Source of the DNA: Cupriavidus metallidurans CH34 | GTDB lineage: Bacteria; Pseudomonadota; Gammaproteobacteria; Burkholderiales; Burkholderiaceae | Assembly (NCBI RefSeq): GCF_000196015.1 | Contig: NC_007974.2 | Span: forward strand, 2,170,001 to 2,234,000 | Length of the DNA stretch: 64,000 nt | Reading direction: 5' to 3' | Made by a program: the position numbers and the translations under genes | In this document: in pieces, positions 1 to 64,000 of the stretch | Numbering within the stretch: the stretch's first letter is position 1 | Layout: every line of letters starts with the position of its first letter | Notes under the pieces: generated by a model | What the model was told of the DNA's origin: nothing | Seen by the model: the letters and a program-made list of their open reading frames with translations, nothing else | Databases searched by the model: none

Positions 1-1158
1 CGCGAAAATTTCCATGTAGCGGGCCTGCGCCTTCTTCTGGTCCGCAGTCAGGCTGTCCCACTTCTTGTTCGCGTTCATCACACGGGTATCCACACCGCCT
101 TGCGCGACGCTGCGCGTGGCGCTGACGTACGACGCCTGAGGCGTGCCCCAGTTCGCCGTGGCCGGCGTGACGGCGAGTGTTTCATCACGACCCGGATTGG
201 GCGTGAAGTCGGCCGGGATCAGGCCGAGCGCTTTCTGCCGGGCCAGCCGTGCGGCGCGTATCGGCTCGTAGCCCGCGTCATAGACGCCCTTGTAGCGATC
301 GATATAGCCTGCCGGCGCCTGCAGCGGCGAGTGTGGCGCCTGGTAGGTCAGGTAGGCGAAGAATGGCTTGCCATCGGTGTTCTTGCCCGTGCTCGAGTCG
401 ATGTACTTGATGATCGTCGAGGTATAGAAGTCCGACGAGAAGAAGCTGGTCGTGTTGGGCGTGACGTAGTGATCGTCCTCCACGTAGGCGGTTGCGCCGT
501 TACGGCCGAAGTGATCCCCGCCGCCGCCGAGCAGCGCGTAGCTCTTCTCGAAACCCCACGAGACCGGCGTCTGCCCCGGCGCCGATGTGCCAACCGCCGC
601 GCCCTGGTTCGTTGCGTTGGGCAAGCCACTGCCAAGGTGCCACTTGCCGGCCATGTAGGTGTGATAGCCGCCGTCCTTCAGCAGTTGCGCGATCGAGAGC
701 GCGCGATCGTTCAGGTAGCCCTCGTAGCCGGGAATGGGCTTGCCGTTCTCGTCCACGTAATTGGGGTCGCTGTTCGCCATCGTGCCCTGCCCGACCAGAT
801 GATGGTCGGTGCCGGAGATGATCATCGAACGCGTCACCGCGCACACGGCGGCGGTGTGGTGATTGGTCAGGATGCGACCATCGCGCACCAGCGCGTCAAT
901 GTTGGGCGTGCGGATCTCGCTGCCGAACGCGCCCAGGTCCGAGTACCCGAGGTCATCGGCCATGATGAACAGGATGTTGGGCTTCTTCGCCACGACCTGC
1001 GGTGGGGTGGTGACCGGCGTGCCACTGTCCACGGCCAGCGTGCCGCTCTCGGTGCCATCGCTCCCGCAACCTGCGGCCAGCGCCACCGCGCCCAGGCAAA
1101 GGGTGGCCAGCGCGCGTCGCACCGGTTGTGGGAAGGCAGCCGCTTTCGTTCTTTTCAT
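1..1158 (-). CDS. Sulfatase-family lipoprotein (arylsulfatase-like), C-terminus beyond window
   Basis: Predicted periplasmic or outer-membrane-anchored sulfatase that would hydrolyse sulfate esters. The visible 386 residues begin with a lipoprotein signal whose lipobox is LAAGC, with the modified cysteine at residue 31. The metal-site segment NILFIMADDLGYSD follows at 61-74, then the active-site cysteine region at 106-110 and GKWHLG further on. Sulfatases convert a Cys or Ser in C-x-P/A-x-R to formylglycine; here the string is CAVTR, so Val sits where Pro or Ala is expected. The gene runs off the left edge, so its C-terminal part is not seen. It is divergent from the LysR-type gene at 1534, which may regulate it. 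Family assignment is firm; substrate is unknown. Confidence 0.88.
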   Translation of the reverse strand, partial: MKRTKAAAFPQPVRRALATLCLGAVALAAGCGSDGTESGTLAVDSGTPVTTPPQVVAKKPNILFIMADDLGYSDLGAFGSEIRTPNIDALVRDGRILTNHHTAAVCAVTRSMIISGTDHHLVGQGTMANSDPNYVDENGKPIPGYEGYLNDRALSIAQLLKDGGYHTYMAGKWHLGSGLPNATNQGAAVGTSAPGQTPVSWGFEKSYALLGGGGDHFGRNGATAYVEDDHYVTPNTTSFFSSDFYTSTIIKYIDSSTGKNTDGKPFFAYLTYQAPHSPLQAPAGYIDRYKGVYDAGYEPIRAARLARQKALGLIPADFTPNPGRDETLAVTPATANWGTPQASYVSATRSVAQGGVDTRVMNANKKWDSLTADQKKAQARYMEIFA

Positions 1159-1533
1159 ATGCGTCTCTCGCTTCAACGTCGGGGTTGAGAAAGAGAGCCA
1201 TGCTATGAATCACATCGGCTTCACAGAACGAATGGTTTCGCATATGCATTATCGAAGCGCGCCAGTACCCGGCCGGAAGCGGGCCCAGCGGCAATATCAG
1301 CGCGGCTTGATAGCGCTTATGCGTGATCGCGGACCCGGTGTGGCGAAGGGGTGGCCATCGCTGGCAGACACGTCGATTCCGCGCTCGACAGCCATGCTAA
1401 GATCTCCCCGATCAGCCTCCACGGCTCGTCTCGCAGGGCAGATCACAGCGCCCCTGAAACGTCCAGACGCACCTACAGCCGGACCATGCGTCGTCCGGCA
1501 AGCACACGAGAGACTGGGAAGACCAGCGACGTG
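1159..1533. promoter_or_regulatory. Divergent intergenic region between sulfatase and LysR gene
   Basis: These 375 bases separate two divergent genes and hold no convincing ORF. A small partial palindrome (CGCATATGCATTATCG) lies near 1240. LysR regulators usually bind such divergent spacers, so the operator is probably here, but I cannot place it exactly. Confidence 0.4.
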
Positions 1534-2445
1534 ATGAAGATTCCTCCGCTCAACCCATTGAAGGTCTTCGAGGTCGTGGCCAGAGCCAAGAACCTCACGA
1601 CCGCCGCCAACGAACTTCGGGTCAGTCAATCGGCAGTGAGCCGTCAGATCGCGGTGCTGGAGGAATACCTGGGCGTCCAGCTCTTCACCCGCGAACGCAT
1701 TGGCGTGAAACTGACCGAGGTTGGTGAGGCCTACGCGCGGCGCATCGGCCCGGCGTTCGAGGAAATCTCGGAGGCCACCAAGTTCGTCACCCAGAAGTAC
1801 TCCGACAACGTCATTCGCCTGCGCACCTACACCACGCTGACAGCGCGATGGCTGATTCCCAGGTTGCCGCATTTCAAGCTGCAGTACCCCGACGTCGAAG
1901 TGCTGATTACCAACAGCAACGCGCCGCTCGATTTCGGCACAGAGCAATGCGACCTGGCGATCGTCCTCGGTGATGGCAACTGGCCAAACGCCGAGGCAAC
2001 GCTGCTGCTCGAGGATGTCATCGAACCCGTCTGCTCGCCCGCGTTCCTGGAAGCCTTCCATGGCAGCACGGAGCAGTTGCTGGAGTCGCTGCAAAGCAAG
2101 CGCCTGCTGGTTTCCAAGTACCGCAAGAATGACTGGCCGACGTGGCTCGCGCACGTCGGCATGGGTCACGTGTTCGACAAGGCCGAAAAGATGGTCTTCA
2201 GCAGTTCCATCCTCACGTGGCAGGCGGCCACGGACAACCTTGGCATCGCAATCGGCCAGCAGCACATGCTGGACCCCGACCTCAAGGCTGGACGGCTGGT
2301 CTGCCCGTTTGCAAGGCCGCTGCGTACCGGGCGGGACCACTATATCGTGACGCCGTCGGTACAGCGTTACTCGGGCAAGATCGCGGCCTTCAAGGAATGG
2401 CTGGTGCGTGAGGCCCGGGAAAGCAAGCCCATGACACCAGGCTGA
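1534..2445 (+). CDS. LysR-family transcriptional regulator (GcvA-like)
   Basis: A 303-residue LysR-type regulator. The winged HTH occupies about residues 7-66, with the recognition-helix stretch ELRVSQSAVSRQIAVLEEYL. The remainder is the periplasmic-binding-like effector domain with an LTARWLIPRLPHF strand typical of the GcvA branch. The ATG at 1534 is preferred over upstream in-frame codons because the HTH begins nine residues later, as in the family. It is divergent from the sulfatase gene and could control it. The effector is unknown. Confidence 0.9.
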   Translation: MKIPPLNPLKVFEVVARAKNLTTAANELRVSQSAVSRQIAVLEEYLGVQLFTRERIGVKLTEVGEAYARRIGPAFEEISEATKFVTQKYSDNVIRLRTYTTLTARWLIPRLPHFKLQYPDVEVLITNSNAPLDFGTEQCDLAIVLGDGNWPNAEATLLLEDVIEPVCSPAFLEAFHGSTEQLLESLQSKRLLVSKYRKNDWPTWLAHVGMGHVFDKAEKMVFSSSILTWQAATDNLGIAIGQQHMLDPDLKAGRLVCPFARPLRTGRDHYIVTPSVQRYSGKIAAFKEWLVREARESKPMTPG

Positions 2446-2480
2446 TGCTTTATGGCGCCAAGGCCGGCGGATTCGGCCCC

Positions 2481-2646
2481 TTACCCGCGCCGAATCATGC
2501 GATACCCGACCGGGTAATCGTTCCTCTCCAGAAACTCGCCGCGCGCGAGGTATTTCTAGCCGTTCAGCCACAACGCGAAGAAATCGGCCGGGCCAGGCCT
2601 CAGCACGTTGGCCAGCATGGTCTTGTCCACCTGCGCCGCTTCGCGG
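2481..2646 (-). pseudogene. Possible degraded C-terminal gene remnant
   Basis: The minus strand between the LysR gene and the acyl-CoA dehydrogenase reads as protein-like sequence (DKTMLANVLRPGPADFFALW, then a TAG, then YLARGEFLERNDYPVGYRMI and a final TAA). One in-frame stop and no start suggest a remnant of a once longer gene. I do not recognise the family. The rest of 2446-2793 holds nothing else I can support. Confidence 0.3.
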
Positions 2647-2793
2647 CGTCATGCAAGCCGCACGGAGAACTTCCCGGATGTGGGGCTGGTATGAGTATTT
2701 GTTCGGGCTGCTGACAAAAGTCGAAGTTCTCAGGCCTCGGGGCCACAGGCACCATTCCGACGTCACACATCCCGAACAGACGCAGGAACACAC

Positions 2794-3948
2794 ATGGATT
2801 TCAAACTCAGCGAGGAACATCAGGCTTTCGCGGACTCGGTTGCCCGTTTTGCGCAGGACAAACTCAAGGATGGCGCGCTGGCCCGGGCACATTCGCCCCA
2901 CTACCCCTGGGACACGGCGGCGCTGCTCGCCGAGCAGGGGCTGCTGGGCATCGCCTTCTCCGAAGAAGATGGCGGCCAGGGCGGCACGCTGATGCACGCG
3001 GTGCTGGCGATCGAGCAAATCGCGCTGGTTTGCCCCAGGAGCGCCGACATCGTCCAGGCTGGCAACTTCGGGCCGATTCGGACGTTCGTGGAATACGCAT
3101 CGCCCGAGCAGAAAGCGCGATACCTGCCGGACCTCCTGGCTGGCCGCAAGGTGGTCTCGCTGGGCATGAGCGAACCCGATGCCGGGTCCGCCGTGACCGA
3201 GTTGAAAACCAGCGCGCGCCTCGACGGTGACAGCTACGTCATCAACGGCAGCAAGGTTTTCTCCACGCACAGCCCCGACGCCGAGCTTTTCCTGATCTAT
3301 GTACGCTTCGGCCCGGGCGTCGGTGGCATCGGCTCCGTGCTGGTCGAGCGCGGCACGCCCGGCTTCCAGGTCGGCGAGCCATCATCGTTCATGAACGGCG
3401 AGCAGTGGTCGCAGCTCTACTTCGATGATTGCCGTATCCCGGTGGAAAACGTGCTGCTCGGACCGGGCGGTTTCAAGAAGCAGATCTCGGGGTTCAACGT
3501 CGAGCGTCTGGGCAACTCGTCACGCGCGCTGGCGCTGGGGCGCCACGCGTTCAACGTGGCCCGGGAACATGCCATGACCCGCAAGCAGTTCGGCCGCGAG
3601 CTCTGCGAATTCCAGGGCATTCAGTGGAAGTTCGCGGATATGGCGATGAAGCTGGAGCAGGCGCAGATGATGCTGTATCGCGCCGCTCTCGAAGGCGAGC
3701 ACGGACTGCCCAGCGCGCAGAGCACGGCTATGGCCAAGCTGGCCTGCAACATGGCTGGCTGGGAGGTTTCCAATGAAGCGCTGCAGGTGATGGGCGGCAT
3801 GGGCTTCAGCCAGGAATCTCTCGTGGAGTACTGCGTGCGGCGGACGCGCGGCTGGATGATCGCCGGTGGCTCCATCGAAATCCTGAAGAACCGCGTCGCT
3901 GAAGGCGTCTTCGGCAGGACGTTCTCGCAGCGCCCGACCAACGGCTGA
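2794..3948 (+). CDS. Acyl-CoA dehydrogenase family protein
   Basis: A 384-residue FAD-dependent acyl-CoA dehydrogenase that would introduce the trans-2 double bond into an acyl-CoA and pass electrons to ETF. The N-terminal helical domain (MDFKLSEEHQAFADSVARF), the middle beta domain (MSEPDAGSAVTELKTSARL) and the C-terminal helical domain (TRKQFGRELCEFQGIQWKFA, LQVMGGMGFS) follow the family order, and the length is normal. Near the C-terminus the motif is MIAGGSIEI where short/medium-chain enzymes have YEGTSEI, so the usual catalytic Glu is absent from that position, as in several ACAD subgroups that place it elsewhere. It is monocistronic here. Substrate is unknown. Confidence 0.9.
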   Translation: MDFKLSEEHQAFADSVARFAQDKLKDGALARAHSPHYPWDTAALLAEQGLLGIAFSEEDGGQGGTLMHAVLAIEQIALVCPRSADIVQAGNFGPIRTFVEYASPEQKARYLPDLLAGRKVVSLGMSEPDAGSAVTELKTSARLDGDSYVINGSKVFSTHSPDAELFLIYVRFGPGVGGIGSVLVERGTPGFQVGEPSSFMNGEQWSQLYFDDCRIPVENVLLGPGGFKKQISGFNVERLGNSSRALALGRHAFNVAREHAMTRKQFGRELCEFQGIQWKFADMAMKLEQAQMMLYRAALEGEHGLPSAQSTAMAKLACNMAGWEVSNEALQVMGGMGFSQESLVEYCVRRTRGWMIAGGSIEILKNRVAEGVFGRTFSQRPTNG

Positions 3949-4401
3949 CAATCGGCTGAAACTCGGCGCTTGGCAAGCGGGGCCGGGATGAATCTCGGCC
4001 TCCGTCATCCCCCCTTCCTGCGTGCGCTCTCCGCCACGCACGTGATCCCTGGCTCGCGCAACTGGCGCGCCCACCGGCAGCCGACCACCATTGGTGGTAT
4101 CATCCACGCTCCCTGCCATACGCCGGCATCGCCCGGCGTCGAGGCTGCGGCCGCTAGACATCACATTCATAGAAGAACACCAGCGGCCTGTCGGGCGTAC
4201 ACCCGATTCATTCTGGGTGACAGACATCGCCCGCAACCTACCTGACCGGCGGCACGTCCGCTCCGCGATTGTCGCACCTGTACTGGCGCCTCAGTCCGCG
4301 TAAGCACGGTCTACCTCACGCCAGTTTTCCGCCTGCGCCTACGTGCGAAGCGACACTGATTTATCCAATGGCTTTCGACAGCCGGCAAGCGCGCCGCACA
4401 T
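3949..4401. other. Intergenic region without supported gene
   Basis: About 450 bases with no ORF I can support on either strand. A short palindrome (CCACCATTGGTGG) at about 4083-4095 is the only local structure seen; it has no T-run and may be incidental. Confidence 0.4.
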
Positions 4402-4707
4402 GTGAAGTGGCGGCAGAAGAAGCTTCCGGGCCGAGCGCCACTGAACAGGACCAATTTGAATACGAGCACCACCCCATTTACCGTTTCCGTGTACCCGATC
4501 CAGCAAGAGCCGGGCGTATGGTTTGCCAACTACATGATCTCGGAGTACAGGAACGGCGCGGAGCGTGTCGTCGCCAACGTCTCCATGCGGCACGCCACGC
4601 ATTGCTCGGAAGCCAAGGCCAAGCAGGCCGCCCGACAGGCGGGCAAGAGCGCCGCAGCCCGCATGCAACGTTCCGCGCAACGACGCGCCCCATCGGGTCA
4701 AGCGTGA
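4402..4707 (+). CDS. Small hypothetical protein
   Basis: An ORF of up to 101 codons. The protein-like core is TTPFTVSVYPIQQEPGVWFA followed by YMISEYRNGAERVVANVSM and an Ala/Lys/Arg-rich tail. A TTG at 4456 preceded by AGGA is an alternative start that would give about 83 residues and begins just before the core; I think it at least as likely as the ATG at 4402. I do not recognise a domain. It is followed by another small gene on the same strand. Confidence 0.5.
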   Translation: MKWRQKKLPGRAPLNRTNLNTSTTPFTVSVYPIQQEPGVWFANYMISEYRNGAERVVANVSMRHATHCSEAKAKQAARQAGKSAAARMQRSAQRRAPSGQA

Positions 4708-4810
4708 CGCAAGGCCCACTTCGGGCACCCTCTCAACGGCGCGACGCCTGCCTGACGCAGGTACCCGTGCTGCCCACCATCCAATCCGCATACAGGAGAG
4801 CAAGCAAGAC

Positions 4811-5065
4811 ATGCCTAACAACGAAGAATGGGAAGAACTCCACCTGACCCCGGCCGGATGGATTGCCGGCAGTTACCGGCACACGCCGTGGCAGCCGGTT
4901 GCCGTGACGCCACCGGATGCTGCCGTATTGACGGTACGCCGCCACGTGACCGCTACCTATGGCGGCCCATCGCGCGCCATCGAGGATCGCACGCCGCAAA
5001 CGCAGGACATGGCACTGATCGAGTCATTGCTGACGCGTTACGGCAGCCCGGAATTCGGCATCTAA
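4811..5065 (+). CDS. Small hypothetical protein
   Basis: An 84-residue protein beginning MPNNEEWEELHLTPAGWIAG, with GGAG about 12 bases upstream of the ATG. It contains several Trp and Tyr residues and no signal peptide or membrane segment. The N-terminal pattern of a short strand, a Gly and an aromatic core suggests a small folded cytoplasmic protein, but I recognise no family. It lies about 100 bases after the preceding small gene and may share its transcript. Confidence 0.55.
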   Translation: MPNNEEWEELHLTPAGWIAGSYRHTPWQPVAVTPPDAAVLTVRRHVTATYGGPSRAIEDRTPQTQDMALIESLLTRYGSPEFGI

Positions 5066-5134
5066 GCCAAGTGCGCCACAGGCGGTGGGACAATCCGCCG
5101 CCTGCGAATCACGCACTCAACCTCACACCCGTAC

Positions 5135-5509
5135 TCAGCCTAGCGGACGATGCCGTAGCCCGCCCGTGGGCGCGCCCGCCCCGACGGGCCTGAGTTCGCC
5201 GTCCCAAGGCTCGGCGCCCAGATCCAGCGCGGTGTCGCCTTCCTTGGTTTTCTCGTAGAGGTGGTCCCGGACTGCCTGCCCGATCGCCAGGCGGCATAGT
5301 GCCTCCGAGTTCGCTGCAATCTCGCCCTGAAGCGATCCCGCTCCGGTCACCACACCGAACGAACGCCTGCCATCACCGACAAAGCTGGTGAATCTGACGC
5401 CCGTGGGCTGGGCCGCATCCGCAAAGCTAACGGCCACATGATAGGCAATTCCCTTGCCCTGGCCGGGTAACGTGCACAGAAAACTGGATGGCGCGGCGGT
5501 GTTCGTCAT
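5135..5509 (-). CDS. Hypothetical protein
   Basis: A 124-residue soluble protein starting MTNTAAPSSFLCTLPG. The central part (AVSFADAAQPTGVRFTSFVG) looks like an alternating beta region, followed by a helical stretch containing SEALCRLAIGQAVRDHLYEK. A longer upstream in-frame ATG exists at 5590, but its extension (MSTDPGIVLASRRIQ) looks less protein-like. It has the same orientation as the next small gene. No function is proposed. Confidence 0.5.
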   Translation of the reverse strand: MTNTAAPSSFLCTLPGQGKGIAYHVAVSFADAAQPTGVRFTSFVGDGRRSFGVVTGAGSLQGEIAANSEALCRLAIGQAVRDHLYEKTKEGDTALDLGAEPWDGELRPVGAGAPTGGLRHRPLG

Positions 5510-5610
5510 GCCTGAGATGTCCTCATGAGCTACGTTATCGTTCGTCTGAATACGGCGGGAAGCTAGGACTATACCCGGGTCAGTTGACAATGCCAGTGAC
5601 AGTGAGGCAG

Positions 5611-5898
5611 TTACAGGGAAACAACGGACTGACCGGTCACTTCTCCGTTGATGATTTCCTCGGCATAGCGCAGCACGGCGCGCCGGGCGGCGCCCACGTT
5701 GTCCCAGGGCGTTGTGTCCAGGTGAAACGTGCGGGCCTGCGTGCTATCGGGATGCGCGCCCTCGCGGCAGATCACCACCGCAGCGTTGAAGGACCGATCC
5801 GGCCTGGGCTCCCCCCAGGCACGCGCCCCGTCGGTATGTCTGTAGACTAGAGGGTAAATGTCATACCCTTTGTAAGTGGCAGTCGGGTAAGCATCCAT
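5611..5898 (-). CDS. Hypothetical protein
   Basis: A 95-residue protein (MDAYPTATYKGYDIYPLVYR...) with beta-rich start and a central Asp/Trp/Asn stretch (HLDTTPWDNVGAARRAVLRY). The composition and the pattern of a strand followed by an amphipathic helix resemble small conserved Burkholderiaceae proteins of unknown function; this is recall, not a search result. No signal peptide or metal motif is seen. Confidence 0.55.
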   Translation of the reverse strand: MDAYPTATYKGYDIYPLVYRHTDGARAWGEPRPDRSFNAAVVICREGAHPDSTQARTFHLDTTPWDNVGAARRAVLRYAEEIINGEVTGQSVVSL

Positions 5899-6192
5899 AG
5901 CGTACTCCTAAGCTTTTGCGGTATTCATTGCTCACTCTACTCTTCTTGCGAGGCCAGGCGTGACCTAATTTCACCCTGCGAACATCTGCCAAGCCCGAAA
6001 ACAAGGGAGTTCGGCATTTCGAAGCTGCTGACTTGACTTGCACCGGCCAGGTCCGATCGAGTCGCCCCAGGGCTCCGTCCATAAGTCTTCGCGAAGAGCG
6101 GCCCCTAACAATCCGGACAAGTATCTGCCCGATTCTTCGTGTAGAAGAAATTTGTCCCGCGACACCCAATACTCAACCCCCGAGGAGTGACC

Positions 6193-7122
6193 ATGCACCG
6201 AAATCAACCTCCGCCGCGGAGGGTGCTGTCCACTCTCATCCGGCTGATTGCCGCCGTGCCGCTACCGATTGCGCACGCTACAGGCCGCGTTCTGGGGCGG
6301 CTCGTCTATGCCCTCCCGGGGCGATACCGACAGCACGTGCAGCAGAATGCCGCCCAGGCTGGCTTTTCCGATCCGGCATTTGCCCGGCAGGCCGCAGGCG
6401 AGACCGGCGCCATGATGATCGAACTGGCACGCGTGTGGTATCGCGGCCCGGCGTGTCGCGATCAGGTGATTTGCGATGACTGGACGGTGATCGAGCAGAC
6501 CCTGGCGGAAGGTCGCGGACTCATCATGCTGACACCGCACCTTGGATGCTTCGAACTGGCAGCCCGCTATGCCGCGGAGCGCATCGCGCTGACAGTCATG
6601 TTCCGACCACACCGCAAGCCGATATTGCGGGACTTGCTTGAATCGGTACGTGCCACCTCGAGTCTGAAGACAGTTCCCGCGACTTCCCAAGGCGTGCGCG
6701 CGTTCGTCCGCGCGCTGCGCCAGGGTGAAGCGATCGGGCTATTGCCCGATCAGGCGCCCAAGGGTGAAGGCGTGTGGGTACCGTTCTTTGGCCGCAAGGC
6801 CTATACGATAACGCTGCCAGGAAAGCTCGCAGCGCAAACGGGGGCGCCGCTGATCGTTGCCGCGGGCGAACGCCTGCCCGGTGGGCGTGGCTGGCGCATG
6901 CACGTGAAGCGCCTGTCAGGACCATTGCCGCCGACCGCCGAGGCGCAGGCAGCATGGATCAACGCCGAACTGGAAGAGATGATCCGGCGCTTTCCGCTGC
7001 AGTACCTGTGGGGATACAACCGCTTCAAGGTCCCGTCCGGCGCTCCGGCTCCCGATTCAGCCGTTGTCCCAGAACACGACGCCTCCGTTATCCAGGGTCC
7101 GCCAGCACCTCTCGCCCCTTGA
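6193..7122 (+). CDS. Lysophospholipid/lipid A acyltransferase (LpxL/HtrB-like)
   Basis: A 309-residue member of the LpxL/LpxM acyltransferase family, which transfers a secondary acyl chain onto the lipid A precursor at the inner membrane. A hydrophobic N-terminal segment (VLSTLIRLIAAVPLPIAHA) would anchor it. The catalytic H-x4-E motif is HLGCFE, followed by FRPHRKPILRDLLESVRA and LLPDQAPKGEGVWVPFFGR as in the family. The ATG at 6193 has GAGG eight bases upstream and is preferred to a GTG six bases earlier. Length is normal. It stands alone among unrelated genes, so it could be a secondary paralogue rather than the housekeeping enzyme. Confidence 0.88.
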   Translation: MHRNQPPPRRVLSTLIRLIAAVPLPIAHATGRVLGRLVYALPGRYRQHVQQNAAQAGFSDPAFARQAAGETGAMMIELARVWYRGPACRDQVICDDWTVIEQTLAEGRGLIMLTPHLGCFELAARYAAERIALTVMFRPHRKPILRDLLESVRATSSLKTVPATSQGVRAFVRALRQGEAIGLLPDQAPKGEGVWVPFFGRKAYTITLPGKLAAQTGAPLIVAAGERLPGGRGWRMHVKRLSGPLPPTAEAQAAWINAELEEMIRRFPLQYLWGYNRFKVPSGAPAPDSAVVPEHDASVIQGPPAPLAP

Positions 7123-7191
7123 TGTACCCGAAGGGCGTCCGCGCACGGCCAGCCACAGCGGTAGCGCGCCCCCGAGACAAGACTCAAGCCA

Positions 7192-8007
7192 TCACGGCAG
7201 GAATCGCGGCGCCCGCTTCTCCATATTGGCGCGTACCGCCTCCGTCTGGTTGGGCGCGCCGATCAGCGCGTCCTGCTCGACAGACTCGGCCTGGAGAATC
7301 GCCAGCGCGTCGCCATCCTCGGTGACCCGCATCAGGCGTTTGCCCGCACGAATCGCGTCCGGGCTCTTCATGGCGATCTCGCGTGCGACGGCCATTGCCG
7401 CGACCCTTGGATCTTCACACACGCGCGTGGCCAGCCCCAGTTCCACCGCCTCGGTGCCGCTGATGATGCGTCCCGTGTAGATCAGTTCGTTCAGCACATC
7501 TGGCCGTACGAGCCCGCGCGTCAGCAACATGCCGCCCATATCCGGCACCAGACCCCACTTGATCTCCATGATCGAAAGCTTGGCATCGGCCGTCACGTAG
7601 CGCAGGTCCGCGCCCAGCGCCACCTGGAGCCCACCGCCAAAGGCAGCGCCATGCACCGCGGCGATCACTGGCACGGGCAGTTCGCGCCAGACCATGCAGG
7701 CGTATTGCGGGTGATTCGACATGCCATGCGTGCGCGGCGTCAGCCGGCCACGCTTGAGCGAGGGGTCGGTCCCTTCGCTCAGACTGGCCATGCGGCCCAT
7801 GTCCAGACCCGCGCAGAACGCCTTGCCTTCACCGGAAAGCACGACAGCACGCAGACCTGGCATCTCGGCCAGTTGCCGGCCCGTGTCGACCAATGCGTCG
7901 AACATCGCCTGATCCAGCGCGTTCATCTTGTCGGGGCGATTCAGGCGGACTTCGGCCACGCCTTCCTCGATGGTTACAACGATACGTTGGGAGTTGTCAG
8001 CAGTCAT
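7192..8007 (-). CDS. Enoyl-CoA hydratase/isomerase (crotonase family)
   Basis: A 271-residue crotonase-fold protein, probably hydrating or isomerising an enoyl-CoA in the adjoining beta-oxidation-type pathway. The oxyanion-hole segments are KAFCAGLDM and GAAFGGGLQVALGADLRYV. The region SIMEIKWGLVPDMGG carries a Glu and a downstream Asp in the positions used for catalysis in many family members. The ATG at 8007 is chosen because the longer reading adds 41 residues of non-family sequence. It is the last gene of a leftward run from 16573, about 165 bases after the thiolase. Confidence 0.88.
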   Translation of the reverse strand: MTADNSQRIVVTIEEGVAEVRLNRPDKMNALDQAMFDALVDTGRQLAEMPGLRAVVLSGEGKAFCAGLDMGRMASLSEGTDPSLKRGRLTPRTHGMSNHPQYACMVWRELPVPVIAAVHGAAFGGGLQVALGADLRYVTADAKLSIMEIKWGLVPDMGGMLLTRGLVRPDVLNELIYTGRIISGTEAVELGLATRVCEDPRVAAMAVAREIAMKSPDAIRAGKRLMRVTEDGDALAILQAESVEQDALIGAPNQTEAVRANMEKRAPRFLP

Positions 8008-8172
8008 TCCAAGGGCTTCTCTTTGATACAGCATGTTGCAGCGGTCACATCCCGGATTTCGGTAACTGGCTTCCAGGGCGCGCCGAACATGGCACCGCAG
8101 ACCAAAAAAATCCCGTCGGACACGCTCCACGCGTGCACTCCGACGGGGCTTTGGAAAACGTGTGCCGCGCGG

Positions 8173-9351
8173 TCAGAGCCTTTCGACGATCGTGACGTTG
8201 GCCATGCCGCCGCCCTCGCACATGGTCTGCAGGCCGTAGCGCTTGCCGCGCTGATGCAGTGCATGGATCAACGTCGTCATCAGCTTGGTGCCCGAGCCGC
8301 CCAGCGGATGGCCCAGTGCGATCGCGCCGCCGTTGACGTTCAGGCGATCCGCGTCGGCGCCCAGCGCCTGCAGCCAGGCCAGGGGGACCGGCGCGAACGC
8401 TTCGTTGACCTCGTAGAGATCGATATCGTCGATCCGCATGCCGGCCCGCTTCAGCGCGCGCTCGGTAGCAGGCAGCGGGGCCTCCAGCATGACCACCGGG
8501 TCATGTCCGAGCACGCTCATATGGTGGATGCGTGCCAGCGGCTTGACGCCCAGCATCTTCAACCCGCGTTCGTTGACGACCATGACGCCGCTCGCGCCGT
8601 CGCAGATCTGGCTGGCGGTGGCCGCCGTGACGCTACCGCCTTCGGCGATCAGCTTTACCGAGGCGATGCCCTCCAGCGTCGCGTCGAAACGAATACCTTC
8701 GTCGATGGTGTGGAACTCGCCGAGATCGCTGCCGTCATTCATGCGCGCGGCCAGCGGCAGGATCTCCTGCTCGAAGCGCCCCGCCTTCGTGGCCGCGGCG
8801 GCGAGCTGGTGGCTGCGCAGCGCATAGGCGTCGAGCGCGGTCTTATCGAGCTTGTACTTCTTCGCGATCATCTCCGCGCCGGTGAACTGGCTGAACTCCA
8901 CGCCCGGATAGCGCGCCTGCATTTGCGGGCTGACGTAGTGGCCCAGGCCGTTCTTTCGCGGCAGCGTGCTCGGGGTGCCCATCGGCACGCGGGACATGCT
9001 TTCCACGCCGGCGGCGATCACCACGTCCATGGTGCCCGACATCACGGCCTGCGCCGCGAAATGCAGCGCCTGTTGCGAAGATCCGCACTGGCGGTCGACC
9101 GAGGTAGCCGGCACCGATTCCGGCAGCTTCGAAGCCAAGACCGCGCCACGCGCGATGTTCGAAGACTGCTCGCCCGCCTGGCCGACGCAGCCCATGATGA
9201 CGTCCTCCACCATGCTCGGGTCGGCCCCGCTGCGCTCGACAAGCGCGTCGAGCACCTGCCCCGCGAGGTCCGCGGGATGCCAGCCGGACAGGCGGCCATT
9301 GCGACGGCCGCCGGCGGTGCGGACGGCGGAAACGATATAGGCTTCGGACAT
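8173..9351 (-). CDS. Acetyl-CoA acetyltransferase (thiolase)
   Basis: A 392-residue thiolase, the normal length for the family, cleaving 3-ketoacyl-CoA with CoA or catalysing the reverse condensation. The nucleophilic cysteine lies in SVDRQCGSSQQALHFAAQAV. The histidine is in GGAIALGHPLGGSGTKLM and the second cysteine in TMCEGGGMANVTIVERL. The ATG at 9351 directly precedes the family start MSEAYIVSAVRTAGGRRNG. It sits between the short-chain dehydrogenase and the enoyl-CoA hydratase genes, as expected for a beta-oxidation module. Confidence 0.93.
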   Translation of the reverse strand: MSEAYIVSAVRTAGGRRNGRLSGWHPADLAGQVLDALVERSGADPSMVEDVIMGCVGQAGEQSSNIARGAVLASKLPESVPATSVDRQCGSSQQALHFAAQAVMSGTMDVVIAAGVESMSRVPMGTPSTLPRKNGLGHYVSPQMQARYPGVEFSQFTGAEMIAKKYKLDKTALDAYALRSHQLAAAATKAGRFEQEILPLAARMNDGSDLGEFHTIDEGIRFDATLEGIASVKLIAEGGSVTAATASQICDGASGVMVVNERGLKMLGVKPLARIHHMSVLGHDPVVMLEAPLPATERALKRAGMRIDDIDLYEVNEAFAPVPLAWLQALGADADRLNVNGGAIALGHPLGGSGTKLMTTLIHALHQRGKRYGLQTMCEGGGMANVTIVERL

Positions 9352-9427
9352 GGTGTCTCCAGTGATGAGATGACGGGCTGGCGCCCGATCTTCCGTCGGG
9401 GCGCCACCCTGAAAGCGGGAATGCCGG

Positions 9428-10210
9428 TTAGCGCGCCGCCATGCGAATCGCGCCGTCCAGACGCACGGATTCACCGTTGAAGTAGCGGTTGACGATCATG
9501 GTCTCGGCCAGTTGCGCGTATTCGTCCGGATCGCCGAGCCGCTTCGGAAACGGCACCGACGCGGCCAGCGCGGACTTCACGTTGTCGGGCAGGCCCTGCA
9601 TCAGCGGCGTGTTGAACAGGCCAGGCATGATCGTGTTCACGCGGATGCCTTCGCTCATCAGATCGCGTGCGATCGGCAGCGTCATGCCAGTGATCGCCGC
9701 CTTTGACGCACTGTAGGCCGCCTGGCCCATCTGCCCGTCCTCCGCCGCCACCGACGCGGTATTGATGATGGTGCCGCGTTCGCCGTCATCGAGCGGGTCC
9801 AGCGTCAGCATTCCGGCAGCGGATTTGGCGATACAGCTGAAGGTGCCCACCAGGTTGATCTGAATTATCCGGTTGAAGTTGGCCACGGGGAAGTGGCGGA
9901 TTTCTCCCGTCGATTTGTCCCGGCCCGCCGTCTTGGCGGAGAAACCGGTGCCGGCACAGTTCACGAGCACGCGCTCCTGCCCATGTGCCGCGCGCGCCTT
10001 GGCAAATGCGGCGTCGACCTGCTCCTCGTTGGTCACGTCAACCTTGCAGAACACGCCACCAAGCTCGCGCGCCAGCGCTTCCCCCAGCTCCGCATTCAGA
10101 TCGAACAGCGCCACCTTGACGCCGGCGCCGGCCAGGCGTCGCGCGGTGGCGGCACCCAGGCCGGAAGCGCCACCGGTGATGACCGCGGCAATGCTGGAAT
10201 CGAGTTTCAT
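9428..10210 (-). CDS. Short-chain dehydrogenase, 3-hydroxyacyl-CoA dehydrogenase type 2-like
   Basis: A 260-residue SDR enzyme. The nucleotide-binding motif is TGGASGLGAATARRLAGAG near residue 11, with VALFDLN giving the acidic residue that favours NAD. The catalytic set includes NTASVAA and YSASK (Tyr-x3-Lys). The sequence resembles HSD10/3-hydroxyacyl-CoA dehydrogenase type II, which fits the neighbouring thiolase and hydratase. The ATG at 10210 begins just before the first strand. It probably oxidises 3-hydroxyacyl-CoA, though SDR substrate calls are never certain from sequence. Confidence 0.88.
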   Translation of the reverse strand: MKLDSSIAAVITGGASGLGAATARRLAGAGVKVALFDLNAELGEALARELGGVFCKVDVTNEEQVDAAFAKARAAHGQERVLVNCAGTGFSAKTAGRDKSTGEIRHFPVANFNRIIQINLVGTFSCIAKSAAGMLTLDPLDDGERGTIINTASVAAEDGQMGQAAYSASKAAITGMTLPIARDLMSEGIRVNTIMPGLFNTPLMQGLPDNVKSALAASVPFPKRLGDPDEYAQLAETMIVNRYFNGESVRLDGAIRMAAR

Positions 10211-10292
10211 TGCATATCCTTGCGTGAATGGAAGACTGCCGTCGCATCTGGCCAGGCGGCGACACATGCCGCCGGCATCGGCAATGCGGGGT

Positions 10293-12454
<2,162 letters not shown>

Positions 12455-12600
12455 ACCAGCCCCTATCGCGCCAGCGGCGCTCACATCACGGTCAACGCCG
12501 TTATGGTGCGTCAAACAAGGGGGCAACGAATCGTCGGAAGCGACGAAATCCATGCGCGAGCGTTGCCTGGCGGAACGCTCCTGAGCGTTCCGCCGCGGAT

Positions 12601-15315
12601 TCAGGCAATCACACCCAGGCGGCGCGCGATGGCAACGGCCTGCGTGCGGCTGTGGGCACAGATCTTGTTGTTGATGTTGCGCAGATGCGTGCGCACGGTG
12701 CTGTCGGAGACGAACAGTTTCTCCGCGATGGCGCTGTTGGAATAGCCCTCGGCAAGCAGCTGCAGCACGCGGATTTCCTTTGGCGTCAGCGGATCCAGCA
12801 GTTGCGGCCGGTCTCCCGCGATTGGCTCCGGAGACTCCTCGAGCGGCCCACATGCCTGCACCAGCCGCATCACGAATTCGGCCAGAACGGGATCGCGCTG
12901 GGCGCCGCCGCTCGACTCCAGCGTCCGCGAGAACTGCGCCAGCAGCGGCCCGATGCGATTGCCGCCTTCGTCGAGCAGCAATCGCGCGAAGCCTTCCGCG
13001 CAGGCAGCCTTCAGCACAGGCGCCAATATCGCCTGCGCCGCTGCAGGTTCGCCGGCGCGTTGATACGCCAGCGCGCACAGCAACCGCAGCTTCATGGCCC
13101 GTCGATGACGCCCATCGTGGTCGGCAAACTCGGCGGCTGCCCGCAGGCGGGCCACCGCGGCCTGTGCGTCGCCGGCCAGCGCCTCCCAGCGCAGTTGCGC
13201 GAGTTCCAGGTAATCCAGATCGTTGGCGATCAGGTGCAGACGGCCCACACGTTCCCACAGGGCCGGGTCGTCGGCACGCGCCAGTTCGTCCTTCGCGGCC
13301 CTGGTATGCCCCTGCATCAGCAGGATGCGGGCACGTTCGAGCTTGGCGCCGGCCGCCACGCGCGCCTGGCGTCTGACGTGGCCCAGATACTCGAGCTGCG
13401 TCAGCGTCTCGAACGCCTCGTCCACATCGCCTCTGGCAAAGGCAATGCGCGACAGCATGACGTGCCCGAGCGTGACGTGATCGCCCAGCAGCACATCGCG
13501 CGCGAGTGGCACATAGACCCGCAGCAGATGCGCGGCCTGGGCCAGATCGTTCGCCTCATAGACCGTGGCCGCATACATCACGCCGGCCCAGGCATTGCCG
13601 CCCGTGTAGCCGTAGTGTTGCGTGCTACCGCTACCAACAGCGATCCGCAGACGCGCCGTGGCCTCGCGCAGGCGCCCGCCTTGCAGGTCAAAGATGGCCT
13701 CGACGGTTTCGGAGTACATCATGTTGAAGGCGCTGCTGTCGGCGCCCTGCGTGCGGCGTGCGGTTTCCAGCAGACGGCGCGATTCGACATGCTGCCCCGA
13801 CACCGCGAACACGTTCGCCATCGCATTGGCAAGCACCATGTCCGCGAAGGCCACGCCGGTGGGCCAGTGCGTCAGGCATTCGCGCCCGACTTCCAGCGCG
13901 CGCTCGAGCTGGTCCATCATCGACAGCAGCGTCGGGCGCAGCGCGAGTACATGCGGACGCACCGCCGGATCGTCGGAGTCCCGCAGCCCGCTGCGTTCCA
14001 GCAGGTCCATCGCCTCCAGGGGGCCGCGCGTGAACGTCAGGGCCCAGATCCGGATGGCCTGCAGCGGCAGGTGATCGCGCAGGACGTCCTCGGGCAGTGC
14101 GTCGAACCAGCGTGTGAGCAGCCGCATACGCCCCTGCCCGAGCAGCGCCGGCGCGTGTGCGATCAGCAGCGTCACGGCATACGCGTAATCTCCGCCTTCG
14201 ATCGCATGGTCGATGGCGGGCACGGGACGATCCTGTGACTGGAACCATCCGGCGGCGGCATGGTGCAGGCGCGGCACCTCGGCAGGCGCTTCGCGCTGCA
14301 ATTGCGCCTTCAGGAATTCGGCGATCAGGCTGTGGTAACGCCACGCCCGGTCTTCACTCTCGATCGGCGCGATCAGGCTGGAAGACTCGAGCTGCCGCAG
14401 GATCGCCTCGCAATCCACATCGGGCAGCAACACGTGACACAGCTGCGGGTTCAGATAGCGCAGGATGCTGGTGCGCAGCAGGAACTGGCGTACCGGCTCG
14501 GGCTGCCGGGCCACCACGTCTTCGGCCAGATAGTCGGCCACCGACCGGCTGGTGCCCGAGAAACGGTCGATGAACTCAGTATGCGCTTCGCTGCGCTCCA
14601 GCGAAGCCGATGCGAGCGACAACGCGGCCGCCCAGCCCTCCGTCTTGCGATACAGGCGCTGCAGATCATCTGCCGCAAGCGGCATCGGCCGCACGGTGCG
14701 GAAGAACTGCTCGGTTTCCTCGATCGAGAAACGCAGGGCCGTGGCATCGATTTCCAGCAACTGGCCGCGGGCGCGCAGGCGGCCCAGCCTCACATCGGGC
14801 GTGCTGCGCGAGCCGATGATGAGCTGCCCGTTATGCGGCAGATGGTCGATGATCTCGCGCACCCAGGCGATGACCCCGGGCTCCTGAAGCACTTCGAAAT
14901 CGTCGAGGAAGAATGCGAACGGCTCCGGGTAGCCTGCCAGGCAGTCCATGCTCTGCAGCGCGGCTTCGCCGGTGGTGCGTGGCGCGGGTCGGCCGATATC
15001 CGCGATGGCGTCGTCCCCGACGATGGCCGCCAGCGCCGCCTCGAAGCCGGATAGAAAGCGTACCGGGTCGTTGTCGGCGTTATCGAGCGTGAGCCATGCG
15101 GTTGCCACCGAGGCCGCCTCCAGCCGCGCGCGGTACTGCAGCATGGCGGTCGTCTTGCCGAACCCCGCAGGCGCCCGGACGATCACGAGCCTGGCCGACG
15201 ACGCGGCGCGCAGCATGTCGCCAACGCCTTGCCGGATCACCTGGGATGCGGGGGCAACTGGCGGCCTGAGCTTCATGCTCGGCACATGCCGTGTCATGCT
15301 CGGCGGCGAAGTCAT
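12601..15315 (-). CDS. MalT/LuxR-type ATP-dependent transcriptional activator (LAL-like)
   Basis: A 904-residue STAND-type regulator. A Walker A motif ([12 protein letters not shown], about residues 47-58) and a Walker B-like [11 protein letters not shown] define the NTPase. A long alpha-helical repeat region of TPR type follows at about 350-800. The C-terminal LuxR HTH is [20 protein letters not shown] through [11 protein letters not shown]. MalT-like proteins bind an effector and ATP, oligomerise and activate promoters. The true start may be at 15297 or 15276 because three in-frame ATGs are close. It lies inside the acyl-CoA gene run, so local control of that cluster is the simplest inference. 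Confidence 0.9.
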
Positions 15316-15409
15316 TTGCTGGAAGATTGGGCTGGACGCGAACTGGGCAGTTTAGCAAAGCGTCCCTCCTATGTCGCCGCCTGATCCATCCTTGGCCCAT
15401 CCGTGGGCT

Positions 15410-16573
15410 CTAGTCCATTCTCTCCGTCAGACCCAACGAGCGGCTGATGATCTCGAGCATGATCTCGGACGCGCCGGCAAAGATCCGCGATACGCGTGCG
15501 TCGCGATACATGCGGCTGATGCGGTATTCGTCCATATAGCCCGAGCCGCCGTGCAGTTGCAGACAGTCGTCGATCACGCGGTTCTCCAACTCCGTGCTCA
15601 GCAGCTTGGCAGACGCCGCCGTGACGGCATCCAGCCGGCCGGCGTTGTGCTCCATGACGAGCGCATCGAGCCAGATCTGCATGGCGTCGAGCTCGGCGCG
15701 GCGGCGGGCCAGCACGAAGCGTGTGTTCTGCAGGGCGCCGATCGGACGACCGAATGCGCGGCGCTCCTTGACGTAGGGCAGCGTCAGATCGAACGCGGAT
15801 TGCGCGTGCGCGATCGACTGGCACGCGCACAGCAGGCGCTCCTCTTCAAGGCCCTCCGCCAGATAGGCAAAACCGCGCGCCGGATTGCCCAGCACGTTCT
15901 CGTCCGGGACGAAGACATCGTTGAAGAACAGTTCCGCCGTGTCCTGCGCGTCCAGTCCCAGCTTTTTCAGACGACGGCCCCGCTCGAATCCCGCCATGCC
16001 GCGCTCGACGACGAACAGGCCGAAGGCACGTCGCTCGTCGGGATTGGTACGCGCGACCACGATGACGGCATCCGCGTTGTGCCCGTTCGAGATGAACGTC
16101 TTGGCGCCGTTGATGACCCAGCCGCCGTCGCGCCGCTCGGCACGTGCGCCGATCCCGGCCAGATCGGAGCCGGCGCCCGGCTCTGTCATGGCAATCGCCA
16201 GGATCGTCTTGCCGCTGGCCGCGCCGGTGAGCCACCGGCGCTTCTGCGCCTCCGTGCCCAGCCGGCCAATATATGGCGCGACCAGCCGCGAATGGAGCGT
16301 CAGATACACGCCGACATCTCCGTGGCGAATCAGCTCTTCGAAGAGGATCTGTTCGTAGCGGAAATCGGTCACGCCCGCGCCGCCATAGGCTTCATCGGCC
16401 CACATCAGCAACAGGCCCTGCTCGCCGGCTTTCTCGAAGATGGCACGGTCGCAGCAGCCCTGCTCGCGCCACTGGTCCACATACGGGGTGATTTCGTTCT
16501 GCACGAAACGCGCGACCGAAGCACGGAACTGCTCGTGATCGGCATCGAAGATCAGGCGGCGGGTCTGGGACAT
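15410..16573 (-). CDS. Acyl-CoA dehydrogenase (LCAD/IVD-like)
   Basis: A 387-residue flavoprotein with full family architecture: N-terminal helices with VARFVQNEITPYVDQW, the beta-domain AMTEPGAGSDLAGIGARAE, and the C-terminal domain with KERRAFGRPIGALQNTRFVL and GGSGYMDEYRISRMYRDAR. The C-terminal motif IFAGASEIM has Ala where medium-chain enzymes carry the catalytic Glu, as in long-chain/isovaleryl types that use a Glu from another helix. It is the first gene of the leftward run and is divergent from the acyl-CoA synthetase at 16771, with 197 bases between them for both promoters. Confidence 0.91.
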   Translation of the reverse strand: MSQTRRLIFDADHEQFRASVARFVQNEITPYVDQWREQGCCDRAIFEKAGEQGLLLMWADEAYGGAGVTDFRYEQILFEELIRHGDVGVYLTLHSRLVAPYIGRLGTEAQKRRWLTGAASGKTILAIAMTEPGAGSDLAGIGARAERRDGGWVINGAKTFISNGHNADAVIVVARTNPDERRAFGLFVVERGMAGFERGRRLKKLGLDAQDTAELFFNDVFVPDENVLGNPARGFAYLAEGLEEERLLCACQSIAHAQSAFDLTLPYVKERRAFGRPIGALQNTRFVLARRRAELDAMQIWLDALVMEHNAGRLDAVTAASAKLLSTELENRVIDDCLQLHGGSGYMDEYRISRMYRDARVSRIFAGASEIMLEIISRSLGLTERMD

Positions 16574-16770
16574 GGTGATGGAAGGAAGGGATACGACCGA
16601 TGGCCGATCTTAGGACCGGTGCCACAGCCGTGCCTCGTCGAATCCGACGAATCTCCCCTAGGGAAAATCCGGAGCCGCAAGATCATCCATTCCGACGACG
16701 CGCCAGCCGTATCGCCGCCTGACAATGCTTCGCAGGCAGTGCTCCGACAACCGATAACGGGAGACAGTTC

Positions 16771-18318
16771 GTGTATCTGACACAGGCTCTGCACAAGGCA
16801 TTCCGCGAAAACCCGTCTGGCGTCGCGACGATTTTTGCGCAACGCAGCACGACGTTCTCCCAGCTCATCGACCGGGTTGCAAGACTGGCCAGCGCCTTGC
16901 GTGGCCAGGGCGTTGCTGCGGGCGACCGGGTCGCCATGCTGGCGCTCAACTCCGACCGCTACGTCGAGTACATCTTCGGCACGCTCTGGGCCGGCGCGGC
17001 GCTGAACCCCGTCAACACCCGGTGGAGCGTCGCGGAAATCGCCTACTCGATGGAGGATTGCGGCACCAGCGTGCTGCTCGTGGATGACAACTTCCTGGAT
17101 CTGATCGGGCCACTGCGCGAGCGTTGCCCCTGCATCCAGACCGTCATCTATTGCGGCGACGCCGAGACCCCGGCAGGCATGATCGACTACGAGCAACTGG
17201 TGCGGTCGAGCGCGCCGATTGCCGACAGCCTGCGCAGTGGCCACGATCTTGCCGCAGTGCTCTACACCGGCGGCACCACCGGCGCACCCAAGGGCGTCAT
17301 GCTGTCGCACGCCAATATCGCCAGCAACGTGCTGTCGTCACTGGCAGCGGCATCGCGCCCGCCAGTGACGTCGATCCTGCAGATGGCACCGATGTTCCAT
17401 ATCGCGGCGCTCAGCTTCGTCTTTCAGGCCGTGACGCGCCTCGCCACGCAGGTGATCCTGCCCGGGTTCGACCCCAAGGCAGCGATTCGCGACCTCAGCC
17501 GCTACCGCATCAACGAGGTTTTCACCGTCCCGACGATGCTGAAGATGATGCTCGACGATCCCACGTTCGCCGACCATGACCTGAGCAGTCTCAGGAACAT
17601 CATCTACGGCGCTGCCCCGATTGACGGCGCACTGCTGCAGCGCGCCATGGCGCAGATTCCGTCCAGCCAGTTCCTGCAGGCCTATGGGATGACGGAGACC
17701 TCGCCTGTCTCGGCGATACTGGCGGCCGATTGTCACGTCGTCGGCAGTCCGAGGCTGAAGGCGGCCGGCCGCCCGGCGCCCGCGTGCGAAGTGCGCATCG
17801 TCGATCCGGCAACGGACGAAGACTGCCCGACGGGCACGGTGGGCGAGGTCGCGGTGCGCGGCCCGGGCGTGATGCTGGGCTACTGGAACAAGCCGGAAGA
17901 AACCGCCCGCGCGTTGCGCAATGGCTGGATGCACACCGGCGATGCCGGATACCTGGATGCGGACGGCTTTCTATACGTCACCGATCGCATCAAGGACATG
18001 ATCATCAGCGGCGGCGAGAACGTCTATTCGACCGAAGTCGAGAATGCGATCCTCACGCACCCCGCGGTGCAGCTGTGCGCGGTGATCGGCATCCCTGACG
18101 AGAAATGGGGGGAAGCTGTGCATGCGGTCATCGTGGTCCGCCCCGGTCACGAGCTGTCTGTCGATGCGGTGCACGCGCATTGCCGCGAGCGGATCGCCAG
18201 CTATAAATGCCCCCGCAGTGTCGAGTTCCGCGCCGACATGCCGCTCTCGGCGGCGGGCAAGCTCCTCAAGTACAAGCTGCGTGAAGTCTACTGGCAGTCG
18301 CGCGACCGGCGGATCTGA
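16771..18318 (+). CDS. Acyl-CoA synthetase (AMP-binding, long-chain-type)
   Basis: A 515-residue ANL-superfamily ligase that would activate a carboxylic acid through an acyl-adenylate to its CoA thioester. The P-loop is YTGGTTGAPKGVMLSHANI, the A5 motif YGMTETSP, the A8 hinge GGENVYSTEVE, and the C-terminal catalytic lysine lies in SAAGKLLKYKLR. The start is a GTG preceded by GGGAG at a normal distance. It is divergent from the acyl-CoA dehydrogenase gene and would feed the beta-oxidation-type cluster. Confidence 0.91.
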   Translation: MYLTQALHKAFRENPSGVATIFAQRSTTFSQLIDRVARLASALRGQGVAAGDRVAMLALNSDRYVEYIFGTLWAGAALNPVNTRWSVAEIAYSMEDCGTSVLLVDDNFLDLIGPLRERCPCIQTVIYCGDAETPAGMIDYEQLVRSSAPIADSLRSGHDLAAVLYTGGTTGAPKGVMLSHANIASNVLSSLAAASRPPVTSILQMAPMFHIAALSFVFQAVTRLATQVILPGFDPKAAIRDLSRYRINEVFTVPTMLKMMLDDPTFADHDLSSLRNIIYGAAPIDGALLQRAMAQIPSSQFLQAYGMTETSPVSAILAADCHVVGSPRLKAAGRPAPACEVRIVDPATDEDCPTGTVGEVAVRGPGVMLGYWNKPEETARALRNGWMHTGDAGYLDADGFLYVTDRIKDMIISGGENVYSTEVENAILTHPAVQLCAVIGIPDEKWGEAVHAVIVVRPGHELSVDAVHAHCRERIASYKCPRSVEFRADMPLSAAGKLLKYKLREVYWQSRDRRI

Positions 18319-18366
18319 GCGGTAGCAAGGCAGACGTGGCGCGGGCAATGCCCGCGCCTGCCCGAT

Positions 18367-20004
18367 TCACGCCGTCGGCAATCGATAGTTGCGGTAGTCC
18401 TCTCGCAACTTCGTCTTGAGCAGCTTGCCAGTCGCGGTATGCGGCAGCTGATCGACGAACACGACATCGTCCGGCACCCACCATTTCACGACGCGCTCGC
18501 TCAGGTACTGCAGCAACTCTTCGCGCGTGACATCCTTGCCGGGACGCTTCACCGCCAGCAGCAGTGGGCGCTCCTGCCACTTCGGATGCGCGACGGCAAT
18601 GATCGCCGCCTCGTGCACGGCAGGGTGGCCGATCGCCGCGTTTTCCAGGTCGATCGAGGAAATCCATTCCCCACCCGACTTGATGACATCCTTGGCACGG
18701 TCCACCAGTTGCACGTACCCGTCCGGATCGATGGTGCCGATATCGCCAGTGGGAAACCAGCCGTCCTTGTCCAGCACCTCGCCACCCGTGTGCTTGAAGT
18801 AGCCGCTTGCGATCCACGGCCCGCGCACGTGCAGATGACCGAAGGCGCGTCCGTCGTGCGGCAGTTCCTGACCATCGTCGCCGATGATCTTCAGACCTAC
18901 GCCCCATACCGCGCGTCCGGCCTTCATCTTGATCGTGGTCTGCTCGTCCTTTGGCAGGGCGGCATGCTTGGGCAGCAGGCGGCCGGTGGTACCGATCGGG
19001 CTGGTTTCCGTCATGCCCCATGCCTGCAGGTACTCGACGCCAAAGTCGCGCTCGCAGCGCTCGATCATGCTGCGCGGCGATGCGGCGCCGCCCGAGCCGA
19101 TGATCTTCAGGCCAAGCGCCTTCATGTCGATCTCCGGGTGCTCGTCCAGGAACTGGAAGAGCATGAGCCAGACTGTAGGCACCGCCTGGGAGACAGTTAC
19201 GCCTTCGTCGCGCATCAGTTCGTAGAGCGATTGACCATTGAGGTGTGGCCCGGGCATCACCATCTTGGCCCCGACCATGGCCGCCGCATACGGCATTCCC
19301 CAGGCGTTGGCATGGAACATCGGGACCGCCAGCAGCACAGACGTTGACGCGCCCACGGCGAACGCATCCGCCGCGCACGCCACGAGCGAATGCAGCACGG
19401 TAGACCGATGCGAGTACAGCACGCCCTTCGGATTCCCGGTGGTGCCCGACGTGTAGCACAGCGACGACGCCGCGCGCTCGTCCAATTCCGGCCAGTCATA
19501 CGTATCGCTATGCTCCGCAAGCAGGTCCTCGTAGCAAAGCAGGTTGGGCACGTCGATCGCCGGCATGTTCGCCCGCTCCGTCATGGCGACGTAGTGCTGG
19601 ACGGATTTCAAGGCCGGCGCCAGCTTCTCGACCAGCGGCGCGAAGCCAATATCGAAGAACAGGACCTTGTCCTCCGCGTGGTTGACGATGTACTCGATCT
19701 GCTCGGGGAACAGACGTGGATTGACCGTGTGCAGGATCGCGCCCGAACCGGACACCCCGAAATACAGTTCGAAATGACGATGCGTGTTCCAGGCAAGCGT
19801 GCCGACACGGTCCGCCACCCCGACACCGAGACTCGCCAGCGCGTTGGCAACGCGTTTGGCACGCCGATGGATCTCGGCATAGTTGGTACGGTGGATCGGG
19901 CCCTCTACCGTTCTCGCGACGATCTCCCGCGTTGGATGGTACGTAGCCGCGTGCTCGATCAGCGATGAAATCAACAGCGGTCGGTCCTGCATCAGTCCCA
20001 GCAT
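18367..20004 (-). CDS. Fatty-acyl-CoA synthase (AMP-binding)
   Basis: A 545-residue ANL ligase of the medium/long-chain fatty-acyl-CoA synthase type. Motifs are [43 protein letters not shown] and the catalytic Lys in [13 protein letters not shown]. It converges with the preceding synthetase gene, with only 48 bases between the two stops. Two different synthetases side by side suggest the cluster accepts more than one acid substrate. Length is normal and no key residue is missing. Confidence 0.91.
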
Positions 20005-20174
20005 CGTGTCTCCTCCACTCTATGTATCGGTGTGCTTGTCGGTGTGCTGCCAGGATGCGGCGGGGCCCGGGCCTGGCTTTTCGTCGTTGGCTTTCCCGCC
20101 AGCAGTGTCGGCCGCGCTGGCCCGGCAGGTAATCGTCGAAAGCGACGAATTTCGGCGCTGACGGGTGTTCGCGC

Positions 20175-20690
20175 TCAGCGCTTCAGGGACAGCAGGGTGC
20201 GGCAGCCGGCCGGCAGCGGATGCGCGGCGTGAGCCTTGACGGCGAGCGCCAGCTGCTCGGCAAGCGCCCCGGGGAACGGTGCCGCCCTGCGCGTTTCCAG
20301 GTTCACGTGTACCGAGAGCTGTTCCATGGTGGCCGCCACGTATCCCTCGGTGGCATGGGAGAGTTCCATCAGGCAAAGCAGACGCTTGTCGTCGGACTGC
20401 AATGCGCGCACGCGCAGCACAACCGGAGATCCGACCAGCAGTTCGCGGTAGTAGGCCACATGGATGTCGACAGTGTAGATCCCGCAGCGGGTGGCCTCGG
20501 TGTAGCCGAGCCCCACGCCGAGTTGCTCAAGCAGCTTGAAGCCCTCGCGGTCGAACACCTCCACATACCGGGCAGCGTTCATATGACCGTACTCGTCGAT
20601 CCAGCCTTTTTCCACTTCGAATGTCGAGCTAGGAAGTTCAGGCCTTTCTGACCATGCGGACCATGCGGACCATGCGGACCATGCGGACAT
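20175..20690 (-). CDS. Hotdog-fold acyl-CoA thioesterase (YbgC/4HBT type)
   Basis: A 171-residue thioesterase. The motif WIDEYGHMNAARYVEVFDRE is the 4HBT/YbgC-type active-site region, and IYTVDIHVAYYRELLVGSPV gives the central hotdog strands. It would hydrolyse acyl-CoA to free acid and CoA in the cytoplasm. The start has AGGAG five bases upstream, so the N-terminus is translated from a four-fold 9-bp repeat, giving SAWSAWSAWSAW before the fold begins. It follows the acyl-CoA synthase gene's promoter side on the same strand. Confidence 0.88.
   Translation of the reverse strand: MSAWSAWSAWSAWSERPELPSSTFEVEKGWIDEYGHMNAARYVEVFDREGFKLLEQLGVGLGYTEATRCGIYTVDIHVAYYRELLVGSPVVLRVRALQSDDKRLLCLMELSHATEGYVAATMEQLSVHVNLETRRAAPFPGALAEQLALAVKAHAAHPLPAGCRTLLSLKR
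20651..20686 (+). repeat. 9-bp tandem repeat, four copies, in thioesterase N-terminus
   Basis: The unit ACCATGCGG occurs four times in a row with no mismatch. On the coding (minus) strand each unit encodes Ser-Ala-Trp in frame. Copy-number change would lengthen or shorten the protein without a frameshift. Confidence 0.95.
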
Positions 20691-20942
20691 GCCGTCTCCT
20701 GATCTGCGCAGCCTTACACATTGGCTGCCGATGTTGTTGTCCGCAAATGGTACGCCAATGCCTCAGTATTCGGCTGCCCCGCTGATCCTCCGCGTATACC
20801 CCAACATTTCCGCATATCGCGGACTCATTTGAAATTTTTCTTGTTGACGCTCGCGCGATAGGGAGTCCGCCCATACCGGCGGAACGCAAGTTTGCAGTGC
20901 AGCAAAGGGGCACGATTGGAGGGCGTATTGCATGGCTCGCAA
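20691..20942. other. Intergenic region between thioesterase and glycerol operon
   Basis: About 250 bases. It holds the thioesterase leader with its AGGAG and, further right, the downstream region of the glycerol operon. No gene or clear terminator is recognised. Confidence 0.4.
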
Positions 20943-21251
20943 CTACGCCGCCTGTGCCTCCACCCAGTGGCTTTCCACCATGCGCCGATCCAGCAGGGGG
21001 ATGATGGTCCCGAAGCCCAGGTGCTGAAAGTGCGCCGACTCGCGATGAGCCGTCAGTCCGTCGGCATCCCGATACTTCTCCAGGATCACGAAGTGGTTAG
21101 GATCGGCGGGCGAGCGGAAGTACTCGTAATAGAGATTCGCGGACTCGGTGCGCGTGGCCTCGGCCAACTCGGCCAGAAGCCGCGACACCTGGTCGCCGTT
21201 GCCCGGCTTCGCGTGGTAGTGCGCGATGACCTGCAGATAGGAGGTGGTCAA
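20943..21251 (-). CDS. Antibiotic biosynthesis monooxygenase (ABM) domain protein
   Basis: A 102-residue dimeric alpha/beta-barrel type protein. LQVIAHYHAKPGNGDQVSRL, YYEYFRSPADPNHFVILEKY and FQHLGFG match the ABM family, whose members are cofactor-free monooxygenases or stress proteins. The start is a TTG four bases after the stop of the antiterminator gene, with AGGAAA overlapping the end of that gene. This tight coupling shows it is the last gene of the glycerol operon. What it oxidises, if anything, is unknown. Confidence 0.8.
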   Translation of the reverse strand: MTTSYLQVIAHYHAKPGNGDQVSRLLAELAEATRTESANLYYEYFRSPADPNHFVILEKYRDADGLTAHRESAHFQHLGFGTIIPLLDRRMVESHWVEAQAA

Positions 21252-21255
21252 GGGA

Positions 21256-21846
21256 TTATTTCCTGATTGTCTTGGCTTGCGGATCACATGCCCACAAGCG
21301 CTGATCGCTGGTCGATACCGCAAGCGCATCATGGGCGATGGCACTGCGGATATCGTCCTGGGTGCTGACAAAGCCGGACGCCACAATGGGCGGCAGCCCT
21401 TTGCGAACGGACCCGGGCAGGTGCTGCAGCATTGGCGCCGGCATCAACTGAACCAGGTTCGCATCGCTCTGTTCCAGCGCCTTGACGCTGCGTGGCCACG
21501 TTGACCGGTCGGTCACGAAGACCTTCTGCATGGTCATCATCCCGGCGCGATTGGCACGCTGGATGGTGGCCACGCGCGTCGACACCAGACTGGTGACGCC
21601 GATGTCGGCCAGGTACTCGACGCCGCCCTTGTCCTGCGACAGCCCTTCGCAGCTATCGATATTGACGATCACGTACTTGCCGGCCTTCGTCAGCGTGGCA
21701 ATCACGGGCTGCAGCCGCCGCAGTTCCACGTTGGCGACAATCGAGACTTCCGCCTCGCTGTCGATGAAGGCATCGATCTGGTCCGCGCCGTACAGCGTGG
21801 CGATTACAGGGTGTCGTGTCAGGCGGGCGCCGAGAGACCTGTCCAT
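21256..21846 (-). CDS. Glycerol-3-phosphate-responsive antiterminator (GlpP-like)
   Basis: A 196-residue TIM-barrel-like protein of the GlpP family (HPVIATLYGADQIDAFIDSE, VIVNIDSCEGLSQDKGGVEY, ATIQRANRAGMMTMQKVFVTD, LMPAPMLQHLP). In Bacillus, GlpP binds glycerol-3-phosphate and acts on glp leader mRNA to prevent termination. Its position inside an operon of glycerol kinase and glycerol-3-phosphate dehydrogenase supports the same ligand here. It begins three bases after the stop of the FAD-oxidase gene. Whether it acts by antitermination in this organism is an inference; a perfect hairpin ahead of the operon is a possible target. Confidence 0.85.
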   Translation of the reverse strand: MDRSLGARLTRHPVIATLYGADQIDAFIDSEAEVSIVANVELRRLQPVIATLTKAGKYVIVNIDSCEGLSQDKGGVEYLADIGVTSLVSTRVATIQRANRAGMMTMQKVFVTDRSTWPRSVKALEQSDANLVQLMPAPMLQHLPGSVRKGLPPIVASGFVSTQDDIRSAIAHDALAVSTSDQRLWACDPQAKTIRK

Positions 21847-21849
21847 GGC

Positions 21850-23403
21850 TTACTTCTTCACTTCGTGGGGCAGCACGTCCGAAAGGCCGAGCTTGCCCGG
21901 ATTGAGGATGTTTTGCGGATCAAGTGCCCGCTTCACTGCCACCAGCACCGGGAACGCCGTGTCGAGCGACGGCGCCATGTAGGGCGCGCGCAGCAGACCG
22001 ATGCCGTGATGGTGGCTCAGCGCCGCATTGTATTGGATGAGCACCGCGTTGGCCGCATCCCATGCCGCGCGATACCACTTCTGGCGATCTCCCACGGCCA
22101 CGTCACCGCGCAACGAAAAATACAGGCACGCGCCATCCACATAGGCATGCGACTGGTGCGCGGAACCCGCCAGCGTGCCGGGCACCGCGTTGATCGCCGC
22201 CACCACGTCGGTGTAGATCGCGGCCAGATCGCTCCACGGGCCGGCCATCTCTAGCGTGTCGGCCACGAAGCCGGGGCTGCGCTTGAAGCCTTCGGCACTC
22301 TTGCCAGTCAGGTAACGCGTGTCGAGCCAGCGCTCGAAGATCGCGTCACCATCGAGCCTGTCACCAAGTTCGGCGCAGACACGCTCGCTGATCGCCATCA
22401 CGGCGTCAACCATTTCCTTTGTGCCTTCATCGGCCACCAGCAGCACATTGGTCTCGGGCAGGCCGAACTGCACGCCACTTTCGAGTTCGTCGTAGAGACG
22501 CAGCGCGGCGGGATTCGCGCCACGTTGCATGATCTCGCGGCACGCGTCGAGGCCGATCGCGAAGGTCTTGAAGCCGTAGGCAATAGCGCGACCATAGTCG
22601 GGCAGCCGATGCAGCTTCAGGCGCACGCGCACGATTACCCCGAGCGTGCCTTCCGATCCGATAAACACCTGCATCAGGTCCGGGCCCAGCGCGGCGCGGG
22701 GATAGCCTCCCACGGTCACCAGGCTGCCGTCGGCCAGCACCACGTCCATGCCGACCACCATGTCCTCGATCTTGCCGTAGCGCGTGGAAAGCTGGCCTGC
22801 GCCGCGGCATGCCACCCAGCCGCCGACCGTGCTGATCGCGTACGACGACGGCCAGTGGCCCATCGTCATGCCGTACTCCTGCTGAATCGTCTGCTCGAAG
22901 ATATCGCCGAACATGCCCGACTCCACTTCGACGATCTGGCTCTCGCGGTCGAAGCCCAGCAGCCTGTTCACATCGCACACATCGAGCACGATGCCACCGC
23001 GCACGGGCAGCGCCGCGCCAGTCACGTTGCTGCGGCCGGCCGATACGGTCACGGGAATGGCTTTGGCGTGCGCAATGCGCATCACTGCCTGAATCTGCTC
23101 GATCGTGGAGACACGCACGATCACGCCACGCGGCGTGGCGGGCTTGCCGCCCGTCTCGGTCATCATCGAGCCAGCCCACCAGTCGCGCGTCCACTCAACC
23201 ACGTCACTGGTGGCGGTCAGAACGTGATCGGCGGCCTTGCGCAACGCGTCGAGCGTGTCGTTGTCGATCGCGACGGCATCCCGCTGCAGGCCCGGCGCGT
23301 CTGGCGTCGCCGTGATACTCCCGGCAAAGTGAGGCGGCGTGTGCTTGCCGACGACGTAGTTGCCACGGTTGTAGCCGCGCTTGATGGCTTCCTTGCTGAT
23401 CAT
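21850..23403 (-). CDS. FAD-binding oxidase, alkyl-DHAP synthase (AGPS)-like
   Basis: A 517-residue FAD-linked oxidase of the VAO/PCMH fold. The FAD-binding region is VTVSAGRSNVTGAALPVRGG with GHWPSSYAISTVGGWVACRG and FIGSEGTLGVIVRVRLKLHR. The C-terminal HHHGIGLLRAPY resembles the histidine motif of alkyldihydroxyacetonephosphate synthases. Homologues also include D-lactate and glycolate dehydrogenases. The gene overlaps glpD by four bases (ATGA), so translation is coupled and a glycerol- or DHAP-related substrate is likely. True ether-lipid synthesis is not implied; an oxidase/dehydrogenase role is equally possible. Confidence 0.85.
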   Translation of the reverse strand: MISKEAIKRGYNRGNYVVGKHTPPHFAGSITATPDAPGLQRDAVAIDNDTLDALRKAADHVLTATSDVVEWTRDWWAGSMMTETGGKPATPRGVIVRVSTIEQIQAVMRIAHAKAIPVTVSAGRSNVTGAALPVRGGIVLDVCDVNRLLGFDRESQIVEVESGMFGDIFEQTIQQEYGMTMGHWPSSYAISTVGGWVACRGAGQLSTRYGKIEDMVVGMDVVLADGSLVTVGGYPRAALGPDLMQVFIGSEGTLGVIVRVRLKLHRLPDYGRAIAYGFKTFAIGLDACREIMQRGANPAALRLYDELESGVQFGLPETNVLLVADEGTKEMVDAVMAISERVCAELGDRLDGDAIFERWLDTRYLTGKSAEGFKRSPGFVADTLEMAGPWSDLAAIYTDVVAAINAVPGTLAGSAHQSHAYVDGACLYFSLRGDVAVGDRQKWYRAAWDAANAVLIQYNAALSHHHGIGLLRAPYMAPSLDTAFPVLVAVKRALDPQNILNPGKLGLSDVLPHEVKK

Positions 23404-25079
23404 GTTGCTTCTCCCATTAGGACGGATTTTTCGAGGGCGACAGCGGCCAGGTAGTCACTGACCTGCTGCGCGACGGCCTGCCCGGAAAGTCCGAGCTCGG
23501 CCTGGAGGATCTGGGCCACGCGTGGCGCGGCCTGCGCCGATGCGTCACGCGCCATCAGCCGCGCGCGAATGCGGCGCGACAGCACGTCGTCGACGGTGCC
23601 GGCCATTTCGTGACGCACGGCATAGACGATCTCGGCTTCGGAATGCGGCAAGCCTTCGACAATGGGCCGCGCGAGCGCCGGGTCGGCCTGGAGGATGTCA
23701 CTGACGAAACGCGCCTCGGTGCCATAGCGCTCGCCCAGGTGCGCGGACATGCCTCCCGACGCAACGATGGCTTGTGGATCGTATCCGGCAGCGCCAAGCA
23801 GAAAGGCCGACTTCGTCCGGCATTTCGCACGCTTGCCAAGAACCTTCTGCGCCGCGTCGACGGTCTGCTCCGCCATATGGCGCGAAGTGGTGAGCTTGCC
23901 GCCGACGATCGTCACCAGCCCATCACCAGCGATATGGATGTGATGGTCGCGCCGGACTTCCAGCGTCTTGCCGCCGGGCGGTGCCACCAGTGGACGACAG
24001 CCAGCGATGCTGCCAACCACGTCTTCTGGCGCGATATCGGTCTTCAACGCCGAACGCGCGCCCTCCAGCAGGAAATCAAGCTCCTGCCGCGTGCACATGA
24101 CATTGTCGAGATCGCCTTCGTAATCTTCGTCCGTGGTGCCCAGGTACGAGACGTTGCCCCAGCGCGTGATCGTGGCGCGACGACTGCGGCCCGGCACGGG
24201 AATCGTCACCGTGCAGTCGTTGCGGATCTTGAGCCACGGAATGGCGACGTGAACACCCTTGGCGGGCCGGATGTTCAGGGTCTTCTGCTCGCCCTTTCTG
24301 CCACCGGTCCAGTCGCGCAGCCACACACCGGTGGCCATGATGACCACGTCCGCACGCGCGCGGATCTCGCGGCCGTCGGCTTGAATGATCGCGCCATCCA
24401 CCTTGCCGCTGGCATGACGCGTGATTTCCGTGACCAGTGCGTGGTTGGTCACCACCGCTCCGTGAAACGCGGCGGTGCGTGCGATGTTCAGCGTCAGCCG
24501 CGCATCATCGACGCGCGCATCGAAGTACAGGAAGCCGCCCTTCAGATGTTCATCGTTGAACGTCGGACAATGCGACAGCACTTCCGCCTTCGTCAGCTTC
24601 TGGTGCAGGATGCCTTCACGCCAGCCGCCGGCCAGATCGTAGGTCCACAACAGACCTTCGAAGGCCTTGGCCAGGCGCTTGTCGAACACACCGTCACGTT
24701 CCATCACCGGAAACAGGAACGGCAGGCGCTGGACCAGGTGCCGTGCATTGCGGCGCAGCCGCTGACGCTCGAGCAGCGAATGGCGGACAAGACCGAGGTT
24801 GCCTTGCTCGATATAGCGCAGGCCACCGTGCACCATCTTCGATGACTTGGATGACGTCCCCGATGCGAAATCGTTCTTCTCGACCAGGGCCACGCGATAA
24901 CCACGCAGGCTGGCGTCCAGCGCCGCGTAAGCGCCGGTGACACCGCCACCGACGATGAGGATGTCGAATGCTTCCGATTCCAGCCGGTCGAGCTGTTCAC
25001 TGCGCACCAGCCGAAGCGGCTCGACGCGGGTCATGGCGGCGCGCTCGCGGTTTGCGCTGCGGGATGGAAAACCCATCAT
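23400..25079 (-). CDS. glpD: Aerobic glycerol-3-phosphate dehydrogenase
   Basis: A flavoprotein of about 559 residues that oxidises sn-glycerol-3-phosphate to DHAP at the inner membrane and passes electrons to quinone. The N-terminal dinucleotide fold is FDILIVGGGVTGAYAALDAS, followed by the GlpD signatures ASGTSSKSSKMVHGGLRYIE and LLERQRLRRNARHLVQRLPF. GYRVALVEKNDFASG binds the FAD ribose. Two adjacent ATGs (25079, 25076) follow an AGGAG; a further in-frame ATG (MTRVEPLRLVR) is possible. It sits between the kinase and the AGPS-like gene in one transcript. Confidence 0.93.
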   Translation of the reverse strand: MMGFPSRSANRERAAMTRVEPLRLVRSEQLDRLESEAFDILIVGGGVTGAYAALDASLRGYRVALVEKNDFASGTSSKSSKMVHGGLRYIEQGNLGLVRHSLLERQRLRRNARHLVQRLPFLFPVMERDGVFDKRLAKAFEGLLWTYDLAGGWREGILHQKLTKAEVLSHCPTFNDEHLKGGFLYFDARVDDARLTLNIARTAAFHGAVVTNHALVTEITRHASGKVDGAIIQADGREIRARADVVIMATGVWLRDWTGGRKGEQKTLNIRPAKGVHVAIPWLKIRNDCTVTIPVPGRSRRATITRWGNVSYLGTTDEDYEGDLDNVMCTRQELDFLLEGARSALKTDIAPEDVVGSIAGCRPLVAPPGGKTLEVRRDHHIHIAGDGLVTIVGGKLTTSRHMAEQTVDAAQKVLGKRAKCRTKSAFLLGAAGYDPQAIVASGGMSAHLGERYGTEARFVSDILQADPALARPIVEGLPHSEAEIVYAVRHEMAGTVDDVLSRRIRARLMARDASAQAAPRVAQILQAELGLSGQAVAQQVSDYLAAVALEKSVLMGEAT

Positions 25080-25101
25080 GTTGCTTGCTTCTCCTGATCG
25101 G

Positions 25102-26622
25102 TCAATGCGCGGCAAATGCCTGCACGTGGGAAAGCTCGGAAGCGACACGCGCGTGCCAGAGCGCACGCCGTTCCTCCCGTTCGTCGTCGCCGATGCGCGG
25201 CATGAACACCGCATCCGGCAACGTGGTGGTGCGGGCTTGCTGCAGCGAATCCCACATCAGCCCCGATGCGCCAGCCAGATAGGCAATGCCACGCAGGCTG
25301 GCCCGGTCGGTCTCCTGCATCCGATGAATCGGCAGGCCCGTAAGGTCAGCCTGCATCTGCAGCAGCGCGTCGCTGCCCGACAATCCCCCGCCGACGACGA
25401 GATCACGCACCGGCACGCCGGCAATATCGCGGTTGGCATCGATGCAGGACGCCACGGAATGCGCGATGCCTTCCAGGATTGCGTAGGCGATCTCCGCCTG
25501 AGTGGTGGCCATCGACACCCCGTTCAACGCAGCGCGCGCCTCGGGCCGCATCTGCGGCACACGCAAGCCCGTCAGCGCGGGAATGAACGTCACGCCGCGC
25601 GATGACGGCACCGACGCAGCCAATGCGCTGATCTGCTTCGCGCTTTCGAACCAGTGCAGCTTGTCGCAAACCCAGTTCAGCGCCGAGCCGGTAGTAGCCA
25701 CGAACGTTTCCACCGAAAAGTGCGAAACCCCCTCGAAGCGACGTGCCGTCATCGTCAGCGTGCTGTCCGACTGCCCGCTGCGCTCGGGCAGGTCCGGGCC
25801 GATGACGAGATCAACAAAGCTGCCGGTGCCGTGCAGGCACATCGACTGGCCGGCGTCGAGACAACCGAGGCCGACTGCGCCCGCCAGTTGGTCGCCCGCG
25901 CAGGCGAGGATCGGCACGTCGACGCCAAGCAGGTCGCGGCGCGTGCGCCCGAAGTCGTCGGCATCCTGGCGCAACTCTGGCAGCAACTCTTGCGGGAATC
26001 CGAGCGCCTCGACCCACTCCGTCAGGTAGCGGTGTTCACCAAGAACATAGGCACTGCACGATGTGGCATTCGTCGGTGTGGTCACACACGCGCGTTCGGT
26101 GGACAGGTGCCACAGCAGCCAGCTATCGACGGTGCCGAACGCAAGCCGGCGATCGCGCCACGCATCGGCGACGGCGCGCGTCTCCCGCAGATGTCGCGCG
26201 GCCCACAGGTAAGCCGAGCGCACGCCGGCTGGACGACCAACGGTGGCGCGCAAGCGCGGGTCCCACGTGGATGCCATCTGATCGAGGTCCGCCGCGTACC
26301 GCGTGTCCTGCCAGACCATTGCGGGCACCAGCGCACGCCCCGTTACGGTGTCCCACAGCACGCCGGTGGAGCGCTGCGTGGCGATGGCCAGCGCGACGAT
26401 GCACAAGTCGTTGCGTTCGGCTTCGGCCAGCGTGGCGCGGCAGACTTCCAGTGTCTTTTCCAGCAGCACGTTGGCGTCCTGCTCCACCACGCCGGGACGC
26501 GGTGAATCCACCTGCAGCGTGGTGTACTGCTGACACGAGACGTGGCCGTCGCTGGCAACCACCGCGGCACGCGTACCAGACGTGCCTTCGTCGATCGCCA
26601 GGATGACGTTCCTGTTTTTCAT
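25102..26622 (-). CDS. glpK: Glycerol kinase (FGGY family)
   Basis: A 506-residue FGGY carbohydrate kinase phosphorylating glycerol at the 3-position. The phosphate-binding start is VILAIDEGTSGTRAAVVASD, with LVPAMVWQDTRYAADLDQM and AGDQLAGAVGLGCLDAGQSM later, and the C-terminal GGGLSGSDALLQMQADLTGL. Residues around the substrate site (WQDTR) match glycerol kinases. The first motif differs slightly from the classical DQGTTSSR, so another polyol is conceivable, but the neighbouring glpD makes glycerol by far the best guess. Twenty-two bases separate it from glpD, and four from the transporter gene. Confidence 0.9.
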   Translation of the reverse strand: MKNRNVILAIDEGTSGTRAAVVASDGHVSCQQYTTLQVDSPRPGVVEQDANVLLEKTLEVCRATLAEAERNDLCIVALAIATQRSTGVLWDTVTGRALVPAMVWQDTRYAADLDQMASTWDPRLRATVGRPAGVRSAYLWAARHLRETRAVADAWRDRRLAFGTVDSWLLWHLSTERACVTTPTNATSCSAYVLGEHRYLTEWVEALGFPQELLPELRQDADDFGRTRRDLLGVDVPILACAGDQLAGAVGLGCLDAGQSMCLHGTGSFVDLVIGPDLPERSGQSDSTLTMTARRFEGVSHFSVETFVATTGSALNWVCDKLHWFESAKQISALAASVPSSRGVTFIPALTGLRVPQMRPEARAALNGVSMATTQAEIAYAILEGIAHSVASCIDANRDIAGVPVRDLVVGGGLSGSDALLQMQADLTGLPIHRMQETDRASLRGIAYLAGASGLMWDSLQQARTTTLPDAVFMPRIGDDEREERRALWHARVASELSHVQAFAAH

Positions 26623-26626
26623 GGTG

Positions 26627-28081
26627 TTACTTCTCTGTAGCGGGATGCATGAAGCCGGCGCCGTCGCGTGCATCGCTGCGGAACTGCGGCGCATCGGCTT
26701 CGTTATCGGGATGAATGGCCGTGCGCGTGGGGTCCCAGCGAATGAGGAAGCAGATAATGCTGGCCACCAGCGGCACGACGGAGAGAATCAGGAAAGTGGT
26801 TTCGAGCCCGTAGCGCGCGCGAAACAGCGGGAATACCAGCAGGCCCAGCGCGGCTCCGATGGCACCCAGCGCGCCGATAACGCCGTTGGCGCCCGCGCGC
26901 AGTTCGCTGCGGAATGACAGCGACGACAAGCTCTTGCCATTGGCGCCAGGGCCGCCCGAGTGGAACAGGATGAACAGCGACGGCACGACCACGGCCACCC
27001 ATGTGGGCATCTTGCCGTTGAACAGGCCAAGAATCAGCAGCATCACGAACACCGCCGCGAAGCCGTACGCGGAAGCACGGCGCAGGCCGAGCTTGCGGCC
27101 GATCACCGGTGACAGGAAGCCACCGAAGATGCCACACACATTGAACACCAGCGCGCCAATCGTGGCATAGACAAAGTCCTTGCCGAACAGCGCCGCGCTG
27201 ATCAGCGGCAGATACCAGCCAATGCCGAAGTACTGGATCGACTGACCGATCTGCACGGTGGCCGCCAGAATCGTGCGGGGCAAATAGATGCCACGGAAGA
27301 TCAGCAGCACGTTGGCGAGACCGCGGCGTGCCATGTTGGTCACCGGAACGCGCTCGGCCAGTGGCGCAGCTTCGAACGGACGACCGTAGATGCGTGTCAT
27401 GGCCTGCGCGGCGGCTTCGAGGCGCTCCTTGCGCGCCAGCCATGTCGGGCTTTCCACCAGGAACAGTACTTGCAAGATCAGGATGCCGACGCCAAACACA
27501 GCCGTGGCCGCCACCGAGTAACGCCAGATCGTGTCACCGACTTGCCACGAGTAAAACAACAACGCGAGCAGCAGGTTCAGGCAAACAGCCGTGTACCACA
27601 TGCCCTGCCAGGTATTGAGACGGCTCTTGAGCTTCACGGGCGTGAACTCCGCCAATACCGCCATGGCAATGGCGAAGTCGATACCGTACGCGGCACCGAC
27701 GAAGAAACGTCCCACGAGAATCGCGTTGAAATCGGGCGCGAATACCACCAGCAAGGCACCCACGACGGCAAAGACCTTGGCCAGGATCAGCGGTTTGACA
27801 CGGCCCCAGCGGTCAGCCATCCAGCCACCCAGCGGATTGAAGGCGATGGCCACCCACGAAGCGAACGACGTCAGCAATGCCACCTGCGCCGGTTCCAGCT
27901 TCAGGTCGCGCGTCATGGGCCCTAGGCCCGCGCTCAGTGCGGAATTGGAGAATGCGTCGAGGAACAGTCCGCCCAGTGCCAGCCACCAGATGACGCCGGC
28001 GCGGCCGCGAATGCCTGGACAGGAATCTATGAAGGCGATGACATCATCGATGCCACGTATCTTGATGGCAGAGGTTTGCAC
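26627..28081 (-). CDS. MFS transporter (probable glycerol or glycerol-phosphate-related uptake)
   Basis: A 484-residue major facilitator with about twelve membrane segments (IWWLALGGLFLDAFSNSALS, VALLTSFASWVAIAFNPLGG, VFAVVGALLVVFAPDF and others). The loop GGWMADRWGRVKPLI is the conserved cytoplasmic MFS motif between segments 2 and 3. It belongs to the metabolite:H+ symporter/sugar-transporter branch. As first gene of the glycerol operon, four bases ahead of glpK, it probably brings in glycerol, glycerol-3-phosphate or a related polyol. The exact substrate cannot be read from sequence. Confidence 0.85.
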   Translation of the reverse strand: MQTSAIKIRGIDDVIAFIDSCPGIRGRAGVIWWLALGGLFLDAFSNSALSAGLGPMTRDLKLEPAQVALLTSFASWVAIAFNPLGGWMADRWGRVKPLILAKVFAVVGALLVVFAPDFNAILVGRFFVGAAYGIDFAIAMAVLAEFTPVKLKSRLNTWQGMWYTAVCLNLLLALLFYSWQVGDTIWRYSVAATAVFGVGILILQVLFLVESPTWLARKERLEAAAQAMTRIYGRPFEAAPLAERVPVTNMARRGLANVLLIFRGIYLPRTILAATVQIGQSIQYFGIGWYLPLISAALFGKDFVYATIGALVFNVCGIFGGFLSPVIGRKLGLRRASAYGFAAVFVMLLILGLFNGKMPTWVAVVVPSLFILFHSGGPGANGKSLSSLSFRSELRAGANGVIGALGAIGAALGLLVFPLFRARYGLETTFLILSVVPLVASIICFLIRWDPTRTAIHPDNEADAPQFRSDARDGAGFMHPATEK

Positions 28082-28132
28082 GGCGGTCTCCTTGTCGTTG
28101 TTCTGTAAGAGGCCGCAGCAAACTGCACGCGC

Positions 28133-28161
28133 TAAGAGACCATCTTACAGATGGTCTCTTA
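28133..28161 (-). promoter_or_regulatory. Perfect 13-bp inverted repeat ahead of the glycerol operon
   Basis: Two 13-base arms (TAAGAGACCATCT and its complement) flank a 3-base centre, 52 bases upstream of the transporter ATG. There is no T-run on either side. It is either the operator of an operon regulator or a leader hairpin on which the GlpP-like antiterminator could act. It also contains the stop codon of the upstream small ORF. Confidence 0.6.
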
Positions 28162-28534
28162 TCTGAATCTGCCCAGCGAATGTATGCGCTCCGCCAGGTG
28201 GTGTCAACCGGGAAAACCCGGTTGTGCCGGGACGATTCGCTACAAGAATGGATTGCCGGAGGCGCGGGAGGATCTCCCTTGCGCTAAGCGGCACGAGAAG
28301 CTGGCGCGCCAACGCCTCAGAATAGGCGCGGCTCTGCGCGATTGCGATAGCCTTCTCGATGCCGAGCGGGGTGGGCTTGCCCGCCATGTCGGTGACGACG
28401 ATTTCAGTGTTGTCAGGCAGCACCGCCATCCACTCGTCATGCGGAGTTGGGTCGGGCCGGTGAATGGGAAAGAACTCGCTGGGAATGGCGAGCACTGTCT
28501 GCGCGTGCAGGCTCGAGTCTAGAAGCGAGCTCAC
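28145..28534 (-). CDS. Hypothetical protein (possibly 3' half of an interrupted gene)
   Basis: A 129-codon ORF starting at a GTG. The readable core is EFFPIHRPDPTPHDEWMAVL followed by EIVVTDMAGKPTPLGIEKAI and a helical C-terminus. It is in the same frame as the preceding ORF, separated only by a TGA and two codons, so the two may be one gene with an in-frame stop. The ORF ends inside the palindrome ahead of the transporter gene. No family recognised. Confidence 0.4.
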   Translation of the reverse strand: MSSLLDSSLHAQTVLAIPSEFFPIHRPDPTPHDEWMAVLPDNTEIVVTDMAGKPTPLGIEKAIAIAQSRAYSEALARQLLVPLSAREILPRLRQSILVANRPGTTGFSRLTPPGGAHTFAGQIQIRDHL

Positions 28535-28540
28535 GTGGAC

Positions 28541-28831
28541 TCAACGCGCAATGGCTGCTGCTGCATGACCATCCAGTCGCGAGCAATGTTCGATAGCTTC
28601 AATCGTCGCTCGCCGGAAGCGGTCGCCAGTCGAGATCTTCGGCGCGGCGGGCGCTGCTGCCGCACTTGCCTCTCTGGCGATGCGTGCCGATCTTGCCAGC
28701 AGCGCATCGGCGTCGAACCGGTGGTGGCTCCCGAACTGCGCCTGCTTTTGCGTGAGGCGGGCCAACTGGTCACGCAGCCAAACGTCGCCGCGATCTGCGA
28801 ACGCACCTGGCTGGATCAAACGAATGGACAT
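28541..28831 (-). CDS. Hypothetical protein (possibly 5' half of an interrupted gene)
   Basis: A 96-residue ORF, MSIRLIQPGAFADRGDVWLR..., with an Ala-rich middle (ASAAAAPAAPKISTGDRFRR). It ends in TGA and the next ORF continues in the same frame. That layout fits either two short coupled genes or a single gene of about 227 codons broken by one stop. No domain recognised. Confidence 0.4.
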   Translation of the reverse strand: MSIRLIQPGAFADRGDVWLRDQLARLTQKQAQFGSHHRFDADALLARSARIAREASAAAAPAAPKISTGDRFRRATIEAIEHCSRLDGHAAAAIAR

Positions 28832-29205
28832 GACGGACTCCCCTTGCGTCCAGCCAAAGGCCGGTGACGCGCCTGACTCGTGGAAGCGAGACGTCGTATT
28901 TCTCGCTTGGAACGAAGAGTAGTGATCCGCCTTTGATGGCGCTCTCTGTTTCTTGCGCTAGAAATACTCCACCCCTTGCGGTGCCCTTTTTAACTTCAAC
29001 AGGAACACCAAAGTCAGATCAAGGCGGTAGTCGCCACGCGCGCAGCACGACAAAGACGTCCGCGAGTTGCGCGGCGTGTGTCGTAGAACATCTCCGAACT
29101 TCGTCGCAAGAACCGGAGTTTTGAATCGCGAAGCGATGTCTACTCTTTCGCTCAGATCATCGAGCGGTTTCGTTGATCTTCCGAAACTATCCATGAGGAT
29201 TCCAA
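28832..29205. other. Intergenic region, AT-richer than surroundings
   Basis: About 370 bases leading to the SnoaL-like gene. Base composition is visibly less GC-rich than the catabolic region to the left, which marks the start of the accessory stretch. No ORF or RNA gene is supported. Confidence 0.4.
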
Positions 29206-29673
29206 ATGAGCAAAGAAGACGACAACAAGGCCGTCGTCGGCCGGTGGTTCACCGAATTCTGGGGGAAGAATCCCAATCTGGCGGTCATCGACGAAATCGC
29301 CGCGCCCGACATGCTGCTTCACTATTCGCTGCATGAGCCCCGTCGCGGCCGCGCGGACATCAGGGCATTCATGACTGACTTCCGTAAGGCGTTCCCCGAC
29401 CTCAACTTCTGGGGCACTGCCGACCTGATCGCGGAAGGCGACTACGTGATTGGCCAATGGGAAGGTGGTGGCACGCACACCGGCCCGGCGCACGATGACT
29501 TCCTGATCGGTGGCCTGCCTGCTGCAACTGGACGCAAGATGCACTTCACCGGCACTACGGTGCTGAAGGTGATCGACGGCAAGATCGCAGAGGAGCGCGG
29601 ACTGGACGATGGCGTTACCGCGCTGACGCAACTCGGTCTCATCAAGGCCACCACCAAGAACGGCGACGCTTGA
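29206..29673 (+). CDS. SnoaL-like / ester cyclase family protein
   Basis: A 155-residue NTF2-like alpha+beta-barrel protein. NKAVVGRWFTEFWGKN, HYSLHEPRRGRADIRAFMTD and VIGQWEGGGTHTGP match SnoaL-like polyketide-cyclase/ester-cyclase proteins. Such proteins isomerise or cyclise small ligands, or simply bind them; the substrate is not deducible. The ATG is preceded by GAGG. It is monocistronic and followed by two strong inverted repeats. Confidence 0.82.
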   Translation: MSKEDDNKAVVGRWFTEFWGKNPNLAVIDEIAAPDMLLHYSLHEPRRGRADIRAFMTDFRKAFPDLNFWGTADLIAEGDYVIGQWEGGGTHTGPAHDDFLIGGLPAATGRKMHFTGTTVLKVIDGKIAEERGLDDGVTALTQLGLIKATTKNGDA

Positions 29674-29692
29674 TGAGTACTAAATGAGGCAA

Positions 29693-29723
29693 GTTGTTCC
29701 GCGCCTTTCTGGCGCGGAACAAC
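29693..29723 (+). terminator. 13-bp perfect hairpin after SnoaL-like gene
   Basis: Arms GTTGTTCCGCGCC and GGCGCGGAACAAC with loop TTTCT, 20 bases after the stop codon. No T-run follows, so it may be a bidirectional or Rho-assisted terminator. Confidence 0.7.
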
Positions 29724-29738
29724 GCTCCCGATCGGCAC

Positions 29739-29769
29739 AAGTAGGCCTGCAATTCTTGCGGGCCTACTT
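29739..29769 (+). terminator. Second hairpin, 14-bp with one G-T pair
   Basis: Arms AAGTAGGCCTGCAA and TTGCGGGCCTACTT around a TTC loop, immediately after the first hairpin. The A-start and T-end would place short A/T tracts at both ends, consistent with a bidirectional terminator. Confidence 0.6.
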
Positions 29770-29897
29770 CATCTACGAGCACGTATTTTCTTTACGCGAT
29801 CTTCCGAGTTACACCGCAGGAAACGGAGCGTAGTAAATCAAGTTCGGCAGTACATTTGGATTACCTTCGCTTTGTGAGGCGGGCGGCATTCCATCAA

Positions 29898-29919
29898 CGC
29901 CAGCCTCTCATGGCTGGCG
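29898..29919 (+). terminator. 8-bp hairpin followed by T-rich tract
   Basis: Arms CGCCAGCC and GGCTGGCG around TCTCAT, then CTCTTGTTTGCTTT. It looks like an intrinsic terminator on the plus strand although no gene ends just upstream; it may end a small untranslated transcript. Confidence 0.5.
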
Positions 29920-29958
29920 CTCTTGTTTGCTTTACCCCTACTTCGATGGATCTGCACC

Positions 29959-30213
29959 ATGACTAAGACTGCAAGCACCGACCCTGTTGCGCAATCACTG
30001 CTGGCTTGGGTGACGGCGGTGAAGCATGGCTTACCGCCGCGGGATGTCTCCACGTCGCGCCTTGATGGAATGCGACTTGAAGACCTCGTGTTGCGTCTTC
30101 TCGATCTGGACATCGAGCAGGCCGCGAGATTGGATGTCCTGGCGGATTCCGGCTCACCAATCGAGCGAAGCCCGATACGCTTCTATGAGACATTGCAGCA
30201 GGCTACTCCATGA
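29959..30213 (+). CDS. Small hypothetical protein coupled to a dioxygenase gene
   Basis: An 84-residue acidic, helical protein (SLLAWVTAVKHGLPPRDVST, LVLRLLDLDIEQAARLDVLA). Its stop overlaps the ATG of the 2OG-oxygenase gene by four bases, so the pair is translationally coupled. No domain is recognised. The likely role is as partner or substrate-delivery protein of the dioxygenase; this is only inferred from coupling. Confidence 0.6.
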   Translation: MTKTASTDPVAQSLLAWVTAVKHGLPPRDVSTSRLDGMRLEDLVLRLLDLDIEQAARLDVLADSGSPIERSPIRFYETLQQATP

Positions 30214-30857
30214 CACCCGAGGCCTACGACTGGATGAACATCGGGATTTCGCTCGATGCTTATGGAAACGCCGTGCTGCCCGGCCTTCTGACGGTGGAGC
30301 AATGCGATGGACTCGCGGCACTCTACCCCAATGAGAAAGGCTACCGCACACGGATCGTCATGGCGCGCCATGGATTCGGGCGCGGCGAGTACAAGTACTT
30401 CGCTTACCCGTTGCCACCGCTGCTGGAACAGCTACGCCACGCGCTGTACCGCCGGCTAGCCCCGATTGCGAATCGCTGGAATCTGCAGTTGGGAATCGAC
30501 GTGCAGTACCCGGATGATCTGGTCGCATTCCTGCGACGGTGCCACCAGGCGGGCCAGACCCGGCCGACACCGCTGATCCTTCAGTACGGTGAGGGCGACT
30601 ACAACTGTCTTCACCAAGACCTATACGGCGAGCACGTCTTTCCGCTGCAGGTGGCCATCCTGCTGTCGGAGCCCGGCAAGGATTTCGCTGGCGGAGAGTT
30701 CGTCATGACAGAGCGTTCCACAAAAGGTCAGCGCGCGGATGTGGTTTCGCTGCGTAAGGGTGACGCGTTGGTATTTACCGTGAATCATCGGCCTGCGATG
30801 GGACGGAGTGGCGCTCGCAAAGTCTCCATGCGCCATGGCGTCAGCCGCATTCTCTGA
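30210..30857 (+). CDS. 2-oxoglutarate/Fe(II)-dependent oxygenase
   Basis: A 215-residue prolyl-4-hydroxylase-like double-stranded beta-helix protein. The iron motif is His-x-Asp in NCLHQDLYGEHVFPLQVAI, with the distal His in VFTVNHRPAMG and the 2OG-binding Arg in the RKVSMRHGVSRIL region. LSEPGKDFAGGEFVMTE is the usual strand pair between them. It would hydroxylate a protein, nucleobase or small molecule. It follows the 84-residue gene with a 4-base overlap. Its stop lies three bases from the end of the IS3-family element, but the C-terminus looks complete. Confidence 0.82.
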   Translation: MTPEAYDWMNIGISLDAYGNAVLPGLLTVEQCDGLAALYPNEKGYRTRIVMARHGFGRGEYKYFAYPLPPLLEQLRHALYRRLAPIANRWNLQLGIDVQYPDDLVAFLRRCHQAGQTRPTPLILQYGEGDYNCLHQDLYGEHVFPLQVAILLSEPGKDFAGGEFVMTERSTKGQRADVVSLRKGDALVFTVNHRPAMGRSGARKVSMRHGVSRIL

Positions 30858-30894
30858 CCTTGCCCCTGTTCCACGAATCCCATAACCGAGGGAA

Positions 30895-31788
30895 TTAGGC
30901 AGCCCGGTGTTGCTGAGCTGCGGACCAGTTTTTCTCGAACGTCATGGGGCTGACGTAGCCCAGCGTCGAGTGGAGTCGGCTGGCATTATAAAAGCCAAGC
31001 CAGTCAATTACCTCGTCCATTGCGGCGCGGCGGGTAGCGAACTGGCGACCGTGCAGGCGAGCGACCTTCAACGACCCCCACAGACTCTCAGTCGGCGCGT
31101 TGTCCCAGCAATCGCCCCTGCGGCTCATTGACGAGCGCATGCCATACGCCTTCAGGGCGTCTTGAAACAGATGGCTGCAATACTGGCTTCCCCGGTCGGT
31201 GTGCACAATCACACCGGCTTCCGGGCGGCGCCGGAACCAGGCCATGCGCAGCGCGTCCGTGACCAATTCGGCCTTCATGTGTGGTTGCATCGACCAGCCA
31301 ACCACCTGCCGGCTGAACAGGTCGATGATGACCACCAGGTAGAGCCAGCCTTCGGCGGTCGCCACATAGGTTATGTCGCTCGTCCAGACTTGATTGGGTG
31401 CTGCTGGGCTAAAGTCGCGTTGCAGCAGATTGGGGGCCACCGGCAAATCGTGGTTCGAGTTGGTTGTCGCGATGTACTTGCGCTTGTGGCGGGCACGGAT
31501 GCCGTGCAGCGCCATCAGCTTGCGAACACGCTCCTTGCCCACCCGCACCCCACGCGCCAGCAGTTCCTTCCACATGCGCGGCCAGCCGTACTCCCCCTTG
31601 ACCCCGGCGTGAATCGCCTTGATGTGGGCCAACAAGGCATCGTCACTGAGTCGGCCTCTATCTGGCCTGTCGGTGCTTACTGTGCGTTGCTTGCGCTGGT
31701 GATAGCCGCTGGGGCTGACCCCTAACAGCTCACACAGGACCGAGACCGGCCAGTAACGTCGGTTTCGCTCGATGAACGCATACCTCAC
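30895..31788 (-). CDS. IS3-family transposase OrfB
   Basis: A 297-residue DDE integrase-core protein. The three acidic residues lie in VWTSDITYV, IVHTDRGSQYCSHLF and NAPTESLWGSLKV, as expected for IS3-family OrfB. The N-terminal region YWPVSVLCELLGVSPSGYHQ is the HTH_21 segment. The reading begins at a GTG overlapping the end of orfA; the active OrfAB fusion would be made by -1 slippage at a run of seven A on the coding strand (31818-31824). It appears intact. Confidence 0.9.
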   Translation of the reverse strand: MRYAFIERNRRYWPVSVLCELLGVSPSGYHQRKQRTVSTDRPDRGRLSDDALLAHIKAIHAGVKGEYGWPRMWKELLARGVRVGKERVRKLMALHGIRARHKRKYIATTNSNHDLPVAPNLLQRDFSPAAPNQVWTSDITYVATAEGWLYLVVIIDLFSRQVVGWSMQPHMKAELVTDALRMAWFRRRPEAGVIVHTDRGSQYCSHLFQDALKAYGMRSSMSRRGDCWDNAPTESLWGSLKVARLHGRQFATRRAAMDEVIDWLGFYNASRLHSTLGYVSPMTFEKNWSAAQQHRAA

Positions 31789-32084
31789 ACCGACTCCTTC
31801 GCAAAGTATGCTGCGGCTTTTTTTAAAATATCGCGCTCCATCTTCAAGCGCGCCACCTCCGCCCGAAGCCGGGCCAGCTCCATCTGCTCCGGGCTGACCG
31901 GCTTCATACCCGCACCAGTCAGCTTGCCTTCCCGCTCCGCCTTGACCCAGTTATGCAGCGTCTGCGCTCTGATGCCCAGGGTCGCGCTAACCACTGCCAT
32001 GCTCTGCCCGCTCTTCACCAGCCGTACCGCTTCCAGCTTGAATTCCAGCGTGTACTGCGCCCGCTTTGTCTTGCTTGTCATCAC
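31785..32084 (-). CDS. IS3-family transposase OrfA
   Basis: A 99-residue OrfA with an N-terminal HTH (YTLEFKLEAVRLVKSGQSMA to LHNWVK) and a C-terminal leucine-zipper-like helix (ELARLRAEVARLKMERDILK). The AAAYFAKES end encodes the slippery stretch AAAAAAAG used for -1 frameshifting into OrfB. Length is normal. Confidence 0.9.
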   Translation of the reverse strand: MMTSKTKRAQYTLEFKLEAVRLVKSGQSMAVVSATLGIRAQTLHNWVKAEREGKLTGAGMKPVSPEQMELARLRAEVARLKMERDILKKAAAYFAKESV

Positions 32085-32139
32085 ATCTCTCCTTGCTTCA
32101 GTTTAACCTCAGCAAGGGATTCGTTTTGCGGGGGCAAGC

Positions 32140-32655
32140 TCAGACCTCACCTTCTGCAGCCTTGAGCGCGGCGCTGTGTTTGGCCACCATCTCGGCATTG
32201 TTTGCCTTGATAGCTTCGATTAGCGGGCGCAGCATGGTGAAACGTGTATCGGCAACCTTCGCGATGAAGTCGGCAGTCAATCTCCTTTTCCCTGTTTCTA
32301 TCGCGATGGTTTGTGCCAACTCGAAAATCCGCGAGCACACGGCTGGATTCCTCTGCGACTTTTCACGGAGTATGACGTCCAATTCCTCGAAGGTCGCCAA
32401 CTCTTCCAGCCATTGATACCTAACGAGTTCTCTGATGTACAACTTCCATTCCCGGTCAGCCATCTGGGGCGGCAACAGGCGAATACCCGAGTCTGTAGCC
32501 CGGCGCTTTGAATGCATGTTGTCCGGGTAAAGCTCCATAGCGGTCGGCAGCCCAACATGCAGGGATGGAACGCGAATCCTGTTGGCGAAAGTCATGAAGA
32601 AGTCGATGTTTCTGTAATGTCGCCTTGGACCGGCCAGAGTTTCATAGACACTCAC
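32140..32655 (-). pseudogene. tnsC: tnsC 3' fragment, separated from its 5' part by an IS
   Basis: The 171-codon reading (TLAGPRRHYRNIDFFMTFAN, RIRVPSLHVGLPTAMELYPD) continues the AAA+ ATPase that ends abruptly at 33818. It carries the sensor-type strand VPSLHVGLPTAM and the helical lid region LVRYQWLEELATFEELDVIL. Joining the parts gives about 430 residues, shorter than the 555 of Tn7 TnsC. The stop lies two bases from the end of the left IS, so the C-terminus may also be cut. This ATPase would have linked target selectors to the TnsAB transposase; it is no longer a single gene. Confidence 0.8.
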
Positions 32656-33503
32656 GAGCCGTTTAGCGCGTAGCGCCGCTCAAACTCTACAGGTGACAGG
32701 TCGCCGGCGGAACCGTGCCGGCGAATCGGGTTATAGAACATCTCAATGTAATCGAATACGTCCGTGGCAGCAGTCGCCCTGTTCGGGTAGATGCGCCGCT
32801 TGATTCGCTCCTTCTTCAATGCACTGAAGAAGCTCTCGGCAACGGCGTTATCGTGACAATTACCGCGACGACTCATGCTCGGCACCATGTTGTGTGCCTT
32901 CAGGAATGACTGCCAATCATCGCTGGTGAACTGGCTGCCCTGATCCGAATGCACCATAACACCTGCCCTCGGTTTGCGTTTCCAGACTGCGGCTAGCAAG
33001 GCCTGCAATACCAGATCGCTGGTCATCGTTGATCGCGTGGCCCAGCCAACGATCTGACGCGAGTACAAATCCATGACTGCCGCCAGATACAGCCAGCCTT
33101 CGTAGGTTCGGATGTACGTGATGTCGGTGACCCAGACCTTGTTCGGCGCATCGGGGGCGAACTCTCGATTCAAGACGTTCGCCACCACGCCGACCGGACC
33201 GCCACGATAGCGTGGCTTGCTGCCGTAACCAACCTGTGCGCGCAGGCCTTCTCCTTTCATCAGTCGATGCACACGGTGACGGCTGCAAGCTTCGCCAGAT
33301 TCACGCAGATCTACCGTGATCTTGCGGTAGCCATAGACGCCACCGCTGGCCAACCAGTGATGCTTGATCAGACCCAGCAGCCGATCATCCTCCCGCCGGC
33401 GTGGGCTGGATGCCTGGCGTTGCCAGACGTAGTAACCGCTACGATGAACGCCCAGTACCCGACACATCGTGCGCAGGCAATATTCACTGATGTGGGAGCG
33501 CAT
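32652..33503 (-). CDS. IS3-family transposase OrfB
   Basis: A 283-residue integrase-core transposase. DDE residues lie in VWVTDITYI, MVHSDQGSQFTSDDW and NAVAESFFSALKKE. The N-terminal segment CRVLGVHRSGYYVWQRQASS is the HTH_21-type region. It would be made as an OrfAB fusion by -1 slippage at seven A (coding strand, 33548-33554). The reading is uninterrupted and likely functional. Confidence 0.9.
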   Translation of the reverse strand: MRSHISEYCLRTMCRVLGVHRSGYYVWQRQASSPRRREDDRLLGLIKHHWLASGGVYGYRKITVDLRESGEACSRHRVHRLMKGEGLRAQVGYGSKPRYRGGPVGVVANVLNREFAPDAPNKVWVTDITYIRTYEGWLYLAAVMDLYSRQIVGWATRSTMTSDLVLQALLAAVWKRKPRAGVMVHSDQGSQFTSDDWQSFLKAHNMVPSMSRRGNCHDNAVAESFFSALKKERIKRRIYPNRATAATDVFDYIEMFYNPIRRHGSAGDLSPVEFERRYALNGS

Positions 33504-33520
33504 GAATGCGTACCTTGCCG

Positions 33521-33793
33521 CTATCCCTTTGCAAAGTACGCGGCGGCTTTTTTTAGAATGTCGCGCTCCTCTGTCACGCGCTTGAGCTCGGCCTTCAGTC
33601 GTCGAATCTCGGCGTTCTGATCCAGTTCGGCCCGCTGCACGACGTCCGGTTTCTCGAACTTCCTCTTCCAGGCGTACAGGCTATGGGTCGTGATGCCCAA
33701 CCTCTGCGCCACATCCGCCACCGAATGACCGCGCTCAGTGACTTGCTTGACTGCCTCAATCTTGAACTCATCCGTGTACCGCTTGCCGCTCAT
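33521..33793 (-). CDS. IS3-family transposase OrfA
   Basis: A 90-residue OrfA starting MSGKRYTDEFKIEAVKQVTE, with the HTH GHSVADVAQRLGITTHSLYA and a C-terminal zipper (IRRLKAELKRVTEERDILKK). A GTG- or ATG-type upstream extension (MATEEVS) is possible, but MSGKRYT is the usual family start. Confidence 0.9.
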   Translation of the reverse strand: MSGKRYTDEFKIEAVKQVTERGHSVADVAQRLGITTHSLYAWKRKFEKPDVVQRAELDQNAEIRRLKAELKRVTEERDILKKAAAYFAKG

Positions 33794-33817
33794 ACTGACC
33801 TCCTCGGTTGCCACAAA

Positions 33818-34621
33818 TTATGGCTCGAAGATGTCTACGAAAGGCTGGCCGGTCCACCTTGCATCGCGAAGTACATTGTGGATTTCATCGAGAACTAGCA
33901 GACCCGTGAAGTGTCTTTCCAAGGTCCGCCCGACCAACGCCATGCGGTCGTCCAGACCCATTTGCTTCGTGATGTACTTGGCATATTTAGAGCCAAGTTG
34001 CTCATCGACCTGTTCCAAAATCCAATACATCAGTTGCTTCAAGCTGCCGTCTGGCGGGCATTCAACCTTCAACCACACGAGCTGGACGATTCCATGCTTG
34101 GAGTGCTTCAGCACCTGAGGCAAACACTGAAGGGAGCGATCGACGACCGTCGACTTGCCGATTCCAGAAGGCCCCAGCAACCCAAAGGTCGCTGCATGAG
34201 AGGGCATATGAGCCTGCAACGGCAGAACAGTGCCTGTTTGCATAGCCAGCCGATATCGTTCCTGGAGGGTCTGCCGCCTGTTCACTAAGGGATTGCGGGA
34301 CGCGTACCCGTTCCAGACGTTCTTGAAGATGTCTTGCATGACGCTGATATGCCAAGGCAAGGTCTCCAGAAACGTACGCAATCGCGAGACTGCATGAAGT
34401 CGAAAGCTTCGAGGCATAAACCGTTGCTCGTCAGAAAACGACGGATAGCTTGCGAAGCCTTTGATGGTCTCCTGTCCGTAATAGTCTTGAGGCAGCGCCT
34501 CGACGAGCGGATTCCCTGCGAACTCGGGGATGAGCGACGGCAGGTACTCCGCTTCGATGAAATCGCGCTCCCCCTCGAACGTATGTGAAGGGAGTATGTA
34601 TTCGTTAGGCTTGGTTTTCAT
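33818..34621 (-). pseudogene. tnsC: tnsC 5' fragment (AAA+ regulator of Tn7-like transposition)
   Basis: The first 267 codons of a TnsC-type ATPase. Walker A is GLLGPSGIGKSTVV (about 147-160) and Walker B is LLVLDEIHNV (241-250). The reading ends in IFEP and a stop created at the IS junction; the missing part is at 32140-32655. It overlaps the end of tnsB by 17 bases, the normal tnsABC order. A truncated protein might still bind ATP and TnsB but would lack the lid and the C-terminal contacts. Confidence 0.85.
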
Positions 34622-36785
34622 CTTTGTCTCCTTTCAGGTCATCTGGAGGGTTTCTCTTTGCTGCTTCCAGGAGCGCGATTGAAAGATCGCCGAAGTCTTC
34701 CCACGACTCCTCGGCCTGCTCTTCCACCTTCTTGGGTGTCTCGACAGGAGGTTCGTTGCGCAGGATTTCAGGCACCTGACCGCTGCGTAGCAGGTCTTCG
34801 AGTTCGCGCTCATTTGCCTTAGCGTCGCGGATACTCTTCGTATCTAGCTGCTTGACGCCGGCTGCGACCATGCGCTCTTCCTTCTCCTTGATGGCTCCCT
34901 CGACGATGGCTTCCCTCTGGTCACGCAGTGCACGCTTGAGTGGCTCCGCGTTGTCAAAGCCATCATTCAAAGTGCGCGCAGCGTCCTTCTGCAGCTTTTC
35001 GATTTCTGCCAGGCTCACTACCTCGTCATACTGCTGCCCTGCCGTCATCCGAAGCGTCGCTCTCTCGAACGATCCGTCTTCATGGAGGACGAACAGCTTT
35101 GCCGGATTAATCGGGTCATATGCGACCTCGACCTTAAAGTTCTTCTTTCGGGATCGGGGGAACCACTCTTCCTTCATCGCACGCGGTGTCTCATAGAAGC
35201 GAGTCGCAAACCCGATACCATATTCAGAGACTACGGCTTCACCGCGCGGGTACACGCAGGCTCGAACCTCGTCGATGTGAACAGTCCGGAGTGCTCCACT
35301 GAGCTTGCTGATACCGAACTTCCACAGTTCCACGGGGGTTGGACTCAGCTTTGCGGCAACCATCTCAGGAATCTGCTTCTTCGTGCGGAGGGGGCGGTTG
35401 TTGTACTCGATGACGCTGACGAGGAACACCGCTGTGAACTCGCGGAGGGTGAGCACCGCGTCCAGTCGATAATCCTTGCCGCCCCGCTCTCTAAAGTCCT
35501 TGTCGACGTAGCCCGGCACAAACGGCGCCCAAACGGCGTTGAGCAGATTGAAGCGCGACTCGACAATCGACTTCCAGTCGGGCCGGAACGCCGCCGTATT
35601 AGCGACGTCCATAATCATTCGCTGAACGATGCGATCCCACGCCTTGACGCTGATGAATTCCGAGCCGCGGTCTCCAAGTAGCTGACTCGATAAATGGTGC
35701 GCAGGCCAGTGTTCCTCTTTGGTTTCGATTCCGTATTCGGCGCAAAGGGCAACCTTCGGCGTCACAACGCTCTCCATCGCCAGCGCGGCCCCCTCAATTG
35801 AAGGAGGGGAGAGAGTGACGTACACACCAACAATCTGCCGAGAGAACGTATCTGAGACGATGTAGATCGTCGGCCGACCGACAATCGAAAGCCTGTCCAG
35901 AGCCGACACGAGATACACGTCGGCAATCGTCGCGTCTATCTGATACTGCGCACCCGGCCCGTACGTATCCACCGTCCCGTTGAACGCGCGCATCGAAAGA
36001 TTGAATCTCCGTTCACCATGCTTCTTGCGTTTGCGCTGGGTAAACGGGCGCGTGAAGTACAGGTGATGCTGAAGCTGGCGTCTGGTGAAGAGCTTTGTCG
36101 CGGGCCAGTCGTGACAGAACTTCTCGTGGATAAAGTCGAGAGCCAGTTGCAGCGTGCGCTTCGGCGCACCGAGCAAGTAACTTACGCCGGCTTCAAGTAT
36201 GGAGCGGTTGGATTCGTTAACTTGTGTGCCATCGCCTGCCTTCACGCTCCTCTTTGCCCCGACCTTACTCAGTGCATTCCTTTGCTTGCCGCGGCCGCCG
36301 CAATTGGCCAGATCGCCCTCCAGAGCGGAGACCGTCATTCCACGGGCAAGGTATCGCTTGAGCTGAAAGGTGAGCGTAGCCCGGGGCTTCCCCACTTTGG
36401 CCACCTGCTCCTCGATAGCCTTGCCGCGTTTACTCGGGGTCAGAATGTCGATCAGCTTCTTTCCCTTAACCAAATCGAAAATCCAGCGCATTCGTTCAAG
36501 GGCAAAGGCACTAGGCTCAGCCCGGACCTTGACTGCGTACGGGTCCTCTCCAACGAAGACCAGAGCGTCGTCGCCAACGTAGTCAGGACTGAACCGTGCC
36601 CTCAGTTCGTCCGTGAGGCATGCTTGCGGCCAATCATCACCGCTTACCGGCACATAGAAGGTGTGGTACGACTGGCCACCTGTCCAAACGATGCGCTGGA
36701 GCGGACTCTTCGGGTCATTCCGCAGCCGGAACAACATGTTGGTGGCCAGCTCAGGCAGACGTTGGATTTGGAGATTGCTCATCAC
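34605..36785 (-). CDS. tnsB: Tn7-like transposase TnsB
   Basis: A 726-residue retroviral-integrase-superfamily transposase that makes the 3' cuts and strand transfer. The catalytic triad is visible: Asp284 in QYQIDATIADVYL, Asp372 in LLGDRGSEFISV and Glu409 in DWKSIVESRFNLL. The N-terminal DNA-binding domains and the C-terminal basic/acidic tail (used by Tn7 TnsB to contact TnsC) are present. It overlaps tnsA by four bases. Length is close to Tn7 TnsB (702). No frameshift is seen. Confidence 0.92.
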   Translation of the reverse strand: MMSNLQIQRLPELATNMLFRLRNDPKSPLQRIVWTGGQSYHTFYVPVSGDDWPQACLTDELRARFSPDYVGDDALVFVGEDPYAVKVRAEPSAFALERMRWIFDLVKGKKLIDILTPSKRGKAIEEQVAKVGKPRATLTFQLKRYLARGMTVSALEGDLANCGGRGKQRNALSKVGAKRSVKAGDGTQVNESNRSILEAGVSYLLGAPKRTLQLALDFIHEKFCHDWPATKLFTRRQLQHHLYFTRPFTQRKRKKHGERRFNLSMRAFNGTVDTYGPGAQYQIDATIADVYLVSALDRLSIVGRPTIYIVSDTFSRQIVGVYVTLSPPSIEGAALAMESVVTPKVALCAEYGIETKEEHWPAHHLSSQLLGDRGSEFISVKAWDRIVQRMIMDVANTAAFRPDWKSIVESRFNLLNAVWAPFVPGYVDKDFRERGGKDYRLDAVLTLREFTAVFLVSVIEYNNRPLRTKKQIPEMVAAKLSPTPVELWKFGISKLSGALRTVHIDEVRACVYPRGEAVVSEYGIGFATRFYETPRAMKEEWFPRSRKKNFKVEVAYDPINPAKLFVLHEDGSFERATLRMTAGQQYDEVVSLAEIEKLQKDAARTLNDGFDNAEPLKRALRDQREAIVEGAIKEKEERMVAAGVKQLDTKSIRDAKANERELEDLLRSGQVPEILRNEPPVETPKKVEEQAEESWEDFGDLSIALLEAAKRNPPDDLKGDKDENQA

Positions 36786-37813
36786 TTGCTCCGAACGAAA
36801 ATCTCACAATCCTTAGTGATGTCGCCGTCGTCGATATCGGTCGAGAGGACACGCTCGGCCAGCAGCCAGCGAATCGCAGCGATGGATGTCCCCATGGGAA
36901 GGCAAAGCGCGAGGTCCGCGCGGAAGGCCAGCTCCCAGAAACTCATAGGTCCGCCCTCGACTTGGCCTACCAGGCAATCATGCAGAGGATTCGCACCAGG
37001 CGCATACGGACGCTCGGTGGGCGCGCGACGCGCTTGATAAATCCAATGCAGGTTTCGGGAACGCTGCACCTTCAGCGTTGAGGAAAGCGCAACCCGCGTC
37101 GGAACACCCCGTCGCCGCCAAAATTCCTCGGCGATCGCCAGCTTTTCTTCCGTACGTTGTTCTTCGTAGTGGGCGTCTTCCACTACTGCGACGGCTTCGA
37201 GTCCGCGCTTCCTGACGAGCAGCAGGTCCGTTGTAAGGGGAATGGCGAGTCGGTACTTCGTGCTGTAGGGATGCCTGAAGCCCAACTCGGCGGCAATGCC
37301 GCAGGTGAGCGCGACCGGGAGCAGCGGATACTGTTCACGAATGTCCAGCATCTCCTCATCCCACCATGCTTCCAGGTAGGCGTAGTACTCGTTGTCAGAC
37401 AGTAGATGGTGTGTTCGATAGCCCGTGAGTGCCGACGACGTGCGATGGACGCGGCCCAGGGACGAGAAGTCGTTGACCTGAATCCACGGACGGTACGCGT
37501 TCCCGCTTCCCATTCCTCGCCCTTCACGCAGAAATCTTTCTAATTTCTGTGGATTCATTTCAAACGGAGACCATACGCCGGCCTTCCGCGTACGTATGAC
37601 TTCTTTCCCCTTCGCGCGGCCCGACACTGCGGGATTGAGAAGACGCTTGGCTACCGCCGACAAATCTTGTGACTTTTTGGTCAAGTCCAACTCCGATAAT
37701 TGTTCAAAGCCGGGACTAGCTTTTGTGGCGTGCACATTAAAGTCCCGTGCGAGCGTATAGGCCGAAAAAATGCCGGGCTCGTGCGCTTTGGATGCGGATG
37801 ACGAAAAGTCCAA
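36782..37813 (-). CDS. tnsA: Tn7-like endonuclease subunit TnsA, catalytic lysine missing
   Basis: A TnsA-type nuclease of about 343 residues. GRGMGSGNAYRPWIQV, THHLLSDNEYYAYLEAWW and LDIREQYPLLP align clearly with Tn7 TnsA. The equivalents of Glu63 and Asp114 are Glu142 (SDNEYY) and Asp196 (TTDLL). The Q-V-K segment holding Gln130 and Lys132 reads AVAVVEDAHY here, with no lysine, so 5'-strand cleavage may be lost. The only nearby start is a TTG; the frame is open 27 bases further upstream. First gene of the tnsABC operon. Confidence 0.88.
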   Translation of the reverse strand: MDFSSSASKAHEPGIFSAYTLARDFNVHATKASPGFEQLSELDLTKKSQDLSAVAKRLLNPAVSGRAKGKEVIRTRKAGVWSPFEMNPQKLERFLREGRGMGSGNAYRPWIQVNDFSSLGRVHRTSSALTGYRTHHLLSDNEYYAYLEAWWDEEMLDIREQYPLLPVALTCGIAAELGFRHPYSTKYRLAIPLTTDLLLVRKRGLEAVAVVEDAHYEEQRTEEKLAIAEEFWRRRGVPTRVALSSTLKVQRSRNLHWIYQARRAPTERPYAPGANPLHDCLVGQVEGGPMSFWELAFRADLALCLPMGTSIAAIRWLLAERVLSTDIDDGDITKDCEIFVRSK

Positions 37814-38083
37814 CGCTGGGAGGGAATATTTCGGGGAGATTTATTTCTAGTAGGGGACGCCACCCATCGCCGATCTGACATGCAAGTATTCTTTAAATCA
37901 CATTTCAGGCGCAGCCCGCTGCGATACAGTGGCGCCGAGCACGGGCGAGCTATCTACCCCACTCGCGTCAATCGAGACCCAAGACAGATGGCTCCTGCCG
38001 CCGGCGTGCGCTGCTTGCCATTGGCACCCTTTGGCGGTACACCAACATCGATGTTGCGGCTCCGTGCAAGCGCCGGATGCTCG
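37814..38083. other. Region upstream of tnsA; expected Tn7-like right end not resolved
   Basis: In Tn7-like elements the right end with repeated TnsB sites lies just upstream of tnsA. This stretch is locally AT-rich near 37820-37910, but I could not find repeated 20-base sites or a TGT/ACA terminus with confidence. No gene supported. Confidence 0.35.
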
Positions 38084-38641
38084 TCAGGCGGCGACGCGTT
38101 CCTTCAAGTGCCGCGGGTCCAAGGAATACCCCGAGATCTGCGTCTGCTCCGGCCTCGTCGTCAGCAAGGTCACGAGTCGCTCCCACGCACCTGGTTCAGT
38201 CAGCCCCCGCCAGTTGTCAACGATGCAGGCGCTGTCGAGAAGTTGGGGTACAACCTGACGCGCGTCGCAATCGACAAGCACAGGATGCTCAGGCTGTCGC
38301 CGAACAAGGTCGTTTTGCAGCCAGTCGCGTCGCGAGCGATTGTTGGTCACTCTGGCACGAGGCCCCCTGCATTCGCGCCACGTAGAGCCAATGACGTGCG
38401 AGCGAACGGACTCGGGGAGCAGGCGCAACGTACCCTGGTAGCCCACAATCTGTACCCACCAGTTGTGCAGGACGACGACGGTCGATGGGCAGGCATCCAT
38501 GAGCTGTTCGAGGATTGTGTTGTTCTCGAACAGCGTATGTCCGCCAGCGCGAAGGCGCGGTGCACACCCTCCGTGAAACGAAACTAAGTTCGGATGAAGC
38601 ACGCCGTCGAAGGCAAGGTATAACGTGGGCATGGTGGTCAT
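38084..38641 (-). CDS. HAD-like protein (Swiss-army-knife RNA repair type) with altered nucleophile
   Basis: A 185-residue protein resembling the small HAD domain found in or near RNA-repair and polyvalent proteins. The start region TLYLAFDGVLHPNLV matches the HAD motif I LDFDGVLHP except that the first Asp, the phosphoryl acceptor, is Ala. LMDACPSTVVVLHNWWVQIV and HPVLVDCDARQVVPQLLDSA match later motifs. The ATG at 38641 has GAGGAGG seven bases upstream. With the nucleophile gone it may bind rather than hydrolyse. Family call is from pattern memory. Confidence 0.6.
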   Translation of the reverse strand: MTTMPTLYLAFDGVLHPNLVSFHGGCAPRLRAGGHTLFENNTILEQLMDACPSTVVVLHNWWVQIVGYQGTLRLLPESVRSHVIGSTWRECRGPRARVTNNRSRRDWLQNDLVRRQPEHPVLVDCDARQVVPQLLDSACIVDNWRGLTEPGAWERLVTLLTTRPEQTQISGYSLDPRHLKERVAA

Positions 38642-38812
38642 TGCATGACCTCCTCGAACTGTTCCGCTACGAACGAACCCTTGCTCTGCGGGCTCGAAGA
38701 AGCGATAGAATGGCTGTGGCAACCTGTCGGCTGACGAACCAAGTTTCTCTCGACGCACTGCATCCTGAGAGGGGCTGGACTGTTGCCCCATGAAACTGCA
38801 AGAGGATCCGAG

Positions 38813-39337
38813 TTGGCGCACACGAATACTCCATGGTCGAGATTGGCTACGCGCACTGCACGAGGAGTGCTTGCGCGCAAGGACTTCTCTTTTGCCCAAC
38901 TAGCCGAACGCATCTCCGTTGATGGAATGCCTGAATCCCTGCGCGGAACGGAGAGCAAAATCCATCGAGGCACCTATAGCCTTGCCTTCTTTCTGGCAAT
39001 GCTTGATGTCGTTGGAGCGGAATACCCTACGCAATGGACAAAATTCATTGATTCGAATAAGTCCTGGGAAAATGCTGCCAAACATGTCTTCCTCCATGAG
39101 ATGAAAGCCCATGGGCTGAGCGTCAAGGACCTATCCGACCGACTTGAAGAACTAGGCATATCGCTTAAGCCAGAAAAGGTCGAAGCGCAGCTCGCGAATG
39201 GAGAGCTTCCATTCACGGCGTTTTTGCAATTGGCGCTGGTAGTGCCAGTCTCAGAGTTCACGCGATTCGTTGATCGCAATGACCTGCTGGAAGCTGCAGG
39301 CGACAGGGAATTCAGCGCTTTCCAAGGAAAGCCCTGA
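38813..39337 (+). CDS. Protein with two DUF6471-like domains
   Basis: About 174 residues with two tandem copies of a small HTH-like domain. The first is WSRLATRTARGVLARKDFSF through AFFLAMLDVVGA; the second is WENAAKHVFLHEMKAHGLSV through LQLALVV. This spacing (helix, A-x-L-A-x-R-L, ...S/F-L-x-x-L) matches DUF6471 as I recall it, a family of probable DNA-binding regulators. The likely start is the TTG at 38813, with AGAGGA six bases upstream; a TTG at 38783 is an alternative. It is divergent from the HAD-like gene. Confidence 0.6.
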   Translation: MAHTNTPWSRLATRTARGVLARKDFSFAQLAERISVDGMPESLRGTESKIHRGTYSLAFFLAMLDVVGAEYPTQWTKFIDSNKSWENAAKHVFLHEMKAHGLSVKDLSDRLEELGISLKPEKVEAQLANGELPFTAFLQLALVVPVSEFTRFVDRNDLLEAAGDREFSAFQGKP

Positions 39338-39479
39338 GCGTCTATTCCGGGAGCTTCGCACGGGCTGAAACACCGCCCAAAGATATGGCTCACATGGTGA
39401 GCAGATGGATAGAGCCCGGTCTATGCCGAGCATCAAGCTAGCAAGCTGCCATGTCGTTCTACTGTGGGCTCTTGCTGTA

Positions 39480-39564
39480 GTGCGATGAAAATCGCACCTC
39501 TAGAGTAGTCCGTCGGGCGAGAAAGGCAAGGGGATTTTCGTCCTTTAAGCCCACAGCCCGACGG
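39480..39564. terminator. Hairpins between DUF6471 and next gene
   Basis: A tight stem GTGCGAT-GAAA-ATCGCAC with a GNRA loop lies at 39480-39497. A second pair, CCGTCGGGC (39510-39518) and GCCCGACGG (39556-39564), encloses 37 bases. They lie between convergent genes and could stop transcription from both sides. Confidence 0.55.
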
Positions 39565-39572
39565 TGCACACC

Positions 39573-39974
39573 CTACTCGGCCGTGAGGCTAACGTAAGCG
39601 TCCGTGACATCCTGGGCCTCGAGCATCCGCCTATCGAAGATCCCATACATTGACGCAATGCACTTCCCGATCGCGGTGCAACCCGGCTCGCCCTGCAGCC
39701 GGAGTTTCTTGCCCGTCAGCGTCACCACCGAGCGTGACGACAGATTGAGAGCTGCCAATGGCAGCGAGGCCTTGAGTCGGCCACCTGGTGAAAATCGCCC
39801 GACAAGATGCACCCTCCCAGCTGGCGTTCTGATCAACCTCCACTCCTCGACAAAAACTATGTCGACGAGCTGGAGCGGCCAATTTCTCAACTCATCAAAC
39901 TGCTCAGGCTTCAGTGGCATCACACGCTCACGCCGCTGAATGAACTTCTCTTCTCTCGTTCTTGAGGGTCCCAT
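39573..39974 (-). CDS. Hypothetical protein, paralogue of the gene at 40222
   Basis: A 133-residue soluble protein. The core FVEEWRLIRTPAGRVHLVGR through VTLTGKKLRLQGEPG is beta-rich and resembles the 109-residue product of the next gene in length, order of strands and end (short Gly-rich loop, then a helix). MPLKPEQF at about codon 19 is an alternative start. The two look like members of one small unrecognised family. Same strand, 250 bases apart. Confidence 0.55.
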   Translation of the reverse strand: MGPSRTREEKFIQRRERVMPLKPEQFDELRNWPLQLVDIVFVEEWRLIRTPAGRVHLVGRFSPGGRLKASLPLAALNLSSRSVVTLTGKKLRLQGEPGCTAIGKCIASMYGIFDRRMLEAQDVTDAYVSLTAE

Positions 39975-40221
39975 TTCGTTCTCCTAATCACGATGAACGT
40001 AGCCCTTCGATTGGCCGTATCCACTGAGATTTTCTCAGGGGTACTTAGTCATGCATTGGTTAGATGCCTCAAGGACTACAATCGGACAGATTTACGCAGC
40101 GCATCCGAAAGCGGCACGCAACGCAAAAAGAGCTGGCTTCTCTATGGTTCTGATTTTTGCCAGCAAGAAAGCGTAAGTTTCCTCGCCAAAGCACAGCGAG
40201 ATAGCTCCGAACACGGCCCAG

Positions 40222-40551
40222 TTAGATGATTCGATGAGCGGGTTCGATATAGTCAGGCGTGACGTTCTTCTCCTCCTTTACGGCGTTGACCAACTTCCAC
40301 ACTGACCACACGTGCATCCCATCGGGGTCATGACCTGGGCCGCCAGAAAGGACATAGGTGCGTCCGCTTCTGGTCGTACCGGTCCGCGCGGCGGCATCGA
40401 AGGATTCGATTGCGGAGCTGACTCGCCCTGATCCGCTGTCCATACATCGGCCGACGAAGTGTCGCTCGCCGCGTTCAGTTTCGTAGACGGTCCAATGACC
40501 GAGGGTTATTTGCGGCCGTTCTTCGACAGCGGCCACTCTCCAAATAGGCAT
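40222..40551 (-). CDS. Hypothetical protein, paralogue of the gene at 39573
   Basis: A 109-residue protein starting MPIWRVAAVEERPQITLGHW. The segment WTVYETERGERHFVGRCMDS followed by TRSGRTYVLSGGPGHDPDG parallels the neighbouring 133-residue protein. Beta-rich N-terminal half and a helical C-terminal VWKLVNAVKEEKNV. No domain name can be given. Confidence 0.55.
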   Translation of the reverse strand: MPIWRVAAVEERPQITLGHWTVYETERGERHFVGRCMDSGSGRVSSAIESFDAAARTGTTRSGRTYVLSGGPGHDPDGMHVWSVWKLVNAVKEEKNVTPDYIEPAHRII

Positions 40552-40854
40552 ACGTGCTCCTTGCTAGGGACGCCCATCGGTAGCCGCAGCTCATCGACCA
40601 CGAAGCGCTCGGACGAACGCAGCGCGGCTGCATCAGCGAATGATGAGCGCGGAAAGCAAGAGCTACTGGCTCCTGCTGAACTCAATGTGGACGAACCAAG
40701 GGAAGTGACTGCCCGGGAATTGTCGTTCTCGTTGTGGTGGGCAATCCAGGAAGCACCGAGCGGCGCTTGAGGTCGAGTGTAGACGCTTTTGTTGGGTTTT
40801 CAAGGGCAGCCAGGAGCGGCGTGGAATTGCGGGAGGCGCAGCGATCGCGGAAGC
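40552..40854. other. Intergenic region without supported gene
   Basis: About 300 bases between two leftward genes. No ORF on either strand looks like protein by composition. It ends in the terminator of the gene to the right. Confidence 0.4.
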
Positions 40855-40881
40855 GAAAAAAGCGAGCGCTCAAGCGCCCGC
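40855..40881 (-). terminator. Intrinsic terminator of the gene at 40920-41411
   Basis: On the minus strand an 8-bp GC-rich stem (GCGGGCGC / GCGCTCGC, one G-T pair) with loop TTGA is followed by six T. It begins 38 bases after the stop codon of the 163-residue gene. Confidence 0.85.
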
Positions 40882-40919
40882 CGTAGATGTTGCTCAACTT
40901 CCCTTTCGCAATCCCCACA

Positions 40920-41411
40920 TCAGAACAACACACACAGGCTTACTGCACCAGTGCCTCGCGCGAACTCGAATGCTCGGCGAATGTGCACGTAGTACTCAAA
41001 GAACCTCTCGTCGCCCAGCGACCGCGCCGCGGCTTCCCATGCATCAAAGTCTGAAGCAATTTTCTCGCACACGACAGGGCCGATAGTACCTCCCGTGCTT
41101 CCTTGATGGCGAATCAGCTCGCAGAACGGAAACTGTCCCTCCGCTTCTTCGACACTCTTTTCCCCGACCATCTGAACCAGCTTCTCGCGCCACTTAAAGA
41201 AGTACATATCTTGGTCGGCGTTGAGCCAATAATTCTCTTCGCTTTCATACTGATACAGCGCGCCGACCTCCAATCCCTCCGGGTATTCCGGGTACTCGGC
41301 GTCGACCTCGATTTCAATCGTTCTGTGAGGCCAGGTGCCAGGGTAGTCCGGATCGTAGCCCTCGAGTTTCGTCAGGTTCTTCACTGCTGCATAGAACGGG
41401 CCCAAGCTCAT
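40920..41411 (-). CDS. Hypothetical acidic protein
   Basis: A 163-residue acidic protein (EVDAEYPEYPEGLEVGALYQ, YWLNADQDMYFFKWREKLVQ, WEAAARSLGDERFFEYYVHI). It has no signal peptide or membrane segment and is rich in Glu, Tyr and Trp. Acidic small proteins of this kind are common as immunity or antitoxin proteins, but no toxin gene is adjacent and I do not claim that role. It has its own intrinsic terminator. Confidence 0.6.
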   Translation of the reverse strand: MSLGPFYAAVKNLTKLEGYDPDYPGTWPHRTIEIEVDAEYPEYPEGLEVGALYQYESEENYWLNADQDMYFFKWREKLVQMVGEKSVEEAEGQFPFCELIRHQGSTGGTIGPVVCEKIASDFDAWEAAARSLGDERFFEYYVHIRRAFEFARGTGAVSLCVLF

Positions 41412-41563
41412 ATTTGCTCTCCAATATTCGATTCGCGATGCGTGATTGCACGCCTAGTCATGTGATGCATGCCGCAGAGAATGGCTTGCCAGGACGTATA
41501 GTCGAAAAATCGTCCATGAGAGCCTATCGCGACAAGCGTTAGAGGGCATCTCAGACGGCGTAG
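41412..41563. other. Intergenic region
   Basis: Short AT-richer spacer to the left of the zinc-ribbon reading. It holds the leader of the acidic-protein gene. Nothing else supported. Confidence 0.35.
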
Positions 41564-41830
41564 AGAGAAAACTCCCTGCAGCGCTTTGGGATTTCTAGTT
41601 CAGTCCGGTCGAGAAAAGTTTTCAGCATTTCCGGGAAGGCGAACAAAAGTAAGGCGATCTGCTCGCGCTGCGGCAAGGTTGTTGCTACGACCTTCCTTCG
41701 TCGCAATCTCGCGTTTGCAAACAGCAAAGGTTCGGTGAAGAACTTTCTTGTAGCCGTTTGCGATACGTGCGGCGAAATTGTTGGCACACCGGCACAATCC
41801 ACCCCGGCAATCCACAGAGTGCGGTCCTGA
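41564..41830 (+). pseudogene. Zinc-ribbon protein reading without start codon
   Basis: The plus strand encodes ICSRCGKVVATTFLRRNLAF followed by SVKNFLVAVCDTCGEIVGTP and a TGA. Two CxxC pairs 37 residues apart form a plausible zinc ribbon. The frame is open from a TAG just before 41564 but has no ATG, GTG or TTG, so the 5' end seems lost or a rare start is used. It is convergent with the restriction-like gene. The 41831-41961 remainder holds no supported gene. Confidence 0.4.
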
Positions 41831-41961
41831 CGCCTGCTGCCAAAAAGCCCTTTTGCCACCGGCAACAAGTGCTGGGTATGGGCCGTTTCTTACTCTGGAC
41901 CCGAGACCATATCCGCATGGGTTTCGATGTTTAAGCTGGCGAAACTCGATAGACGATTGGC

Positions 41962-43053
41962 CTATGCGACTTCTTCCACTTGGCCGCCAGAAGGGAGCGC
42001 CGACGTAGGCTTCCACTCAGGAGCAAGTGCGAGTAGCGCCTGGCGGGCCCCACCACATTGGTACACAGGGTACTCGTCACGCAACCTGGTCAAGTTGAGG
42101 TAAGCATGTAGCTTGAACTCCCCTCCGCCTGGCCGCGTGTAGACACCAAAACGCATGCCGTCCGTCACGATTAGGCGGTGACATTCTGACCTGGTCTGTG
42201 CGTATCCCAGCGCCTGTGACATAGCCGTCAGACATGAATCGTCCATCTTCTTTGCTTCAACAACCGCACACAGATTCTTGTCTTCTCGTGGCAGGCGCTC
42301 AAAGAGCGCCAAGTCGACACGGTTCCATTCCACCGCCATACGCTGCGGCGTCCAGCCCAGTGCGCGCATAAGCGGAACAACGAGATAAGCCACTGTTTCA
42401 TGCTCGGATGGCATCTTAGACCGCTTGTACCAATGGCCGATTCGCATGAGTTCGCCGATCTCTGCTAGAAGGTTCGAAATTGAAGCACTTGCTACACCGT
42501 GATCGAACAAGAATGAAGAAATCTCTGACAGAGAGATCTCGCGGTGTGAGACATTGGGTAAGGGCTTCGGTGCAGTTGAATCCCCGCTTGGCGAGAGCGT
42601 GAGCGTCTTGAGCCAATCGAAGACCGGACCATTGCTTAATCGCTGCGTCGTATCTCCCTGATTCAGGGCATAAGCTGGAAAAGTCTTGGGGCCGCCGACT
42701 GGCCTCCATAGCCACTTCACTCGACGCACATGCTGAAGGTCCCAGCCGTCAATATCGCCGAATTCGTCGTGCCATTCGTACGGACCGACTACTTCGCCTA
42801 CCCCATGCACTTGGCTCGTTCCAAGACGGAGTACAACGATGTCGCCGGGTCGCATATCACTTGAAAAACGTCGTAGGTCGGTGACTTTCCGCGGTGACCA
42901 GTCGTCCTTCAAAAGGGTCTCTTTTGCATCCGGCATGGGACCGGCATAACCTGGTCCGTTTAGAATTACATCCCAGTTCAAACAGATGTCCACGTAATTT
43001 CGATTCGTGTCGCCCGCCGCTTGCTGCCAGACTGTTTTTCCTGTCAGTTCCAT
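41962..43053 (-). CDS. Restriction-like protein: PUA/EVE-like reader plus PD-(D/E)XK nuclease
   Basis: A 363-residue two-domain protein. The N-terminal half (VWQQAAGDTNRNYVDICLNW, MRPGDIVVLRLGTSQVHGVG, VGPYEWHDEFGDIDGWDLQH) has the order of a PUA/EVE-type small-ligand or modified-base reader. The C-terminal half resembles the type I restriction R-subunit nuclease domain: VEWNRVDLALFERL gives the Asp and LCAVVEAKKMDD gives E-x-K. Together this suggests a modification-dependent endonuclease acting on foreign DNA. A TTG at 43122 would extend it by 23 residues; the ATG start is preferred. No methylase is adjacent, as expected for such enzymes. Confidence 0.65.
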   Translation of the reverse strand: MELTGKTVWQQAAGDTNRNYVDICLNWDVILNGPGYAGPMPDAKETLLKDDWSPRKVTDLRRFSSDMRPGDIVVLRLGTSQVHGVGEVVGPYEWHDEFGDIDGWDLQHVRRVKWLWRPVGGPKTFPAYALNQGDTTQRLSNGPVFDWLKTLTLSPSGDSTAPKPLPNVSHREISLSEISSFLFDHGVASASISNLLAEIGELMRIGHWYKRSKMPSEHETVAYLVVPLMRALGWTPQRMAVEWNRVDLALFERLPREDKNLCAVVEAKKMDDSCLTAMSQALGYAQTRSECHRLIVTDGMRFGVYTRPGGGEFKLHAYLNLTRLRDEYPVYQCGGARQALLALAPEWKPTSALPSGGQVEEVA

Positions 43054-43106
43054 TTCTGTGAACGCCTTCTTGGTGTTATCGCTAGAAACAAAGAAGCAAG
43101 TCTCGG

Positions 43107-43553
43107 CTATCGCCGCCGGCAAAATGCATCTGACAGTTTCTCGAGATCATCGAACTCTTCAGCTGCCTCAGTTAATGCGACAAGACCCTTTATAGTCGTG
43201 CGCTTAGCGAGGTATCGATTGGCGGATAGATAGCCATAGAAGTTGCCATCCTTGTCGACAATAGCGGGGGCACTAGTGCCGTATGTGTTCCAGGGAGACT
43301 CATTGTTGTACTTCGAACCGTAAGTTCCGTAGGGATTCCAGATACTGTCCGCCTGATATGGTGAGCCAAACTCACCGTAGGCATTACAGACTGAGCTACT
43401 CTCGTACTGCCCGCAGTTCAGACACCCTAGGAACGTCTTGTGACTGGTTCCCCCAAACAGCAAGAGAGCCGTCGATTGTGCACTGGCCTCGGAAGCAAGG
43501 CCTCCCAAGCTAGCTGCGACCAGAAAGGCGAACAGGCGCCCGTTTTTCCACAT
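43107..43553 (-). CDS. Secreted protein with YG-x-x-GS repeats
   Basis: A 148-residue exported protein. The signal peptide is FAFLVAASLGGLASEASAQS. The mature part has repeated motifs: AYGEFGSPYQADSIWNPYGT, YGSKYNNESPWNTYG, then APAIVDKDGNFYGYLSANRY. Two cysteine pairs are present (CLNCGQ and VCNAY). I recall similar small periplasmic proteins of unknown function. It directly precedes the restriction-like gene on the same strand. Confidence 0.65.
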   Translation of the reverse strand: MWKNGRLFAFLVAASLGGLASEASAQSTALLLFGGTSHKTFLGCLNCGQYESSSVCNAYGEFGSPYQADSIWNPYGTYGSKYNNESPWNTYGTSAPAIVDKDGNFYGYLSANRYLAKRTTIKGLVALTEAAEEFDDLEKLSDAFCRRR

Positions 43554-43661
43554 ACCCCCTCCATTTGTTCATGACTAGCGGCGACGGCACGCGACGCTAG
43601 CCCACAGCTGATGATGTCAACATGGGCATCCAGCAGCTCGTTACCTCGATCTCGACTTGCC

Positions 43662-44099
43662 CTACTGCCCAAATTGGGCCGCGCTGTATGCGTTAATCAA
43701 CGAGGGGAAGCCGCCGCTACCGCATATTTGGACTTGCAGGAAGTACGGTCGCCCGACGCGGATGAAATTGTTTGCAGCTCCCCGTGCAGCCCCGGGGAGC
43801 TTGCCGATGTTGGTCGGAACCGACCATTGATTGCCCCTCTTATCGGTAAACCGAAAGCTTTCAAGCGTCGCGCCGCTCGAGCTGAACTGAACTCCTTCAA
43901 CTGTCGCTGTCCCCACGAATTGCTGGCAGTTGTCGCCCGACTTGTCGAAGATCTCGTCCATGTTAACAAGCCCCGACACGACGGCTTCGGACGGCTTGTT
44001 TCCGACTGATTTATATGTGTAGACCACTCGCGGGTCGGGTTCGGCTGCTAAGGCGGCCAACGGTATCAAGAGGGCTGCGATCTTCAGAGCACGTTTCAT
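43662..44099 (-). CDS. Exported hypothetical protein
   Basis: A 145-residue protein with signal peptide MKRALKIAALLIPLAALAAE. The mature protein is beta-rich (VVYTYKSVGNKPSEAVVSGL, NCQQFVGTATVEGVQFSSSG, YFLQVQICGSGGFPSLINAY) with two cysteines that may pair. The ATG at 44099 is chosen because it opens the signal peptide; the frame is open further upstream. No family recognised. Confidence 0.6.
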   Translation of the reverse strand: MKRALKIAALLIPLAALAAEPDPRVVYTYKSVGNKPSEAVVSGLVNMDEIFDKSGDNCQQFVGTATVEGVQFSSSGATLESFRFTDKRGNQWSVPTNIGKLPGAARGAANNFIRVGRPYFLQVQICGSGGFPSLINAYSAAQFGQ

Positions 44100-44373
44100 C
44101 GGGTCAATTAGTAGTGGCTGGTCCATTTCTCCGGGAGCAGATTTTCCACGGACTTCCAGCACGGCGAGGGTAGGCGAAAGCAGGGTTGACAGACGCTGCA
44201 ACGCCTGAAGCGAGGACGGCCGTCTTGCGACCGGAAGCCGCCCTTGGATTCCGCCTGGCAACTTGTTCGCAAGATGGCGGAAATTCGGATTGCACCGGGC
44301 GGTGCGAAGATCTTCCACCATTACGGCGTCTTTTCCCGCGTTATATCTCATGCACGATCTACGTCACCTTGGT

Positions 44374-44640
44374 TATTCAAATTTAGTATCAATCATGAGA
44401 CTCAACCAGACGTATACGAGTAGGTCACACGTCGGCCGACCACAATGGTGACCGGCGGGAGTGCCCTGTCTTTCCAGATGAAAGGCTTCGGAGGTGACCG
44501 CTCCATTGGTCGGCTAGAAGACGGCAGCGATGGAGGGAGATTGGACGCTGTGGGGAAAGAGCTGAGACGTCCAACACGCAGGCGAAGATAGTGCGTGGCT
44601 CGAATGACTGTCGGAATCGTTGAATCTGGACGATGGAAGG
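44374..44640 (+). ncRNA. Conserved structured element, copy A (unknown RNA-like family)
   Basis: A 267-nt non-coding stretch that recurs, diverged, at 63727-63993. Stems visible here: GCCGACC-x2-AATGG (44435-44448) with CCATT-GGTCGGC (44503-44514); TTGGACG (44541-44547) with CGTCCAA (44568-44574); CACGCA (44575-44580) with TGCGTG (44592-44597); TCGT (44617-44620) with ACGA (44630-44633). In the other copy the same stems are kept with different bases, while loops such as GGCGAAGATAG are identical. This pattern is expected for a folded RNA (or folded single-stranded DNA). An AT-rich lead (ATTTAGTATCAATCA) is also conserved. Function unknown. Confidence 0.7.
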
Positions 44641-45194
44641 AGGCTCCCTATGCCGGTCCTAGGGGGCCTTCGGCATTGCCTTTCATCCCTAAAGGAAAGA
44701 TATCCTCCCAAAAACAGCGTAGAAATTGTCTCAATTGAGGATATGTATCTGGTTATTCCTGAGCCTCTGTGATCCCCTAGAGATTCTCCTATTGGAATAA
44801 CCCATTGAAGCAGCTACGCAGCGTTGATGCGCTCTCCTTGCCTCAGGTTTCCAGCTCCAATCCCGCTTCGCGGTCGGGCAGCCAGGGAAGGAGAGATGGA
44901 AGCGAGGCTCCCTTTACGCCCCTATTGGTAAGAGGTGCTCGCACGTTGCAGTCCTGCGCGTAATCCGCGCCGGCGTCCCCTCACCGTCTGCTTTGACCGA
45001 ATCCTGAGCTATTCCGGGGCATGAATCGGGGTGATTTGTCCGATTTGTGTAGGTTTCTTACCCCACTCTGTCCGAAAACTGTAGGTTGCTTCGCGGCTCC
45101 GGTTTCACAGCCGAGCCTCGGGGTCGGGGTTTCGAATACCGAATCTCGGGTCTCGCCCGCTCAGTGCTGAAATCGTCCACGACAGGGAGACTTT
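44641..45194. other. Non-coding stretch after structured element
   Basis: About 550 bases with no supported ORF. It contains several short palindromes, for example AATCCCGCTTCGCGG near 44865 and a TTTCGAATACCGAATCTCGG segment near 45130. It may contain the 3' part of a transcript starting at the structured element, or the promoter of the small ORF that follows. Confidence 0.35.
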
Positions 45195-45386
45195 ATGGAA
45201 CTAACCTGAATCGTTGTGCGCGAGTGCGGCGTGCCGGCCAGAATCCACGAGATGATCCCCTACGACTTGGGCGGCACGGCGCTGCGTGATTGGGCGCCGT
45301 GCCCTTGCTGCTACCGCAAGATGTACGAGATGCAGGTGGAAGGCGTCGTCCTGGCAGAGCTCGTAGCTGAGGGTGAATGGACGTGA
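45195..45386 (+). pseudogene. Small CPCC zinc-binding protein with TGA at codon 5
   Basis: A well-placed AGGGAG precedes ATG-GAA-CTA-ACC-TGA, and the same frame then continues IVVRECGVPARIHEMIPYDL ... APCPCCYRKMYEMQVEG to a stop at 45386. The in-frame TGA could be a CGA-to-TGA mutation. Alternatively a GTG at 45216 gives a 56-residue protein. The CPCC plus an earlier Cys suggest a small zinc-binding fold. No family recognised. Confidence 0.5.
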
Positions 45387-45440
45387 CTCCCATCGTCTCG
45401 GCGCCGTTGGTCACCGGGAAGATTTCACCCCCTCGATTTG

Positions 45441-46169
45441 TCACCCGGATGTCGGGGCTCTATGCATCCAAAACGTGAAGCGGAACTTGTCCGCCGGGTA
45501 GGTATTTACCGTGATGAGGAACGGCTTCTTCGCGTCATCAAGATAGGTTCGAGTGATCTCGAGCCCCGCGACCCCAGGCTCAACCAGCAATCGCCGCGCC
45601 ATCTCGCCTGTAATGGTCGTTGCGCCGATGGTCTGCTTGATATCCGCGACAGTGACACCCACGGTCTGCTCGATAATTTGGCTGAGCAGACCGGTGCCGT
45701 TGGGAACCAGGGGGGCGATTCGCTGGCCAATGTCGGGGTCAACATATGCATCGTTCCAGCATAGCGGCGTACCTTCGCTGTCCATCTCGGTGCGCAGCAT
45801 TCGAATTCTCAACCAGGTGGCCCCAGGCTTGCATTCCAGGGCAGCGGCCAGGCGCTCGTCCGCCACGACATTCGCCACGCCGAGAACCTCTCGTTCGGTA
45901 TGGCTGGCGTAGTTGACCAGGTCCTCAATCGTGTTGACGGACTTTGTATAGGTATTCGAGGTGGTATTTGAGCAAACGATGGTGCCCGCGCGGCGTCGAC
46001 GCGTGATTAAACCCAGGCCCTCGACGATGTCGAGGGCAGCACGGACCGTAGTGCGGCTGACGTCATACTGATCTGCGAGGGCCAGCTCGCTTGGCAGTTG
46101 GTCTCCAACAGCGAATTTTCCCTCGGTGATGCCCTTCACGAGAGTATTAGCCAGTTCTGTATAACGCAC
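45441..46169 (-). CDS. GntR-family regulator (HutC subfamily, UTRA domain)
   Basis: A 242-residue regulator. The winged HTH is at about 5-65 (ITEGKFAVGDQLPSELALAD, YDVSRTTVRAALDIVEGLGL, ITRRRRAGTIV). The UTRA ligand domain occupies about 85-235 (WLRIRMLRTEMDSEGTPLCW, GLEITRTYLDDAKKPFLITV). It is the last gene, on the same strand, of the tartrate operon, 113 bases after the beta subunit gene. A small acid such as tartrate is the likely ligand. An inverted repeat ahead of the operon is a candidate site. Confidence 0.88.
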   Translation of the reverse strand: MRYTELANTLVKGITEGKFAVGDQLPSELALADQYDVSRTTVRAALDIVEGLGLITRRRRAGTIVCSNTTSNTYTKSVNTIEDLVNYASHTEREVLGVANVVADERLAAALECKPGATWLRIRMLRTEMDSEGTPLCWNDAYVDPDIGQRIAPLVPNGTGLLSQIIEQTVGVTVADIKQTIGATTITGEMARRLLVEPGVAGLEITRTYLDDAKKPFLITVNTYPADKFRFTFWMHRAPTSG

Positions 46170-46281
46170 TGTTCAATCGGTCCCCAAACAGGCGGGCCCA
46201 AGTGCGCGCCCGGCTCAATATAAAGGAAGCCGGGCGGGCGCCCGGGCTTCGACAGGCGCTATCGTACACAAAGTCCGGCTG

Positions 46282-46845
46282 TCAGCTGTTCAGCAGCTTC
46301 TTGAAGCGTGTCACTTCCTCTTCGTACATGTCCCGGCCCTGCGCGTCGTTAGTAACGAGCAACGGGAAGTCCTCGATGACGAGGCGCTGGACGGCCTCTG
46401 TCTTCAAATCCTCGTAGGCAATGATCTCCGCGGACTTGATGCACGAGAACAACGTGGCCGAAATGCCGCCAATCGCAGAGAAACAGACCGCTGTGTTGGA
46501 CTTGCACGATGCCCTGATGGCGTCGCCCCGGTCACCCTTCCCGATAGCACCCTTCACCCCATATTCGAACAGCACGGTCGCATAGGGGTCCATGCGATAG
46601 GCCGAGGTCGGTGCCACCACCCCAATTACGTGACCAGGCTTGGTGGGACCCGGACCGCCATAGAAGACCACTTGTCCTTTGAGGTCGACCGGCAGCGGTT
46701 CGCCGCGCGCCAGCGTATCGACGAAACGCTTGTGGGCAGCGTCACGTGCCATGTAAATCGTGCCAGACAGCAGTACCTCATCACCAACGTTGAGTTGGCG
46801 AATTGCCTCTTCCGTCAGAGGCGTGGTGAGTCGATGTGTTGCCAT
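46282..46845 (-). CDS. L(+)-tartrate dehydratase / class I fumarase, beta subunit
   Basis: A 187-residue protein matching the C-terminal (beta) part of Fe-S class I fumarase/tartrate dehydratase. LSGTIYMARDAAHKRFVDTL, VVFYGGPGPTKPGHVIGVVA and GAIGKGDRGDAIRASC are family motifs. It forms a heteromer with the alpha subunit encoded 13 bases upstream. L-tartrate to oxaloacetate is favoured over fumarate hydration because of the TarD-type neighbour, but the two activities are not separable by eye. Confidence 0.88.
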   Translation of the reverse strand: MATHRLTTPLTEEAIRQLNVGDEVLLSGTIYMARDAAHKRFVDTLARGEPLPVDLKGQVVFYGGPGPTKPGHVIGVVAPTSAYRMDPYATVLFEYGVKGAIGKGDRGDAIRASCKSNTAVCFSAIGGISATLFSCIKSAEIIAYEDLKTEAVQRLVIEDFPLLVTNDAQGRDMYEEEVTRFKKLLNS

Positions 46846-46858
46846 AATGGCCCGCTCC

Positions 46859-47701
46859 TCAGATAACCGCAGTGGCGCGGCGGCCAGCGTGGCATTGGAT
46901 GTTCACAGCTACCGGCAAGGCGGTGATGTGACAAGCATAGGTCTCTACCGAGACCCAAAGCGCCGTGTTGACACCGCCATAACCTTGCGGGCCGATACCG
47001 GTCTTGTTGATGGCATCAAGAAGCTCGGCTTCCAGCTTGGCAACGTGCGGTTCCTTGTGATGAACACCAATATCCCGCAGGATCGCCTTCTTTGCGATGG
47101 CCGTGACCTTGTCGAAACTGCCGCCAATGCCCACACCTACTGTCAGGGGTGGGCACGCAGCACCGCCCGCAGCTTCAATAGCCGACAGCACGAACTTCTT
47201 TACGCCTTCAGCACCTTCGCCCGGAAGCAGGAACTTCATCGTGCTCCAGTTCTCGCTTCCACCACCCTTGGGGACCACGGTGACTTCAATATTGTCTCCG
47301 GGGACAATTTCCGTATGGACGACCGCCGGCGTGTTGTCATTGCTGTTCACGCGAAGCAACGGGTCCGAGACGACCGATTTGCGCATGTAGCCTTCGGCGT
47401 AGCCCTTGCGTACACCCGCCTGAATGGCATCTTCGTAGCTCCCGCCGACGATATGCACATCCTGGCCAACTTCCACGAAGACAATCGCCAGTCCAGTGTC
47501 GTGGCAATACGAGACATCGTTTTCGCGAGCGATGCGGTCGTTGTCAATCAGCTTCATGAGCACCGACTTGCCAAGCGGGGATACTTCCTTCTCGGCAGCC
47601 TTGTGAAAGCTTTCCACCAGATTGTCGGGCAAGCGGTGGCAAGCATCGATGCACAGCTTGGCGACGGCATCGGTCAGGGTGTCTACGTGAATCTCTCTCA
47701 T
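46859..47701 (-). CDS. L(+)-tartrate dehydratase / class I fumarase, alpha subunit
   Basis: A 280-residue alpha subunit carrying the 4Fe-4S cluster. Cluster cysteines are seen in SYCHDTGLAIVFVEVG and AGGAACPPLTVGVGIGGSFD, and a third appears in VETYACHITALPVAVN. The sequence VRKGYAEGYMRKSVVSDPLL matches the fumarase fold. The ATG at 47701 is five bases after the stop of the TarD-type gene. It requires the beta subunit for activity and would lose activity with oxidation of the cluster. Confidence 0.9.
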   Translation of the reverse strand: MREIHVDTLTDAVAKLCIDACHRLPDNLVESFHKAAEKEVSPLGKSVLMKLIDNDRIARENDVSYCHDTGLAIVFVEVGQDVHIVGGSYEDAIQAGVRKGYAEGYMRKSVVSDPLLRVNSNDNTPAVVHTEIVPGDNIEVTVVPKGGGSENWSTMKFLLPGEGAEGVKKFVLSAIEAAGGAACPPLTVGVGIGGSFDKVTAIAKKAILRDIGVHHKEPHVAKLEAELLDAINKTGIGPQGYGGVNTALWVSVETYACHITALPVAVNIQCHAGRRATAVI

Positions 47702-47706
47702 GATAT

Positions 47707-48876
47707 TCAGGATTGGAGTGAAGCCAGTTCTTGCCACAATTCGGCCTTGCCTTCGAAGCCGAATCCAGGAAGCGAGGGAAGCGCCACGGCGCCGGCGTCA
47801 ACGCGGGTATCGTCGCCAAAGCCGCCGAGCGGCTGAAAAATGTCGGGATAGACCTCGCAGCCACCGAGGCCGAGACCAGCAACCACATGCAGGGCCAGGA
47901 GTTGGCCGCCATGTGGAAATGCGAAGCGCCGGGAGAAACCCCGCTCTTCCATTTCATGGAGCATGTGAAGGTATCCGGTTACGCCATACGACAGTCCCGA
48001 ATCCATCTGGAAGATATCGAGGTCACGTCGCATGCCGCCAAACAGGACGAGGTTCTTGACGTCCTGCGAGGAAAACAGGTTCTCGCCAGTGGCCAGTGCG
48101 CCTTTGTAGTGACTCGCCAGTTCCGCATTGCTGGCGTAGTCGAGTGGGTCGCACGGCTCCTCGTACCACATCAGGGGGAACTCGCGCATGGCGTTGCCAT
48201 ACGAAACCGCTTGCTCTATGTCGAAACGGCCATTTGCATCCACGGCAACACGAGCACCCTGGCCAATCTTCCGAGCCGCATCGACAGCGGCCTGCACGCG
48301 CTCCAGATCCTGGCCAAGAGGAGCGCCGCCAATTTTGATTTTGAACCGGTCAAACCCATGGGCAATGTGCCGCTCAATCTCACGGCGCAGTCCCACCACG
48401 TCCTCGCCGGGGTAGTAGTAGCCTCCCGCTGCGTAGACGCCGATGCGCGCATCAGCCTCTCGGCCGCAATGGCGGGCAATGGCCACGGCCGCCGGGACGT
48501 CGTCGAGCTTGGCTACCAGATCCCAAGCCGCCAGTTCCAACGCAGCTGCCGCATGAGCTCGATCTCCATGCCCGCCCGGCTTTTCGTTCTGCATGGCGCA
48601 GCGCAGAACTTTCGCTGGCGAGAGACGCCCGTCGTCGTCTTGAAGCGTCTCCGGTTCCGTTTTCAGCAAGCGCGGAATCATCCGGCCACCGAGAATGCCC
48701 TGTTGATCGTAACGACCAATCGAGTCGAAGGCATAGCCCACCACGGGGCGGCCATTGCGGACCTGGTCAGACACCATCGCGACGAGCGAAACGGTGTGCT
48801 CTGAAAAATTGACCAGCGCGTTGGCGATGTTGGTCTGCAAGCGCAGTGGCTTGTGAAAGATGTTGACAATACGCAT
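47707..48876 (-). CDS. tarD: D(-)-tartrate dehydratase (enolase superfamily, TarD-like)
   Basis: A 389-residue enolase-superfamily enzyme that would dehydrate D-tartrate to oxaloacetate. It resembles Bradyrhizobium TarD closely in recalled sequence: NEKPGGHGDRAHAAAALELA, YAAGGYYYPGEDV and PHGGQLLALHVVAGLGLGG. The metal ligands are Asp213 (VDANGR), Glu239 (WYEEP) and Glu265 (TGENLF), and His322 is the second catalytic base opposite the K-x-K lysines at 179 and 181. All are intact. Ten bases separate it from the receptor gene and five from the dehydratase alpha gene. Confidence 0.88.
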   Translation of the reverse strand: MRIVNIFHKPLRLQTNIANALVNFSEHTVSLVAMVSDQVRNGRPVVGYAFDSIGRYDQQGILGGRMIPRLLKTEPETLQDDDGRLSPAKVLRCAMQNEKPGGHGDRAHAAAALELAAWDLVAKLDDVPAAVAIARHCGREADARIGVYAAGGYYYPGEDVVGLRREIERHIAHGFDRFKIKIGGAPLGQDLERVQAAVDAARKIGQGARVAVDANGRFDIEQAVSYGNAMREFPLMWYEEPCDPLDYASNAELASHYKGALATGENLFSSQDVKNLVLFGGMRRDLDIFQMDSGLSYGVTGYLHMLHEMEERGFSRRFAFPHGGQLLALHVVAGLGLGGCEVYPDIFQPLGGFGDDTRVDAGAVALPSLPGFGFEGKAELWQELASLQS

Positions 48877-48886
48877 TGCGGCGACC

Positions 48887-49870
48887 TCAGTATTCCTCGA
48901 CCTTTACGTTGGAGTCCTGAACGATCTTTTTCCAGCGCGCGACCTCCTCCGTCAGGTAGGCAGTGAACTGCTCAGCAGTCTTCTCTGCCGGTGGAGTCAT
49001 CGCGAGTTCCTTCATCTTTTGCTGGAAGTCGGGCGTCCGGTAGATTTCCGTCAGGTTCTTGTTCAGGAGGTTGACCACCTCCTTGGGCGTGTTCTTCGGT
49101 GCAACCAGGCCGAAGAAGGCAACCGTCGAGAGCGACGGGAAGCCGGATTCTGCAAGAGTCGGGACATCAGGCAGATAGGCGGAGCGCTGCTTGTCCACTA
49201 CTGCAATGGCCTTCATCTGGCCCGACTTGATGTTCGTGTAGATGGCGGGCAGCGAATCCGATGTCACCGGAATCATCCCGCTGATGACCTGCGTCTTCGA
49301 CTCGGAGCTGCCCTTGAAGGGGACGTGAACCAACGGGAAGTTCAGCTCTTTCTTCAGAAGCTCCATCGTCAGATGCTGGGTTGAGCCGTTGCCGGCCGAG
49401 CCATATGACATATCGCTCTTCTTGGCCTGCTTTACTAGGTCAGCAAACGTGTTGATGCCCGATTTCGGGGACACCGCGATGATCTGCGGCGTCGTAGCCG
49501 TCTCGGCGATGCCCGTGAAGTCGCGCACCGGGTCGTACTGCATCGTGCGCGGATAAAGCGCCGGCGCAATCGCGTAGGGACCGGTACTCGTCATCAGTAG
49601 CGTGTACCCGTCAGGCTTGGCCTTGGCAACAAACGCAGTCCCGATCCGACCGCCACCCCCTCCCTTGTTGTCCACGACGAACGGCTGCTTCAGACGCTCC
49701 GCCAGCTCTTTGCCAAGGAGGCGAGCAATGATGTCGCCAGTCTGCCCTGCCGCGAACGGCACAACGATAGTTATGGGGGCCGTAGGCCATGCACCTGCTG
49801 CATTTGCCGCGGGCACGGCTGCGCCAAGGAATAGCCCGGCCGCGGCCAGAAGCAGTTTCCGCTTCTTCAT
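48887..49870 (-). CDS. Bug/TctC-family tripartite tricarboxylate transporter receptor
   Basis: A 327-residue periplasmic solute-binding protein. The signal peptide is MKKRKLLLAAAGLFLGAAVP followed by AANA. Mature motifs GAWPTAPITIVVPFAAGQTG, VVDNKGGGGGRIGTAFVAKA and YGSAGNGSTQHLTMELLKKE are classic Bug/TctC. No TctA/TctB membrane genes are adjacent, as is common for the many Bug receptors of Burkholderiales. First gene of the tartrate operon, so tartrate or a related hydroxy-acid is the likely ligand. Confidence 0.92.
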   Translation of the reverse strand: MKKRKLLLAAAGLFLGAAVPAANAAGAWPTAPITIVVPFAAGQTGDIIARLLGKELAERLKQPFVVDNKGGGGGRIGTAFVAKAKPDGYTLLMTSTGPYAIAPALYPRTMQYDPVRDFTGIAETATTPQIIAVSPKSGINTFADLVKQAKKSDMSYGSAGNGSTQHLTMELLKKELNFPLVHVPFKGSSESKTQVISGMIPVTSDSLPAIYTNIKSGQMKAIAVVDKQRSAYLPDVPTLAESGFPSLSTVAFFGLVAPKNTPKEVVNLLNKNLTEIYRTPDFQQKMKELAMTPPAEKTAEQFTAYLTEEVARWKKIVQDSNVKVEEY

Positions 49871-49903
49871 GTGTCTCCTCCTGGGGGAATATTAATGGTA
49901 CCT

Positions 49904-49932
49904 ACTATTTTATTGGTACGGTCCAATAGTAG
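49904..49932 (-). promoter_or_regulatory. Inverted repeat ahead of tartrate operon, candidate GntR operator
   Basis: TATTGG (49912-49917) and CCAATA (49924-49929) flank six bases, and the outer TACTATT (49904-49910) and AATAGTA (49926-49932) form a wider overlapping repeat. It lies 34 bases upstream of the receptor ATG, where a GntR/HutC repressor would act. Confidence 0.6.
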
Positions 49933-50155
49933 ATGAAGACTTCTTGCACGGTCAAGCTCCAGCGAAAGCGGCAACGCCCTCCTGATCTCGCGTCGAGCAA
50001 GCTGACCAACTAGCGGGGCAAGGGGCTATCTCATGAGTGGGGCCAACGTTACCCATAGAGCACCCGACAATAGCCCAAATTGCGATTGCCCCCGGATAGC
50101 TATCCCAGCCCGCGGGCACCCCGCAGCTGGCTTTCTTTCGGCTTGAAATCGGATA

Positions 50156-50175
50156 CACTGTATATCCATACAGTG
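50156..50175 (+). promoter_or_regulatory. LexA-type SOS box
   Basis: A perfect palindrome of the CTGT-N8-ACAG type with extra matching C and A (CACTGTAT / ATACAGTG around ATCC). It overlaps the expected -10 region and lies 20 bases before the ATG of the zinc-ribbon gene, so LexA would repress that gene. Confidence 0.8.
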
Positions 50176-50194
50176 CTCGAATTTCACCGAGGCT

Positions 50195-50446
50195 ATGCTT
50201 CCAGAACCAGCGAATTGCCCGTTGTGCGGCACGGCCGCTGAACGGATTCGGTCGTCCCAGTTGCGGGGATTCCAATACACGTGCCCGACCTGCGGCTCGT
50301 TTGGCATCGAATCGGCTGCGCTCTCAGGGCTGGCCGTCCCTCTGACTACGCGACAGGACCTCGCCGCCAGGCTCCGGGCATACGGTCACCTACCCCTCAT
50401 CCAGCGAGACAAGCACGGGGTTCGTATCGGACCAGGTCGAACATGA
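50195..50446 (+). CDS. Small zinc-ribbon protein under an SOS box
   Basis: An 83-residue protein. Two CxxC pairs (NCPLCGTAAER and YTCPTCGSFG) form a zinc ribbon at about 8-34; the rest is short and basic with LTTRQDLAARLRAYGHLPLI. It lies directly behind a LexA-type box, so it should be induced by DNA damage. It might bind DNA or a protein partner. No named family recognised. The following small ORF could be cotranscribed. Confidence 0.65.
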   Translation: MLPEPANCPLCGTAAERIRSSQLRGFQYTCPTCGSFGIESAALSGLAVPLTTRQDLAARLRAYGHLPLIQRDKHGVRIGPGRT

Positions 50447-50485
50447 GGTCGTGCGGCGACCAGCATGCGGAATGAGAACGGCATC

Positions 50486-50788
50486 ATGGGAAACAATCGA
50501 CTAGCAGCGAACTGCCATCTTCCTGGAGACTCGCCAGCCGAGAACCCAACGCCTGGCGCAAACGGAATTCTTGGGCGGATCCCGAGCCAATACGTTTCGG
50601 CTGCCGTGAATTTGCTTCCGCCCGCAGCTTCGACTACAGCATCTCACCAGGAGATAGAGCTCGCGGCCGGCCCGGTTGGCAAGGTTCGTTTCTTCGCCGA
50701 GAAGAAACTCGCCCGGCACCATCGACACTCGCACTACTTCTGGTCGGTTTATCGGGCTGAGCCGGTGCGAACAGACGACTTGCTTTGA
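50486..50788 (+). CDS. Small hypothetical protein
   Basis: About 100 residues starting MGNNRLAANCHLPGDSP. The C-terminal part KVRFFAEKKLARHHRHSHYF followed by WSVYRAEPV is basic and aromatic and looks like a real domain. The first half is low in structure. An ATG at 50465 is an alternative start. It lies 40 bases after the zinc-ribbon gene. Confidence 0.45.
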   Translation: MGNNRLAANCHLPGDSPAENPTPGANGILGRIPSQYVSAAVNLLPPAASTTASHQEIELAAGPVGKVRFFAEKKLARHHRHSHYFWSVYRAEPVRTDDLL

Positions 50789-50935
50789 GCCGTGGGCCAA
50801 CCAGGAAGCCAAAAGCAGGCGGCGACGAAAGCGAGTGGTGTCAATTGGCTCTCACACGCTCAGCGTGCGAATCCATAAACATTGCTTTGGGAGCTTACTA
50901 GCCCGCTAACAGTCTCAATCTGAATCCCCTTGCCC

Positions 50936-51175
50936 ATGCACACCTGGACCAGATTTCTCGTTCAAGTTGCCATAGCAGTCGCCATGTTTGTGGTGACTGC
51001 TATGCTCTCTCGCGCGATTTATCTGCTCATCGTGCAACCACCGGAAGCTGGCATGGAGGAGGTTCGCGACATCGAAAACAGCAAGCGCGATTGCACCGCT
51101 CCGGATAGTGAGCGAGGCGGAAGCAAGAGCTCAGACGATGGGCTTGTTCGTGCTACTCGCTGCCTTGAGGCGTAG
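50936..51175 (+). CDS. Small single-pass membrane protein
   Basis: A 79-residue protein with one membrane segment (LVQVAIAVAMFVVTAMLSRA, then IYLLIVQ) and a charged C-terminal tail. Orientation is likely N-in or signal-anchor. Its spacing (150 bases after the previous ORF) suggests a separate promoter. Function unknown. Confidence 0.5.
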   Translation: MHTWTRFLVQVAIAVAMFVVTAMLSRAIYLLIVQPPEAGMEEVRDIENSKRDCTAPDSERGGSKSSDDGLVRATRCLEA

Positions 51176-51355
51176 GGGTCAACGCCATGCCCCTGCTTCT
51201 CGATAGTGCTCCACTACGTTGGGTAGAATGGACACGGAGCCAAAAAAATAATCGGGAGCATGAGTCATGGGGGTCTTGCAGAAGAGGATTGACTGGCGCG
51301 TCGCCATGACGGCCTTTGCCTTGACGCTGGTAACGAGGATGCCACGGGAGGTCCA

Positions 51356-51856
51356 ATGATGGGCGCCAGCGCCGTAGTGCTGGTGGACTTCGAGAGCGTC
51401 CAAGCCATCGACTTCTCCCACCTTGCGGACGCGCGTTTGGTGGTGTTCGCCGGCGAGGTCCAGAGGAAGGTCCCCATCGAAGTAGCCATGGGACTGCAAG
51501 CGCTTGGCGAGCGCGCCCGGTGGGTTCGCTCGAGCGGGGTCGGCCCCAACGCCCTCGACTTCCACATCGCCTTCGAAATCGGCCGTATGGTAGAGGATGG
51601 CGAGCAGGGCCCTGTGTTCGTACTCTCCCGCGATAAAGGGTTCGATTCGCTGCTCGCTTGGCTCGGCGTGGAGCTAGGGATTCCTGCGCGACGCGTCACC
51701 TCACTTGCCGAGGCATTCGGCGCTGGCTTTGCTGACGCGGGCGCCGCTGGCGGTCAGGCTTCGTTGGGGCAGGCTCATCCGCGCCCCACGCCCACAGAAC
51801 CCGTGCTCGCTGTGCGTGAGCACGAGATTCGATGGATGCGCGAGCACGGTAATTGA
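51356..51856 (+). CDS. PIN/NYN-like nuclease-domain protein
   Basis: A 166-residue protein with a PIN-like fold. The first strand SAVVLVDFESVQAIDF carries the leading Asp, NALDFHIAFEIGRM gives the middle acidic residue, and FVLSRDKGFDSLLAWL gives the third Asp pair; these fit the metal-binding acidic set of PIN/NYN RNases. GGAGG lies six bases before the ATG. Family members commonly have a longer C-terminal linker and a small OST-HTH-like domain. That part is absent here, and a matching piece is found beyond the adjacent transposon at 55276. The short tail may be the result of that rearrangement. Confidence 0.7.
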   Translation: MMGASAVVLVDFESVQAIDFSHLADARLVVFAGEVQRKVPIEVAMGLQALGERARWVRSSGVGPNALDFHIAFEIGRMVEDGEQGPVFVLSRDKGFDSLLAWLGVELGIPARRVTSLAEAFGAGFADAGAAGGQASLGQAHPRPTPTEPVLAVREHEIRWMREHGN

Positions 51857-51962
51857 TGGTCGGCTGCGGCACCGTCCATCACCAATGTTGCGTGCCGTCG
51901 GGCAACGCTGATGGACGTGGCGATCTATCGCGGTGGACCGGATGCGGAGCAGCGGCACTGAT

Positions 51963-51993
51963 GTAACAAGGGGCCCGGCGGGCCCCTTGTTAC
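51963..51993. terminator. 14-bp perfect hairpin at transposon left side
   Basis: Arms GTAACAAGGGGCCC and GGGCCCCTTGTTAC around GGC. It lies four bases after the stop of the last transposon gene and would end its transcript or block outside transcripts from entering. Confidence 0.75.
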
Positions 51994-51997
51994 TGGA

Positions 51998-52213
51998 TCA
52001 GAAGTCGTTATCTGCGAGATCGCCAAGGCCATCAGGATGCTCCTGCCGATCTTCGGCCAGCCACTGGGCCAAGGCCAATTGATAGTGAGCATGCAGACGG
52101 TCGCGCAGATCGTCGAGCAATTCGATCACAGCCCAGGCCTGCGCGGGCGTCCAGTTGGCATCAATGAGCAGGGGCAGCCCCTGGGCGATGCCGGATGGCT
52201 GGTGGAAGGTCAT
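51998..52213 (-). CDS. Small accessory protein of four-gene transposon
   Basis: A 71-residue helical acidic protein starting MTFHQPSGIAQGLPLLIDAN, with TPAQAWAVIELLDDLRDRLH as its main helix. A longer reading to 52270 is possible and would overlap the ATPase gene. It is the last gene of the transposon operon. Role unknown; small acidic partners of transposition ATPases are known in other systems. Confidence 0.6.
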   Translation of the reverse strand: MTFHQPSGIAQGLPLLIDANWTPAQAWAVIELLDDLRDRLHAHYQLALAQWLAEDRQEHPDGLGDLADNDF

Positions 52214-52266
52214 GGTGATGTCGTCGTTGTGTTGATGGACGTGGCGGCGATGGCCAACGGCGCCAC

Positions 52267-53100
52267 TCACCGCCTGGCGCGGCGGTTCAGGGTTGCGCTG
52301 TAGGTTTCCAGATAGAGCTTCTCGTCGATCTGCGGTAGCTCCCGCTGCGCGGCCTGGGCCAGAAGCTCGCCCGCCAGGTTCATCAGGATGCGGTAATTGC
52401 CGGCGGCGTGCTCACACAGGGTCTGGCGCAATGGCATGGTCATCAGGGTGGCGTTGCCGGCGGCGGCCAGCAAGTGGTCCAGGCAGGCCTGCAGCTCGTC
52501 GATGCTCGCACTCTCCAGCGCCAGACGGCAGCGGATGCGGCTGCCCAGCGGGATCAGGTCCTCGCGGCTGAACTTCTCCGGCAGGCGAGCGTCGCCGGCA
52601 AGCACCACGCACAGCAGCAATTGCGAGTCGAAGCGTGCCTGTGCGAGCAGGCGCAGTTCCGAGAGGGCTGGCACCGCCATCTCCTGGGCTTCATCGATGA
52701 GCAGCACGCAGCGGCGGCGGCTGGCCTCCATGTGGGTGAGCCAGCGCTCGCGCAGCGCCTTGAAGCCGCCCCAGCGATTGTGGGGCTTGAGCGGTACGGT
52801 AAAGATGTCGCTGAGCTCGCGATAGAAGTCCGCCAGATTGCTCTGTGGGTGAGCGATCGAGCCGACCATCAGATCGGGGACGCGCATGAGGCGCTGATGG
52901 AGCAGGCGCAGCGTGACGCTCTTGCCGCAACCGGGGTCGCCATGCACCATGGCGAAGCCGCCTTCGCGGGCCATACCGTTCTCAATGCGCCAGCAGAAGT
53001 GATCGAGCTTGGGTGGCACGAACACGGCCTCGACGGGGATGTCCTGGGCGAAGGGGTTGAACTTCAGACCGTACAAGGCCAGCAGGTTGGGTTGATTCAT
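52267..53100 (-). CDS. ExeA/TniB-type AAA+ ATPase of transposon
   Basis: A 277-residue ATPase. Walker A is MVHGDPGCGKSVTLRLL and Walker B is CVLLIDEAQEMAVPALSEL, with sensor region LLCVVLAGDARLPEK. Such ATPases deliver the transposase to target DNA and control target choice (as TniB, IstB, MuB and TnsC do). It overlaps the transposase gene by four bases. Confidence 0.88.
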   Translation of the reverse strand: MNQPNLLALYGLKFNPFAQDIPVEAVFVPPKLDHFCWRIENGMAREGGFAMVHGDPGCGKSVTLRLLHQRLMRVPDLMVGSIAHPQSNLADFYRELSDIFTVPLKPHNRWGGFKALRERWLTHMEASRRRCVLLIDEAQEMAVPALSELRLLAQARFDSQLLLCVVLAGDARLPEKFSREDLIPLGSRIRCRLALESASIDELQACLDHLLAAAGNATLMTMPLRQTLCEHAAGNYRILMNLAGELLAQAAQRELPQIDEKLYLETYSATLNRRARR

Positions 53101-54536
53101 AGCTTGGTGGGTGCGGGTGGGAGATAGGCCGGCGGCAGGCCGGTGGCGGCGTGTTCGGCGAGCAACTGACGCAGCAGCGGCGCAGTGCCAGCCTGCGCGG
53201 GTTCCTCGTTAGCAGGCGAGGCACCCTTGGCCGTGAGATGCGCGCGCCGTGCGTCGGCATTGGCAGACTTGTCCAGCGGGAACACGGCGGCCAGGATCGC
53301 GCCGATGCGCGCATCGATCAGGTCGACTTGGGAGAGATCCCAGCGCGCGTAGCTCAGGCAGACTTGCTCGAGGTGGCGGTAAGCGCCGGGGATCTCGAAG
53401 CGCACGCCGTCCAACGTGAAGGTGCCGTCGGTTCTGCGCTGGCGGCGATGCTGGCGGATACGGAAGGCCCGGCGCAAGGCCAGCGCCTCGGGACTGGGGC
53501 GCGAGACGTCGGCACAGGACAGGTAGCGCTGCAGAGGCGTCGCCTCGAGTTCGGCGTGTTCCTTGTGGTGGTATTCCTGCTCGACCCAGGCCTGCGTGGC
53601 GAGGTTCAATTGCTCCAGGGTGAGGTGCGACTCACCTTCGAGCATGGCCATCAGCCGGGACTCGAGCTGTCCCCAGAAGCGTTCCTGCTTGGCATTCTGG
53701 TATGGGCTGTAGGGCAAGGTAGTCTGGTGCAGGATGCCCAGACTGGCCAGCCCCTCGACGAACTCGTCGGCCATCATGGCTGCGCCGTTATCGGTCATGA
53801 TGGCCCGCGGCAGCCCTCGCTTCATGATCGCCTGCGAGACGCCGTGCACCAGCGAGGCAGTGGTCTCGTCGAGGAACCACTGCAGGTGGCAGACCAGCCG
53901 CGAATGGTCGTCCATAATGCAGAGCAGCAGCGGCTTGTGCCACTGCCCATCGGGGGTGAGCACCTTGCGCGAACCATGGTGGAAGTCCAGGTGCCAGAGC
54001 GCGGCCACGTGGTCGACCTCGTAGCTACGCACCTCGCGTGCCTCGCGGCGAGCCGCAGCAGCGATGGCCCCATCCGTGCTCGAGCGCGGGGTTGGCTTGC
54101 GCACCAGACCCTGCGCCTTCAGATACCGGCACACCGTGGTGTAGGACGGCAGCGTGTCCGGGCCATCCTTGGTCGCGACGCGCAGGTTGTCGTAATGCAA
54201 CTGCATGGTCCAGCCGGGGTGCTGACGGTACTGCTCGACCAGCGCTTCGATGATGGCTGGGCTCAGACTGACGAAGTGGCCGCAATCGTCGCGCAGTCGG
54301 TTCTTGAGTTGATCGACCGGATCCTGGACGTGACGGGCCCGGTAATACCAGCGTTCGATGGAAGACGCGCCGAACTGAACGTCGGCGCCGGTGATGGGGT
54401 GCCGCCAGACCTTGGCGGCCAGTGCCTGGAACGCTTGCTGCAATTCTCCTTTGGCAGGCGGCGAAGCCAGCAAAGGGCCAATGACCGAGAAGCGCAAGCG
54501 CGCCCATCGGTTGCGATGATCAATCGATAGTGACAT
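53097..54536 (-). CDS. DDE integrase-core transposase of four-gene transposon
   Basis: A 479-residue transposase with an rve-type core. The acidic residues lie in ALWHLDFHHGSRKV, IMTDNGAAMMADEF and YSPYQNAKQERFWGQLES. The N-terminal half has HTH-type DNA-binding regions (YTTVCRYLKAQGLVRKP), and the C-terminal domain follows the Mu/Tn552 pattern. It is intact. The pairing with an AAA+ ATPase puts it near the Tn5053/Mu class rather than simple IS481 elements. Confidence 0.88.
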   Translation of the reverse strand: MSLSIDHRNRWARLRFSVIGPLLASPPAKGELQQAFQALAAKVWRHPITGADVQFGASSIERWYYRARHVQDPVDQLKNRLRDDCGHFVSLSPAIIEALVEQYRQHPGWTMQLHYDNLRVATKDGPDTLPSYTTVCRYLKAQGLVRKPTPRSSTDGAIAAAARREAREVRSYEVDHVAALWHLDFHHGSRKVLTPDGQWHKPLLLCIMDDHSRLVCHLQWFLDETTASLVHGVSQAIMKRGLPRAIMTDNGAAMMADEFVEGLASLGILHQTTLPYSPYQNAKQERFWGQLESRLMAMLEGESHLTLEQLNLATQAWVEQEYHHKEHAELEATPLQRYLSCADVSRPSPEALALRRAFRIRQHRRQRRTDGTFTLDGVRFEIPGAYRHLEQVCLSYARWDLSQVDLIDARIGAILAAVFPLDKSANADARRAHLTAKGASPANEEPAQAGTAPLLRQLLAEHAATGLPPAYLPPAPTKL

Positions 54537-54647
54537 GACTCTCCGTTGGGGGGATAACGGGAGCAGGCTACGGGCAGTGCGGGTGACCCGCCATCGACAT
54601 GTTCTGCGGGAGATTCCCCTATCTGGCGCATCCCTCAGCCAGCGTGG

Positions 54648-55193
54648 TCAGGCCGGGCCCAGCAGCAGAAGCAACACCGCGGCCAGACGCTCGTCTTCGC
54701 TGTCGTGCTCGACCGATTGCAGCAGGCAGTCGGGATAGATGAACGGCTCGGGCGTTGGCGGGATGAGGCCACGCAGCCACCGACCGACGGGGGTCTTGGG
54801 GAAGGTCTCGGTCCACCACTGACGCCAGCGCTTGAGCGTGGCCCAACTGATCGCCGGCAGGCCGTCCAGGCAGGCGCCAGTGGCACGGCTCGATCGCAGT
54901 ACCAGGACAATGGCCAGCCAGACACGCCGGCCGAGAAAGCGCACCGAATCGGGCGTCATGCGTTTGCGGCATCCGGCACAGCACAGGCTCAGGCGCGTAT
55001 TGCAGTCCGGGTGTGCTGCCGGTGGGCATCCGCGCGGCTTACGCGGATAGTTGGCACTGTGCAGCACAGAGCCGCAATGGCAGCAGCCCCTGTCTCGCGC
55101 CACCTTCATCAAGTCTTCGTCGATCCGGCGCAACAGGGCAAAAAACGCTGGCGTTTGTAGCAAGGCATGGCACACTGCTGAGGTCTCCTTCAT
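54648..55193 (-). CDS. Zinc-finger protein of transposon (DUF6431-like)
   Basis: A 181-residue protein with a zinc motif: CCHCGSVLHSANYPRKPRGC through LSLCCAGCRKRMTPDSVRFL. This matches the DUF6431 arrangement as I recall it, with the downstream helix RRVWLAIVLVLRSS and a C-terminal helical region WATLKRWRQWWTETFPKTPV. It is the first gene of the transposon operon, 111 bases before the transposase, and may help recognise the ends or target. The likely start is the ATG at 55193. Confidence 0.7.
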   Translation of the reverse strand: MKETSAVCHALLQTPAFFALLRRIDEDLMKVARDRGCCHCGSVLHSANYPRKPRGCPPAAHPDCNTRLSLCCAGCRKRMTPDSVRFLGRRVWLAIVLVLRSSRATGACLDGLPAISWATLKRWRQWWTETFPKTPVGRWLRGLIPPTPEPFIYPDCLLQSVEHDSEDERLAAVLLLLLGPA

Positions 55194-55218
55194 TGCTCGA
55201 CACAATAAAGGCGACATC

Positions 55219-55255
55219 TTCCCTCAGGCGCGTGCATGCACGCTCCCTGAGGGAA
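55219..55255. terminator. Hairpin at transposon right side
   Basis: Arms TTCCCTCAGG and CCTGAGGGAA enclose an inner palindrome GCGTGCATGCACGC. It lies just upstream of the DUF6431-like gene and could shield the element or be part of its end. Confidence 0.65.
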
Positions 55256-55275
55256 CCCCTCCAGCGTCCATCACC

Positions 55276-55702
55276 GTTCTTGCTCAAATCCCCACGCTTT
55301 CGGCATCACGAAAGCTGCTTATGCACACTCGCGACGCCGGCTCCAGCCACGGCACCGGCGGCTACCCCGAAGCCAAGTGCGAGCGCCAAGCCGACGGCGC
55401 CCAAACTTCCGAAGGCGTCCAATGCCGATTCGGCGAAAGCGCCCGCCAAGAAGGCTGCGCAGCCCCAGCAGGGCAAGAGCAAGAAGGGGGGCGCCAAGCC
55501 GAACGCCGAGCTCACGCGCCAGATCTTGGCCCGTTCTCAGAAGGCAGCCCGGCCGCGCCGGCGAGCGACTCTGGCTAAGCACATCCACGCCATGTTCAAG
55601 GCTCACGCAATTGCCGAGCGCGAGGTGGAGTCCATCATCGCCAAGCTCATCGCCAATCGATCCATCAGCGACGCCGAAGGGGCTATTACCTACCACTTCT
55701 GA
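55276..55702 (+). pseudogene. C-terminal remnant of a PIN/NYN-like protein
   Basis: An open frame without a start codon: FLLKSPRFRHHESCLC, then an Ala/Pro/Lys-rich linker (KASNADSAKAPAKKAAQPQQ), and a compact end RATLAKHIHAMFKAHAIAER through IANRSISDAEGAITYHF. The end resembles the small OST-HTH-like domain that follows PIN/NYN domains. Its 5' end lies at the proposed transposon boundary. It is probably the missing part of a gene related to 51356-51856, or of a paralogue. Confidence 0.6.
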
Positions 55703-55872
55703 AGAATGGCACGGCCTTGGAGACGCGGGCCGGCTTCAATGTAAAGATTGGCCGCGAGAACGGACATCGGCGTTTTGATTATTCCGGCTCTCCTTACCTG
55801 CCTGGCTGCCATCCTGTTGGCCGCGCATTGAACTCGTGCGCAGCATGAACTCTCGGCACACCTATACTGAGG

Positions 55873-56751
55873 ATGCGAAATCATCCTCAACTCCAAACCG
55901 GACAACCCGGCGCTCCGTCCCTCTCCAATATCCCAGCTTCGGCTGGGCCGATTTTGAAATGGCCTGGCGGGAAGACACAGCTCCTGCCGACACTGCGCAA
56001 GCTACTGCCAGTGGGAAATCGTCTCGTAGAGCCGTTTCTCGGCGGCGCCAGCGTGTTCCTAGGCACTGATTTTCCAAACTACCTGCTGCTCGACGCGCAC
56101 GTAGACCTCATCGGCATGTACAAGCAGATGGTCCAGCGTCCCGAGCGAATCATCGAACTGGCGCGCCCTCTGTTTTCCCAATATGCGGCGAACGAAGACA
56201 TCTACTCTCATGTCCGCGAAGCATTCAATCGAGCTGCGCCTGCTGACGTCCGGGCCGCGTACTTCCTGTACCTCAACAAATTTGGCTTCAACGGCCTGAC
56301 GCGATACTCGGCCAAGGGCAATTTTAACGTGCCCTGGGGACGGTCGGTCAAAGCGCCGGCGCTACCCGAAGAAAGCATTCGAGTGTTCAGCGAGCGTGCG
56401 CGAGACAAGGCGGTCATCGTGCAAGGCGACTTCACGGATGCGTTCAAGCTTGCGGTGCCTGGCGATGTCATTTACTGCGATCCTCCATATGTGGACCTGG
56501 TCGATGCGCAGTCGTTCACGAAGTACACCGCTGAAGGCTTCCCGCGAGAACGCCAGCAGGAACTGGCAGATTTGGCTCGCGCTACCGCGGCGAGAGGCAT
56601 CCCTGTTGTCATCTCAAACCATCTGACTGCGGAAACGCGGGAACTGTATCGCGGCGCTGAATGCCATGAAGTCGAAGTAAGGCGAAGCGTAGCCGCCCAG
56701 GCACACAGCAGAAAAATGGTCGCCGAAGGGATTTTTGTCTTCAAGACTTGA
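55873..56751 (+). CDS. Dam-family DNA adenine methyltransferase (orphan)
   Basis: A 292-residue N6-adenine methyltransferase of the D12/Dam class. The SAM-binding motif is ILKWPGGKTQLLPTLRKLLP with FLGGASVFLG, and the catalytic motif IV is VIYCDPPYVDL. YFLYLNKFGFNGLTRYSAKG, GNFNVPWGR are the Dam-type target segments, which point to GATC-like specificity. Alignable length is normal. No matching endonuclease is next to it, so it may be a regulatory or protective orphan on a mobile island. The start codon has GAGG too close for a good RBS, so the exact start is uncertain. Confidence 0.88.
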   Translation: MRNHPQLQTGQPGAPSLSNIPASAGPILKWPGGKTQLLPTLRKLLPVGNRLVEPFLGGASVFLGTDFPNYLLLDAHVDLIGMYKQMVQRPERIIELARPLFSQYAANEDIYSHVREAFNRAAPADVRAAYFLYLNKFGFNGLTRYSAKGNFNVPWGRSVKAPALPEESIRVFSERARDKAVIVQGDFTDAFKLAVPGDVIYCDPPYVDLVDAQSFTKYTAEGFPRERQQELADLARATAARGIPVVISNHLTAETRELYRGAECHEVEVRRSVAAQAHSRKMVAEGIFVFKT

Positions 56752-56868
56752 GTAACCCTCGCACTACTCTTGTGCAGCGATGGTCGGGCGCCGCCTTCAC
56801 GCTTACAACTGTCAGCACTACCCTACTTTGGTAGATATTGAAATGCCAACCCCCGCCCCAAGCTCCCC

Positions 56869-56890
56869 AAAGCCGCAATGGCGCGGCTTT
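56869..56890 (+). terminator. Hairpin between methyltransferase and GrlR-like gene
   Basis: AAAGCCGC and GCGGCTTT form an 8-bp stem with a six-base loop ending in a short T-tract, suitable for stopping the methyltransferase transcript. Confidence 0.65.
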
Positions 56891-56906
56891 CGTGGAGGTT
56901 GGATTT

Positions 56907-57245
56907 ATGGTCAAAGACGGCTTTTACAAGGTCCAGTTTAGCGCCGCTGTACAGGGTGCAGGTGGAGTGGTGGTCGTGGAAAACGGCGTTGTTCGTGGCG
57001 CCGACGATCAGTATCTCTATGCCGGGAAAATCGCGACGAACGGTAGTTCGTTGACGGCGCAGATTTCCGTGTCGGCCTACCAGCCGAACGCTGTTTCCGT
57101 GTTCAACACTGCTGGAGGGAAGTTCACGCTTTCCCTTAGTGGCACGGTTTCGGGCGACAACTTCCACCTCACCGGCAACGCTCCTATCGCGGGCATACCG
57201 GAAATTTCGATTCACGGCAGCCGTGTGGCTGCGTTGACGCTGTAA
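56907..57245 (+). CDS. GrlR-like regulatory protein
   Basis: A 112-residue beta-barrel protein. MVKDGFYKVQFSAAVQGAGG, VVVVENGVVRGADDQYLYAG and FTLSLSGTVSGDNFHLTGNA match the GrlR family, first known as the negative regulator of LEE type III secretion in E. coli. GrlR binds GrlA there; no GrlA or secretion genes are in this window, so the role here must be different. The ATG at 56907 has GAGG upstream. A longer frame to 56838 is likely untranslated. Confidence 0.75.
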   Translation: MVKDGFYKVQFSAAVQGAGGVVVVENGVVRGADDQYLYAGKIATNGSSLTAQISVSAYQPNAVSVFNTAGGKFTLSLSGTVSGDNFHLTGNAPIAGIPEISIHGSRVAALTL

Positions 57246-57250
57246 CCACC

Positions 57251-57271
57251 GGGCCCGCTGCCTGCGGGCCC
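57251..57271 (+). terminator. Intrinsic-like terminator after GrlR-like gene
   Basis: GGGCCCGC and GCGGGCCC form an 8-bp GC stem around TGCCT, six bases after the stop. The following T-tract is short (TCTGTTG). Confidence 0.7.
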
Positions 57272-57305
57272 TCTGTTGCAAGCTCGAAAATCGCAACCCT
57301 TCGGG

Positions 57306-57602
57306 TTACGGGAGCATGCCTCGCGTCATTAATTGGAAGCCGGCACTGATTGCCTCTTCAGCCAGCTTCCCGACCACATGCTTGGCACCGCCCGACAATG
57401 CCGACTTCATGCGACGCCCCAATGATCCAATACCGTCAATGGACCGTGGCACTGAGTTGAGAGTTACCAAGCCTTGAGCTGTTAGTTGCGCACCGACGAA
57501 CACATCATCATTCAGCGTTTCTCTACATCGAATGTAATCCGCGCAGCATAGCGAATTTCCTCGCAAACGTGCAATGGGCGTTTGGCCAAAGTTGAGGTGC
57601 AA
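57306..57602 (-). CDS. Hypothetical protein, last gene of Gabija-side operon
   Basis: A 98-residue ORF from a TTG at 57602 (LNFGQTPIARLRGNSLCCAD through ISAGFQLMTRGMLP). The same frame is open upstream into the preceding gene (ADPSLRLHLNFG), so the true start could be earlier, or the two ORFs could be one frameshifted gene. Some amphipathic helices at the end. No family recognised. Confidence 0.4.
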   Translation of the reverse strand: MHLNFGQTPIARLRGNSLCCADYIRCRETLNDDVFVGAQLTAQGLVTLNSVPRSIDGIGSLGRRMKSALSGGAKHVVGKLAEEAISAGFQLMTRGMLP

Positions 57603-57609
57603 CCGAAGA

Positions 57610-57888
57610 CTAGGATCCGCCGACTCGCCCTGCCACGTCGCTCACTGTGAAATCACGAGACGTCAGCACGATGCGGCCCTCGCTTGGGGCGGAGCGACTT
57701 CTGGCAGCAACACTCCGGATTCGCTCCCAGCCGATTAGAAAGGCCTCGCTGAGGGCGGTGTCTCGCAGAGGGCCGGCGAGCCCTACATAACACTCCGTCG
57801 TGAAACTCGTGGATCTTTCGATCTTTCGACGAGCCAAGTCCGCCTGCCGGAGCGGGTCGACTCGATCGAGGATGGAGTTAGGCGTCAC
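57610..57888 (-). CDS. Hypothetical protein coupled to membrane gene
   Basis: A 92-residue ORF from a GTG that overlaps the stop of the membrane-protein gene (GTGA). The product (LDRVDPLRQADLARRKIERS, AFLIGWERIRSVAARSRSAP) is basic and helical. Coupling puts it in the same transcript as the Gabija genes. No family recognised. Confidence 0.45.
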   Translation of the reverse strand: MTPNSILDRVDPLRQADLARRKIERSTSFTTECYVGLAGPLRDTALSEAFLIGWERIRSVAARSRSAPSEGRIVLTSRDFTVSDVAGRVGGS

Positions 57889-58909
57889 CTCTTCTGCCCG
57901 TCCCCAGTGTTACCAACTCCGCCTCCGGGCTGGACTTGTCCGCGGGTAGCGTCAGCGGCAGCCAATGCTGCCGCTTGTGCCAACGACTGCACATCCCGAA
58001 GAGACTTCTTCCAGCCAGCCAACTTGGCTGAGAGATCGTTTGCTGCGCCTGGGTCTGAAGATGTCGGACATGTGAGTTCCCCTAGGTCACTTGCAATCTG
58101 GTCATGAACCTGCCTAAAGCCCGCGAGGGCTTGGGACGCGCGTGCATAGGACTGGCCTGGGGCGTAGAACGCCGCGACCGCCGCCGTAGCGGTTCCCAAG
58201 GCTGGAAAAACGATCGCAAGAATACGAATGGCGCGTGCCGTCCGACCGTCTCCTTTCCCAAACTCCGTGGAACTGAGGCTCACAAGCACGGTTGTCGCCA
58301 AGCCCAGCGCGATAGCTACTAAGGTTGCGATCTGCAGCACCAGATATGCGTTTGCGGCAGCTAAGGCGTTCTCTCCGCGGCCTATCAATAGGCTTTTAGA
58401 CAGGAACCGCAAGTCGGTTGCGGCTGGCAAGACTGCATCTTGAGTCAACAGGTTTGACGGATCCGCTGCGTAGCTTTCGCCATATTTTCCGAACTGTGCT
58501 CGCACGCGAGCGTTAATCACTGGTTTTTGTAGTAGATCGGATGTACATCTGGTGATCCAACGATCGACTGCCTCGCCATTCAGTCGTGCCGCATTGAACT
58601 CGGCATTTGGTTGCTTGCCGCCGGTGTCACCGCCATGGGCCCAGGCTACTATGCCATTTAGCCCTGATTGCTCTGCAGGCCATCGCAGTGACCGGCTCGG
58701 GTCTGGAAAGATCGTCCGCACGCCGAGGGCAAAGACTGCCGCAATGACGATGAGTGCGAGAATGAGCGCCGAGACTCCCGCCGCGACCAACGCAAGTCGA
58801 TAGAAAAAAACCTCTTACAGTAGGCACTGGACCTCCTTTTGAGTTTTTTGGCAGACTGCTCGTACAGCGTGCCGAATCTTCGTCTGATATCGTTTCGGTC
58901 TTCGGGCAA
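57885..58909 (-). pseudogene. Membrane protein gene, frameshifted at a run of seven T
   Basis: The 5' frame gives PEDRNDIRRRFGTLYEQSAK ... YCKRFF, and the 3' frame gives FYRLALVAAGVSALILALIV and continues for about 290 residues. They join only if the T-run (coding strand; A at 58804-58810) is read one base back or had eight T. Three membrane segments follow: near the N-terminus, at YLVLQIATLVAIALGLATTV and at IRILAIVFPALGTATAAVAA. The layout recalls SLATT/DUF4231-like pore-type effectors but is not a firm match. The start is a TTG 48 bases after gajB. Programmed slippage, phase variation or decay are all possible. Confidence 0.6.
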
Positions 58910-58956
58910 CCGTTGCGCACCGGAGCAATCTGGCTGCGCATAAAGGGCTGCTCTGG

Positions 58957-60732
58957 TCAGTTCAACCGCGCTTGAAGCTCATCCACGAAGATTGACGAGT
59001 TGCCGTGTGTGTAGGCAATGTGGACCTCTGTTCTTGCTCGGCTTATGCCCACATAGAATAGCCGACGACTTTCATTGATCTCATCAGGTCTGGCGCCATT
59101 CCGTGGCAATCGCCCGTGATCAATCCCAAACAGAAATACGAAGCGAAACTCTCGGCCCTTTGCGCTGTGAAGCGTGGACAGCATCAGCCTGTCGAATGTA
59201 TGTTCGCCGGCAAACTCCGCAACAGTCATCTCCGCGTAGTCGGCATCCGGCGAGACTCTCTCCAGAAACGAACCCAGGATGTTGAGCTCATCCCTCAGGT
59301 TCGGCGATAGTTGGGCATGTTGGTCCAACACGGTGCGCTTGAATCGCTGTAGCCAGTCATAGAGCACCATGTCGGGTCTTCGCATCTCCCATAGACAAGC
59401 CACTAGCGCTCGATGAAATGCCGCTGCGTCCAATTCTGCTCGGATGGCGTCCCCGAACAGCCTTCGCCCCTCCGATACCAACTGGGAAAACCGTGGGCTA
59501 CCAGTCCGCCACCCTCCGCAACACCATTGAGCGCTCAGTTCCAACCATTGCATCAACCGGCTCGACCTGGGATATAGAGCGTTACCATCCGTCCGAATAA
59601 ACGGAACTCCGGCGTGGCGCGCCGCCTCTGCGACAGCATTGCCAATCCAGGCGGCGGGATACAAGACGGCAATTTCGTCGTAGCGAACACCTGGCTCACG
59701 CGCCATAGCGGCGGGAAGGAGGTCGGTCATGAGACGACGAGCCTGCACCTCGTAGCTACCCCCGAGGGAATGGAAGAAAATTTCACCCTGCGGCGCCCCG
59801 TCCACCGCCGCGTACCCGCGATCCACCCCAAGAACAGCGCCAGACGCGGCCACGATTCGATGTCCGCTCCGATAATTGAGCTGAAGGCGAATGATCTCCA
59901 CATCCTCCCTCTCGGCCAGACGCTGCAACATTTGCGGCTGAGCTCCAATGAAGCCGTAAATCGACTGGTCGACATCTCCCACTGCGAAAAGCCGCATACC
60001 AGCACTAAAGCAGAGGCCCATAACCATGCGGTGCAGAGCCGCACCGAGGTCCTGATACTCGTCAACGACCAGGACAGGGTATTTCGCAAGCAATGCTGTC
60101 TGAAGCCAAGGGTTCTCTCTCAGCGCACGAACTGCGAGAAGAGGCATGTCATCGAAGTCAATGAGCCCACGAACGCGGAGCTCGGCCTCATAGGCCTCAG
60201 CCAACCTTGCCAAACGAGGATTCGTATCCCGCCATAGGTCGCTGTCCCGATTAAGGATTGAGCGACGATAGCTCCCCATTTGCGAGCGTATGGTTTGCAG
60301 ATTGGGAACCGCACCCATGGCAACTTGGGCCGCATCGTCCAGAGCCGCAAGCGCTTCCGCATTGGTGGCGACACGGAAGTCATCTGGTAATCCCAAACCC
60401 GCCACCTTCGCGTAGGGCAAGATCACCTGCGTAAGCGAGAATGAGTGCACAGTTCCTACGAAAACACGCCCGCCTGGCTCTACGCCTAGCGAAGAAAGTC
60501 GTGCCTCTAGCTCACGAGCACACTCGTTGTTGTACGTAATGCATGCGACACCCCGCGGCTCGGCTACGTCCTCTGCGAGAAGCCGTGCCATCTTGGTAGT
60601 GAGAGTCTTCGTCTTGCCGCTACCAGGACCAGCCAAGACTACACAGTGTCCTCGCGACTCGTAAGCTGCCCACTGCCCAGGATTGTCGCGAAGCTCCTCG
60701 GCAGCTTGAAGATAGGCGGCGCGATTAGACAC
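58957..60732 (-). CDS. gajB: Gabija-type UvrD/PcrA-like helicase (GajB)
   Basis: A 591-residue superfamily 1 helicase. Walker A is VVLAGPGSGKTKTLTTKMAR (34-41 core), motif II is VLVVDEYQDLGAALH, motif III LFAVGDVDQSIYGFIGA, motif V STLHSAKGREFRFVFLFGID and motif VI RLFYVGISRARTEVHIAYTH. It lacks large 1B/2B insertions. It overlaps the OLD-nuclease gene by eight bases, which is the usual Gabija order gajA-gajB. In Gabija, GajB senses DNA ends or ssDNA and cooperates with GajA to abort phage infection. Confidence 0.88.
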   Translation of the reverse strand: MSNRAAYLQAAEELRDNPGQWAAYESRGHCVVLAGPGSGKTKTLTTKMARLLAEDVAEPRGVACITYNNECARELEARLSSLGVEPGGRVFVGTVHSFSLTQVILPYAKVAGLGLPDDFRVATNAEALAALDDAAQVAMGAVPNLQTIRSQMGSYRRSILNRDSDLWRDTNPRLARLAEAYEAELRVRGLIDFDDMPLLAVRALRENPWLQTALLAKYPVLVVDEYQDLGAALHRMVMGLCFSAGMRLFAVGDVDQSIYGFIGAQPQMLQRLAEREDVEIIRLQLNYRSGHRIVAASGAVLGVDRGYAAVDGAPQGEIFFHSLGGSYEVQARRLMTDLLPAAMAREPGVRYDEIAVLYPAAWIGNAVAEAARHAGVPFIRTDGNALYPRSSRLMQWLELSAQWCCGGWRTGSPRFSQLVSEGRRLFGDAIRAELDAAAFHRALVACLWEMRRPDMVLYDWLQRFKRTVLDQHAQLSPNLRDELNILGSFLERVSPDADYAEMTVAEFAGEHTFDRLMLSTLHSAKGREFRFVFLFGIDHGRLPRNGARPDEINESRRLFYVGISRARTEVHIAYTHGNSSIFVDELQARLN

Positions 60733-62521
60733 GATTGACTACGTAGGAGATCGCTTTAGATATGTATTCAGGAGGGATGGCACCCACAATCTTTGACGCT
60801 AGCCTCTGGGCAAAACGCCCCTTTCCGACACCATCGATAAGTTTCAAATAATTCTCGGCGTTCAACTTGTCAGGGTCGTCCTCCCATGCGTCGATCCACG
60901 CACGGCGTTCCTCGCTCCAATTCGACTCTCGAAGGGTTGCGATGATCTCGCCGGTAAAATCTTGGTCATCAAACAAGTCGACTTCCAACGTGACGAAGTT
61001 TGAAAAGATGCCGAAGTCCTCGCATCGCAAACAGAAGTCATCGTAGTCGGCTATGGCGACGAGTTCCTGAACCAATTTCGGCTGCGCAACTCCTGTAAGT
61101 GTCTGCTCGATGCTCTCGACCAGACGCCATGAGCGGTTAAAACCTAGCGGCTTCTTCCCCACTCTTGGGTCCCAGTCCGTAATGATGGAAAATGGGATGC
61201 CCAACGCCGTGAGGAACTTCGCATAGGGAGTGAAGTTCGTTCCCGACACCGAGCATATCGTAATACCCAGATGGTCAAGGTCGTGCCCCATCGAAGCGGC
61301 CATCACAGGCAACAAGAACTTCTCAGCGTCGCCCTCGACCAAGATGATGCCTCTAGCAAACAGCATTTCTGCCCGCGTAACGTCGAGATAGCGAGCGAGG
61401 TCATCTTCTTCATCCTCGGTGAGAGAAATTTCTGCAGAGGATGTCCCCACAGTGCCGTTCTGCGGAGACTCTCGCAATAGAACAAGGGACCTCAGAGGCG
61501 CCACACTCGCGATATGCGGCGAGTGTGTTGTAAGCATAAGGGAGAGTTGTTCACCTTGTGCTCCGGCCAAATCCTCAAATAGATGTCGATATACAGATCG
61601 TTGCAAGTGAGGATGCAGATGAGCTTCAGGTTCCTCGATGGCCAGCACCGTGTGGTCCCGACGGTTTTCACTCATCAACTGCTGCAGTTCGAGGGCCTTA
61701 AGGGTTAGAAACGCCACGTTGGCCGACCCTAAGCTCGCATCACCAATGGTTCTGAGGCCGCCATCGATGAGCAGCTTCAAATTTCTGATGAGCCTGGTTA
61801 CGTCGGTGGTGCCGAAGCCGAGAGCTGGCTGAATGTCCTGTTTAGGACCGCTCATGGAGACGAAGAGGTCTCTCAAACGCTGCTGGAGAGCCTGCACCGT
61901 CGGGAATTCGGCCAGTTGCTGCGTTGCTTGCTGAACCACATCCCTCACTTGCCCGAGGTCTTGGCTGGGAACTTCCGCAAATGCGCGCTCTAGCAAAGGC
62001 CGAAGTGGCGAACGGCGCCAAACTGCAAGGTCACCCTCAGCATCTCGCAAGGCTGGAAGCAGGTCCATTGCAACACGCCGGCGCACATCGTGCCCAAACC
62101 GCTTATTCTCCGACTCTCCCCCGAAACAGATGAACTCATAATCCTCATCAGCCTGCGGAAACCCAGCGAGGCCGGCGATAGGCCGGAACTCATAGGTTAG
62201 CCGCACGGTGTCAGGGTCATCGTCCAGCCGATAGTCGGTCAGGACAGCAAGCAAATCCATGTCGTTAGCAAACTCAATGAGTTCGACGAACACGGTAATG
62301 CGCTCGTCCTCTAGAGGCTCACCTAGGCCATCCCAAAAATCCCCTTGCCCCAACTGGCGAGCGCTATCAGGGAGGCTCGGATCCAAGATAAGGCGCAGGG
62401 CGAAGAGCAGGTTGCTCTTGCCAACCCTGTTTTCGCCGACCACAACTACACTTCCGTCCAATGCAACGTCAATCTGTTCGAAGTTGCGGAAGTTGCTGAT
62501 ATAGATGCGCTTCAACTTCAT
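60725..62521 (-). CDS. gajA: Gabija-type OLD-family ATPase/TOPRIM nuclease (GajA)
   Basis: A 598-residue class 2 OLD protein. The ABC-type ATPase has Walker A VVVVGENRVGKSNLLFALRL (29-36 core) and VLAIEEPEAHLHPHLQ as Walker B, with the signature-like NVAFLTLKALELQ between. The C-terminal TOPRIM has LFARGIILVEGDAEKFLLPV with its Glu and IITDWDPRVGKK with the Asp pair. GajA is a sequence-specific DNA nicking enzyme inhibited by nucleotides; phage depletion of NTPs activates it. It is the first gene of the operon. Confidence 0.9.
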   Translation of the reverse strand: MKLKRIYISNFRNFEQIDVALDGSVVVVGENRVGKSNLLFALRLILDPSLPDSARQLGQGDFWDGLGEPLEDERITVFVELIEFANDMDLLAVLTDYRLDDDPDTVRLTYEFRPIAGLAGFPQADEDYEFICFGGESENKRFGHDVRRRVAMDLLPALRDAEGDLAVWRRSPLRPLLERAFAEVPSQDLGQVRDVVQQATQQLAEFPTVQALQQRLRDLFVSMSGPKQDIQPALGFGTTDVTRLIRNLKLLIDGGLRTIGDASLGSANVAFLTLKALELQQLMSENRRDHTVLAIEEPEAHLHPHLQRSVYRHLFEDLAGAQGEQLSLMLTTHSPHIASVAPLRSLVLLRESPQNGTVGTSSAEISLTEDEEDDLARYLDVTRAEMLFARGIILVEGDAEKFLLPVMAASMGHDLDHLGITICSVSGTNFTPYAKFLTALGIPFSIITDWDPRVGKKPLGFNRSWRLVESIEQTLTGVAQPKLVQELVAIADYDDFCLRCEDFGIFSNFVTLEVDLFDDQDFTGEIIATLRESNWSEERRAWIDAWEDDPDKLNAENYLKLIDGVGKGRFAQRLASKIVGAIPPEYISKAISYVVNRV

Positions 62522-62982
62522 GGTTCTAGAGCGAATAGCGCTCGCTTGGTAGGTTCTTGTAAAGGCCTCTTGCGATGCTCCTCACTAGAGGACTGCGCTG
62601 CCAGCATATGCATGGGTGCGCGCGTGCAGGAGGTCGAAATTCGCGGGCACCCTATTCTGCTAGCTACTTAACAATAGGGCCATCCCGCGAGAGTAGGAGG
62701 CTGAAGCCGCTGAGTATCCGCCCCGCTGGGACAGTCTCGATTTGCCCAGCTCAATCGCCACCTTGCCAGTTGCACGTTGCCCTCCGGACAGATTGATGAA
62801 AGACTCACACCCGAACTCACTGGGAGTGAAAACCTTCGTTCCGCTCCTAGAGCTTCGCTCTTCTGCAACTCCCGCCCTTTTTCCTCGACAACTGCCATCG
62901 CAATCTGCCGCAGACGAATAGAACGCGACCGCCGCACGGTGCCCCGCGACATGCCGCGCAGCCAAAATCACATCGATCTGCG
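62522..62982. other. Region upstream of gajA without firm gene
   Basis: About 460 bases. A minus-strand ORF at 62668-62952 (RRSRSIRLRQIAMAVVEEKG, then QKSEALGAERRF) has some protein-like composition, but I cannot support it. The gajA promoter should lie in 62522-62667. Confidence 0.35.
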
Positions 62983-63201
62983 TTGCGTAGCAGGTCGGAA
63001 GTGTTGTATATTGGTTCTACCATTAACAGAATAGTCAGGGGGGCTCAGGGTGCGTGGCACGCACCCTGGCGCGAGTTCGCCCAGCAGTCCGGCAATGATT
63101 TTCACGACAACCCTACGTTTGTGGCAGAGCCTGGTGAAGTCCTTCTGCCTCTGGGCGGCTCTCCAGTACTACGGCATTCAAGACGAGCTAAACCTCTTTG
63201 A
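62983..63201 (+). pseudogene. GIY-YIG-like nuclease fragment
   Basis: The plus-strand reading RSRSEVLYIGSTINRIVRGA then WHAPWREFAQQSGNDFHDNP contains a YIG-S-T-x-N string followed by an Arg, typical of the second strand and first helix of GIY-YIG nucleases. There is no proper N-terminus with GIY, and the frame ends soon after. A further frame continues LQYYGIQDELNLFEDSEARG, suggesting decay by frameshift. Confidence 0.4.
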
Positions 63202-63277
63202 AGACTCGGAAGCTCGAGGATGGAGCCGAGCGTCAAGCGATAGTAATGACGGATGGTGGCGTCTATGACTGCCAACC

Positions 63278-63559
63278 GCCCATCCAGCATGGGCAGTGGC
63301 GACGGTATTTGTCGTCTCCCAATCCATGTCAGGGGCGACCAGGTCAAAGGCCGTGTACCGACTGATCGGCACGCTCTTGGGGGCAGCAGCAACCGTTGCG
63401 CTCGTACCGAACCTCGTTCAAATGCCAGAACTGTTGTGCCTGGCGATGGCCTGGTGGGTCTCCCTCTGCCTCTACATCTCGCTACAAGATCGCACCCCGT
63501 GCAGCTACATCTTCACGCTTGCCGGCTACACCGGCAAGCGGCCATGGCAGCTGCGCTGA
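63278..63559 (+). pseudogene. FUSC-family (fusaric acid resistance-like) gene fragment
   Basis: AWAVATVFVVSQSMSGATRS, KAVYRLIGTLLGAAATVALV and MAWWVSLCLYISLQDRTPCS are the N-terminal membrane region of FUSC/AaeB-type efflux proteins. The reading stops after about 90 codons while family members exceed 600 residues. It is a remnant, cut shortly before the second structured element. Confidence 0.65.
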
Positions 63560-63726
63560 ATCGATTCTCGGCTGGAACTTGACGATTGCCGAAGAGCTAC
63601 TTCGTGGCTGTGACCACGGCCCGGACAAAGTGGCGATGGTCGCGCGCGACTGCCTGAAGAAAAAACCTCTTAATTTCAGGGAGCTTTTTCTCGTTATAAT
63701 AATCCGGATATTCGAATAACCTTTGA
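63560..63726. other. Spacer before second structured element
   Basis: Short stretch with a protein-like but startless reading (NLTIAEELLRGCDHGPDKVA ... LKKKPLNF) that ends in the AT-rich lead of the structured element. No intact gene. Confidence 0.35.
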
Positions 63727-63993
63727 TATTCGAATTTAGTATCAATCACACCCCTCCAGCGAACGTATACGTGTATGTCACACGTCGGCCGACCACAATG
63801 GCGACCCGGCGGGAGTGCCCAGCCTTTCAAGCGTGAAGGCTTCGGTGGTGACCGCCTCGTTGGTCGGCTTGATACGGCAGCGGCGAGGGGATACTGGTCT
63901 CTGTGGGGGGAGAGCTGAGAAGACCAGCGTGCGGGCGAAGATAGCGCACGGCTCGAAATGACTGTCGGAATCAGCGTGTTGGCTGATGGAAGG
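63727..63993 (+). ncRNA. Conserved structured element, copy B (unknown RNA-like family)
   Basis: Also 267 nt and collinear with copy A. Its stems: GCCGACC-x2-AATGG (63788-63801) with TCGTT-GGTCGGC (63857-63868); CTGGTCT (63894-63900) with AGACCAG (63921-63927); CGTGCG (63928-63933) with CGCACG (63945-63950); TCAGC (63971-63975) with GCTGA (63982-63986). Against copy A eight pairs change on both sides and stay complementary, and others stay as wobble pairs. The 20-nt loop after the first arm of the second stem and the 11-nt loop GGCGAAGATAG are nearly or fully unchanged. It lies at the right edge of the window; anything it is attached to downstream is not visible. Confidence 0.7.
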
Positions 63994-64000
63994 CGACACC

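Follow-up and report, generated by a model that had tools for sequence, protein, structure and literature searches.

The Betaproteobacteria-1 RNA (RF02932) of Cupriavidus metallidurans CH34 is a stand-alone structured RNA carried by mobile DNA

Here, we have analysed 64,000 nucleotides of contig NC_007974.2 of C. metallidurans CH34 (the window) and found that a non-coding element present there in two copies is a real stand-alone structured RNA of the family RF02932, carried by mobile DNA. The identity of the RNA as RF02932 and its fold are firm, as is its patchy and mobile distribution, and its status as an RF02932 RNA of mobile elements is highly probable. The two copies lie on the + strand at 44374-44640 and 63727-63993, with a spacing of 19.35 kb, and both were present where an earlier note, made from the sequence alone, had placed them. 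They are 77% identical across 396 aligned bases, and many of the differences sit in paired arms.

Both copies were assigned by cmscan to RF02932, "Betaproteobacteria-1", with 94.9 and 80.7 bits at a gathering cut-off of 49.4, so that the earlier description of the RNA as undescribed is wrong; an assignment of this kind was one of the outcomes that the earlier note had itself named as refuting it. The matches cover the full model (positions 1-120), and no broken pair was marked when copy 1 was aligned to it. That the element resembles neither 6S, tmRNA, RNase P and group I/II introns nor HEARO was borne out by the Rfam models: no family but RF02932 reached the gathering level in the window, and under relaxed settings (E up to 1) it was still alone at 44300-44760. 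It was not found in 14 well-known control genomes. A search by name, accession and related phrases found no paper on RF02932 in the open-licence literature; its source is presumably a 2017 study of 224 candidate RNAs in Nucleic Acids Research. The Rfam match spans 118 of the 267 bases originally delimited, and the element is larger.

The fold was followed in two alignments. The first, A2, contains 35 of 39 RF02932 matches from 26 genomes, including both window copies and leaving out G006, G066, G078:C7 and the second G007 copy, which are weak or short. The second, A5, contains 44 RNAs, 41 from phages and three bacterial, is without the window copies and has one row in common with A2. The features of the copies, together with the paired share of each helix, are as follows.

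44413-44418, + strand: TATACG, conserved -10-like box of copy 1; the Rfam match starts 86 bases further on
44425-44490, + strand: 5' domain of copy 1, varying between relatives (read from the sequence; putative transcript start)
44491-44620, + strand: core of copy 1 by model R1 (128 bits, E 1.6e-33; the copy is among the 35 rows of R1)
44499-44616, + strand: RF02932 match of copy 1, 94.9 bits
44501-44508 with 44528-44535, + strand: P1, 97.9% of cells paired in A2
44541-44547 with 44568-44574, + strand: P2, stem 2 of the earlier note, 89.9% paired in A2
44559-44562 (GAGC, P2 loop) with 44598-44601 (GCTC), + strand: pseudoknot A, 92.9% paired in A2
44575-44580 with 44592-44597, + strand: P3, stem 3 of the earlier note, 95.7% paired in A2
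44587-44591 (GATAG) with 44608-44612 (CTGTC), + strand: P4, interlocked with P3, 94.9% paired in A2
44616-44620 (ATCGT) with 44630-44634 (ACGAT), + strand: P5, stem 4 of the earlier note, 84.8% paired in A5
44642-44725, + strand: 3' region of copy 1, shared in similar form by Cupriavidus-type relatives
44751-44802, + strand: inverted repeat GGTTATTCC ... GGAATAACC, flanking a variable stretch in Cupriavidus-type copies
44863-44886, + strand: subtype-specific hairpin motif CCGCTTCGCGGTCGGGCAGCCAGG, from a sequence search of the genome
63766-63771, + strand: TATACG, -10-like box of copy 2 (compare the TATAC count in relatives, below)
63845-63974, + strand: core of copy 2 by model R1 (132.3 bits, E 1e-34; also a row of R1)
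63853-63970, + strand: RF02932 match of copy 2, 80.7 bits

The similar region of copy 2 continues beyond the window end, as seen in the locus extract that reaches past it (L002).

Covariation in both alignments supports the claim of a structured non-coding RNA. In A2, P1-P4 and pseudoknot A have 94.5% standard pairs and a covariation of 0.686, compared with 0.218 in shuffled controls, which do not preserve the relatedness of rows, and at most 0.149 with slid partners, a comparison that favours the helices because they were chosen by pairing frequency on the very alignments counted. With the same bearing of the controls, P1-P4 alone reach 94.8% paired cells and 0.663 (0.210 shuffled), and P2-P5 with pseudoknot A reach 91.8% and 0.628 in A5 (0.169 shuffled, at most 0.141 slid); P1 was counted on A2 only. 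The earlier note had proposed R-scape for this check, which the RNA passed with these simple controls in its place. Changes on both sides were found in A2 in 6 of 8 pairs of P1, 6 of 6 counted pairs of P2, 3 of 4 counted pairs of P3, 1 of 5 pairs of P4 and 4 of 4 pairs of pseudoknot A. In the phage-rich A5, the corresponding figures are 4 of 4 for pseudoknot A (89.8% paired), 2 of 6 for P4 (97.7% paired) and 4 of 4 for P5.

A5 reproduced P2, P3 and P4 of A2 and added two new helices, P5 and pseudoknot A, in which the P2 loop pairs with a stretch 3' of P3; pseudoknot A, first seen in A5, also holds in A2. P3 and P4 interlock as an H-type pseudoknot (pseudoknot B). The agreement of two largely different sets of RNAs is a stronger argument than the shuffle controls, and an architecture of two interlocked pseudoknots with a further 3' helix is supported. 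RF02932 and this fuller fold have P1, P2 and P4 in common, all of which covary; the structure line of the 120-position model is without P3, pseudoknot A and P5.

Three of the stems drawn by the earlier note are helices of the family and are present in both copies: TTGGACG/CGTCCAA in copy 1 and CTGGTCT/AGACCAG in copy 2 form P2, CACGCA/TGCGTG and CGTGCG/CGCACG form P3, and TCGT/ACGA and TCAGC/GCTGA form P5. The loops that it had singled out, GGCGAAGATAG and GAGCTGAGA, are indeed conserved, yet they hold pairing bases, GATAG for CTGTC and GAGC for GCTC. Its long-range stem GCCGACC/GGTCGGC, with the AATGG/CCATT extension, reuses bases of the P1 hairpin (CTCCATTG/CGATGGAG), which covaries; the long-range stem competes with P1 and is unproven. 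By eye, both window copies are able to form every helix of the family, and that two diverged copies could do so speaks for a retained function.

For a more detailed look at the element, we used 81 chromosomal loci, made up of 37 of the 39 RF02932 matches (G006 and G066 dropped) and 44 matches of R1; several further family-level R1 matches, mostly weak, stand outside this set. Among the chromosomal copy pairs listed, homology in many cases begins about 90-130 bases 5' of the core and ends 250-460 bases past the core start. In 41 of the 81 loci, a TATAC begins 82-105 bases ahead of the core, compared with 0/80, 0/80, 0/78 and 0/78 in four control windows, and the TATACG boxes of the window agree with it in position; the form in which T, C or G is the next base, to which TATACG belongs, occurs in at most 24 of the 81. 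At the window copy, a scan found no full sigma-70 consensus and no terminator was recognised, and we therefore only infer transcription of the RNA from its own promoter.

The distribution of the RNA is patchy. With the own genome counted each time, RF02932 was found in 28 of 298 near relatives, and R1 matched 63 of the 398 genomes of the Burkholderiaceae and, at order level, 5 of 399; 23 of the 63 positive Burkholderiaceae genomes have at least two matches. A stretch of 321 bases of the window element is 100% identical to NZ_CP046333.1. A DNA similarity search of plasmids with the window element gave two Cupriavidus records, and the same kind of search gave nothing for the RNA types of G164 and G161.

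No constant protein partner was found among 143 neighbour proteins of the chromosomal loci. These are 143 of the 152 nearest proteins, and since three TniQ stand among the nine left out (with two phosphatase-like proteins and four others), tns genes are undercounted. The 25 commonest Pfam families listed are diverse (LysR-type 8, H-NS 7, MFS 5 and rve 3, for example) and include neither a recombinase nor a Cas family, and the 25 commonest PADLOC and PHROG families listed are scattered too. Of the window proteins near the copies, 10 were compared with phage families, and none had a match at E 0.001.

Several observations on single loci are recorded here in their own right. The window carries a Gabija-like pair, a UvrD-like helicase and an OLD/TOPRIM ATPase, at 58960-62521 on the - strand, about 1.3 kb from copy 2; one neighbour protein of the chromosomal loci matched the PADLOC GajA models. 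Encoded opposite to the RNA, between its two window copies, is a pair of an AAA ATPase and an rve transposase (52270-54536, - strand), and none of the four ORFs adjoining this pair had a TniQ match. H-NS, with 7 of the 143 proteins, is among the commonest neighbour families, and a 314-residue ORF between two RNAs 3.3 kb apart (L144, 7027-7968, - strand) is H-NS-like by eye. In one locus (L054, G018:C33), an array of palindromic GAGGATATCCTC-like repeats that resemble protein-binding sites lies 3' of the RNA. A protein of about 1050 residues, a candidate DnaE2, recurs whole or in pieces near the RNA in L036 (G121), L032 and L067 (G078), and once terminates exactly at an RNA remnant.

The RNA is also carried by phages. 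An 18-base pattern gave at least 120 stretches in viral contigs, 80 of which were taken as loci and 60 of these confirmed by R1, a proportion that measures the quality of the pattern and not the frequency of the RNA in viruses; a second viral pattern gave no result. DNA queries of the viral type matched two named phages. Similarity searches gave nothing in phage DNA for the window and G161 RNA types, and nothing in E. coli DNA for one viral-type query. In Acidovorax phage AP1, the RNA lies in an unannotated gap at 11848-11983 and follows genes for a plasmid replication/partition related protein, a helicase and a primase, all on one strand. In the phage record MW202545, it lies at 5825-5954 on the minus strand among annotated hypothetical genes. 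Of 194 phage-neighbour proteins, 148 were scanned, and the commonest families listed include helicases, primases, replication initiators, RusA and NinB.

Immediately 3' of the RNA, 53 phage loci have an AT content of 0.55-0.60 and a purine content of up to 0.64; further downstream the values are about 0.46 and 0.55. The 81 chromosomal loci share the rise in AT content, but purines rise only a little there. In the half of AP1 examined, the cumulative GC-skew minimum falls 2-4 kb ahead of the RNA, at 8-10 kb, a position confounded by gene direction.

Since the phage copies sit near replication genes, we infer the function of the RNA from them. We argue that the RNA would be transcribed from its own promoter and act in trans as a scaffold for a DNA replication or recombination protein. 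In phages, its role would probably be around the start of phage DNA replication, because AT- and purine-rich DNA lies past its 3' end, and the twin repeats described below could be an address for phage-specific proteins. The window copies would most likely be accessories or leftovers of mobile elements, possibly decoys that burden incoming phages; the most economical guess is that they serve as decoy or accessory, and they may be a functionless leftover. Against this explanation weigh the diverse chromosomal neighbours with no constant protein partner, the 10 window proteins without a phage-family match, the small purine rise in the chromosomal loci, the place of the GC-skew minimum in AP1 and the twin repeats, for which no complement was found inside the RNA. 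This explanation as a whole, a mobile RF02932 RNA that acts as a scaffold in trans, with window copies that are accessory, leftover or decoy, is held tentatively, at somewhat less than even confidence. Of its parts, a replication-linked mechanism is possible though doubtful, and the decoy step of the window copies is more doubtful than that.

The phage context could also be read differently, with the RNA serving counter-defence or host takeover: phages would make it early, and transposons and islands would carry it as cargo. Its position among phage replication genes, its occurrence in unrelated mobile elements and the conserved TATAC box, which suggests its own promoter, speak for this. No anti-defence protein was noticed in linkage with the RNA, however, and the Gabija-like pair beside copy 2 would be equally expected in any island; we consider this reading unlikely.

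Another context of the RNA is that of Tn7-like elements. In six genomes, a row of tnsA-like, tnsB, tnsC (TniB) and tniQ genes lies past the RNA 3' end on the other strand; the label tnsA is from size and position, as Pfam gave no match. For the tniQ family of this row, the named genomes scanned have 37 loci, and in 14 of these R1 detects the RNA, which in every case lies 155-2305 bases beyond tniQ and is convergent to it. In a second lineage, which has a shorter tniQ, tniQ is on the 3' side of the RNA in two loci (G135 and G087) and on the 5' side in four. Within 20 kb, 19 of 20 contigs have the RNA and its nearest TniQ on opposite strands, TniQ lying 3' in 14, and within 150 kb 23 of 28 do; as the contigs are related, these counts are given without a probability. 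Downstream of tniQ, L044 (9089-9688, + strand) and its relatives encode a small protein whose match to dual-specificity phosphatases is weak.

Among the best 22 pairs of these loci, six have an RNA block more similar than the tns block. In one of them (L075/L079), the RNA is nearly identical while the surrounding 9.2 kb block is 76% identical, which suggests that the RNA alone may have been exchanged recently; in five further pairs the RNA block exceeds the tns block in similarity by 1 to 16 points, and other pairs, e.g. L075/L086, gave no RNA block. The idea that the RNA is a guide was rejected: exact matches of at least 14 bases between the surroundings and the own locus were RNA copies and scattered singles. 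As to transposon ends, left homology edges lie near 5480 in several tniQ loci, and no shared right end was found there, nor by an 18-base repeat search of 11 loci.

The convergent position beyond tniQ, the prevalence of opposite strands and the more similar RNA blocks, together with the 3' position of tniQ in G135 and G087, would be consistent with an RNA, or its DNA, that is part of Tn7-like transposition and helps TniQ/TnsC to choose or mark the target. However, the RNA is not constantly present in the element: it is absent from 23 of the 37 tniQ loci (R1 matches at E 0.46 or worse), several of which are cut or truncated, and a TniQ-like gene was found in only 14 of the 81 RNA loci, in stretches mostly up to 10 kb each way. 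Moreover, phages carry the RNA too, four second-lineage loci have tniQ on the 5' side, no guide match recurs and no transposon end could be fixed. This role is thus quite unlikely. In type V-K CRISPR-associated transposons, a tracrRNA and a CRISPR lie beyond tniQ in a tnsB-tnsC-tniQ element; here, the RNA likewise stands beyond tniQ, but it is convergent to that gene and the row includes a tnsA-like gene. No Cas protein or CRISPR was noticed in passing. Tn7-like transposons with a core of tnsA/B/C and tniQ and a varied cargo, as seen here, have been surveyed by Benler et al. 2021 (PMC8649781). That work used Rfam to annotate non-coding RNAs, and RF02932 is not named in the parts of it drawn on here.

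That the RNA is instead a cis-acting leader (attenuator, antiterminator or riboswitch) of the following operon would agree with the phage loci, where the next gene is on the same strand in 44 of 56 and on the opposite strand in 12 (near-duplicates kept), and with a terminator-like hairpin and T run directly 5' of the core in several of 20 phage copies (L207, L184, L226, L236 and others). In the 78 chromosomal loci for which a downstream gene is listed, however, that gene is on the same strand in 43 and on the opposite strand in 35, the chromosomal neighbours are diverse and no terminator was recognised in the window copy, which makes a leader improbable.

We would like to point out the twin repeats of the phage RNAs, a short word that follows GGCUCC and comes again after CACC in the 3' domain. 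The word is identical within one phage RNA and differs between RNAs, and its two occurrences are 47-71 bases apart in 31 phage RNAs. Both anchors were found in 92 of 151 loci, giving 79 distinct RNAs from which identical pairs had been thinned and among which related RNAs were kept. Among 42 distinct phage RNAs, the longest run common to the two words averages 6.83 bases, compared with 3.64 after shuffling (maximum 4.48 of 1000), and it reaches at least 6 in 31 of the 42. In 30 chromosomal RNAs, a set in which the anchor expressions misplace some anchors, the mean is 3.87 compared with 3.06 (maximum 3.77), and in 7 Tn7-linked RNAs, 4.71 compared with 3.80 (maximum 4.86), which is not beyond the shuffles. 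For the 31 phage RNAs, no complement of the repeats beyond shuffles was found in the 5' domain and core, in the stretch between the repeats or in the 400 bases downstream.

Neither window copy belongs to the 79 distinct RNAs that carry both anchors, and the two fall outside the phage-type subgroup. In place of twin repeats the window copies have inverted repeats and the hairpin motif CCGCTTCGCGGTCGGGCAGCCAGG, which with up to 2 mismatches occurs 3 times in the 6.9 Mb genome, each time downstream of the two RNA copies. We conclude that they are a solitary derived subtype without twin repeats. That the conserved entity is the DNA, as a recombination or single-strand origin site with a folding strand, would fit the twin direct repeats, the inverted repeats and hairpin motif that follow the element and the single direction of copies in 10 of 11 contigs with at least two (the exception is G594:C10), but on one strand some positions often hold G-U pairs, which, like the TATAC box, points to RNA, and no recombinase is among the commonest neighbour families listed, so that this is at least as improbable as a leader.

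The reading that we prefer remains that of a mobile RF02932 RNA acting in trans. GOLLD, ROOL and OLE are large ornate structured RNAs of bacteria and phages, of unclear function, some of which occur in phages; their Rfam models have no match in the window, and the phage-aligned part of the present RNA, whose 5' domain and twin repeats are absent from the RF02932 model, is about 210 bases. No printed link of RF02932 to phages or Tn7-like elements was found in the open-licence literature. As a very improbable extension, RF02932 could be an addressable RNA, in which the twin repeats are a programmable address for proteins of replication or of the TniQ/TnsC type in phages and in apparently Cas-less Tn7-like elements.

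An orphan family thus gains a fuller architecture, a phage replication context and an unexpected second context beside Tn7-like tniQ, and with these the function of the RNA becomes directly testable in a phage. If the RNA were addressable, phages and Tn7-like elements would share an RNA-based choice of where DNA synthesis or insertion starts, and twin repeats that act as an address would constitute an RNA-based specificity system outside CRISPR, IS110 and TnpB/IscB.
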